A DNA stretch of 40,363 nucleotides, taken from contig CACFYN010000005.1 in assembly GCA_902570525.1 (NCBI GenBank), positions 1 through 40,363 on the forward strand. Reading direction: 5' to 3'. The notes beneath the pieces were generated by a model. The model was not told where the DNA came from and did no database searches. It was given only the letters and a program-made list of their open reading frames with translations. Positions within the stretch are counted from its first letter, which is position 1. Every line of letters starts with the position of its first letter. A program made the position numbers and the translations under genes. Below are positions 1 through 40,363 of this stretch, piece after piece. Source of the DNA: an uncultured Pelagibacteraceae bacterium. Lineage in GTDB: Bacteria; Pseudomonadota; Alphaproteobacteria; Pelagibacterales; Pelagibacteraceae.

Positions 1-947
1 TCATGATAATAGTTGGGGGTCTTACAAGACTTACTGACTCTGGATTATCTATTACTCAATGGGAATTATTTTCGGGTTTTATTCCACCATTAACAGATAT
101 TTCATGGAATAAATATTTTGATCTCTATAAAGAAATTCCTGAGTTCAAATTACAAAATTATGATATGACCATGGCTGAATTCAAAGTTATTTTTTGGTGG
201 GAGTGGATTCATCGTTTTTTAGGAAGATTAATTGGAATTTCTTTTTTAATTCCTTTAATTTATTTTACTTACCGTACAAGTTTTAAACAAATGTTAAATT
301 ATTATATAATTTTTTTCCTAATTTGTTTTCAAGGTTTTATAGGCTGGTACATGGTTTCAAGCGGTTTAGTAGATAGAGTCGATGTTAGTCACTACAGATT
401 AGCCGTTCATTTGATGATTGCCTTTATTATACTTTCTTTAATTTTATGGAATTACCTAGATTTAAAAGCTTTAAATTTTCCTGAAAGAAGTATTAGTTTT
501 TATCTATCTTTATTTCTACTTTTCATAATTTATGCTCAAATCTCAATCGGCGCATTTGTTTCTGGTATGGATGCTGGTACTATTTATAATACATGGCCTT
601 TGATGGGTCCAAGTTATTTTCCTGATGATAATAAAATTTCTAATCTTTTTGCTTTATCTGCATTTAATGATCCGTCCTTAGTTCAATTTATTCATAGAAA
701 TTTAGCTTATTTAATAATTTTCTTTTATATCTATATCTTTTTTAAAATTTATCAAAACAAGCTTAAAAGATTGTACGGCCCAATCAATTTAATTGGATTA
801 ATTTTAATTATTCAAGTGATCTTAGGAATTTTTACTTTAATAAATGGTGCACAGATTTACTTAGCATCTATGCACCAGATAAGTTCTATTTTTTTAGTAA
901 GTTCTTGTATTTATTTTTTATATTTAAACAAACAAGTTACTAACTAA
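1..947 (+). CDS. ctaA: Heme A synthase, Cox15/CtaA type (5' end outside window)
   Basis: Membrane enzyme that converts heme O to heme A for aa3-type cytochrome oxidase. The visible part is one open frame in phase with base 3. It opens inside the conserved first-helix region (VGGLTRLTDSGLSI), so the true start lies upstream of the window. Family histidines are visible: WWEWIHRFLGR, VSHYRLAVH, FIHRNLAY and ASMHQISS, each next to a hydrophobic helix; about seven helices remain. The stop overlaps the end of the convergent metY by 8 bp. Family assignment is firm. Confidence 0.93.
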   Translation, partial: MIIVGGLTRLTDSGLSITQWELFSGFIPPLTDISWNKYFDLYKEIPEFKLQNYDMTMAEFKVIFWWEWIHRFLGRLIGISFLIPLIYFTYRTSFKQMLNYYIIFFLICFQGFIGWYMVSSGLVDRVDVSHYRLAVHLMIAFIILSLILWNYLDLKALNFPERSISFYLSLFLLFIIYAQISIGAFVSGMDAGTIYNTWPLMGPSYFPDDNKISNLFALSAFNDPSLVQFIHRNLAYLIIFFYIYIFFKIYQNKLKRLYGPINLIGLILIIQVILGIFTLINGAQIYLASMHQISSIFLVSSCIYFLYLNKQVTN

Positions 948-2268
948 CAGCCTTTAGACTTGGTTTTCCTGAAGCATCCAATGCTTGTTTTAAATCAGCT
1001 ATAATATCATCAGGATGTTCTATACCAATTGAAAGTCTAACATAACCAGGCGTTACACCAGCAGCTAAAAGCTCCTCGGGTGTCAATTGACTGTGTGTTG
1101 TTGTTGCCGGGTGTATTGCTAAGCTTCTTGCATCACCAATATTTGCAACATGATAAAACATTTTTAATGCTTCTATAAACTTTTTACCAGCTTCAACACC
1201 GCCCTTAACTTCAATACCGACTAATGCTCCATTACCTCCAGAAAAGTATTTTTTAGTCCTATCACCAATCGCACCTTTATGAAGGGTAGGGTATATAACA
1301 CGCTCTACATTTTTATGTTTTTGTAGAAAGTCGACAACTTTTGTTGCATTAGAGCAATGTTGTTGCATTCTTAAAGGAGCTGTTTCAAGACCTTGAATAA
1401 TTCCCCATGCATTATCAGGTGCTAACGGTGCACCTAAGTCTCTAAGTAGACATACTCTTGCTCTAACAGCAAATGAAACATTTGCACCAGTTAATTGAGG
1501 TACTACTTCACCCCATTTTGCTCCACCATAACTCATATCAGGTTCATTAAACAATGGTTGTCTTTTAGGATCTGCTGTCCAATCAAAATTACCACCATCA
1601 ACTAAGCATCCACCAATTACAGTCCCATGACCACCAATAAATTTAGTTAAAGAATGAACTACAACAGCAGCACCATGATCAAGAGGTTTGCATATAATCG
1701 GTGCAGCAGTATTATCCATTATCAACGGTATATTATGTTTTCTTCCTATATCTGAAACCTCCTTGATTGGAAAAACACGAAGAGCTGGATTTGGTAAAGT
1801 CTCTGCATAAAAACATCTAGTTTTTTCATCAATAGCTTTTTCAAAATTTTTAGGATCAGATGGATCAGCATATCTTACCTCTATTCCTAATTTTTTTAAT
1901 GTATGAGTAAATAAGTTAACAGTTCCACCGTAAAGATCTGTTGAGCTAACAAAATTATCTCCAGCTTGACATACATTAACTATTGCAAATGTTGATGCAG
2001 CTTGGCCAGAGCCAACTGTTACGCAGGCTAAACCATTTTCTAGTGCTGCAACTCTTTTTTCAAGTACATCATTTGTTGGATTCATAATTCTTGTGTAAAT
2101 ATTTCCAAATTCTTTTAATGCAAATAAATTTGCAGCATGGCCAGTATTGTTAAATTGATATGACGTTGTTCTATAAATTGGAACAGCTACCGCAGTAGTA
2201 GCTGGATCACTTCTGTAATCACCACCATGTAATGCAATAGTTTCCGGATTTTTTGTTTGTTTTGACAT
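940..2268 (-). CDS. metY: O-acetylhomoserine sulfhydrylase (O-acetylhomoserine aminocarboxypropyltransferase)
   Basis: PLP enzyme of the Cys/Met metabolism family that makes homocysteine from O-acetylhomoserine and sulfide. At 442 residues it has the longer length typical of MetY, rather than the roughly 390 of MetB/MetC. The PLP lysine sits in VHSLTKFIGGHG; the cofactor-binding GSGQAAST and the C-terminal SLAIHPATTTHSQ block are both present. The start is fixed by the strongest Shine-Dalgarno in the window (GGGAGG, 2275-2280, 6 nt before ATG). It is transcribed divergently from rplM across about 150 bp. This group often has a SAM-sensing leader; see the separate leader entry. Confidence 0.95.
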   Translation of the reverse strand: MSKQTKNPETIALHGGDYRSDPATTAVAVPIYRTTSYQFNNTGHAANLFALKEFGNIYTRIMNPTNDVLEKRVAALENGLACVTVGSGQAASTFAIVNVCQAGDNFVSSTDLYGGTVNLFTHTLKKLGIEVRYADPSDPKNFEKAIDEKTRCFYAETLPNPALRVFPIKEVSDIGRKHNIPLIMDNTAAPIICKPLDHGAAVVVHSLTKFIGGHGTVIGGCLVDGGNFDWTADPKRQPLFNEPDMSYGGAKWGEVVPQLTGANVSFAVRARVCLLRDLGAPLAPDNAWGIIQGLETAPLRMQQHCSNATKVVDFLQKHKNVERVIYPTLHKGAIGDRTKKYFSGGNGALVGIEVKGGVEAGKKFIEALKMFYHVANIGDARSLAIHPATTTHSQLTPEELLAAGVTPGYVRLSIGIEHPDDIIADLKQALDASGKPSLKAVS

Positions 2269-2349
2269 TAATTTCCTCCCTTTTTATAATTTTATTTTAT
2301 TACAGCTAGACTGAATGTCCAATTTTTAAAAAAACCCTTATTGTATAAG
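2269..2349 (-). promoter_or_regulatory. metY 5' leader with RBS and two small hairpins
   Basis: Upstream of the metY RBS, the minus strand holds a hairpin CTTAT-ACA-ATAAG (2337-2349) and a second stem TTGGAC-ATTCA-GTCTAG around 2307-2323. An AT-rich stretch then leads into GGGAGGAAAT. SAM-II and SAM-V riboswitches are known upstream of methionine genes in marine alphaproteobacteria, so a sensor here is plausible. I could not fit either consensus by eye. Treat this as a leader of unproven function. Confidence 0.25.
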
Positions 2350-2380
2350 CTTTTTTTGGGATTAAAATACAACCTATTAA

Positions 2381-2409
2381 TTGACATACTAATTAATTAA
2401 AAGTATTAA
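2381..2409 (+). promoter_or_regulatory. Near-consensus sigma-70 promoter for rplM-rpsI
   Basis: Perfect -35 TTGACA (2381-2386), 17-nt spacer, -10 TATTAA (2404-2409). The expected transcription start is near 2416, only about 4 nt before the rplM ATG at 2420, and no Shine-Dalgarno precedes that ATG. The mRNA from this promoter would be nearly leaderless. Confidence 0.55.
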
Positions 2410-2419
2410 TCCCACACAA

Positions 2420-2881
2420 ATGACTAAGTTTATCAAAAAATCTGAAATAAGCTCTGATTGGATAGAAATTGATGCAACAAATGCTGTTGTCGGAAGACTA
2501 GCAACTATAATTACTAAAATTCTCAGAGGAAAAAACAAAAATACTTATTCACCACATGTTGATCATGGTGATTTTGTAATTGTTAAAAATGTCGAAAAAA
2601 TTAAATTTACAGGACATAAGTTCCAAAATAAAAAATATTATAAACATACTGGCTATCCTGGTGGTATCAAAGAAATTACTCCACAAAAACTGAGTGAAAA
2701 AAATAGACCAGAAGAAATACTTAAATTAGCAGTAAAGAGAATGCTACCTGGTGGTGTTTTATCAAAAAATCAGCTTAGAAAATTAAAAATTTATCCAGGT
2801 GAAAATCATCCGCATTCAGCGCAAAATCCAAAAATTTTAAATGTATCTAAAATGAACAACAAAAATTTAATTAGAAATTAA
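2420..2881 (+). CDS. rplM: 50S ribosomal protein L13
   Basis: Large-subunit ribosomal protein, 153 residues, slightly longer than the usual 142-150. It shows the L13 hallmarks WIEIDATNAVVGRLAT near residue 15, the DHGDFVIVKN block, KYYKHTGYPGG, and VKRMLPGGVLSKNQLRKLKIYPG. The start is supported by the standard distance from Met to the WxxIDA motif, although no ribosome-binding site is visible. It is followed by rpsI after one base, the usual L13-S9 pair. Confidence 0.97.
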   Translation: MTKFIKKSEISSDWIEIDATNAVVGRLATIITKILRGKNKNTYSPHVDHGDFVIVKNVEKIKFTGHKFQNKKYYKHTGYPGGIKEITPQKLSEKNRPEEILKLAVKRMLPGGVLSKNQLRKLKIYPGENHPHSAQNPKILNVSKMNNKNLIRN

Positions 2882-2882
2882 T

Positions 2883-3323
2883 ATGGAAGTAAATACAAAC
2901 TCATCTAACGAAATTAGTAAATCTGACTTAAATTTCAAAGATGGTAAATATGCGACTGGTAAAAGAAAAACATCAATTGCAAGAATATGGCTTAAAAAAG
3001 GTACTGGAAAAATAATTGTAAATGGAAAAGATTATGAAAATTATTTTAAAAGAGCTAATCACAAAATGCAATTGCTGAGACCTTTTGAAATATTAAATCA
3101 ACAAACTACCTATGATGTAAATTGCAAGGTTAAAGGCGGTGGTTTAACAGGACAAGTTGGTGCCATGGTTAACGGCATTTCAAAAGCATTAGTAATGATT
3201 GATCCCGAGTCTAAATCCACTCTTAAAAAAGAAAAATTAACCACAAGAGACTCTAGAGCCGTGGAGAGAAAAAAATACGGCCATAGAAAAGCCAGAAGAA
3301 GCTTCCAGTTTTCTAAAAGATAA
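2883..3323 (+). CDS. rpsI: 30S ribosomal protein S9
   Basis: Small-subunit ribosomal protein, 146 residues. The core begins at YATGKRKTSIARIWLKKGTG, after a roughly 20-residue N-terminal extension that is common in alphaproteobacteria. The family C-terminus is complete (DSRAVERKKYGHRKARRSFQFSKR), ending in the KR dipeptide that reaches the P-site tRNA. It starts one base after rplM and is co-transcribed with it. Confidence 0.97.
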   Translation: MEVNTNSSNEISKSDLNFKDGKYATGKRKTSIARIWLKKGTGKIIVNGKDYENYFKRANHKMQLLRPFEILNQQTTYDVNCKVKGGGLTGQVGAMVNGISKALVMIDPESKSTLKKEKLTTRDSRAVERKKYGHRKARRSFQFSKR

Positions 3324-3357
3324 TTTTTTTTTCCATATAAACTGTTATAACTAATCA

Positions 3358-4377
3358 ATGTCTAAAATGAATGTTTTAATAGCCGGTGCAACAGGGTATC
3401 TAGGTATAGAATTAATAAAAATTTTATCAAAACATAATAAAGTTAAAATTAAATATCTATGTGGAAACAGTTCCGTTGGAAAAAAAATTACAGATTTTGA
3501 CAAATCAATTAAATACAATCTACCATTAATTACAAAAATTACTAAATCTAGAATAAACGAATGTGATATAATATTTTCAGCACTACCAAATGGAGAAGCT
3601 CAAAGTATTTCAAAAAATTTAAAAAAGCATAATGTTTTAATTGACCTTTCTGGAGATTTTCGTCTAAAAAGTTCAAAAGAATACTTAAAATGGTACAAAA
3701 AAAAACATAGTGCAGTAAGTAATATTAAAAAGAGTATCTATAATTTACCAGAATTATCAAATTTAAAGTTAAAAAATTACCAAATTATATCTTGTCCAGG
3801 ATGTTATCCTACATCTATATTAATACCATTAGTTCCATTAATAATAAAAAAAATAATCAAAACTCAAAATATTATTATTGACTCAAAATCTGGATATTCT
3901 GGCGCTGGCCGAGGAGTACATAAAAAATTTAAAGATAAAAATTTGTACGAGTCTTTAAGTGCTTATGGAATAACTTTACATCGTCATAATTCGGAAATTA
4001 TGCAAGAATTAAATTTTTATTCAAAACGTAATATCAAATTTACTTTTACGCCACATCTAACACCAATGTTTCGTGGGATACTAAGTACTATATATATTGA
4101 TATGAATAAAAATATTAATCAAAATAAAGTACTAAATATTCTTAAACAATATTATAAAGGGAAAAAATTTATTAAAATTGCAAACAAAGATACCTTCTTA
4201 AGTACTAATGATGTGATAGGTACAAATAAATGTATAATATCAGTTTGTAAATCTAAGTATAAAGATAAAATAATTATATTGTCTGCGATAGATAATTTAA
4301 TTAAAGGAGGTTCTGGTCAGGCAGTACAAAATATGAATTTAAGATTCGGGTTAAAAGAAAATGAAGGTTTTCAATGA
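3358..4377 (+). CDS. argC: N-acetyl-gamma-glutamyl-phosphate reductase
   Basis: Third step of arginine synthesis, NADPH-dependent reduction of N-acetylglutamyl phosphate to the semialdehyde. At 339 residues it has the long form of the family. The nucleotide-binding loop is GATGYLGIEL (about residues 10-19), and the catalytic cysteine is C149 in SCPGCYPTS. GYSGAGRG and the HLTPMFRGI block are present. It lies 34 bp after rpsI, an alphaproteobacterial arrangement. Its TGA overlaps the ATG of the next small gene (ATGA), implying coupled translation. Confidence 0.95.
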   Translation: MSKMNVLIAGATGYLGIELIKILSKHNKVKIKYLCGNSSVGKKITDFDKSIKYNLPLITKITKSRINECDIIFSALPNGEAQSISKNLKKHNVLIDLSGDFRLKSSKEYLKWYKKKHSAVSNIKKSIYNLPELSNLKLKNYQIISCPGCYPTSILIPLVPLIIKKIIKTQNIIIDSKSGYSGAGRGVHKKFKDKNLYESLSAYGITLHRHNSEIMQELNFYSKRNIKFTFTPHLTPMFRGILSTIYIDMNKNINQNKVLNILKQYYKGKKFIKIANKDTFLSTNDVIGTNKCIISVCKSKYKDKIIILSAIDNLIKGGSGQAVQNMNLRFGLKENEGFQ

Positions 4378-4550
4378 TAAGATTATTTTTGTTCCTCTTG
4401 ATTTTGTTAAGCTCTTGTAGTCTAAATAATAATAAAAATTTATCTAAGAATGTAGATTTTGATAATTTTTACAATTTAAGTATTATTGAATATAAGGAAA
4501 AACTCGAGAATTATAATAAATCAAAAAATTACCCTGATATTGATAAATGA
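4374..4550 (+). CDS. Small lipoprotein, 58 aa, function unknown
   Basis: A short open frame whose ATG overlaps the argC stop (ATGA, 4374-4377) and whose TGA overlaps the hom start (ATGA, 4547-4550). It encodes MIRLFLFLLILL followed by SSC, a clear lipobox (LSSC, Cys15). The mature part is about 44 polar residues rich in Asn, Lys, Tyr and Asp. The signal sequence, lipobox and exact fit between two start/stop overlaps make it a real gene. No enzymatic motif is visible, and it does not match the LptM (YifL) lipoprotein pattern I know. The lipid anchor implies a periplasmic or outer-membrane location. Confidence 0.72.
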   Translation: MIRLFLFLLILLSSCSLNNNKNLSKNVDFDNFYNLSIIEYKEKLENYNKSKNYPDIDK

Positions 4551-5836
4551 AAAAAGTATACAATGTAGCAATAATAGGTTTAGGCCAAATTGGTTCCTAT
4601 CTTTATAAAGAAGTTTTAATTAAAAAAAAAGAAATACAAAAAAAAACTGGTAAGATTATTAATATTGTTGCAATAAGTGCAAAAAATAAAAATAAAAAAA
4701 GAAATTTTAAAATTAATAAAAAAATCTTTTATACAAATCCTTTAAAAATAATTTCGGAAAAAAAGATAGATATAATATTTGAATGCATAGGTTTGTCAGA
4801 TGGAATTTCAAAAAAAGTTGTTGAGAAAGCAATTAATAAAAAAATACATGTTATTACTCCAAATAAAGCATTAATTGCTAAACACGGCGAGTATCTGTCA
4901 AAATTAGCAGTCAAAAATAAAGTCAATTTAGAATTTGAAGCTTCTGTAGGTGGTGGTATCCCAATTTTAAGAACAATCAAAGAAGGACTTGCTACAAATA
5001 AAATTCATAAAATTTATGGAATACTTAATGGTACTTGTAATTATATTTTGACTGAAATGGAAAAAACAGGGGATGATTTCAAAAATGTTCTTAAAAAAGC
5101 ACAGAATCTTGGATATGCTGAACCAGGTAATCCTAAATTAGATTTAAATGGTTATGATACCTTAGCAAAAGTAAAAATTCTTTCTGCACTAGCCTTTAAT
5201 AAAAAAATTTCGAAATCAAATTGTTTAATGGAGGGTATAGAGAGTATTGAAAGTAAAGATTTTGACATGGCAGAACAATTGAATTTAAGGATAAAACTTT
5301 TAGGAATTACAGAAATTTTAAATAATAAACTTTTCGAAAGGGTACACCCATGTTTAGTCAGGAAAAATACGTATATAGCTAATGTAAGTGGTGTCATGAA
5401 CGCTGTAATTCTTGAAGGTATGCCGGTGGGAGAAACAGTTTTACAAGGGGAGGGTGCAGGTCCCGGTCCAACTTCATCTGCTTTAATGTCAGATTTTCTA
5501 TCTATTTTAAGAGGGAATATAAAATTTCCATTTGGATTGCCAAATAATGCTAGGGAAAATGCTAGTACATATGATGATAAAAATTATGAAAATTCATTAT
5601 ATTTAAGATTTGAGGTAAATGATAAACCAGGTGTTTTATCACAAATTACAAAACATTTAGCAAAATATAAAATTTCAATTCAAAGATTAATACAGATACC
5701 TGACAACACTAGGAAAAAGGCTTCAATTATAATTATTACCCACAATGTTAAAGAAAATAATTCAAAAAAATGTTTAAAATCTATTAATTCAATAAAAAAT
5801 ATAATTAAAAAACCCATTCTTATAAGATTATTTTAA
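4547..5836 (+). CDS. hom: Homoserine dehydrogenase
   Basis: Reduces aspartate semialdehyde to homoserine, the branch point to threonine and methionine. At 429 residues it is a monofunctional enzyme with no aspartokinase domain. The NAD(P) motif GLGQIGSYL is at about residues 11-19, followed by TPNKALIAKHG, the substrate region EASVGGGIPILRTI, and NGYDTLAKVKIL with the catalytic lysine. A C-terminal ACT domain begins near residue 350 (RFEVNDKPGVLSQITKHL), suggesting feedback control by threonine as in relatives. Its ATG overlaps the lipoprotein stop; its TAA shares one base with the next ATG. Confidence 0.95.
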   Translation: MKKVYNVAIIGLGQIGSYLYKEVLIKKKEIQKKTGKIINIVAISAKNKNKKRNFKINKKIFYTNPLKIISEKKIDIIFECIGLSDGISKKVVEKAINKKIHVITPNKALIAKHGEYLSKLAVKNKVNLEFEASVGGGIPILRTIKEGLATNKIHKIYGILNGTCNYILTEMEKTGDDFKNVLKKAQNLGYAEPGNPKLDLNGYDTLAKVKILSALAFNKKISKSNCLMEGIESIESKDFDMAEQLNLRIKLLGITEILNNKLFERVHPCLVRKNTYIANVSGVMNAVILEGMPVGETVLQGEGAGPGPTSSALMSDFLSILRGNIKFPFGLPNNARENASTYDDKNYENSLYLRFEVNDKPGVLSQITKHLAKYKISIQRLIQIPDNTRKKASIIIITHNVKENNSKKCLKSINSIKNIIKKPILIRLF

Positions 5837-6738
5837 TGGAAATATATATAAAACTTTTCGAAGTAATATTTCCTGTCTTTTTTATCATTGGTATTGGATA
5901 TTATATTGGCAAAAAGGATAAAAAATTCGATACAAATTTTATCACTAACTTTGCTGCTAATGTGGGCTCACCTGCCATGATAATTTATGCACTGAACGTC
6001 AAAAACATCTCTTTTCATACATTTGTTGACTATTTTTGGTATTATTTATTAGCAATTCTTGGTTTTGCTATTATAGGAGTTATTTTCTTATTTTTTGTTA
6101 AATCAAATGATATTATAAGGGAACTCCCTCCATTCATGATGCCTAATACAGGAAATATGGGTTTTCCTATTTGTTTATTTGCATATGGATTTGAAGGTTT
6201 AGGTGTTGCTGCTGCAATTACTGCTCTGATAATTCTTTTTCATTTTACAGTAGGTGTATTTTTAGCTGATAGAAGGTTTAGTTTTGATGTTATATTAAAA
6301 AGTCCCGCTTTTTATACTATCGTTATATCCGTGTTATTACTTTATTACGATATTGAACTCCCAGTGTTTGTTGAAAATACTACATTTTTATTAATGTATG
6401 CTACAATTTTTTTAATTTTAATGTCTTTAGGTATAGCATTAACACGTCTTAAAGTTTTTTCATTAAAAAGATCTTTAATCTCTTCATTTGCTCGTGTTAT
6501 TCTTGGTCCTGTTGTTGGTTTTGCAATCATTTATTATTTTAATCTATCTGGATTTGCAGCTGGAGTATTGTTAATACAATGTTCGATGCCAAGTGCAATT
6601 TTAAATTTTTTAGTTGGTTCTATGTATTCACCAAAGGAAAATGTCGATAATGTAGCAAGTATGATTTTTATATCTACAGTAATTTCATTTATTACTATTC
6701 CAATTATTGTATTTATTTCATTAAATTACTTTCCTTAA
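5836..6738 (+). CDS. AEC-family (auxin efflux carrier type) transporter
   Basis: Integral membrane protein of 300 residues with about ten hydrophobic helices. Family features include FFIIGIGYYIGKKD at the N-terminus, the NTGNMGFPICLFAYG block near residue 110, and a C-terminal QCSMPSAILNFLVGSMY. The AEC family exports or imports small organic acids and related solutes; the substrate cannot be read from sequence. The overlap with hom (TAATG) suggests a link to amino-acid metabolism, but this is inference from position only. Confidence 0.85.
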   Translation: MEIYIKLFEVIFPVFFIIGIGYYIGKKDKKFDTNFITNFAANVGSPAMIIYALNVKNISFHTFVDYFWYYLLAILGFAIIGVIFLFFVKSNDIIRELPPFMMPNTGNMGFPICLFAYGFEGLGVAAAITALIILFHFTVGVFLADRRFSFDVILKSPAFYTIVISVLLLYYDIELPVFVENTTFLLMYATIFLILMSLGIALTRLKVFSLKRSLISSFARVILGPVVGFAIIYYFNLSGFAAGVLLIQCSMPSAILNFLVGSMYSPKENVDNVASMIFISTVISFITIPIIVFISLNYFP

Positions 6739-7592
6739 TGAAAGCTGTAACATTTAATTTACTAGCTTGGGTAATGCTCCCAATAATGGATGGTATAGCG
6801 AAATATTTAAGTTCTGATCTTCCCGTTTTGCAAATTACATGGGCGAGATATTTTTTTACAGTTTTTTTTACTTTACCGATAATGTTTTTCTTATTTAAAA
6901 AATACCTTGTTTGGACTACAAATCCTAAATTACAATTCTTAAGAGGATTGATACTTTTGATTGCTAATATTTGTTTTTTTTATTCAATATCAATTATATC
7001 CCTTGCTAAAGCTTTAACTTTAGCATTTATAGCCCCACTAATTGTAACAGCATTTTCACCTTTTTTTTTAGGTGAAAATGTTGGTTATAGAAGGTGGTTA
7101 GCTGTAATAATAGGTTTCGTTGGCACTTTGGTAGTAATTAGACCAGGATTTGTTGAGATAAACTTAGCAAGTATAGCAGCGTTAACAACAGGAATTATGT
7201 ATGGATTTTATTTAATTATAACACGAAAATTAAGTTCATCTGATAATCCATTATTAACTTTATTATTAACCGGTGTAGTAGGGGCTATAATTATTTCTTT
7301 AATCATGCCAATTGTTTGGGTGCAACCATCATTAACTCAATGGTCATTAATGGCTGCAGTTGGAATATTTGCATGCATAGGACATTTCTTTTTAATTTTA
7401 TCTCTTAAATACGCTGATGCTTCTAAACTAGCTCCCTTCAGTTATTTCGAGATTATTACTAACATTCTTGTTGGTTATTACTTCTTTGGCGACTTTCCAG
7501 ATAAATGGACTTTTCTTGGTCTTTTTATTATTGTTTCTGCAGGTATTTATATATTCAGGAGAGAGATCATTAATAAGAATAATATTTTATAA
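6738..7592 (+). CDS. EamA/DMT-family transporter
   Basis: Drug/metabolite-type transporter, 284 residues, ten predicted helices in two EamA repeats. The first holds WARYFFTVFFTLPI and LAKALTLAFIAPLIV; the second starts near residue 140 and ends with SYFEIITNILVGYYFFGDFPD. It starts on the last base of the upstream AEC gene (TAATG), so it is the last gene of the argC-hom run. Substrate unknown; many relatives export amino acids or metabolites. Confidence 0.87.
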   Translation: MKAVTFNLLAWVMLPIMDGIAKYLSSDLPVLQITWARYFFTVFFTLPIMFFLFKKYLVWTTNPKLQFLRGLILLIANICFFYSISIISLAKALTLAFIAPLIVTAFSPFFLGENVGYRRWLAVIIGFVGTLVVIRPGFVEINLASIAALTTGIMYGFYLIITRKLSSSDNPLLTLLLTGVVGAIIISLIMPIVWVQPSLTQWSLMAAVGIFACIGHFFLILSLKYADASKLAPFSYFEIITNILVGYYFFGDFPDKWTFLGLFIIVSAGIYIFRREIINKNNIL

Positions 7593-7691
7593 AGTATAAA
7601 ATTGTTTACTATATATTAATCCTTTACTTTAATATACTATTGTATACCGTTGTAATTATTAGATAATTTAATTAATTTATTATTAAATAAA

Positions 7692-7808
7692 TTAATCATT
7701 TATAAGATAAATTAATAAAAAAATTGCAAAAATGTAATTTTTAACAACTTCATATCTAAAAAAAATGATAAATGCTAAAAACCCAATAAATACTACATTT
7801 TTGAACAC
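7692..7808 (-). CDS. Possible 38-aa membrane peptide, GTG start
   Basis: Open frame starting GTG right after an in-frame stop. The product reads MFKNVVFIGFLAFIIFF, then RYEVVKNY, then IFAIFLLIYLIND: two hydrophobic segments separated by a short charged turn, with a polar end. This looks more protein-like than random AT-rich frames, but there is no clear ribosome-binding site and the length is minimal. The GTG lies inside the 28-bp palindrome. It may be a small membrane protein, a remnant, or chance. Confidence 0.3.
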   Translation of the reverse strand: MFKNVVFIGFLAFIIFFRYEVVKNYIFAIFLLIYLIND

Positions 7809-7825
7809 CTATAGGTATTCAAAAA
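7798..7825. repeat. 28-bp near-perfect palindrome
   Basis: Left arm TTTTTGAACACCTA and right arm TAGGTATTCAAAAA match as inverted repeats with one mismatch and no loop. The T-runs are on the outside left and the A-runs on the outside right, the reverse of a rho-independent terminator. It reads better as a protein-binding dyad or a recombination or repeat relic. Confidence 0.6.
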
Positions 7826-8050
7826 TTTGAATATTAAAATACCTTAACGTCTTTAAAACATTTTTTTTATAAGCAATGCATAATTAGAATATGCCATTTA
7901 AACGAGCAGGGAAGGGTCTATTTTTAACAAAACATTGATTATAGTGCAACTTGAAGGGGGAAATTCTTTATTTTAGTGCTTTTAATGAAAAATCATTAAA
8001 AAATGTTGATTTTGTTAGCTTTTTTAACTTATAAATACTCCAAAATTATC

Positions 8051-8320
8051 TTAAATTTTAATTTTTTCAGATCTTAAAAGTCTGATCTTTTCTTTAATTC
8101 CGCCTCGTCCAGAGTAACCTCCAAGGCCTCCATCTGATCTAATCACTCTATGGCAAGGGATTTTTGGGGCATAAGGGTTTTTTGCACAAGCATTAGCTAC
8201 AGCTCTAGCTGCTTTAGGCATTTTAATAGCTTTTGCCAATTGTTTGTAGGTAATAACTTTGCCTTTTGGTATGGTTTTTAGATATTTCCAAACTTTGACT
8301 TGAAATGGAGTTCCCTTCAT
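8051..8320 (-). CDS. Methylated-DNA-protein cysteine methyltransferase, short Ogt/MGMT catalytic domain
   Basis: Repairs O6-alkylguanine by suicidal transfer of the alkyl group to cysteine. I use the inner ATG at 8320 (89 residues, MKGTPFQVKVW...). The longer frame back to a GTG at 8380 runs into the GC-rich RNA candidate, and AGGGG lies 9 nt before the inner ATG. The product is only the C-terminal DNA-binding/catalytic domain: TPFQVKVWKYLKTIPKG, GKVITYKQLA, the arginine-finger region ARAVANACAKNPY, and active-site C56 in IPCHRVI with GGLGGYSG. The cysteine is present, so it is not an alkyltransferase-like (ATL) protein. The N-terminal domain of full Ada/Ogt proteins is absent. Confidence 0.85.
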   Translation of the reverse strand: MKGTPFQVKVWKYLKTIPKGKVITYKQLAKAIKMPKAARAVANACAKNPYAPKIPCHRVIRSDGGLGGYSGRGGIKEKIRLLRSEKIKI

Positions 8321-8370
8321 AAAGAAAAACCCCTGTTTCCTTGCACTTTTTACGGTGCAAAGAACAGTAA

Positions 8371-8508
8371 GTTTTGGCACGTCGTTGTATGCGCTACCGC
8401 CATGCCTCCCGCTTCACGATTTTAGCGCTACTCCGCGAAGCTTTCTGCCCCCTGGGCTTGGTCCTCTCGGCCTTTCCCCAGTTGGCCAGTTAAGAGTTGC
8501 CTCTTAAT
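8371..8508 (-). ncRNA. GC-rich structured RNA candidate, unidentified
   Basis: Positions 8381-8490 are 67/110 G+C (61%) inside a region near 30%, a contrast seen otherwise only at tRNA genes here. On the minus strand there are several stems: AAGAG-GCAA-CTCTT near the 5' end, closed by a GNRA tetraloop only on this strand; CTGGG...CCCAG; GCTTCGCG...CGTGAAGC (8 bp with one G-U); and GGCATG...CGTGCC. A further stem TTGCAC...GTGCAA (8341-8360) follows. A promoter-like element precedes it. I tested it against tRNA, tmRNA, SRP RNA and RNase P RNA landmarks and found none. It may be an independent small RNA or a leader of ogt. Confidence 0.5.
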
Positions 8509-8514
8509 TAAGCA

Positions 8515-8543
8515 TTTATAACATTCAAAATCAGTTGTATTAA
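8515..8543 (-). promoter_or_regulatory. Promoter candidate for the GC-rich RNA
   Basis: On the minus strand: -35 TTAATA (8543-8538), 17-nt spacer, -10 TATAAA (8520-8515). Transcription would start near 8508, just before the GNRA hairpin, which fits the RNA boundary. Confidence 0.35.
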
Positions 8544-8600
8544 TCACTTTTTAATTGTTTTTAAATTTTTTTTTAACAGCGGTGGATAGTGGGGATAATT

Positions 8601-8765
8601 TTAGTTCATCAATAAAAAAAGCAGCACGAATATACTGATGAAGAATATACCGAATATTATCATTAAAATTCTATTTTTACTTTGATCCGAAATTTTTGAC
8701 CAAAAATGCATGATAAAAAATATTATTATCGGAACACTTAAGCCTATGAGAACATATTTTGGCAT
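8601..8765 (-). CDS. Small two-helix membrane protein, 54 aa, unknown
   Basis: ATG at 8765 to TAA at 8601. The product begins MPKYVLIGLSVPIIIFFIMHFW, goes through a polar loop SKISDQSKNR, and ends with a second long hydrophobic segment ILMIIFGIFFISIFVLLFLL. Two helices of suitable length with positive charge in the loop make a credible integral membrane protein. No family recognised. It lies divergently from the integrase, with only 85 bp between the two starts. Downstream on the same strand are the RNA candidate and ogt. Confidence 0.6.
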   Translation of the reverse strand: MPKYVLIGLSVPIIIFFIMHFWSKISDQSKNRILMIIFGIFFISIFVLLFLLMN

Positions 8766-8788
8766 TCAATTATCTTTAACTTATTTGC

Positions 8789-8846
8789 TTGACATTAGAA
8801 ATGCGTTATATTATTACTAATGATAATTAATTGTTATCAATAGTAA
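8789..8846 (+). promoter_or_regulatory. Integrase promoter with overlapping 33-bp dyad operator
   Basis: -35 TTGACA (8789-8794), 17-nt spacer, -10 TATTAC (8812-8817), start codon at 8851. A dyad spans 8814-8846: left arm TTACTAATGATAA, 7-nt centre TTAATTG, right arm TTATCAATAGTAA, with one mismatch in 13 pairs. It covers part of the -10 and all expected start positions, the layout of a repressor operator. The inner part (GATAAT...TTATC) resembles Fur-type boxes, but that identity is only a resemblance. Confidence 0.6.
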
Positions 8847-8850
8847 TTAT

Positions 8851-9804
8851 ATGACTGAGCTAACCACAGACTTAAAAGCGCTTCATGAAGCAACATTAAA
8901 TAACCTTAAAAGTTCAAAAGCAAATAATACATTGAGGGCTTATAAATCTGATTTTAAGGACTTTGGAGCCTTTTGTTCCAAACATGGTTTAAATTCATTA
9001 CCAACAGAACCTAAAATTGTTTCTATATACTTAACTCATCTCTCTAAAAATTCAAAAATGAGCACTTTAAGAAGAAGATTAGTATCAATAAGCATGGTTC
9101 ATAAGCTTAAAGGACATTATTTAGATACAAAACATCCAATTATAGTTGAAAATCTAATGGGTATAAAAAGGGTTAAAGGAAGTATTCAGAAAGGCAAAAA
9201 ACCTATATTAATCAATCATTTAAGATCAATAATTAATGTAATAAATGAGCAAAAAACTGAAGAAATAAAAAAACTGAGAGATAAGTCAATAATCTTAATT
9301 GGTTTTGGAGGTGGTTTTAGAAGAACAGAGCTTATTTCAATTGATTATGAGGATTTAGAATTTGTACCTGAAGGTCTAAAAATAACTATTAAAAGATCTA
9401 AAACTGATCAATTTGGCGAAGGAATGACTAAAGGACTACCCTTCTTCGCCAATAAAATATATTGTCCTGTTGCAAATCTTATAAATTGGTTAGAGATTTC
9501 TAAAATTGAGTCTGGACCCATTTTTAGAAGATTTTCTAAAGGTTTATCATTATCAGATAAAAGATTAACAGATCAATCCGTGGTTTTACTAATGAAAGAG
9601 TATTTGAAGTTAGCAGGTATTGAAAATAAAAATTTTGCTGGTCATAGTTTAAGATCAGGTTTTGCAACTGTAGCTGCTGATTCAGGTGCGGATGAACGAA
9701 GCATAATGGCTATGACAGGTCATAAAACAACGCAAATGGTTAGAAGATATATTAAAGAGGCAAATATATTTAAAAATAATGCACTTAACAAAATAAAAAT
9801 TTAA
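8851..9804 (+). CDS. Tyrosine recombinase / site-specific integrase
   Basis: XerC/D-like integrase of 317 residues. The N-terminal SAM-like core-binding domain (about residues 10-105) includes SSKANNTLRAYKSDFKDFGAFC. The catalytic domain holds all expected residues: R157 in GGFRRTEL, K184 in RSKTDQ, H265 and R268 in GHSLRSGFAT, H291 in MTGHKTT, and Y300 in RRYIKEA. It therefore looks intact and active. It is not the housekeeping XerC/D by context: it sits alone next to glycan genes and is preceded by a promoter with a large dyad. Its stop overlaps the convergent GT11 gene by 4 bp. Confidence 0.9.
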   Translation: MTELTTDLKALHEATLNNLKSSKANNTLRAYKSDFKDFGAFCSKHGLNSLPTEPKIVSIYLTHLSKNSKMSTLRRRLVSISMVHKLKGHYLDTKHPIIVENLMGIKRVKGSIQKGKKPILINHLRSIINVINEQKTEEIKKLRDKSIILIGFGGGFRRTELISIDYEDLEFVPEGLKITIKRSKTDQFGEGMTKGLPFFANKIYCPVANLINWLEISKIESGPIFRRFSKGLSLSDKRLTDQSVVLLMKEYLKLAGIENKNFAGHSLRSGFATVAADSGADERSIMAMTGHKTTQMVRRYIKEANIFKNNALNKIKI

Positions 9805-10703
9805 ATTGAAATCCAATTTTCAGGCCAAAAATCAATATTATTGGATGGATTTAAATTTGAAGGTCTAATACAAATTTTATTTGGATTTTCATTCAACCAA
9901 GCCCCCCACCAATGAAAAGACGTGGGACCTACAATAAAATGCTTACAAAAATTAAATAAATAAAAATCGTTTAAAGATTTATTTTGTATATTGTCAATAA
10001 AAATACACTCATCCTGATTAAAATAACCACTAAGATTGGATAAATCATTAGACCATATAAAGAATCTTGGTTTATCAACATTTTTTTTTATATATTCAAT
10101 AGATTTATAAATATAATCTATTGTATCTTTGGTAAATTTATTAGATTTATTGTGATCCTTATATTTTCCTTCAGAATATCTATTCTGTCTAATACAAATT
10201 GATACTGAATTAGAATTATCAATATCTTTTATGTATCTATTATTTATATCAACTTTTTCTTCTTTTATCTTAAAAAATTGAATAATTTCTTCCTTATAAT
10301 CAATAAAATATTTTTCAGACTCATAATGACCTTCAATAAAAATTTTATCTGAATAATCATTAAGGTCTATCTTATTATAGGCAGTTTTTTTTGTATTATT
10401 TTTTGACTCAATAAGGAATTTTTTTTTTCCAAAAAAATCGAATTTTTTTCTAATTTTTCTTTGAATATCTCTAGCATATGTATCATGTTTAAGATTATTA
10501 TCTGCAATATTAGACTCAATTAAAAAATTATCTAACTCATAATTTCTATTTTTATTTTTTTTTTTAAAATATCCTGAGGTATCATCTATATATAAGCTGT
10601 AATTGTATTTCTTTGATAAAGCATATCCATTTGCATACATAAATAATTGGTTACCAAGACCTTCGGCTATTCTTATAATCAATTTTTTTTTATTTTTTTT
10701 CAT
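9801..10703 (-). CDS. GT11-family glycosyltransferase (alpha-1,2-fucosyltransferase-like)
   Basis: 300 residues. The N-terminal donor-binding motif of family GT11 is clear (RIAEGLGNQLFMYANGYALS). The central HxRRxD-type motif is altered to SICIRQNRYSEG. The C-terminal family block reads HFIVGPTSFHWWGAWLNENP. The family transfers fucose from GDP-fucose to galactose in an alpha-1,2 link; the actual sugar is unknown, and the departure from the usual HVRRGDY-type motif leaves room for another donor or acceptor. Its start overlaps the upstream GT2 gene by 14 bp, so the two are one operon. Confidence 0.82.
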   Translation of the reverse strand: MKKNKKKLIIRIAEGLGNQLFMYANGYALSKKYNYSLYIDDTSGYFKKKNKNRNYELDNFLIESNIADNNLKHDTYARDIQRKIRKKFDFFGKKKFLIESKNNTKKTAYNKIDLNDYSDKIFIEGHYESEKYFIDYKEEIIQFFKIKEEKVDINNRYIKDIDNSNSVSICIRQNRYSEGKYKDHNKSNKFTKDTIDYIYKSIEYIKKNVDKPRFFIWSNDLSNLSGYFNQDECIFIDNIQNKSLNDFYLFNFCKHFIVGPTSFHWWGAWLNENPNKICIRPSNLNPSNNIDFWPENWISI

Positions 10704-11574
10704 TTTTGTAAAACAATTTAATTAATAAAAATTTAAATTTACATAAAATATAAGGAATAAAATTATTTGCCGATAATTTAAATTCATCAAGTGGTTTAAT
10801 ATATTTCAATCCTCTATTTAGATAAAACTTTATAAAAAATTCAATTGAAATCCCCCACTTCAATAAAAAAGTATTATTTGCATTATTTCTAATTATATCT
10901 TTATTTTTTCTCGTAGTTTGTGAGCCAAAATGATAAACACGAGATTTGTTAACTCCTTTAAAAATTCTTACTCCATTTTTCCACATTTTCATATTTAGAT
11001 CAGGATCAGATCCAAATCCTGGGTTAAATTCTTCACTGAAACCACCAATTTGATACCACATTTCTCGTGTCATGATATGAGGTGCCCAGTGTGATCCCTG
11101 TAGATCATGAAATTCTAAATTTTTGTAATTTTTAATTAATTTTTCCTCATTAAAGTTTTCAATATCTTCACCACAATTAAATGAAATATGGTTTAATATT
11201 GATCCTTTGAGTGGTTTTGAAGGTGAAATTTGTGTCGATGAAAAATAAAATTTTTTATGTTTTATTAAATTTATCTCATTTATTAAATGGGTGTCCCAAT
11301 CTGGGCAAAAATACATATCATCATGTGCATATACTATAAAATCATGTCTGGATTTACTGACGGCCATATTTACACCACTACATAAACCAACGTTAGTATC
11401 GGTTTTTGTAAATTTTATGTTTGAATTAATTAAAAAATTTTCAGTTTCTTTATCTTTTCCATTTATATGTACAATAATTTCATGATTTAATTTCGAATTC
11501 TTTTTAATAGAATTAATCGATGTTTTAAGATATTTATGATTTTCAAATGTGGGTATTATTATTGAAAACTGCAT
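10690..11574 (-). CDS. GT2-family glycosyltransferase
   Basis: 294 residues with a GT-A fold: FSIIIPTFENHKYLKTSINSI at the N-terminus, a GLCSGVNMAVSKS block near residue 65, an acidic YAHDDMYFCPDW metal-binding motif near residue 85, and SEEFNPGFGSDPDLNMKMWKNG in the acceptor region. Rhamnosyl- and galactosyl-transferases of surface polysaccharides share this layout; donor and acceptor cannot be named. It overlaps the downstream GT11 gene and is divergent from the oxidoreductase across 30 bp, too short for two separate full promoters without overlap. Confidence 0.85.
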   Translation of the reverse strand: MQFSIIIPTFENHKYLKTSINSIKKNSKLNHEIIVHINGKDKETENFLINSNIKFTKTDTNVGLCSGVNMAVSKSRHDFIVYAHDDMYFCPDWDTHLINEINLIKHKKFYFSSTQISPSKPLKGSILNHISFNCGEDIENFNEEKLIKNYKNLEFHDLQGSHWAPHIMTREMWYQIGGFSEEFNPGFGSDPDLNMKMWKNGVRIFKGVNKSRVYHFGSQTTRKNKDIIRNNANNTFLLKWGISIEFFIKFYLNRGLKYIKPLDEFKLSANNFIPYILCKFKFLLIKLFYKNEKK

Positions 11575-11604
11575 TTCTAAATTATAATTACTTAATACAA
11601 AATA

Positions 11605-12594
11605 ATGAATATTGATACAATAAATTATGATACAGCTTTAATTGGGTGTGGTTATTGGGGCACAAATATAGCTAAAGTTCTCTCAAAAATAAAAAAAAAT
11701 AAAATTATAATTTATGATGAAAAGCATTTAAATTCGATCATTTTAAAAAAAAGATATCTAAATAAATTTATTATTGTTAAGAAATTAAAAACAATTCTTA
11801 ATGACAAAAAAATACAAAATGTAATTTTGGCAACCCCTCCTAATAAGAATTATAATCTTTTAAAATTATGCATCAAAAGTAATAAAAATATATTTATTGA
11901 AAAACCAGGTTTAAAAAGCTACTCAGATTTAAAAAAAATTAAAAATCTAAATCATAAAAAAATATTAATGTTTGGTTACATCTACCTATTTAATAATAAT
12001 ATTAAATTTATTAAAAAATATATTACGTCAAATAAAAATGGAAAAATTTTATATATGAAATTTCAAAGACAAAATTTAGGTCCAATACGTAGTGATGTAA
12101 ATGCTGCTTACGATCTCTCCTCACATGATTTAAGTATATTTTTATATATATTTAATAAATTACCTAAACTAATAAAAAATTCTAGTTATTCAATATTAAA
12201 AAGAAAGATTGCAGATATATCTAATTTGAGTTTTAAATTTAAAAATTTCTTCATTGATATTAATAATAGTTGGTTAAATCCAGATAAGGTAAGACGTTTA
12301 ACAATAATAACTAACAAAAAAATGTTGCTATTCAATGAGATGGAGAGTGATAATAAAATTAAAATATTTAATAAATACGCACAATATCCAAATATTTCTT
12401 ATTTTGATAACAAATTTTTTAATAGTAAAGCTAAAATTTATCTTGGAAAAAATTTCACACCAAAAGTTAAACAAAACGACAGTTTATATGACGAAATTAA
12501 TTATTTTTTTACTTGTATAAAAAAAAATAAAAAGCCGATAACAGATATATCTTTTGCATTAAAAATTCTTAAAACTTTAAAAAAAATTGTTTAA
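11605..12594 (+). CDS. Gfo/Idh/MocA-family oxidoreductase
   Basis: NAD(P)-dependent sugar oxidoreductase of 329 residues. The Rossmann motif is IGCGYWGTNIAKVLSK at about residues 13-28. The family lysine-proline motif is IFIEKPGLKSY, and a candidate catalytic histidine lies in DLSSHDLSIF. The family oxidises or epimerises sugars and nucleotide sugars; here, between glycosyltransferases, it probably prepares a modified sugar. Very lysine-, asparagine- and isoleucine-rich, even for this genome. It ends convergently with the large glycosyltransferase, overlapping by 4 bp. Confidence 0.85.
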   Translation: MNIDTINYDTALIGCGYWGTNIAKVLSKIKKNKIIIYDEKHLNSIILKKRYLNKFIIVKKLKTILNDKKIQNVILATPPNKNYNLLKLCIKSNKNIFIEKPGLKSYSDLKKIKNLNHKKILMFGYIYLFNNNIKFIKKYITSNKNGKILYMKFQRQNLGPIRSDVNAAYDLSSHDLSIFLYIFNKLPKLIKNSSYSILKRKIADISNLSFKFKNFFIDINNSWLNPDKVRRLTIITNKKMLLFNEMESDNKIKIFNKYAQYPNISYFDNKFFNSKAKIYLGKNFTPKVKQNDSLYDEINYFFTCIKKNKKPITDISFALKILKTLKKIV

Positions 12595-14669
12595 AAAGTT
12601 TTTTCAATTATTTTTTTTGTAATAATTTTATTATTAAATAATTTAAAATATTTTTCCTTGCCCCTCTTACCGTATTCATTAATTTTTTTTGGATATTTAA
12701 GTAAATACTCAATCTTATTACCCAAGTCTTTTACATTTTTATAAAATCCAATCTCATTATCATCAAAAAAATCGTTAAATTTTGTATTGATATCAATAAA
12801 AGTAAATATACCATTGCCAACTAATGCTGCAATTCTGTTACTTGAAGTATATTTTAAAGGCTTTCCCCTGCTTAGATTTAAAGACATTTTACATTTAGCT
12901 AATTCTTTATAAAAATTATAATTCCATTTTGGTAATTCATTTGAAATACCTAAAATATTATATTTTAATTTTGGAAATTGTTGCATCAAATTACCAATGA
13001 AATTCTCGCGTTCATCGCTCTTTCCTTTTTTAAGTTTACCAAAATTAACACCATGACTAAGAGCAAAAAATAAATCTTTATATCTATTTTTATAATCATA
13101 AATTTTGAGATTTTCGATATTTGGATCTACTGGTATTGGTAAATAGTTTAACTTTTTTCTTTGTATTTTTGTCTTGATTTCATCTGGATGTGTAGTGAGA
13201 TAATATTGGTCTATTAAATGGTGGTTATTTTCAATTAAATTTAAATTATTTTTCCAATTTGGTCCCTCACCTTTTTGACCAAGTGCATCTTCATACCATA
13301 AAATTACTTTTGAATTATATTTTGATTTTATATTGGATAATATTTTATTTTCTAAAATATTATTGTGCCCGAGAACTATTAAATTTGGGCGATAATTTTC
13401 AGTTATATTTGATATTTTATCGTTAATATAACTATTATTTTTGATGACTAAATTTTTAGTTAAATAGTTTCTATAGCTGAAGTTAATTACATCATGATCA
13501 TTTCTAATAAAACCTTTACTGATTTTATTTGCTATAGATATATTAAATAATCTGTGATCACTTCTTTCATCAAATGTTGATATATGTAGAATTTTTAATT
13601 TCGAACCTTTATTGAAATTAAAATTGGAATTTAAATAAAAGTTTTTTAAGCTATCAATTTTGCTAACATGTTCTGAAAGTTTATGCTTTACATTTTTCCA
13701 ATTAATTTTTTGTATTTTTTTTCTATAATCTATTTTTAAAATAAGTTTTTTTATGAGATTGTATAACTCATGTTCGTTTATTTTATTAATAAATAATGAA
13801 TTTTCAAAAGTTTCTGGAAGACCGCCTTTTCTTGATGTAATTGTTGCACAACCAAAAGCGGCAGATTCCATTGCTGTCCTTCCAAAAGGTTCCTGCCACC
13901 TTGATGGAACTACAGAAATTGATGCTTTTTTATAATAATTTAAAATTTTTTTATGATTCACCCAATCTAAAATTTTTAATCGATTATGCTTAAAATTAAA
14001 TTTTTCGCGAGGTTCATTACCAATTGCTAATGCCTTCCAATCAGTAAATTTGTCTAAAATTTTTATTACAGACTTACCATAAATATCAAAGCCTTTAGAC
14101 GAATTTAATTTCCCAGTAAAAATAATTAATTTTTCTTTTTTTGGAAACTTTTTAATGGGACTGATTGCCGGATATAAAATATCACAATTATTTCTATGTT
14201 TATAAGGTAAATCCTCAAAAAATTTATTTTTAACCCAATTACTAACAAAATAAATTTGATCTGCATTTTCAGCTATAAATATTCTTTCATTTACTGAAGA
14301 TGATGATCTTAGATCTTGAGGGTTATTATGATAAATAAATATAAGCTTCGACTTTACTTTTTTTTTAATTAAATAAAGAAGTGATTCTGGTCTATTATGA
14401 ATTTCAATTATTTTGAAATTATACTTAAGATATTCTTTGTATAATTTATCTGTGTAAGATATATTTTTTTTAACAAAAGAATTACCTATTATAAGATTTT
14501 TAAAATTTTTAGTTAATGGTTTGGAGTTATCGTTAAGAAATCCATATACGGTAGACCTATTTTTTAAATTACTTTTGTTTAAATAATCTTTCACCCAAAT
14601 AGAAGCAGCACCAGCACTGTTTTCAGTAAAGTTTTCTTTATATGGTAATAAAATTGCTATTTCTTTCAT
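12591..14669 (-). CDS. Two-domain glycosyltransferase (GT4 plus CgeB-like GT-B domain)
   Basis: 692 residues, about twice the size of one GT-B enzyme. The first half (residues 1-345) is a GT4-type protein: ENSAGAASIWVKDYL in the N-terminal lobe, then IFTGKLNSSKGFDIYG, the EX7E-like region SRWQEPFGRTAMESAAFG, and TSRKGGLPETFENS. The second half (about 360-692) is a different GT-B unit with LPIPVDPNIE, LFFALSHGVNFGK, and a C-terminal block resembling CgeB/YkvP-type proteins (LNLSRGKPLKYTSSNRIAALVGNGIFTFID). It may add two sugars in sequence or act as a polymerase. Abuts the acyltransferase by one shared base. Confidence 0.8.
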   Translation of the reverse strand: MKEIAILLPYKENFTENSAGAASIWVKDYLNKSNLKNRSTVYGFLNDNSKPLTKNFKNLIIGNSFVKKNISYTDKLYKEYLKYNFKIIEIHNRPESLLYLIKKKVKSKLIFIYHNNPQDLRSSSSVNERIFIAENADQIYFVSNWVKNKFFEDLPYKHRNNCDILYPAISPIKKFPKKEKLIIFTGKLNSSKGFDIYGKSVIKILDKFTDWKALAIGNEPREKFNFKHNRLKILDWVNHKKILNYYKKASISVVPSRWQEPFGRTAMESAAFGCATITSRKGGLPETFENSLFINKINEHELYNLIKKLILKIDYRKKIQKINWKNVKHKLSEHVSKIDSLKNFYLNSNFNFNKGSKLKILHISTFDERSDHRLFNISIANKISKGFIRNDHDVINFSYRNYLTKNLVIKNNSYINDKISNITENYRPNLIVLGHNNILENKILSNIKSKYNSKVILWYEDALGQKGEGPNWKNNLNLIENNHHLIDQYYLTTHPDEIKTKIQRKKLNYLPIPVDPNIENLKIYDYKNRYKDLFFALSHGVNFGKLKKGKSDERENFIGNLMQQFPKLKYNILGISNELPKWNYNFYKELAKCKMSLNLSRGKPLKYTSSNRIAALVGNGIFTFIDINTKFNDFFDDNEIGFYKNVKDLGNKIEYLLKYPKKINEYGKRGKEKYFKLFNNKIITKKIIEKTF

Positions 14670-15253
14670 TATTTTTTTAAAAGCTGTTTATATCTTTCAT
14701 TTTCTAACATTAATTTTTTTAAAGTAATTTTATTTTTTTTTAAACTCAATAAATTTTTTTTAATTTTTCTTACAGGTTTTCCAAAGTATATATAACCAGG
14801 TAAAATTTTTTTAGTTTTGGTAACAATAGAACCCATTCCTAGCATACTATAAGAGCCTATTACTTGATTTTGATGCACAATTGATCTTATACCCAAATTA
14901 GCATATTTCATTATATAAACATTGCCACCTAATGTAACATTACTGCTTAAAATAATGTTATCCTCTATATGACAATCATGATCTATAGTTGTCGAGTTCA
15001 TCACATAATTATCGTTACCAATATAAGTTTTTTTTTTTAGTGATGTTGGTAAGTGTATATTCGTATATTCATTAAAAACATTACGGTGACCGATTATAAT
15101 TTTTCCAAAATTTTTTTTATTTTTCCATTGAGCTTGATTACCTATTACAACATATGGTCCGATAGTATTACCCTTACCAATGACCAATGATTTCCAGTCA
15201 ACTACAGCTGTTGAATGTACAAAGTTACCCTTAATTTTTTTAAATTTTAGCAT
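14669..15253 (-). CDS. LpxA-like left-handed beta-helix acyltransferase
   Basis: 194 residues. Hexapeptide repeats run through most of the protein. The order of motifs follows LpxA: IGHRNVFNEYTNIHLPT, then STTIDHDCHIEDNIILSS with the histidine equivalent to the LpxA catalytic base, then SIVHQNQVIGSYSMLGMGS. Past about residue 165 there is only a short lysine-rich helix, not the full LpxA C-terminal domain. It is probably a sugar O- or N-acyltransferase paralogous to lipid A synthesis; housekeeping LpxA is expected elsewhere. It overlaps the upstream GIY-YIG gene by 14 bp. Confidence 0.8.
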   Translation of the reverse strand: MLKFKKIKGNFVHSTAVVDWKSLVIGKGNTIGPYVVIGNQAQWKNKKNFGKIIIGHRNVFNEYTNIHLPTSLKKKTYIGNDNYVMNSTTIDHDCHIEDNIILSSNVTLGGNVYIMKYANLGIRSIVHQNQVIGSYSMLGMGSIVTKTKKILPGYIYFGKPVRKIKKNLLSLKKNKITLKKLMLENERYKQLLKK

Positions 15254-15494
15254 TTATTTTGATTTTGTTTCTTAATTTATAGTTCTTTTTTAATTTAAAT
15301 TCTTCTCTCATGGCTTTTTTCTTTGAGGTAAACTTTTTTATGTATGCTAAGCTCCATTTTCTTCCTTTAGTAAATTTAGCTCCTTTTCCATTATTATGTA
15401 ATTTAATCCTGTTTTTAATATTATTAGTATAACCTACATAAGATATTGACTTATTTTTGACTTTACTGAGAATTAAATAAACATAATAAGTCAT
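15240..15494 (-). CDS. GIY-YIG domain protein, YhbQ/UPF0213-like
   Basis: 84 residues, a single GIY-YIG nuclease fold. The motif is YYVYLILSKVKNKSISYVGYTNNIKNRIKLHNNGKGAKFTKGR in fragments: YVYLI, YVGYT, and the arginine in NNIKNRI. The short size matches the stand-alone YhbQ group of unclear biological role rather than a homing endonuclease. Its ATG begins 2 nt after the CCA end of tRNA-Glu, with no room for a ribosome-binding site, so translation probably uses a leaderless or read-through message. Confidence 0.85.
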   Translation of the reverse strand: MTYYVYLILSKVKNKSISYVGYTNNIKNRIKLHNNGKGAKFTKGRKWSLAYIKKFTSKKKAMREEFKLKKNYKLRNKIKINAKI

Positions 15495-15496
15495 TG

Positions 15497-15571
15497 TGGC
15501 GGTCCCTAGGGGAATCGAACCCCTCTTTCATGGATGAAAACCATGTGTCCTAACCGATAGACGAAGGGACC
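15497..15571 (-). tRNA. tRNA-Glu (anticodon TTC)
   Basis: Cloverleaf on the minus strand: acceptor GGTCCCT/AGGGACC, anticodon loop TTTTCAT flanked by CATGG and CCATG, T arm GGGG-TTCGATT-CCCC, discriminator G and encoded CCA. Confidence 0.97.
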
Positions 15572-15581
15572 AAATTTGCAT

Positions 15582-15610
15582 CTTTTATTGCAAAAAATAA
15601 AATTTATCAA
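15582..15610 (-). promoter_or_regulatory. tRNA-Glu promoter
   Basis: Minus strand -35 TTGATA (15610-15605), 17-nt spacer, -10 TAAAAG (15587-15582), about 10 nt before the tRNA 5' end. The -35 overlaps the glpX stop codon. Confidence 0.5.
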
Positions 15611-16557
15611 GTTTTTATAGTGTCTTCAGTTACAACAGTTTTGCTCATATTTGAGCTTTTATGTGTAACTAAAGTTTCTGTTACATATTTATTGTCTTTG
15701 ACATAAACTCCATTTACCAAATCACCATTAGTGATACCAGTTGCACAGAAAATACTGTCACCCTTTACAATTTCTTTTAAATCATACTTTTTGTTTAAAT
15801 CATTTATACCCATCTTTTTAGCTCTAGAAATATCTTTTTCATTTTTAAAAAGAAATCTGCCTTGAAATTTACAACCTAGTGCATCAATTGCAGACGCTGC
15901 AAGCACTCCCTCTGGACCACCGCCGATCCCTAAAAATATATCTACGCTATATTTTTCATCTGTAACTAATAAGGCTCCTGACACATCACCATCTGTTATT
16001 AACTTGATTTTAGTTTTCATATCTTTGAGTTTAGTAATAATTTCTTTGTGTCTAGGTCTATCTAGTAAACATACAGATACATCCTTAATATCTTTATTCA
16101 TTGAATCTGCAATATTTTGAATATTTTTTTCAAGAGAAAAATCCAAATCTGTTGCTTCAAAAGGAACTTTACCTGATACAGCAAGTTTATCCATATATGT
16201 TTCAGGCGCATTAAATAAATTTCCTTTTTCAGCAATTGATATAACAGATAAAGCACCAGGTAAATTTTTAGCAGCAAAATTTGTACCTTCAAGTGGATCG
16301 ACTGCAATATCTAATTCCAAATCTCCACCAGCTCCTAATTTTTCTCCAATATGAAGCATTGGTGCCTCATCAAGTTCTCCCTCACCTATTACAACAACAC
16401 CCTTAATTTTAAGTTTATTAATTTCGTTTCTCATAGAATCAGTTGCTGCTTTATCAACTAACTGTTTATCATTTTTACCTAAATATTTTAAACATGATAT
16501 AGCTGCACTTGAAGTAATTTTGACCATATCGTCAACAAGTTTTTTATCTAAAGACAC
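15607..16557 (-). CDS. glpX: Fructose-1,6-bisphosphatase class II
   Basis: Gluconeogenic phosphatase that hydrolyses fructose-1,6-bisphosphate to fructose-6-phosphate; some members also act on sedoheptulose bisphosphate. 316 residues, usual length. Metal- and substrate-binding blocks are all present: GVVVIGEGELDEAPML, DIAVDPLEGTNFAA, ITDGDVSGALL, and GIGGGPEGVLAASA. Shares one base with the upstream transporter gene (ATG overlapping the previous stop). No class I FBPase is in the window. Confidence 0.95.
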   Translation of the reverse strand: MSLDKKLVDDMVKITSSAAISCLKYLGKNDKQLVDKAATDSMRNEINKLKIKGVVVIGEGELDEAPMLHIGEKLGAGGDLELDIAVDPLEGTNFAAKNLPGALSVISIAEKGNLFNAPETYMDKLAVSGKVPFEATDLDFSLEKNIQNIADSMNKDIKDVSVCLLDRPRHKEIITKLKDMKTKIKLITDGDVSGALLVTDEKYSVDIFLGIGGGPEGVLAASAIDALGCKFQGRFLFKNEKDISRAKKMGINDLNKKYDLKEIVKGDSIFCATGITNGDLVNGVYVKDNKYVTETLVTHKSSNMSKTVVTEDTIKT

Positions 16558-17555
16558 TAGATATTTTCTTTCGATGTTTTTTCTAAATTTACTTTAAGTT
16601 TATTTTCAAATTCATTTAATCTTTTCCAAACTGAAATTAATTCGACAATAATTGGCCAACTTCTAACTAAGTACTGAAGTGATGTCTCTACTCTTCCAAA
16701 TGCTCTTATGATTTGCTGAACAAATCCGAGTGTAATTGCACCAGTTACAATAGTTGGAGCTAATGCTAAGTAAGGGACTATTACCATACCTTGAAGATAA
16801 CTCCATTTAACTGCATTAAAATATAAATAATGAAAATACATTTTATAATGTATTTTTCTTACACCTCCATAAAGATTATCTATTTTATCAAGCCTAGCAC
16901 TTTCTTTAAAATCCTCACCTAAAACTAGTTCTTTTCTATATGCTGCTTCTTCTTTCTGAATATCATATTCAATGCCAGGAAGTTTTATTCCTACAGCCGC
17001 AAGTATAAATGTGCCTCCTAGCGCAGAAATAATAGCAACCCAAACTAATGCATGATTCACTTCACCAATCCAGGGAAGTACGGTAATACTCTTTGAAAGT
17101 CCCCAAAGTATTGGTGTAAATGCAATTAGAGTCATTACACTTCTCAAAAGTTCTGCCCCTAGACCTTCCATTATTCTAGCAAATTTAAGAGTGTCTTCCT
17201 GGACTCTTTGTGAAGCTCCTTCTATTGAAGATGCAAAATCCCATTTATCATGGTAAAAATCAGCCATTGCTGTTCTCCATCTAAATGTCCAGTGACTAGT
17301 GAAATAATCACTAAAGATTACAACCAATATGTATACAGCTGCAATTTTTGCGAATGTAAAAAGATATGCGATAAATTCTTTTTCAGAAACAGCACCAGGT
17401 TCGGCAAGAGCTTTTTGCAAAGTATCATAAAACTCACCAAACCACTCATTAATTCTAACATCAAGTTGAACTTGATACCAAGTTGCTACGAGAATAAGTA
17501 CAGTTCCACCAATACTCCACATATGCCATCGTTTATCAGTAAAAAATTTAAACAT
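16557..17555 (-). CDS. SbmA/BacA-family membrane transporter, short form
   Basis: 332 residues with several membrane segments. The family start of the transport domain, RWHMWSIGGTVLILVATWYQVQLDV, is at residue 9. SHWTFRWRTAMADFYHDKW and the RVQEDTLKFARIMEGLG region follow. SbmA of E. coli is about 406 residues; here the first roughly 80 residues with the leading helices are missing, so this is a short version. SbmA/BacA proteins take up peptides and thiazole compounds or act in very-long-chain fatty-acid traffic; the role here is unknown. TAATG overlap with the upstream NDUFS4-like gene. Confidence 0.85.
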   Translation of the reverse strand: MFKFFTDKRWHMWSIGGTVLILVATWYQVQLDVRINEWFGEFYDTLQKALAEPGAVSEKEFIAYLFTFAKIAAVYILVVIFSDYFTSHWTFRWRTAMADFYHDKWDFASSIEGASQRVQEDTLKFARIMEGLGAELLRSVMTLIAFTPILWGLSKSITVLPWIGEVNHALVWVAIISALGGTFILAAVGIKLPGIEYDIQKEEAAYRKELVLGEDFKESARLDKIDNLYGGVRKIHYKMYFHYLYFNAVKWSYLQGMVIVPYLALAPTIVTGAITLGFVQQIIRAFGRVETSLQYLVRSWPIIVELISVWKRLNEFENKLKVNLEKTSKENI

Positions 17556-17836
17556 TATTTTGTAAAATTATCTGCGTAAGATTTTTTAATTATTTTTCTT
17601 ATTTTTGGCTCAACTACTTCGTAATTAATTTTATTTTTTTTTGCGTATTTAATTGCATTTTCTACTGTTGAAAATTCTAAGTTTACTTCACTATCTGTAT
17701 TAGTAGAACTTTCCCATCCCATTAAAGGATTTATACCAGGTTTTTTGTCTTTAAATTTCAATATCCATTTTTTAGTTTTTGCCCTTCCCGATTGCATGGA
17801 TGTTTTTGTTGGTTTATATATCAAAGCTTTTTTCAT
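17555..17836 (-). CDS. NADH-ubiquinone oxidoreductase NDUFS4-type (18 kDa) subunit
   Basis: 93 residues, the alphaproteobacterial and mitochondrial accessory subunit of respiratory complex I. Motifs include IYKPTKTSMQSGRAKTKKW, NPLMGWESSTNT and a C-terminal VENAIKYAKKNKINYEV, matching the ETC complex I subunit family. Its presence supports an alphaproteobacterium. The ATG begins 5 nt after the CCA of tRNA-Pro with no Shine-Dalgarno, and it shares a base with the next gene. Confidence 0.92.
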   Translation of the reverse strand: MKKALIYKPTKTSMQSGRAKTKKWILKFKDKKPGINPLMGWESSTNTDSEVNLEFSTVENAIKYAKKNKINYEVVEPKIRKIIKKSYADNFTK

Positions 17837-17841
17837 AAAAA

Positions 17842-17918
<77 letters not shown>

Positions 17919-17927
17919 ATTGTGATA

Positions 17928-17955
17928 CTAATACAGTAGATAAGGTTAATTTCAA
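17928..17955 (-). promoter_or_regulatory. tRNA-Pro promoter
   Basis: Minus strand -35 TTGAAA (17955-17950), 16-nt spacer, -10 TATTAG (17933-17928), about 10 nt before the tRNA 5' end. Confidence 0.45.
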
Positions 17956-18012
17956 AGTATAAATAGATCAAAAATAAAAGAAATTTGATAAGAATCTGGT
18001 ATAAAAGATATA

Positions 18013-18465
18013 ATGATAATTACATGCCCTTGTGACAAAAAAAAATTTAATGTTGATGCTTCATTAATTCCTCCAGAAGGAAGATTGTTAAAGTGTGGTT
18101 CATGTGGTCGTAAATGGCATTACAAATTAGAAAATTTAGATAGAGATGACAAAGATAAAAAAAAGGAAGTTAAAATTAAGAAAATTAATCAACTAGAAAA
18201 TATACCTAATGAAGTTGATAAAATAATTACAGATGCAGAAAATGTAAAATCCGAAGATACTGTTGCAATTTATAAAAATGCTTCAAATTACAATTTAATA
18301 AATCTTTTCTTTTTATTTATTATAAGCTTGATAGCCCTTATAATAGTGCTGGACACCTTTAAATTTCAAATTAACAATATACTTCCTGGCTTTGAATTTT
18401 TAATGTTAAACTTTTATGAAAGTCTTAAGGATATATATTTATTCTTTAAAGATTTAATTAGATAA
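18013..18465 (+). CDS. MJ0042-type zinc-ribbon membrane protein
   Basis: 150 residues. The N-terminal zinc ribbon has four cysteines in two pairs: TCPCDKKKF and LKCGSCGRKWHYKL. A charged linker (about 45-90) is followed by one membrane helix (LINLFFLFIISLIALIIVL) and a short cytoplasmic or periplasmic end. Such proteins are widespread in alphaproteobacteria, with no assigned enzymatic role. The start agrees with the standard MIIxCP opening. A TATAAT at 18009-18014 overlaps the ATG, with TTGATA 18 nt upstream; it may be chance or a promoter inside the gene start. Confidence 0.85.
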   Translation: MIITCPCDKKKFNVDASLIPPEGRLLKCGSCGRKWHYKLENLDRDDKDKKKEVKIKKINQLENIPNEVDKIITDAENVKSEDTVAIYKNASNYNLINLFFLFIISLIALIIVLDTFKFQINNILPGFEFLMLNFYESLKDIYLFFKDLIR

Positions 18466-18466
18466 A

Positions 18467-19639
18467 ATGATAAATTATATTTCAAAACCTTTTAAATGGT
18501 TTTTTAAGTTAGAAGCTGCTAGTGGTCTTATATTGCTTATAAGTGCAATTTTAGCATTAATTATTAGCAATTCAGCATATTCATCTTATTATTTTGAATA
18601 TCTTGAAAAATATATATTTATTGGTTTTAACGAAATTGGATTAAAACTAAGCGTGCTTCATTGGATTAATGATGCACTTATGGCTATTTTTTTCTTTTTT
18701 GTAACATTAGAAATTAAAAGAGAATTTTTACAGGGTGAACTATCTAATATTAAACAAGCATTACTCCCAATAATAGCAGCAGTTGGAGGAATGGTAGTTC
18801 CTGCACTTGTATATGTTTTAATTAATTATGGTGACCCAGAAACACTAAATGGTTGGGCAATCCCATCCGCAACAGACATTGCATTTTCCCTTGGTGTTCT
18901 ATCATTACTTGGAAAAAGAGTACCACTATCACTAAAAGTATTCTTAACAGCGTTAGCAATAATTGATGATTTAGGTGCTATTTTAATTATAGCGATATTT
19001 TATTCTGGTGATCTTAATTTAAAATATCTTTCTCTAATGTTTTTAGCATTTATTATTTTGTTAATTATAAACAAATTTAACATTAAGAAATTTCTACCAT
19101 ATTTAATTATAGGATTATTCTTGTGGGATTTTACCCACAATTCAGGAATACATGCAACAATTGCTGGTGTACTTCTTGCAATGACTATACCTCATAGAGA
19201 AAAAGAAAAAGATTTCTCTTTATTAATCAAAGTTGAACATGCGATAAGCCCATATGTTGCATTTGGAATAATGCCTTTGTTTGCATTTGCAAATGCTGGT
19301 GTTTCATTAGAAGGATTATCTCTGGGGTCACTACTTGATAAAGTTCCACTAGGAATAGTACTTGGATTATTTGTAGGTAAGCAGTTAGGTGTTTTTGTTT
19401 TTTCATACATATCAATAAAATTAAAAATTGCTCAAATGCCAAGTAATACAAGTTGGTATAATTTTTATGGAGTTGGAATACTTACAGGTATTGGTTTTAC
19501 AATGAGCTTATTTGTAGGAAATCTAGCGTTTGTAGAAAATATGCAATATATGGATGGTGTAAAAATTGGAGTTCTAACTGGGTCATTATTATCCACTCTA
19601 GCAGGATATTTTTTAATATTACTTACTCCAAATAGGTAA
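18467..19639 (+). CDS. nhaA: Na+/H+ antiporter NhaA
   Basis: Electrogenic antiporter of the inner membrane that exports sodium in exchange for protons. 390 residues, family length, about 12 helices. The ion-binding aspartates are D167 and D168 in TALAIIDDLGAILI, and D137 in PSATDIAFSLGVL corresponds to the assembly-site aspartate. The pH-sensor region EIKREFLQGEL is at about residue 82. Begins one base after the zinc-ribbon gene, so they are likely co-transcribed. Confidence 0.96.
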   Translation: MINYISKPFKWFFKLEAASGLILLISAILALIISNSAYSSYYFEYLEKYIFIGFNEIGLKLSVLHWINDALMAIFFFFVTLEIKREFLQGELSNIKQALLPIIAAVGGMVVPALVYVLINYGDPETLNGWAIPSATDIAFSLGVLSLLGKRVPLSLKVFLTALAIIDDLGAILIIAIFYSGDLNLKYLSLMFLAFIILLIINKFNIKKFLPYLIIGLFLWDFTHNSGIHATIAGVLLAMTIPHREKEKDFSLLIKVEHAISPYVAFGIMPLFAFANAGVSLEGLSLGSLLDKVPLGIVLGLFVGKQLGVFVFSYISIKLKIAQMPSNTSWYNFYGVGILTGIGFTMSLFVGNLAFVENMQYMDGVKIGVLTGSLLSTLAGYFLILLTPNR

Positions 19640-19648
19640 TTTAAAAAT

Positions 19649-20200
19649 ATGAAAAAAAAAATATTTATTATATTAGTAATTATAATGTTTAACTTCAATT
19701 CTACATCAAATGCAAAATATAAAAAATTATTTTTTGACCTTAGTATTAAAAGCAATAATGGAGATATCTTAAATCTTAAAGAATATAAAAATAATGTTGT
19801 ACTAATAGTAAATACAGCTAGTTATTGTGGTTTTACAAATCAATATGCAGACATGCAAAAACTTTGGGATAAATATAAAGATAAGGGATTATTAGTGATT
19901 GGTGTGCCCTCAAACTCCTTTAATCAAGAAAAAAACGATGACTCAGAAGTTAAAAAGTTTTGTGAAGTAAATTTTAATATTAATTTTCCACTGACTTCTA
20001 TCACTAGTGTTAAAGGAGACGATGCACATGAAATTTATAAATGGGCAAGAGAAAATCATGGCAAATCAGCAATTCCAAAATGGAATTTTCATAAAATTCT
20101 AATAAATAAAAATGGTAAGGTAGCAGAGACATACTCTTCATTCACAAATCCTATGTCCAAAAAAGTAATATCTAAAATTGAAACTTTGCTAGAAAACTAA
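19649..20200 (+). CDS. Glutathione peroxidase family protein, exported
   Basis: 183 residues. Residues 1-23 form a signal peptide (MKKKIFIILVIIMFNFNS ... SNA), so the enzyme acts in the periplasm. The peroxidatic residue is cysteine, not selenocysteine, in NTASYCGFTNQYADMQ; the partner Gln is in NSFNQEKND, and Trp/Asn are in PKWNFHKILI. Cysteine forms of this family often use thioredoxin rather than glutathione. It follows nhaA after 9 bp and overlaps the convergent hydrolase by 12 bp. Confidence 0.92.
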   Translation: MKKKIFIILVIIMFNFNSTSNAKYKKLFFDLSIKSNNGDILNLKEYKNNVVLIVNTASYCGFTNQYADMQKLWDKYKDKGLLVIGVPSNSFNQEKNDDSEVKKFCEVNFNINFPLTSITSVKGDDAHEIYKWARENHGKSAIPKWNFHKILINKNGKVAETYSSFTNPMSKKVISKIETLLEN

Positions 20201-20959
20201 GCTTAATCCATCATGAGCTGGAATTATATTTTTTTTAAGTTTGTTATTTAATTCATCGTAGTCTAAATCTGAGTGTAAATTTGTCAAAACTGCTTTTTTA
20301 GGAGAAAAAAGTTCTATTAATTTTAAAGATTTATTTAAATTTAAATGTGAGGGATGATTTCTATACCACAAGCAGTCAATTATCAAAAATTTTAAATTTT
20401 TAAAATGCTTATAATCTTTTTTATGTATTTTACTTACATCGCTAATGTAAGCTAACTTATCATTAAATATATAACATATGCTTTTAACATTACCGTGTTC
20501 GACACTTATACATTTTACACTAATTTTCTCATTTTTTTTTTTAAAATATAAATTTTTTTTAATAGGATTCATTTTTAGTGTTGCGGGATATTCATATGAA
20601 TTCGTATCAAAGCAATAGGAAAAATTTTTGTAAAGATATTTCCTAGTATTTAAATCTGCATAAATATCCAGAGTTTTTCTATTTTTTATAAAAAAAACTC
20701 TAAGATCATTTATGCCATGCGTTTGATCAGCATGCATATGTGAATATAAAACTTTATCGATACTTGTAATTTTATTACTTAATAATTGCATACGTAAGTC
20801 AGGAGAAGTATCAATTAAAATATTAGCATTATTACTTTGTAGCAATGCAGAGCATCTTGTTCTGTAATTTTTTTTGTTTTTGGGGTTACATTTACCAAAA
20901 AAACCATCTGCTCTTGGTACACCCATCGAACTACCACATCCTAGGATTGTAAATTTCAT
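20189..20959 (-). CDS. Metallo-beta-lactamase-fold hydrolase, PhnP-like
   Basis: I choose the ATG at 20959 (256 residues, MKFTILGCGSSMGVPR); a longer frame to 21007 would overlap tatD by nearly 50 bp. The metal site is SHMHADQTHGINDLR, where the last position of HxHxDH is Gln, a variant I associate with the alphaproteobacterial branch. A further histidine is in SVEHGNVKS, and LHSDLDY ends the fold. Members act as phosphodiesterases, for example PhnP in phosphonate degradation, but no phn genes are nearby. Last gene of a nine-gene overlapping run; 1 nt after the tatD stop. Confidence 0.85.
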   Translation of the reverse strand: MKFTILGCGSSMGVPRADGFFGKCNPKNKKNYRTRCSALLQSNNANILIDTSPDLRMQLLSNKITSIDKVLYSHMHADQTHGINDLRVFFIKNRKTLDIYADLNTRKYLYKNFSYCFDTNSYEYPATLKMNPIKKNLYFKKKNEKISVKCISVEHGNVKSICYIFNDKLAYISDVSKIHKKDYKHFKNLKFLIIDCLWYRNHPSHLNLNKSLKLIELFSPKKAVLTNLHSDLDYDELNNKLKKNIIPAHDGLSLVF

Positions 20960-20960
20960 T

Positions 20961-21725
20961 TTATGACTTAAAAAATAAATTGTTAAAGTTTTTACTAGTA
21001 AAATCAATTAGGGTTTTACTTGGCACGTTTTTTATAAATGCTAATTTATCTGCAGTATATTTAATAAATGAGGGTTCATTTTTTTTCCCTCTCATAGGTT
21101 CAGGTGCTAAAAAAGGACTATCGGTTTCTATCATCAATTTATCTAAAGGAATAGTTTTAAATGTATCCTGAAGTTTATTAGAATTTTTAAATGTAATAAT
21201 TCCACTTGCAGAGAAAAATGCATTAAGTTCTAGTAATTTTTTTGCAAATGAGGTGCTCCCTGTGAAACAGTGCATCAAAATTTTAAGATCTTGATGATAA
21301 TTATTTTTTAAAATGTTAAAGGTTTCTTTTTCTGCACTTCTTGAATGTACAATTAAGGGTAATTTTAATTCGATAGCAGCTTCGATATGAGTTTCAAAAC
21401 TTTTAATTTGAGCCTCTTTTTTACTATTATTATAGAAAAAATCTAAACCAGTTTCACCAATACCAATAATTTTTTTATTTTGTTTTACGGATGAAATTAT
21501 TTCAAATTTATTTATTTTATTTTTATCAACTTCATGAGGGTGGATACCAAAAGTACCATAAATAATTTTATCTGAATCGATAATTTTCAATACATTCTTA
21601 TAACTTTCTTTTGTTGTACAGATTGTAAGTAACTTTTCTATTCCTTCACTTTTAGATCTTTTAATTATTTCTTCTAAATTTGAAGAAATAGGCTCATAAT
21701 CTAAATGACAATGTGAGTCTATCAT
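20961..21725 (-). CDS. tatD: TatD-family metal-dependent hydrolase (DNase)
   Basis: 254 residues, TIM-barrel metallohydrolase. Ligands and motifs: MIDSHCHLDYEP, GIGETGLDFFYNN, LPLIVHSRSAEKETF, KILMHCFTGS and METDSPFLAPEPMRGKKNEP. The family shows 3'-5' exonuclease and D-tyrosyl or AP-repair-linked activity; YcfH-like members stand next to metG-holB-tmk, exactly as here. Shares one base with metG. Confidence 0.93.
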   Translation of the reverse strand: MIDSHCHLDYEPISSNLEEIIKRSKSEGIEKLLTICTTKESYKNVLKIIDSDKIIYGTFGIHPHEVDKNKINKFEIISSVKQNKKIIGIGETGLDFFYNNSKKEAQIKSFETHIEAAIELKLPLIVHSRSAEKETFNILKNNYHQDLKILMHCFTGSTSFAKKLLELNAFFSASGIITFKNSNKLQDTFKTIPLDKLMIETDSPFLAPEPMRGKKNEPSFIKYTADKLAFIKNVPSKTLIDFTSKNFNNLFFKS

Positions 21726-23254
21726 TATGTAATTTTATTAAATAAAATTTGTATTTTATTAATTTTATCTCCTTTATTTAGAAAATTATTATCTAAAATT
21801 GTTTCAAAGTCTATATCTTTTTCAGATATGTTAAAAATATGAAGAGCCTTTAACGAAGACTCGGGAATTATTGGATAGAGTAGAATTGAAATTTTTCTTA
21901 TAATTTCAAGTGCAACATATACGATCGTATTTAATCTTTTTATATCTGTCTTTTTTTTCCAGGGTTCTTGATCATTGAAATATTTATTAGCTTTAAATAA
22001 TTGATCAACTATAAAATTTAAATAAAAATTTATATTTTGTTTATCAATTTGATTTTTTAAGTTTTCGAAATTAATTTTAAAGATATTTAAAATTTCTACA
22101 TCATCATTATTAAATTTATCTACGTCTGGGACTTTTAAACCAATGTTTTTTTCACAAAAAGAAATTACTCTTTGACATAAATTTCCGTAATTATTTGCTA
22201 AATCACTATTTATGCAATTTTCTAATTTTTCATTTGATATATTACCATCATTTCCAAATGAAACCTCTTTAAGTAAATAATATCTCAATGGATCAAGACC
22301 ATATTTATCGATGATTTCAATTGGATCAAGAATATTGCCTTTTGACTTTGACATTTTTTCATCACCTGAAAGTATCCATCCGTGACCATAGACTCTTTTA
22401 GGCGGTTCTATATCAGCAGCTAGCAGAAAAGCAGGCCAGTATATTGCATGAAATCTTAAAATATCTTTTCCTATAATGTGAACTGAGGCTGGCCAAAATT
22501 TTTTGTATAAATTATCATTAACATTAGGATAATTAAGGGCGCTTAAATAATTGGTTAATGCATCAAGCCATACATAAATAACATGATCGTCGTTATTTGG
22601 GACTTTGATTCCCCACGAAAAGGATTTTCTACTTATAGATAAATCTTTAAGACCACTTTTTACAAAACTTATTACTTCATTTTTTCTTGTCTCCGGCAGG
22701 ATAAATTCAGGATTATCTTCATAAAATTTTAGTAATGAACTTTGCCATTTGGATAATTTGAAAAAGTAAGACTCTTCTTCAAGCCATTCAACTTTTGATC
22801 CAGAGATTTTACATATTTTTGAACCATTAACCTCCTCTATCTCATCATCAGCATAAAAAGCTTCATCTGATACTGAATACCAACCAGAATATTTAGATAA
22901 ATAAATCTCTTTTTTATTTTCTAAAATATTCCAAAGATTTTCTACTGATTTCTTATGTCTGCCTTCGGTTGTTCTTATAAAATCATTGTTTGAAAGATTT
23001 AATGTTTTGCAAAGGTCTTTAAAAGTTTTACTAATTTCGTCGCAAAATTTAATAGGATCTTTCCCATTACTTTCGGCTGCTCTTTGAATCTTTTGACCAT
23101 GTTCATCTGTTCCAGTTAGGAAAAAAACATCATAACCTTGTATTTTTTTTAATCTGGCAAAAAAATCAGATACTATGCTTGAATAAGCATGGCCCATATG
23201 TGGTTTTGCAGATGGATAATATATTGGTGTGGTAATATAAAAATTTTTATCCAT
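21725..23254 (-). CDS. metG: Methionyl-tRNA synthetase
   Basis: Class I aminoacyl-tRNA synthetase, 509 residues. HIGH-type motif as HMGHAYSSI near residue 19, FFLTGTDEHGQKIQRAAE, the anticodon-side WLDALTNYLSALNYP, and KMSKS in GDEKMSKSKGNILDP. The zinc knuckle lacks the four-cysteine pattern of the E. coli enzyme, and there is no C-terminal dimerisation domain, matching the short alphaproteobacterial form. Overlaps holB by 8 bp. Confidence 0.96.
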   Translation of the reverse strand: MDKNFYITTPIYYPSAKPHMGHAYSSIVSDFFARLKKIQGYDVFFLTGTDEHGQKIQRAAESNGKDPIKFCDEISKTFKDLCKTLNLSNNDFIRTTEGRHKKSVENLWNILENKKEIYLSKYSGWYSVSDEAFYADDEIEEVNGSKICKISGSKVEWLEEESYFFKLSKWQSSLLKFYEDNPEFILPETRKNEVISFVKSGLKDLSISRKSFSWGIKVPNNDDHVIYVWLDALTNYLSALNYPNVNDNLYKKFWPASVHIIGKDILRFHAIYWPAFLLAADIEPPKRVYGHGWILSGDEKMSKSKGNILDPIEIIDKYGLDPLRYYLLKEVSFGNDGNISNEKLENCINSDLANNYGNLCQRVISFCEKNIGLKVPDVDKFNNDDVEILNIFKINFENLKNQIDKQNINFYLNFIVDQLFKANKYFNDQEPWKKKTDIKRLNTIVYVALEIIRKISILLYPIIPESSLKALHIFNISEKDIDFETILDNNFLNKGDKINKIQILFNKIT

Positions 23255-24173
23255 TAAGAACTCTATTTTTAAATTCTAAAAAAATATTATCAAAATCTAA
23301 ATTATATTTACTAGCGTTATTCAATTTTTGATAAAAATAACTTTGTTGATCAAATAATTTATGTGAAAAGTTTTTCAATAACGTATTATAAAAAAAAATT
23401 TGCATAAACCTAATAATTAAATTTAAATCTTTTGCATATTTTTTATTACTTGAACCAAGAATAATCTCTAAAAAATCCCTTAGATTAATGTCATGTAAAT
23501 TTAAATTGTTTTCTTCAGAAAATTTTGTAATTGTACATAAATCTCCTACTGTTATATAAGGATTTATAAATTCTTCATTAAAGACCTGATTAAAATTTTT
23601 GTTACTTATTTTTTCAAAAATTTTTATATTATCATCACTCTTAATATTTTTATTAAATACTATACATCTAGATTTAATAGTACTTAGAATTTTTTTTGCT
23701 GAATTATGAATAAGTATAAATATTAGTTTTTCATTTGGTTCCTCTAAAACTTTTAGTAATGCGTTTGCTGAATTGATATTTAGATATTCGATATTATCAA
23801 TTAAAATTATTTTATTTTTATTATTAAATGAAGATTTATTAGAAAATTCCAACATGTTTCTTATCTGAGATATATCTATTATTTTCTTATTTTCTATTAT
23901 ATCGATCAGAAGAAAATTTGGGTGAGTTTTTTTTTTTACTAAATTGTAAGATCTATTATTTTTATTAATTTCGAAGTTCCTTAAATTGTATTTATTCTCT
24001 TCATCCTTAGAAAAAAGATAATTTACAAAATGATAAGCAAAGGTTGACTTACCTATACCTTTTTTTCCTGATATAATGAATTTATTTGGAAGCCTTGAAT
24101 CATTTTGTAGTCTAATAAGTAAACTAAATAAATCACTATATTCATATAATTTAGTTTGTGCACTTGGTTCCAT
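23247..24173 (-). CDS. holB: DNA polymerase III subunit delta'
   Basis: 308 residues; clamp-loader subunit that helps load the beta sliding clamp. AAA+ core: P-loop SGKKGIGKSTFAYHF near residue 37, IILIDNIEYLNINSANALLKVLEEP, and the SRC motif in LSTIKSRCIVF. The zinc-module cysteines are not seen. Weakly conserved C-terminal half, typical for the subunit. Shares one base with tmk and overlaps metG by 8 bp. Confidence 0.9.
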   Translation of the reverse strand: MEPSAQTKLYEYSDLFSLLIRLQNDSRLPNKFIISGKKGIGKSTFAYHFVNYLFSKDEENKYNLRNFEINKNNRSYNLVKKKTHPNFLLIDIIENKKIIDISQIRNMLEFSNKSSFNNKNKIILIDNIEYLNINSANALLKVLEEPNEKLIFILIHNSAKKILSTIKSRCIVFNKNIKSDDNIKIFEKISNKNFNQVFNEEFINPYITVGDLCTITKFSEENNLNLHDINLRDFLEIILGSSNKKYAKDLNLIIRFMQIFFYNTLLKNFSHKLFDQQSYFYQKLNNASKYNLDFDNIFLEFKNRVLNG

Positions 24174-24793
24174 TATTTAATTTTAGTTAAAAATTTAATT
24201 TTATTTAATATGATTTTTTCATTTTCTTTAATGGCGTTATTTGAATTTATAATTAAATATTTTTTATTATTTTTTGAAACTTTTACGAAACCATTTTGCA
24301 CTCTATTATAAAAATTAATATCAAATTTATCGTATTTATTTAAATTTTTTCTTTTAAGAAGTCTTTTTTTAAGATTTCTCATACTTACAATATTTAAAAA
24401 AGTAAAACTCACGTGTATTTTTTTTAAAAAATAATTATTAATTAAATCTATAATTTTCTTGTTTAGGCCCATACCATAATATTGATAGGCTATCGTTGAA
24501 TCTGTAAATCTATCGATTAAAATAATTTTTCTTTTATAATTTTTTTTTATAATTTTTTCAATGTTTTCATTTCTTGCTGCAAAATAAAGCAACAAGTCTG
24601 AAAATTTATCTAAGTCTGATTTATTGTTAAGAATTAATCGCCTAATTTTTTCGGAATTATTGCTGCCACCAGGTTCTCTAATATTTATAAATTTCGCTTT
24701 TTTTTTTTTTAAATAATTTGCTATTTGTTTAATATGATGAGACTTTCCTGAACCTTCGACTCCTTCAAAGACTATAATGGGTTTATTATACAT
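24173..24793 (-). CDS. tmk: Thymidylate kinase
   Basis: 206 residues; phosphorylates dTMP to dTDP. P-loop FEGVEGSGKSHH at about residue 9, then NIREPGGSNNSEKIRRLIL, the DRx motif in LIDRFTDSTIAYQYYGMGL, and a LID region rich in Lys/Arg around residue 145. Overlaps the D,D-carboxypeptidase gene by 8 bp and holB by 1 bp, in the standard tmk-holB order. Confidence 0.94.
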   Translation of the reverse strand: MYNKPIIVFEGVEGSGKSHHIKQIANYLKKKKAKFINIREPGGSNNSEKIRRLILNNKSDLDKFSDLLLYFAARNENIEKIIKKNYKRKIILIDRFTDSTIAYQYYGMGLNKKIIDLINNYFLKKIHVSFTFLNIVSMRNLKKRLLKRKNLNKYDKFDINFYNRVQNGFVKVSKNNKKYLIINSNNAIKENEKIILNKIKFLTKIK

Positions 24794-25934
24794 CGCCCCA
24801 TATAAGATAATTTATTGATTTAATTAACCTAGAAAATAAATTTACTTTCTTAATATCCTCACTTGCATAAATTTTATGTTCGTCAATTAATTCATTTTTA
24901 AAAAAAATTTTTAGTAATCCAATTTCTTGACCCTTTTTAATTGGCGCAGGTATAGGACCGTTATATGAAGCAATAGCTTTAATATCTTTCTTTCTTGCTT
25001 TTTTAAATGTTTTATAAATATCATTTTTAACATAACCATTTACTGTATTTTTTTTTCCTAACCAAACATCAAACTCAGTAAAATCTTCACCTTGTTTTGA
25101 TATTTGCAGTGTATCAAAATTTGTGAAACCCCACATATGAAGCTTCATAGACTCTTTTGATCTATCGTTTTTAGTTTTAAAACCACTTGCTACAGCAATT
25201 AATCTTCTACCACCCCTTTCAACAGATGAAGCTAAAGAATATTTTTCAACAGCTAGATATCCTGTTTTAATACCATCTGCTCCAATATTTTTATATAAAA
25301 GTGGATTTCTGTTACCTTGTGTTATTGGATCACCTCCTGTTCTATCCCATGTAAATTCTGTTTCACTGAAATATGTATAATAATTAGGAAAATTTTTGAT
25401 CAAATAGTTAGACATAATAAGAATATCTTTAAGAGTAGAATAATTGTCAGGATCATTAATGCCAGATGAATTTGAAAAATTTGTATTATTCATTCCCATT
25501 TCTTTAGCTTTAGAAGTCATCAATATAGCGAATTCCTCCTCGGAACCAGCAATACCCTCAGCTAAAGCAATACAGGCATCATTACCTGAAGCAACAATAA
25601 TACCTCTAAGTAGATCCTCTACAGAAACTTCATCTCCTACCATTATAAACATTGATGAGTATCCTGCTGTAGATAATTTCCATGCTTTTTCAGAAACTAA
25701 AAATTTATCGTCTAAATTTAAATCACCATTTTTTAACATCTCAAATGCTATAATACTTGTCATAATTTTAGTCATTGAAGCAGGGTAAATTTCTCTATCT
25801 GCATCTTTTTCATAAAGTATCTCTTTAGATAAGTAATCCTGTAGAATTACAGATGGAGCTTTTATTTCAATTGAATATGAACTTTGATTAAAAATAAAAA
25901 GTGTGAATAGGAAAATAATTGTTTTTTTAATCAT
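24786..25934 (-). CDS. dacC: D-alanyl-D-alanine carboxypeptidase (penicillin-binding protein 5/6 type)
   Basis: I use the ATG at 25934 (382 residues), because MIKKTIIFLFTLFIFNQSSYS is a clean signal peptide and the overlap with the upstream gene is then only 8 bp; an ATG at 25958 is possible. Serine-peptidase motifs: SxxK in YPASMTKIMTS, SGN in IVASGNDACIALAEG, KTG in DGIKTGYLAVEKYS. A PBP5-type C-terminal domain follows from about residue 270 with a hydrophobic end that may anchor it. It trims the stem-peptide terminal D-Ala of peptidoglycan. The precise dac paralogue name is uncertain. Confidence 0.92.
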   Translation of the reverse strand: MIKKTIIFLFTLFIFNQSSYSIEIKAPSVILQDYLSKEILYEKDADREIYPASMTKIMTSIIAFEMLKNGDLNLDDKFLVSEKAWKLSTAGYSSMFIMVGDEVSVEDLLRGIIVASGNDACIALAEGIAGSEEEFAILMTSKAKEMGMNNTNFSNSSGINDPDNYSTLKDILIMSNYLIKNFPNYYTYFSETEFTWDRTGGDPITQGNRNPLLYKNIGADGIKTGYLAVEKYSLASSVERGGRRLIAVASGFKTKNDRSKESMKLHMWGFTNFDTLQISKQGEDFTEFDVWLGKKNTVNGYVKNDIYKTFKKARKKDIKAIASYNGPIPAPIKKGQEIGLLKIFFKNELIDEHKIYASEDIKKVNLFSRLIKSINYLIWGDV

Positions 25935-26682
25935 TTTTAATAATTTCAAGGTTTTCAAAATTTAAACTATAAATATTACTATAATCTTTTTGTAAAGACT
26001 TTAAATCTAAATAAGGGCCTAAAATTACTCTAAATTTATTTTTTGAAATTTCAAGTATATTAATATTTTTAACGGGTGATTCATTTAAAATTCTATCCTT
26101 TAATAATTTAGCGCTATTCATAAAAAAGAAATCGGCAATTTTGATAGAATAATTAAATTCACTACTAATATTTTTTTCTTTAATTGCTGTATTTTTTTTA
26201 TTTAGATTATTAATAGTTATTTCATCAACAGGAGCTTTGTTTGCAACTGTTTTTTCAACTTCATATGTTTTGGCTTTCTTTGCAACAAAAGAGCTATTTT
26301 GTAAAATTTCCTCTACTTTGATATAAGGCTCATCAGCATTAAGCTCTAATTCATCAGCTATGCGCTTCGAAATTACAGAGTTATTAAATAACGGGTATGA
26401 TGAATTTTTTCCAACTGTAGCGATAAGACTTTTTCCATTATTAGGATTTGTTATTTTAACAGAGACGCCTTTTTTCAGATTTTTTTGAAAAATTATAAGA
26501 TCTCTTTCATTTATTTTTTTATTAACAATTTTTTCAGTATATAAATTATCAGAAAATATAAGAGTAAATCCATAATTAGAAAATTTATTTGATTTATCTA
26601 TTGTATTATAATTTTTTATAGAATTTACATCTGCACAAGAAGATAATATTAAAAGCAAAATTACTAATAATTTATAATTCAT
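25927..26682 (-). CDS. RlpA-like septal-ring lipoprotein with SPOR domain
   Basis: 251 residues. Lipoprotein signal MNYKLLVILLLILSSC with Cys16. A double-psi beta-barrel-like region lies around residues 30-115 (VSVKITNPNNGKSLIATVGK, ISKRIADELELNADE), and a C-terminal SPOR domain around 175-250 (YSIKIADFFFMNSAKLLKDRI). RlpA cleaves naked glycan strands at the septum. Here the usual NDRGPF catalytic strand is replaced by GKNSSYPLFNN, so lytic activity is doubtful. Placed between mltB and the carboxypeptidase, it fits cell-wall remodelling. Confidence 0.75.
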   Translation of the reverse strand: MNYKLLVILLLILSSCADVNSIKNYNTIDKSNKFSNYGFTLIFSDNLYTEKIVNKKINERDLIIFQKNLKKGVSVKITNPNNGKSLIATVGKNSSYPLFNNSVISKRIADELELNADEPYIKVEEILQNSSFVAKKAKTYEVEKTVANKAPVDEITINNLNKKNTAIKEKNISSEFNYSIKIADFFFMNSAKLLKDRILNESPVKNINILEISKNKFRVILGPYLDLKSLQKDYSNIYSLNFENLEIIKND

Positions 26683-27664
26683 TTTTAAATTTATTTTTTA
26701 AAGTACATACCGCAAGTCCAAATCTCAATGATCTGTTCCATTTAAGTATTAATTCATAATTTTGAAATACTATATATGCAGGTTCATTTTTTTTGGCATT
26801 ATCAACGATATCAGCATCTGGTGTAATAATTGCTATTTTTATGTTTTCATCAAAATTTAAATTATCAGAAATGTATTTTTTGTAATATTTTAATTTTTTT
26901 TTATTTTTAATATTTCTCGCAGAAGTATTTAGTATTTTTTCTGGTACGTTCGCTTTTAATGTAACTTTTTTGAAGCAAGGCTGATTTTTTTTCCATCCCA
27001 TCTTACTTAAATAATTAGCTGCAGATGCAAATGAATCTGAATTATTTTTCAGTTCGATTAAATTATTATCATTATAATCAATTGCATATTTTTCAATTGT
27101 AGAAGGCATAAATTGAAAGTTACCAAAAGCACCGGCCCAAGATCCATACAAAATTGAGGGATCAACTATTTGCTTATCAATTAATTCTAAAATAGTTAGC
27201 AGTTCATTTGTAAAAAATTCACTTCTTCTTTTATCAAAGCTTAATGTGGATAAAGATGAAATAATATCCATTTTTCCTAGGTAGTTTCCGAAATTGGTTT
27301 CAATGCCCATTAGTGCTAACAATAATTCTTTTTCTATACCAAAATTTAAATCAACATTATTAATTATTTCTTTATTATTTTTGTAATAGTTTAAACCTGA
27401 TGAAACTTTTTTCTTGGATGTTCTTTTAGAAATATAGGTTTTTGTATCCTCATAAAATTCTGGTTGATATCTGTCATACTCAATGACTTTTGGTAGAAAT
27501 TTTGCATTATTCATAACGCTATCAAATGTGCTTTCAGATATACCTTTTGATAAGGCTAATATTTTAAAATTTTTTTTCCACTCATCGAAAGTTAAACTAT
27601 AAGAAACATTAATAGTTAAAGAAAAATAGAGAATGATATATAAAAAAATATTAATTATTTTCAT
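26672..27664 (-). CDS. mltB: Lytic murein transglycosylase, MltB family
   Basis: 330 residues with an N-terminal signal (MKIINIFLYIILYFSLTINV). The family opening FDEWKKNFKILALSKGISE is followed by the catalytic glutamate in LMGIETNFGNYLGKMD. The substrate-binding SWAGAFGNFQFMPSTIEKYAIDYN block is near residue 185. It cleaves peptidoglycan to 1,6-anhydromuropeptides in the periplasm. No lipobox, so it is soluble or signal-anchored. Overlaps rarD by 14 bp and the RlpA-like gene by 11 bp. Confidence 0.92.
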   Translation of the reverse strand: MKIINIFLYIILYFSLTINVSYSLTFDEWKKNFKILALSKGISESTFDSVMNNAKFLPKVIEYDRYQPEFYEDTKTYISKRTSKKKVSSGLNYYKNNKEIINNVDLNFGIEKELLLALMGIETNFGNYLGKMDIISSLSTLSFDKRRSEFFTNELLTILELIDKQIVDPSILYGSWAGAFGNFQFMPSTIEKYAIDYNDNNLIELKNNSDSFASAANYLSKMGWKKNQPCFKKVTLKANVPEKILNTSARNIKNKKKLKYYKKYISDNLNFDENIKIAIITPDADIVDNAKKNEPAYIVFQNYELILKWNRSLRFGLAVCTLKNKFKNEL

Positions 27665-28535
27665 AAAGATCCTTTAAATAAATAAATACAGCAATCCAAA
27701 TAAAAATAAAACTAATTAACTTTTCAATATTTAGAGGCTCATTATAAAGAAAATATCCTAATAAAAATTGCAAAGTTGGAGTTATATAAAATATCATACC
27801 AGTTGGACCAAGTCCACAAAGTTCAACACCTCTTACATATAAATATAAAGGAATTACTGTCATTGGTCCCGCTAACATAAATACAAACATTAACTTTGGA
27901 TTTGATATATCGAAATCATTTACATTATTTTGAATAATAAAATAAAATGAAATTAAAATTACTGGTAAAATAAATAAGCTTTCTATTAGAAGCCCAATGT
28001 CTGTTTCAACGCCTACTTTTTTTCTTAATAGGTTGTAAAAACTCCAGCTGAAAGCAACAATTAATCCTACCCATGGTATTGATTTTAAGTCTAAAAAAAA
28101 TAATAATAAAATTGAAAATATAACAATAATTACAGATAATTTCCCCTTTGAACTTAAAGTTTCTTTAAAAAAAAAAAAACCTAAAAAAATACTTATTATT
28201 GGCATAATAAAATATCCAAAACTTGCATCTATTACACGATCAGTTGAAACAGCATAAATCCAAACTGCCCAATTAGTAAAAATTAGAATACCTGAAAAAA
28301 AAAGAGTGAAAATTGTTTGTTTATTTTTTATTACTATTTTTATTTTATTAATTTTAGAAAGAAGAATAGATGTTATTATTAACATCACAGTAGTCCATAA
28401 ACTTCTATGAATTACAACTTCTACATGACCAGCAAAAGATATATATTTGAAATAAATGACTCCTATTAGTCCCCACCAAAATGATCCAGCTGCGGTAAGA
28501 AAAATTCCTTTATTAAAATTATTATTTTTTGCCAC
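27651..28535 (-). CDS. rarD: EamA-family transporter RarD
   Basis: 294 residues, ten helices. RarD signatures: GSFWWGLIGVIYFKYI at the N-terminus, EVVIHRSLWTTVMLI, NWAVWIYAVSTDRVIDASFGYFI, and GPMTVIPLYLYVRGVE. Known as a chloramphenicol-sensitivity protein in Pseudomonas; natural substrate unknown. First gene of the overlapping minus-strand run that ends at 20189. Confidence 0.9.
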   Translation of the reverse strand: MAKNNNFNKGIFLTAAGSFWWGLIGVIYFKYISFAGHVEVVIHRSLWTTVMLIITSILLSKINKIKIVIKNKQTIFTLFFSGILIFTNWAVWIYAVSTDRVIDASFGYFIMPIISIFLGFFFFKETLSSKGKLSVIIVIFSILLLFFLDLKSIPWVGLIVAFSWSFYNLLRKKVGVETDIGLLIESLFILPVILISFYFIIQNNVNDFDISNPKLMFVFMLAGPMTVIPLYLYVRGVELCGLGPTGMIFYITPTLQFLLGYFLYNEPLNIEKLISFIFIWIAVFIYLKDLYENN

Positions 28536-28564
28536 TATATTGAATGAATTAAACTATTTTGTTC

Positions 28565-28592
28565 TTGAAATATATATTAATAATCGTAAAAG
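28565..28592 (+). promoter_or_regulatory. tRNA-Ser promoter
   Basis: -35 TTGAAA (28565-28570), 16-nt spacer, -10 TAAAAG (28587-28592), 8 nt before the tRNA 5' end. Same -10 as the tRNA-Glu promoter. Confidence 0.4.
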
Positions 28593-28600
28593 ACCTCATA

Positions 28601-28690
28601 GGAGAGATGGCTGAGCGGTTGAAAGCACCGGTCTTGAAAACCGGCAAAGGGGCAACTCTTTCCTGGGTTCGAATCCCAGTCTCTCCGCCA
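28601..28690 (+). tRNA. tRNA-Ser (anticodon TGA)
   Basis: Long variable arm typical of tRNA-Ser (90 nt total). Acceptor GGAGAGA/TCTCTCC region, anticodon loop CTTGAAA between CCGGT and ACCGG, T arm CTGGG-TTCGAAT-CCCAG, discriminator G, encoded CCA. Confidence 0.97.
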
Positions 28691-28694
28691 TAAA

Positions 28695-28949
28695 TTAAAA
28701 CTTTTGAAACTTTTCTAAAATATAATTTAGTTTTGGATTTATTTTCAGATCTGATTCATTATTCTTTAGCGATTTTAAAACCTCATCATCGTAATTTACA
28801 AATTCATCAAGATGTATTAATTGTTCATAACTTAGATTGTCGATTAAATTTTTTACAAAATTAGTCATTAATATATCCATTTCTTTAGTTCCTCTGTATG
28901 AACTTCTATAAATTATTTTGTTTTTAATCTCTTCTTTATTTCTCGACAT
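28695..28949 (-). CDS. sdhE: Succinate dehydrogenase flavinylation factor SdhE
   Basis: I choose the ATG at 28949 (84 residues, MSRNKEEIKNKI...); the longer frame to 28994 would run into recG. The hallmark RGxxExD motif is present as YRSSYRGTKEMDILM, followed by LSYEQLIHLDEFVNYDDEVL. SdhE (human SDHAF2 homologue) inserts FAD into the SdhA flavoprotein of complex II. Divergent from recG; the sdhE-recG pairing is common in alphaproteobacteria. Ends 5 nt from the convergent tRNA-Ser. Confidence 0.93.
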   Translation of the reverse strand: MSRNKEEIKNKIIYRSSYRGTKEMDILMTNFVKNLIDNLSYEQLIHLDEFVNYDDEVLKSLKNNESDLKINPKLNYILEKFQKF

Positions 28950-28966
28950 GCCTATATATATAAATA

Positions 28967-31006
28967 ATGAATGGTATAGAATACTTACTTTCAAATATAA
29001 ATAATATTAATGGCATAGGCACTAAAACAGCTAATTTATTAAAAAAAAAGAACATAAATACTATTTTCGATCTTCTGTGGAACTTGCCAAGGGATTATGT
29101 AGATAGAAGCAGAATTTTTAAAGTGAACGAACTTGAGGTTGGAAAAGTACAAACATTAAAGCTCTTGGTAAAAAAATATAGCTTTCCAAGAATAAGAAAT
29201 CTACCAAATAGAGTGATATGTGAAGATGAAACAGGTAAGTTGGATTGTGTTTTTTTTAATAGTTATGAAGGGTACATAAGAAAAATACTTCCTATAGATC
29301 ATGAGATAACAATAAGTGGAAAGGTTAATTATTATAATAATAGGTATCAGATAGTAAATCCCACACATATATCTACAAATATCAATTCTATAAAAAAAAT
29401 TCATTCTAAATATAGTTTAACTGAAGGGATAACGGAAAAAAAATATCAAAAAATTATGGGCAATGTTCTTAAAAATTTACCCGATCTTGATGAATGGTTA
29501 AGTAAGGATATCCAAAATAAATTTAATAATATTTCTTGGAAAAATTCTATGATGCAACTACATGATCCTAAATATTTTAATAAAAAAGGAGATTTTTTGA
29601 ATAGACTTATATTCGATGAAATTTTTTCAAACTTTCTAGTAAGTTCTAGCATTAGAAGGAAAATAAAAAAAATAAAAAAGGTAAAAAAAATCTTTGATCA
29701 CAAACCAATACAATCAATTCTTAAAAAAGTTAACTATAATTTAACAAAAGATCAAATTAAAACTATTAACGAAATTAATAAAGATTTAAGATCAGATAAA
29801 AAAATGTTTAGATTGTTACAGGGAGATGTTGGAAGTGGTAAAACAATTGTTTCATTAATTGCGTCATTAAATGTTATACAAAGTAATTTTCAAGTAGCAT
29901 TTATGTCTCCCACAGAAATATTAGCCCAGCAACACTATAAACTAGCAAAGGATGTTTTACCTAAAAATATAATAGTAAAATTATTAACAGGAAAAACCGA
30001 TTACAAAGATAGAAAAAAAATTGTAGAGGATTTATCAAGAGCTAAAATAGATTTAATAATCGGGACGCACACGCTTTTTCAAGAGAAAATAAAATACAAC
30101 AAACTTGGCTTAATTATAATTGATGAACAACATAAATTCGGGGTAAAACAAAGAAAAAAATTATCAGATAAGGCAGGAAAAAATTGTGATGTATTAGTAA
30201 TGTCAGCAACACCTATACCTAGAACCATGATTATGACTATTTATGGAGATATGGACACCTCTATAATAAAATCTAAACCCAAGAATAGAAAACAAATAAA
30301 AACATACAGTAAGAATGAAAAAAATATTAAAGATATAATTAATTTTGTTGCAAAACAAATTCGCAATGGAAATCAAGTTTTTTGGGTATGTCCTTTAATT
30401 GATGAGTCGAAAAAAGTGGATCATCAATCCTCAATAAAAAGATATGAAATATTAGAAAAAATTTTTAAAAAAAAAGTTGGACTTTTACATGGTGAGCTTA
30501 ATAAAGTTGAAAAAGACAAAATCCTATCAAGTTTTTTAAAAAAAAAAATAGACATAATAGTATCCACAACTGTAATTGAAGTTGGTATTGATTTTCCAAA
30601 CGCTAATGTAATTATAATTGAAAATGCTAATAAATTTGGTCTTTCACAACTTCATCAATTAAGAGGTAGAGTTGGTCGTGGTTCAAAAGAATCTTTTTGT
30701 ATTTTAATGTTTAAAACAAATTTAAGCGAGAATGCAAAAAAAAGAATTAATATTCTAAAGTCAAGTAATGACGGATTTGAAATATCTGAAGAAGATATGA
30801 AATTACGTGGGTATGGTGATTTATTAGGTTTTAAGCAAAGTGGAATTAAAAGCTTTAGACTAGCTGATCCAATTTTAAATGAAGATTTATTTATTCTCGC
30901 TGAAAAGGAGGTTAAAAAAATAGAAAAAAGTGACGAAAATTTAGATAAATATTTATCTTTGTTAAAACTTTATGATCGTGCAGATATTTTAAACGATATA
31001 ATTTAA
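28967..31006 (+). CDS. recG: ATP-dependent DNA helicase RecG
   Basis: 679 residues, family length. N-terminal wedge/OB domain (about 1-230) with GIGTKTANLLKKKNI and WNLPRDYVDRS. Helicase motor: Walker A LLQGDVGSGKTIVS, MSPTEILAQQH, Walker B IIIDEQHKFGVKQR, VMSATPIPRT, VIEVGIDFPNANV, and QLRGRVGRGSKES. It remodels stalled replication forks and branch-migrates Holliday junctions. Divergent from sdhE across 17 bp. Confidence 0.96.
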   Translation: MNGIEYLLSNINNINGIGTKTANLLKKKNINTIFDLLWNLPRDYVDRSRIFKVNELEVGKVQTLKLLVKKYSFPRIRNLPNRVICEDETGKLDCVFFNSYEGYIRKILPIDHEITISGKVNYYNNRYQIVNPTHISTNINSIKKIHSKYSLTEGITEKKYQKIMGNVLKNLPDLDEWLSKDIQNKFNNISWKNSMMQLHDPKYFNKKGDFLNRLIFDEIFSNFLVSSSIRRKIKKIKKVKKIFDHKPIQSILKKVNYNLTKDQIKTINEINKDLRSDKKMFRLLQGDVGSGKTIVSLIASLNVIQSNFQVAFMSPTEILAQQHYKLAKDVLPKNIIVKLLTGKTDYKDRKKIVEDLSRAKIDLIIGTHTLFQEKIKYNKLGLIIIDEQHKFGVKQRKKLSDKAGKNCDVLVMSATPIPRTMIMTIYGDMDTSIIKSKPKNRKQIKTYSKNEKNIKDIINFVAKQIRNGNQVFWVCPLIDESKKVDHQSSIKRYEILEKIFKKKVGLLHGELNKVEKDKILSSFLKKKIDIIVSTTVIEVGIDFPNANVIIIENANKFGLSQLHQLRGRVGRGSKESFCILMFKTNLSENAKKRINILKSSNDGFEISEEDMKLRGYGDLLGFKQSGIKSFRLADPILNEDLFILAEKEVKKIEKSDENLDKYLSLLKLYDRADILNDII

Positions 31007-31007
31007 A

Positions 31008-31613
31008 TTATTTTGTATTGGATGTTCCGGCTGATACTATAAATTTAGAGGCTTCCTCAAATGTCATATCTAAATATATAATTTCTTTTTTGGGGAACAT
31101 TAATAAAAAACCACTGGTTGGGTTTGGTGTGGTTGGTACAAATACATTAACTAATTCTGTGTTTGTCTTTTTGGAAATTTCACCCTGATTATCTTTGGTT
31201 GCAAAACCAACTGCCCAACTTCCCTTTCTCGGATATTCAACTAAAACAACACTTTTTTTACTTTTATCTTTTGTAGTAAAACTTTCTGTCATTTGATTTA
31301 TTGCTGAATATATCGTTCTTAAAAATGGTATTCTTTTAAAGAGATCATTAATTAATTGTAAAATTTTTTTTCCAATAAATGATACCGAGATACCTCCAAT
31401 AAAGGTAATTACAATTATAGATATAATAATTTCTAGACCAGGTATTGAAAAAGGTAGATAGTTATTAGGATTAATTTCTTTTGGTATAAGTTTTGAGGAG
31501 ATGTCAATTATAAACATAGTCAAGTATAAAGTGATACCTATGGGTATAATTGCAACTATACCTGCGATAAAGTAGTTTCGTAGTTTGTTAAGAATTGAAA
31601 TTTTTTTTTTCAT
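31008..31613 (-). CDS. DUF502-family membrane protein
   Basis: 201 residues with two N-terminal helices (FIAGIVAIIPIGITLYLTMFII and a second near residues 55-80) and a conserved soluble part: KRIPFLRTIYSAINQMTESF, VVLVEYPRKGSWAVGFATKD, FVPTTPNPTSGFLLMFPK. This pattern defines DUF502, present across alphaproteobacteria and plants (LCV-like), with no agreed function. Lies in the usual place next to recG, convergent with it. Confidence 0.88.
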   Translation of the reverse strand: MKKKISILNKLRNYFIAGIVAIIPIGITLYLTMFIIDISSKLIPKEINPNNYLPFSIPGLEIIISIIVITFIGGISVSFIGKKILQLINDLFKRIPFLRTIYSAINQMTESFTTKDKSKKSVVLVEYPRKGSWAVGFATKDNQGEISKKTNTELVNVFVPTTPNPTSGFLLMFPKKEIIYLDMTFEEASKFIVSAGTSNTK

Positions 31614-31672
31614 TTTCTTTGTTAATGCTGATATTGATAATATAATAATATTATTTTAAAATCTAATTCAAA

Positions 31673-32500
31673 ATGAACAGACGTAATTTTATAAAGTATA
31701 TTGGGTGCGGTTGTGGTGGATTTTTATTAAATTCTTGTGGTTCGGCGCCCATAACTGAGCGAAAACAGCTTAAATTGATTCCCGAGTCAAAATTAAATGC
31801 ACAAGCTGCTCAAATTTATGAAAAAGTTAAGGAGAAAGAAAAACTAATTACTGATGGAAGCACACTTAAAGAAATTAAAGAGATAGGTAGTAAAATGGAG
31901 GACTCCATAAGCGAATATTTCTATAAACAGAATCTTAAAGACCCAACAACTAATTTTCAATGGGAGTATATTCTAATTGATAACAAGAAAATTAAAAATG
32001 CATGGTGTATGCCAGGTGGTAAAATAGCAGTTTACACAGGATTACTGGATATTACTAAAAATAAAAATGGTCTTGCTGCTGTTATGGGTCATGAAGTTGC
32101 TCATGCTGTTGCTAAACATTCTGTAGAAAGAGCTAGCAGAGGAGTTCTTATGAAAACAACAATTCAAATAACAGATATATTAACTGGTGGTAAAATAAGT
32201 AAAGTAAACCGAACTACAGGAATGGATACTGTTGGTTTGTTGGCACAATTGGGCTTAATGAATCCATTTAATCGTAAACAGGAAACGGAGGCAGATTATT
32301 TAGGATTAATTTTCTCTTCTTTATCAGGTTTTGATATTAGAGAAACTACAAAAATTTGGGAGAGAATGAGAGAAGCTAACAAAGGTCAAGAACCTCCTGA
32401 ATTTATGAGTACACATCCATCCTCGACCAATAGAATAAATCAGATAAATGAATGGATGAATGAGATTATCTTAAAGTATCCACCAATACAAATAAGTTGA
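31673..32500 (+). CDS. M48-family metallopeptidase, Tat-type lipoprotein
   Basis: 275 residues. The N-terminus combines a twin-arginine start (MNRRNFIKYIG) with a lipobox (LLNSCGSAP), suggesting a lipoprotein exported folded. Zinc motif HEVAHAVAKH around residue 142, with a downstream glutamate in KQETEADYLGL and an STHPSSTNRINQI end. Resembles LoiP/BepA-type outer-membrane quality-control proteases without TPR repeats. Stands alone between DUF502 and tRNA-Lys. Confidence 0.9.
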   Translation: MNRRNFIKYIGCGCGGFLLNSCGSAPITERKQLKLIPESKLNAQAAQIYEKVKEKEKLITDGSTLKEIKEIGSKMEDSISEYFYKQNLKDPTTNFQWEYILIDNKKIKNAWCMPGGKIAVYTGLLDITKNKNGLAAVMGHEVAHAVAKHSVERASRGVLMKTTIQITDILTGGKISKVNRTTGMDTVGLLAQLGLMNPFNRKQETEADYLGLIFSSLSGFDIRETTKIWERMREANKGQEPPEFMSTHPSSTNRINQINEWMNEIILKYPPIQIS

Positions 32501-32512
32501 TTTCACCATAAA

Positions 32513-32588
<76 letters not shown>

Positions 32589-32599
32589 AAAGAGTTTCT

Positions 32600-32627
32600 T
32601 ATATAGACTTTTTTTAGATATAATCAA
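32600..32627 (-). promoter_or_regulatory. tRNA-Lys promoter
   Basis: Minus strand -35 TTGATT (32627-32622), 16-nt spacer, -10 TATATA (32605-32600), 11 nt before the tRNA 5' end, in the short gap after tgt. Confidence 0.45.
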
Positions 32628-32640
32628 TGTTTAAAAGGTA

Positions 32641-33756
32641 TCATAATTTATTAAAGTATTTCCTATGAAACCTTTCAAATGTTCCCTTTTTAATATTATA
32701 TCTTATAGCTTGCATCAATTCTTGATAGAAATTTAAATTATGAAGTGTTAGCAACATAGAACCTAATATTTCATTGGTATTAAACAAATGGTTCAAATAA
32801 TTCTTTGAATATTTATTTAAACCAAATTTTTTGCAATCTTTGTCTAGTGGTGAATTATCATATTTATATTTAGCATTTCTAATATTAACTCTACCTTTCC
32901 ATGTAAAAGCGAGACCAGTTCTTCCTGATCTTGTTGGTAGGACACAATCAAACATGTCTACGCCCCTTCTTACAGCTCCTAAAATGTCAGATGGTGTACC
33001 AACACCCATTAAATATCTTGGTTTATTTTCAGGCATATAATCTTTTACAGAATCTAAAACAGTAAACATTTCATTTTGAGTTTCACCAACTGCTAATCCA
33101 CCAAGTGCGTAACCATCAAAATTAATATCTACAAGTTTTTCAATAGACTCCAGTCGTAAATCATTGAATAAACCGCCCTGAACAATACCAAATAATGCTT
33201 TAAGTTTATTTGTACCAAATGCAATTTTTGACCTTTTCGCCCAATACATTGATAAATCTAAAGATTCTTTTATTTTTTTTTTATCTTGAGTATTTTTTGG
33301 ACATTCATCCATGACCATTACAATATCTGAATTAAGTCCTTTTTGTATTTTAATGCTTTCCTCAGGACTAAGTATAAATTTTTTTCCATCTATATGTGAG
33401 TTGAAAATTGCCCCTTTTTCTCTATCTATTTTATTTAATTTTGATAAAGACATCACTTGGAAACCACCTGAGTCAGTAAGAATCGGAAGCTTACAATTCA
33501 TATATTTATGCAAACCCTTACTTTTTTTAATTCTATCTAATCCTGGTCTTAGCATTAAATGGTAAGTGTTTGCTAAAATTATCTCACTTCCAGTTTCGAT
33601 AATATCGTCGATAAAAGTTGCTTTTACTGTAGCCTGTGTACCCACAGGCATAAAAACAGGTGTATGTATTTTTCCCCGATGTGTCTTAATTAAACCAGTC
33701 CTAGCATAATTTTCCTTGGATGTTACTTTAAAAGAAAATTTTCTTAATGACATCAA
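32641..33756 (-). CDS. tgt: Queuine tRNA-ribosyltransferase (tRNA-guanine transglycosylase)
   Basis: 371 residues; exchanges guanine 34 for preQ1 in tRNAs with GUN anticodons. Catalytic parts are intact: LTDSGGFQVMSL with the general-base Asp, VMDECP, GLAVGETQNEM, and nucleophile Asp in DMFDCVLPTRSGRTG. The structural zinc site, normally CxCxxC plus His, reads PLDKDCKKFGLNKYS, keeping only the first cysteine, while TLHNLNFY keeps the histidine. Two zinc ligands are therefore missing. Start given by the family N-terminus FSFKVTSKENYARTG. Confidence 0.94.
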   Translation of the reverse strand: MMSLRKFSFKVTSKENYARTGLIKTHRGKIHTPVFMPVGTQATVKATFIDDIIETGSEIILANTYHLMLRPGLDRIKKSKGLHKYMNCKLPILTDSGGFQVMSLSKLNKIDREKGAIFNSHIDGKKFILSPEESIKIQKGLNSDIVMVMDECPKNTQDKKKIKESLDLSMYWAKRSKIAFGTNKLKALFGIVQGGLFNDLRLESIEKLVDINFDGYALGGLAVGETQNEMFTVLDSVKDYMPENKPRYLMGVGTPSDILGAVRRGVDMFDCVLPTRSGRTGLAFTWKGRVNIRNAKYKYDNSPLDKDCKKFGLNKYSKNYLNHLFNTNEILGSMLLTLHNLNFYQELMQAIRYNIKKGTFERFHRKYFNKL

Positions 33757-33761
33757 TCATA

Positions 33762-34316
33762 TTATTTTGATTTAAAACTAATGATCTTATCAGGGTCAGA
33801 TACAGAACCGTTTGGACCCGCGCCTCTTTTAATTTTATCAACATATTCCATACCCTTTGTTACTTTTCCAAATACGGTATAGTTTCTATCTAAATGAGGA
33901 GCATCATCGAAACATATAAAAAATTGACTATTAGCACTGTTAGGATCTGATGATCTAGCCATAGATAATGTGCCTCTCAAATGTGGAATATCACTAAATT
34001 CTGCTGGAAGATCAGGAAGATCCGATCCACCCATACCAGCTCTATCCAAATTAAACTGATCAGAAGATGAATTTCCAAATCGAACGTCACCAGTTTGAGC
34101 CATAAAACCGTCTATAACTCTGTGAAATACTACATTGTCATATTTTCCTTCATTAGCTAATTTCTTAATTCTTTCTACATGTTTTGGTGCTTTATCTTCA
34201 AATAATTCAATTTCCACATCACCATCTTTTAGTTTTAGTATCATTGTATTCTCCTTTGCTATTATATTATTTGGTATTAAAAAAAATAAGATTATAATTA
34301 AAAAATTTTTATACAT
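33762..34316 (-). CDS. Peptidyl-prolyl cis-trans isomerase, cyclophilin type, periplasmic
   Basis: 184 residues. Starting at 34316 gives a signal peptide (MYKNFLIIILFFLIPNNIIA) before the cyclophilin fold (MILKLKDGDVEIELFEDKAP); an internal Met24 would give a cytosolic form, but the signal is clear. Active site: VVFHRVIDGFMAQTGD, LSMARSSDPNSANSQFFI, and HLDRNYTVFGKV. It catalyses prolyl isomerisation during periplasmic folding. Overlaps coaD by 8 bp and lies 5 bp before tgt. Confidence 0.92.
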   Translation of the reverse strand: MYKNFLIIILFFLIPNNIIAKENTMILKLKDGDVEIELFEDKAPKHVERIKKLANEGKYDNVVFHRVIDGFMAQTGDVRFGNSSSDQFNLDRAGMGGSDLPDLPAEFSDIPHLRGTLSMARSSDPNSANSQFFICFDDAPHLDRNYTVFGKVTKGMEYVDKIKRGAGPNGSVSDPDKIISFKSK

Positions 34317-34803
34317 ATTTATTTTTGAGAGCTTTGATAGTACTTGGTGTAGTAAATTTTTTTATATTACCTCCAAGTTCTATAATTTCTTTTACAAAAT
34401 TTGATGATATTATTTGATTTTCGATATCAGACATTAAAAACATTGTTTCAATATTATTATCTAAATTTTTGTTCATCCCTGCTAATTGATATTCATATTC
34501 AAAATCAGAAACAGCTCTTAACCCTCTTAAAATAATTTTTGATTTCATTTTTTTACACAATTGTGTAGTCAAAGAATTAAATGTAATTACTTTTACTTTT
34601 TTTGAATTAAATTTTAAATCTTTGTATAAAGCATTTTCAACAATTTCCAATCTTTCATTAGAATTAAAAAGATAATTTTTACTACTGTTTTCGGATATTG
34701 CTACAATGACAGTATCAACAATTTTTAAAGCTTTTTTAATTAAGTCTATATGTCCATAAGTAATAGGATCAAAAGTTCCTGGATATAGTACGTTTCTTTT
34801 CAT
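34309..34803 (-). CDS. coaD: Phosphopantetheine adenylyltransferase
   Basis: 164 residues; penultimate step of coenzyme A synthesis, transferring AMP to 4'-phosphopantetheine. Nucleotidyltransferase motif YPGTFDPITYGHIDLIKKA, RGLRAVSDFEYEYQLAGMN, and ISSNFVKEIIELGG (ISSTxVR-like). Shares one base with gyrA, an arrangement typical of alphaproteobacteria. Confidence 0.95.
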   Translation of the reverse strand: MKRNVLYPGTFDPITYGHIDLIKKALKIVDTVIVAISENSSKNYLFNSNERLEIVENALYKDLKFNSKKVKVITFNSLTTQLCKKMKSKIILRGLRAVSDFEYEYQLAGMNKNLDNNIETMFLMSDIENQIISSNFVKEIIELGGNIKKFTTPSTIKALKNKYV

Positions 34804-37385
34804 TATATTAAATTATCATCAATTTTAATTGCTGAAACTACTTTTTCATCACCACTTAATTTAATAATTCTAACACCTTGAGTGTTTCTTCCTGCCACTC
34901 TTATTTCTTTAACTCCAACTCTTATTACACGACCTGTATTGGTGGAAATTAAAATGTCATCTCCTTCAACAACTGGAAAGGAAGATGAAACATCCCCATT
35001 TCTAGTTGAATTTACAATACCAATTATACCTTTTCCTCCTCTGTTAGTTACTCTAAAATCGTAATGAGAGGTTCTTTTTCCATACCCGTTTTCTGTAATA
35101 GATAACAAAAATTTTTGTTTAGCATCTACTTCTGCTTTATTATCAGATCCATTTTTACCATTTTTTTTAGCTTTGGAGTCATGATCAATAATAGACAATG
35201 AAACAATACTGTCGTTTTGTGCAAGATTAATGCCTCTAATGCCTTTTGAAGACCTGCCTTTAAAAATTCTTAATTTTTTTGCTTCAAATCTGATACATTT
35301 ACCTAGTCTAGTGCTAAGAACTATATCTTTATCATCATCGCAAATTTTTACCCCTATAATTTTGTCATCAGAGTCAAGTTTCATGGCAATTTTTCCAGCA
35401 GTATTAATTGAGGAGAAATCCTCAATGCTATTTTTTCTTATTTTGCCTTTGGAAGTTGCAAATATTATATGCATATTTTTTGATTGATTATCTTTGTCTG
35501 GAAAAGGCATAATAGAGCTAATAGATTGGTGATTTTTTAAAGGTAAAATATTAAAAAGAGATTTTCCTTTAGACGAAGCAGAACCTTCAGGTATTTTCCA
35601 AGCTTTTATTTTATATACCAATCCTTCGGTAGAGAAGAATAATACTGGGGTATGAGTGTTAACTGATAATGTCTGTACAACAGAATCTTCATTTCTTGTT
35701 TTGATACCTGATTTACCTTTGCCACCTCTTTTCTGTTTTTTTACATTACTTAAAGAACTTCTTTTAATATAACCTTGAATTGTAACTGTAATTAATACTG
35801 CCTCTTTTTGTATGGTCTCTTCAATATCATAATTTAATACAGCATCAATAATTTTAGTTCTACGAGGCTCAGAATATTTATCTTTAATAATTTTAAGCTC
35901 GTCACTGATAACTTTCATAAGTTCTTTTTTTGAATTAATTATTTTTTTAAAATTCACAATTAACTCAGATAATTTTTTTATTTCTATTTCAATTTCCTGA
36001 ATTCCAAGTGCAGTTAACTTTTGTAATCTCAATTCTAGAATTGATATAACTTGAGATTGACTTAATGAGTAGCTTCCAGAAATATTTTTATTTTCAATTA
36101 ATTTAATAAATTTTGTAGTCTTTGAAATTTTCCACTTAGTTTTTAACAATTGGTTTTTTGCTTCATCTGGAGATTTAGATGAACGAATAATTTTTATAAT
36201 TTTATCTAAATTTTCAACTGCAACAGTTAAACCAATTAATATATGTGCTCTTTCTTCAGCCTTTTGTAAATCAAATTTAGTTCTTTTAATTACAACATCT
36301 TCTCTAAATTCTAAGAAATTTTCCAAAAAATCTTTAAGTGAACAATTTTGTGGTTTTTGATTTACAATTGCTAAAGTGTTAAATCCAAATGAACTTTCTA
36401 TTGCAGTAAATTTGTATAGCTGTCTTTTGACAGTTTCTGGTTCAACACCTCGCCTTAAATCTATAGATACACGAATTCCCTCTCTGTTTGACTCATCTCT
36501 AATATCGCTTATCCCTTCAATCTTTTTATCTCTTACAAGCTCTACTATTCTCTCATTCAATGTAGCTTTATTTACTTGATAAGGCACAGAAGTTATTACT
36601 ATTCTCTCTTTATTATTTTTTATTTGTTCTATTTTGATATCTCCTCTAATTTTAAAAGATCCTCTTCCACTTTTGTAACCTTCTTTAATTATATTTTTTC
36701 CTATAATTGTGCCACCTGTTGGAAAGTCTGGTCCTGGTATATGCTTCATTAACTCATTAAGTTTGATATCTCGGTTTCCTATCAGTGCGAGCGTTCCGTC
36801 AATTACTTCACCGAGGTTATGTGGTGGTATACTGGTTGCCATACCAACTGCGATTCCTCCCGCACCATTTACTAATAGATTAGGGTATTGTGCGGGTAAA
36901 ACAACGGGTTCGACCTCAGTTTCATCATAATTGCTTTTAAAACTAACTGTATTTTTTTCTATATCATCTATTAAATATTGAGAGATTTTTGATAATTTAG
37001 TTTCAGTATATCTCATTGCTGCAGGTGGATCACCGTCGATTGACCCAAAATTACCTTGTCCATCAATCAATGGTAGACTCATAGAAAAATCTTGCACCAT
37101 TCTAACGAGGGCGTCATATACTGCTTGATCTCCGTGTGGATGGTACTTACCGATTACATCACCAACAACACGTGCAGATTTACGAAATTGTTTTGACCAA
37201 TCAAAACCTCCTTTATACATCGCATACAAAATTCTTCGATGTACAGGTTTCAAACCATCTCTTACATCGGGAAGAGCTCTACTAACTATAACGCTCATAG
37301 CATATGATAAATATGATGAACTTATCTCATCATACATTGCTATTGGTTTAATATTTGATTTTTCGCTATCCTGAATTTTTTCCAT
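34803..37385 (-). CDS. gyrA: DNA gyrase subunit A
   Basis: 860 residues; breakage-reunion subunit introducing negative supercoils. Catalytic Tyr126 lies in AAMRYTETK. The quinolone pocket reads [16 protein letters not shown]: Gln87 stands where E. coli has Ser83, and Asp91 matches Asp87. The GyrA box is [10 protein letters not shown], near residue 560. The C-terminal beta-pinwheel repeats are complete, with a lysine-rich insertion (about 735-755, [19 protein letters not shown]). Downstream coaD shares one base; upstream ssb is 5 bp away. Confidence 0.97.
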
Positions 37386-37390
37386 AAAAA

Positions 37391-37843
37391 TTAAAACGGA
37401 ATATCGTCATCAAGATCAGCTGACATATCTTGAGAGATTTCATCATCAGACTTATTCTTATTTTGAATAGGTGTGCCGGTATTAGAATTACTACCACCCA
37501 ACATCGTAAGAGATGAATTGTATCCCTGAATAAGAATTTCTGTTGAATATTTATCTTGGCCAGATTGCTCGTCTTTCCATTTTCTAGTAGTTAATTGACC
37601 CTCAACATAAATTTGTGCACCTTTTTTTAAGTATTGTTGAACTACATTAACTAGACCTTCATTAAATACAACTATACGGTGCCACTCTGTTTTTTCTTTT
37701 TTTTCGCCCGTATTCTTATCTTTCCAGGACTGACTTGTTGCAAGGCTCAATCTTGCAACGCTTTTACCATTGACCATTTGCTTAATTTCTGGGTCTGCGC
37801 CCAAACGGCCAATTAATAATACTTTATTTAAGCTTCCTGCCAT
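37391..37843 (-). CDS. ssb: Single-stranded DNA-binding protein
   Basis: 150 residues; tetrameric OB-fold protein that coats single-stranded DNA. Opening [21 protein letters not shown], core [23 protein letters not shown] and [13 protein letters not shown], then a polar linker and the conserved acidic tip DLDDDIPF that recruits RecG, RecQ and others. Divergent from uvrA over 91 bp, a common arrangement. Confidence 0.97.
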
Positions 37844-37934
37844 AATATTTTAATGAAGATATAAATAATACTTATATATTTATATCATAAATACGAGTGA
37901 ATATTAATTTTATTTATTTAAAGCAACAAAAAAT

Positions 37935-40363
37935 ATGCTCAAAAACATAGTTATTAAAGGCGCAAAAGAACATAATTTAAAGAATATATCTTTAGAAGTT
38001 CCAAAAAATAAATTTGTTGTTATTACTGGCCTTTCCGGGTCAGGAAAATCATCATTAGCGTTCGACACAATCTATGCTGAAGGTCAAAGAAGATATGTTG
38101 AAAGTTTATCAGCATATGCAAGACAGTTTTTAGATAAGATGAAAAAGCCTAATGTGGATCTTATAGAGGGTTTAAGCCCAGCCATATCTATAGAACAAAA
38201 AAACACGTCTAAAAATCCAAGATCTACAGTAGCCACGGTGACAGAAATTTATGATTACATGAGAGTTTTGTTTGCTAGAGTTGGTATACCCTACTCTCCC
38301 TTTACAGGTAAAAGAATCCAGTCTCAAACAATTTCTCAAATGGTCGATAAAATAAAAGAATTACCAAAGAAAAGTACAATTTATTTATTTTCACCTGTTG
38401 TAAGAGGAAGAAAAGGTGAATACAGGAAAGAAATTCAAGGATATAAAAAAAGAGGTTTCAGAAAAATTAAAATTGATGGAACTATATATGAAATTGATAA
38501 AGTCCCTGAATTAAATAAAAAACTAAAACATGATATTAATATTTTAGTTGACAGAATAGTTCTTAATTCATCTCTAGGAAATAGATTAGCAGAAAGCATT
38601 GAGGTTGCTCTTAATTTATCAAATGGTTTACTTTTTGTAGAATACGAAAATGAAACATTGCCAAAAAATTTAAGAAAAACAGAAAAATTAATTTTTTCGT
38701 CTAAATTTGCGTGTCCAGAAAGTGGTTTTACAATAGAGGAAATTGAACCAAGATTATTTTCTTTTAATAGTCCCTACGGTGCATGTGCTGAATGTGAGGG
38801 TATTGGGGTAAAACTAAATGTTGATCCAAATTTGGTTGTTCCTGATGAAAAGAAATCAATTGCAGACGGTGCGATAGAACCTTGGTCAAAATCTTCATCT
38901 TTGTATTATGCTCAAACACTATCATCGTTAGCTAAACATTATAAATTTTCACTCAATGACAAATGGCAAAAATTACCAAAAAAAATCAAAGATATAATAC
39001 TTTTTGGGTCTGACGATGAGGAAATTAAATTTTCTTATGATGATGGTTATGAGAAATACTCTCATAAGAAAACCTTTGAAGGTGTAGTTAATAATCTTGA
39101 AAGAAGGTATTTAGAAACCGATAGTGATTGGAAAAGAGAAGAGATTTCTCAATATCAATCCGACTCAAAATGTGAAGTTTGTAAAGGTTTCAGATTAAAA
39201 GAGGAAGCATTGTGTATAAAAATAAATGATCATCACATAAGCGAGATAACAGAAAAATCAATAATAGAAGCTCAAAAATGGTTTAAAAGTCTTGAACTAA
39301 ATCTAAATTCAAGAGAACTAAAAATCGCTCAGCACATCCTTAAAGAGATTAATGAAAGATTAAGTTTCTTATTAAACGTTGGATTAGATTATTTAACCTT
39401 ATCTAGAGAATCAGGAACACTTTCGGGCGGAGAGGCCCAAAGAATAAGGTTAGCTTCTCAAATTGGATCAGGATTAACTGGAGTTCTATATGTTTTGGAT
39501 GAACCTTCTATTGGTTTACATCAAAAAGATAACGTAAAATTAATTAATGCATTAAAAAGATTAAGGGATTTAGGTAACACGGTTATAGTAGTTGAACACG
39601 ATACCGAAACAATGGAAAATGCTGATCATATTATTGATCTAGGGCCAGAAGCTGGAAGTAAAGGAGGAATTGTTGTTGCTGAAGGTGAATATAAAGAAAT
39701 ATTATCAAATGAAAATAGTATAACTGGTAAATATTTATCTAACAAAAAATTTATTCCAATACCCAAAGGAAGAAAATTAGCGAAAAACGGAAGATTCCTT
39801 GAAATTGGTGGGGCAACTGGAAATAATTTAAAAAATATTGATTTAAAAATACCTTTTGGTTGCTTTACTTGTGTAACGGGAGTATCAGGAAGCGGTAAGT
39901 CCACTTTAATACTTCAAACATTGTATAATGCATTAAATCTTAGTTTAAATAATAACAAAACTAGAAAAATTCCTATGCCATTTAAACGTTTTAAAGGAAT
40001 TGAATTAGTTGATAAAATTATTAATATCGACCAGTCACCTATCGGTAGAACACCAAGATCAAATCCGGCAACATATACAGGTGCATTCGGCCCAATAAGA
40101 GATTGGTTTACAAATCTTCCAGAAGCAAAAAGTCGAGGATATAAACCAGGTCGTTTTTCATTTAATGTAAAAGGTGGAAGATGTGAAGCTTGTGAAGGTG
40201 ATGGAGTAATAACTTACGAAATGCACTTTTTACCAGATGTTTATATTACATGTGATGAATGTAAGGGTAGCAGATATAACAGAGAAACACTTGAAATTAA
40301 ATTTAAAGATAAAAGTATTGCAGATGTGCTAAACATGACTGTAGACGAAGGATGTGATTATTT
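37935..40363 (+). CDS. uvrA: UvrABC excinuclease subunit A (3' end outside window)
   Basis: ATG at 37935, open to the edge: 809 complete codons of an expected 940-955. Nucleotide-excision-repair damage sensor with two ABC modules. First Walker [15 protein letters not shown] (near residue 35); zinc-hook region [18 protein letters not shown] ending in ACAECEGIG, in which the second cysteine is Ser, a form I associate with alphaproteobacterial UvrA. First signature [16 protein letters not shown] with [12 protein letters not shown]. Second Walker [13 protein letters not shown], second zinc module CEACEGDG and [10 protein letters not shown]. The visible frame ends in the [10 protein letters not shown] region. 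I saw no LexA-like box in the 91-bp upstream gap. Confidence 0.96.

Follow-up and report, generated by a model that had tools for sequence, protein, structure and literature searches.

The GC-rich island on the minus strand of the window, by which we mean the whole stretch of 40,363 nucleotides analysed here, belongs to the IMES-2 RNA family, and our computations establish its secondary structure, covariation between two of its loops, the presence of the same unit in three chromosomal settings and a patchy presence among relatives. Comparison of the window with Rfam 15 gave a minus-strand match to IMES-2 (RF02035) at 8374–8514 with a score of 158.3 bits (E 8.6e-42); the gathering cut-off of the family is 54.7 bits and the alignment spans the whole model (1–141), including all four hairpins. 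This is the sole non-tRNA match in the window above its family's gathering score, and there is next to no doubt about the assignment. In identity the RNA is ordinary: IMES-2 is an already catalogued marine RNA family, of which this is a well-supported further example. An earlier note on this DNA had regarded the RNA as probably unclassified and had proposed a search of Rfam and its marine IMES families; that search was decisive, and the label of an unclassified RNA falls away.

Identity and features of the locus

The island is as real as the earlier note had made it. G+C is 0.61 across 8375–8474, compared with 0.18–0.36 in most 100-base windows of 7800–9200, where ogt peaks at 0.48. The minus-strand core folds more stably than its shuffles (z −3.31; 1 of 200 equally good), as does the core together with the hairpin downstream of it (z −4.47; 0 of 200 equally good). 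The claimed GNRA tetraloop is present on the minus strand, the promoter-like element that had been placed 7 nt before the first stem is an extended −10 (Table 1), and the landmarks described as missing are indeed missing: ARAGORN calls no tRNA or tmRNA at the island, its four tRNAs sitting elsewhere in the window, and Rfam gives no tRNA, tmRNA, SRP or RNase P RNA match there. The limits first proposed, 8371–8508, do hold the island, but the RNA extends slightly beyond them, both in the Rfam match and in the probable transcript, which runs from about 8508 to about 8321.

Table 1. Positions in the window of IMES-2, its parts and its flanking signals.
Feature	Position	Strand	Remarks
IMES-2 RNA core, RF02035 model 1–141	8374–8514	−	Rfam alignment, score in text
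Probable transcript, about 185 nt	8321–8508	−	Predicted ends, from −10 and T-run
Upstream element A, tandem 9-mers TTATCCCCA CTATCCACC	8581–8598	−	DnaA-box-like
Upstream element B, AAAACAATTAAAAAGTGAT	8543–8561	−	Imperfect inverted repeat
Extended −10, TGTTATAAA	8515–8523	−	Ends 7 nt before first stem
Hairpin 1, GCAA tetraloop	8490–8507	−	All cells paired (75 sequences); both-side changes in 3/7 pairs
Hairpin 2 (outer, middle and inner stems; GAGA-type loop)	8445–8489	−	Both-side changes in 6/11 and 3/4 pairs
Hairpin 2 internal loop, GAAA/CAAG	within 8445–8489	−	Conserved
Hairpin 3	8411–8441	−	Both-side changes in 8/8 pairs
Kissing contact 5' strand, GCGCUA (probable)	8423–8428	−	Loop of hairpin 3
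Hairpin 4	8376–8406	−	Both-side changes in 3/9 pairs
Kissing contact 3' strand, UAGCGC (probable)	8391–8396	−	Loop of hairpin 4
Probable intrinsic terminator	8321–8367	−	Hairpin 8333–8367, G-run, T-rich TTTTTCTTT to 8321
ogt, 89 aa	8051–8320	−	O6-methylguanine DNA methyltransferase DNA-binding domain, PF01035, E 3.5e-34

Covariation of the four hairpins

We examined 111 loci, two of which (L020 and L038) share one genome, so that 110 of the 140 positive genomes described below are covered. The loci reduce to 77 distinct cores, and 75 of these make up alignment A2, from which the diverged L032 and L033 were left out. When the Rfam-type helices and the contact between the loops of hairpins 3 and 4 are taken together, 94.7% of the cells in A2 are paired, compared with 31–41% in slid versions. 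Changes on both sides of a pair occur in 358 cells, compared with 93.4 in shuffles, and fall in 26 of the 45 named pairs, compared with 16.8, a number that none of 500 shuffles reached. Of the 39 nested pairs RNAalifold independently recovers 37, and 22 of the 37 predicted pairs carry both-side changes. Two pairs of the Rfam line fare poorly: that between columns 111 and 129, in hairpin 4, never forms in the 75 sequences, and that between columns 28 and 59 fails in 49 of them. Conservation is 0.905 in unpaired and 0.835 in paired columns, a difference that is not significant (Mann–Whitney p 0.07). The structured minus-strand RNA with a conserved fold that had been expected for a SAR11-type genome is borne out by compensatory changes.

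A probable kissing contact between hairpins 3 and 4

In addition to the nested helices, the loops of hairpins 3 and 4 probably form a kissing contact, as judged by their complementarity and covariation. In the 75 distinct RNAs 97.8% of the 450 cells of this contact are paired, 10 being unpaired, and GCGCUA faces UAGCGC in 61 of the 75 rows. Three of the six pairs show both-side changes, two are invariant and one varies on one side; the 7 cells with both-side changes compare with 0.6 in shuffles, and the number of pair types is matched by 47 of 500 shuffles. Both loops have changed concordantly in four rows, with AGCACU and AGUGCU in L048, UCGCUG and UAGCGA in L044, and AGUACU in both loops of L113 and L049. 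By eye, the loops of L032 and L033, from a diverged genus, are also AGCACU and AGUGCU. The both-side-change cells are confined to five of the 75 rows, one of which, L131, has a broken pair too, with the next-to-outer pair lost and U–G at the outer pair. A U–C mismatch is found at the outer pair in eight rows, and L042 loses that pair as well.

The two loops of L048, like those of L044, are unlike each other yet complementary, which argues that they are not two copies of one protein site or seed. Non-palindromic loops disfavour simple homodimers of one loop, and the contact may form either within one molecule or between two. The consensus line printed for RF02035 has no loop–loop pairing, whereas here the two loops pair and covary; Rfam consensus lines generally leave pseudoknots out.

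Upstream control region and 3' end

Element A, element B and the extended −10 follow one another upstream of the RNA, and this layout, in which the −10 was recognised by eye, is common to all three chromosomal settings in which IMES-2 is found. Sites of the TGnTANNNT kind recur, again by eye, in the upstream regions inspected; a simple consensus scan of 8250–8700 called no −35/−10 pair. Element A consists across loci of two tandem 9-mers of the TTATCCACA / NAATTCACA type, a motif that we take to resemble DnaA boxes. It scores 12–18 out of 18 letters at every one of the 111 loci; among 2220 shuffled upstream stretches 246 reach a score of 12 and 42 reach 13, scores that describe the element and do not test it independently, since the consensus was drawn from the same sequences. 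Element B ends in GTGAT and in some relatives is a clean inverted repeat, ATCAC-N7-GTGAT. The spacing between A and B is 9–13 bp in 40 loci and 19–23 bp in 71, with none at 14–18 bp, counts that come from related genomes and hence from loci that are not independent; the setting in which ogt follows holds both classes (15 and 71 loci). Proteins may bind at elements A and B, and spacing classes about 9–10 bp apart would fit two proteins on one face of the DNA.

In about a third of each of two genomes the composite site at IMES-2 scores 47.6 and 41.1 and the next site at most 12.0, so that the control region looks dedicated to IMES-2. The pattern CAANNANNAAGTGATA gave 11 exact matches in 9 of 17 genomes, of which five are at IMES-2, one is in a CDS of the window (31521), four are in open stretches of at least 344 aa and the remaining one precedes a gene that we take to be of the LacI type. 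It missed the IMES-2 sites of G000, G048, G040 and G060, and no shared regulon for the upstream element was found with it in these 17 genomes. A near-perfect copy of element B at 31516–31538 (+), scoring 26.4 bits compared with 23.2 at IMES-2, sits inside the minus-strand CDS 31008–31613 and is probably there by chance. The resemblance of the boxes to DnaA boxes raised the idea of a replication origin, which we rejected as far as coarse GC skew, sampled from about a third of two genomes, allows. In G001 IMES-2 lies at 303 kb and the skew minimum near 120–180 kb; in G015 IMES-2 is close to the maximum of the skew.

At the other end, an intrinsic terminator probably closes IMES-2. A hairpin with a run of at least four T was called in 91 of the 111 loci, at least two of these calls (L095 and L100) being weak, and the other 20 loci have a hairpin by eye with a T-run that is shorter, broken or missing. 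We grade the terminator as probable only, because the simple scan of 8250–8700 called none and these 20 loci are without a called hairpin and T-run. From such signals we infer the transcription of IMES-2, its strand and its ends.

Three chromosomal settings

In 86 of the 111 loci, the window included, ogt lies downstream of IMES-2 on the same strand. Another 23 loci have before IMES-2 a gene that we take, by sequence recognition, to be mnmA, and in 21 of these 23 a convergent gene without a Pfam match lies behind the RNA. The two loci of the third setting have an SNase-domain gene before IMES-2 and a convergent SRAP-domain gene after it. All three settings share the two-part upstream element and the downstream hairpin, which argues for a free-standing RNA and not for a leader of ogt. 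We are accordingly confident that IMES-2 is a gene in its own right.

A leader controlling ogt had been one suggestion of the earlier note, and a cis-acting leader or attenuator would account for the downstream, same-strand ogt of the commonest setting and for the likely Shine-Dalgarno sequence of ogt at the base of the closing hairpin. However, the 25 of 111 loci without a downstream ogt retain the upstream elements, the downstream gene is not constant (the next detected gene is convergent in 23 of the 25), and in 15 of 15 IMES-2-negative members of the window's genus that we looked at, ogt is retained near the same recombinase and lacks the insert. In the negative genomes ogt starts, by eye, close behind the preceding gene or overlaps it. 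Control of ogt in cis is thus very improbable. The window's ogt encodes the methyltransferase DNA-binding domain alone, in just 89 aa. The listed ORF (8051–8380) has its GTG at 8380, inside the RNA gene; the likely start of ogt is the ATG at 8320, directly before which the T-rich stretch ends.

On the other side of IMES-2 a 54-aa probable membrane protein without a Pfam match is encoded upstream at about 8600–8770 (−), and small proteins recur upstream of IMES-2 in some relatives. A tyrosine recombinase of 317 aa lies at 8851–9804 (+), about 330 bp from IMES-2, and by eye glycosyltransferase-like genes adjoin it. In the genomes sampled, the recombinase is at the plus-to-minus skew flip in G001 and near the cumulative skew maximum in G015, and these positions make it probable that the window's recombinase is a Xer-like enzyme of the terminus. 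A tree of 36 recombinase proteins (18 from positive genomes, 15 from negative ones and 3 others; 7 of 25 chosen positive loci yielded no protein and were dropped) needs 8 changes of the presence/absence label, at least 4 of them forced by supported branches, and this gene tree may reflect recombination.

An integrase-family gene so close by, together with the patchy presence of IMES-2, would suit foreign GC-rich DNA, which the earlier note had named as the main alternative, or a DNA recombination site. Against both, the helices covary as RNA, 140 of the 297 genomes drawn from the order share the conserved RNA, and a search of 21 genomes, IMES-2-positive and -negative alike, found the recombinase in all 21. 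Moreover, in G034, G090 and G001 the recombinase and IMES-2 are on separate contigs or far apart, and phage records gave no IMES-2 match. An origin of the island in foreign DNA or a recombination site is extremely unlikely on these data. An att site or mobile element was likewise tried and rejected, on the recombinase being in all 21 genomes and on there being no viral or phage match; 18 viral stretches that matched a short pattern gave no covariance-model match.

Distribution of IMES-2

One copy of IMES-2 is present in the assembly of the window itself, which is 722 kb long and 65% complete. The 140 positive genomes among the 297 drawn from the order carry a single copy each and belong to 4 of 11 genera; they include one partial match (G230, model 8–70). 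IMES-2 is present in 75 of the 150 good-quality genomes of this sample. The 157 genomes without a match, some of which are incomplete, indicate that whatever IMES-2 does is dispensable. A sample of the class, the order included, gave 2 positives in 289 genomes, namely the window's genome and one of the same family. A pattern scan of named genomes found at least 120 stretches, and the 80 records listed are all Pelagibacteraceae, Pelagibacterales or Candidatus Pelagibacter; from the titles among the matches listed we infer the host of the positive genomes drawn from the order.

Divergent homologues were sought in IMES-2-negative genomes. Model R1 gave 8 weak matches at E ≤ 1 in 40 genomes, and all 8 were rejected, each lying inside an open stretch of at least 350 aa; four of them fall in what we recognise, presumably, as the end of rpoA. 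Model R2 gave 8 matches at E ≤ 0.1 in 31 genomes: four are strong and come from genomes already known to be positive, and the other four are weak and come from the same four genomes as the rpoA matches. R1 missed G001, which R2 and Rfam detected, and very diverged forms may exist elsewhere.

Meyer et al. 2009 ranked the GC-rich intergenic regions of HTCC1062 (PMC2704228), and the HTCC1062 table in the available part of that paper has entries for tmRNA, 4.5S, RNase P and riboswitches. Neither 6S RNA nor ogt appears in it, in keeping with the patchy presence of IMES-2. In its available text a giant squid genome paper takes its own IMES-2 matches as possible marine contamination and mentions the occurrence of IMES-2 in marine data (PMC6962438). 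No mention of IMES-2 was found in the available text of a northern Red Sea study (PMC5069720), and the main texts, as available, of a 2026 sRNA review (PMC13414033) and of a paper on 104 motifs (PMC2864571) contain no word beginning IMES. The literature searched, to which the founding papers did not belong, yielded no functional study of IMES-2.

Candidate mechanisms

Taken as a whole, the data are best explained, in a reading that we hold with moderate confidence, by a free-standing RNA that acts in trans and is recognised by a protein. The proposed unit would consist of its own upstream element and extended −10, an RNA of four hairpins and a terminator hairpin that closes it, the whole running to about 185 nt, and its output would be set by the dedicated upstream control site. 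Kissing of hairpins 3 and 4 would fold the RNA into a compact shape, a protein would recognise it by that shape, and capture of the protein could serve to titrate it or to scaffold a complex. Protein binding by the RNA, its phenotype and the function of the terminator are predictions drawn from sequence.

We searched 18 genomes of the family, 11 of them IMES-2-positive and the window's own genome lying outside the set, for the partners of known small RNAs. RNase P RNA was found in 18 of 18. Hfq turned up in none of the 18 (5 of 14 control genomes positive), and neither did ProQ (1 of 14 controls), CsrA (3 of 14) or 6S RNA (RF00013; 5 of 14 named controls, Caulobacter among them). IMES-2 thus resembles Hfq-dependent trans-acting sRNAs in its probable own promoter and intrinsic terminator and differs from them in that no Hfq was found in the 18 family genomes. 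Similarly, it shares with CsrA sponges of the CsrB/RsmY type a compact, hairpin-rich and possibly protein-binding RNA, but these genomes gave no CsrA. It is like 6S RNA in being a small free-standing non-coding RNA of similar length and unlike it in architecture, and RF00013 has no match in the window either.

That the 18 genomes gave RNase P RNA and no 6S RNA, which the same search did find in controls, would suit a SAR11 counterpart of 6S RNA that binds RNA polymerase. The consensus, however, is without the long bubble-containing hairpin, and IMES-2 itself is unmatched in 157 of the 297 genomes; we consider this role highly improbable. An antisense sRNA independent of Hfq, in which the hairpin 3/hairpin 4 loop sequence GUAGCGC would pair with target mRNAs and the loop–loop contact would be the resting state, draws support from the conservation of the 12 contact loop columns (mean identity 0.962) and from a probable promoter and terminator tail of its own, like those of many sRNAs. 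On the other hand, the loops change together and do not stay fixed, and neither Hfq nor ProQ was found in the 18 genomes, which makes the antisense reading unlikely.

Pairing between the two large loops leaves no long, conserved single-stranded stretch that would be an obvious seed, and the lack of a free conserved seed together with that of known chaperones favours recognition by shape or protein over antisense pairing. Because unpaired columns are not significantly better conserved than paired ones, the case for protein recognition rests on the missing seed and the missing chaperones, and from these sequence features we would choose it over antisense only tentatively, with slightly more doubt than conviction.

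Implications

A trans-acting RNA would be of mechanistic interest here because the genomes of this family seem to be without the usual RNA chaperones. The host family, the gene borders, the control region and the probable tertiary contact make IMES-2, an orphan motif, open to testing, as does its natural presence and absence at the same place within one genus. In its fullest form, which we consider very unlikely, the protein-capture reading would make IMES-2 a portable, dispensable cassette of SAR11 bacteria lacking Hfq, ProQ and CsrA, switched by two helically phased proteins, one of them possibly DnaA at the tandem TTATCCACA-like boxes, with the RNA, kissed through hairpins 3 and 4, capturing a protein. 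Few cells in the ocean are as abundant as SAR11 bacteria, and if the cassette reading were true, it would couple gene control in them to the state of replication or growth.
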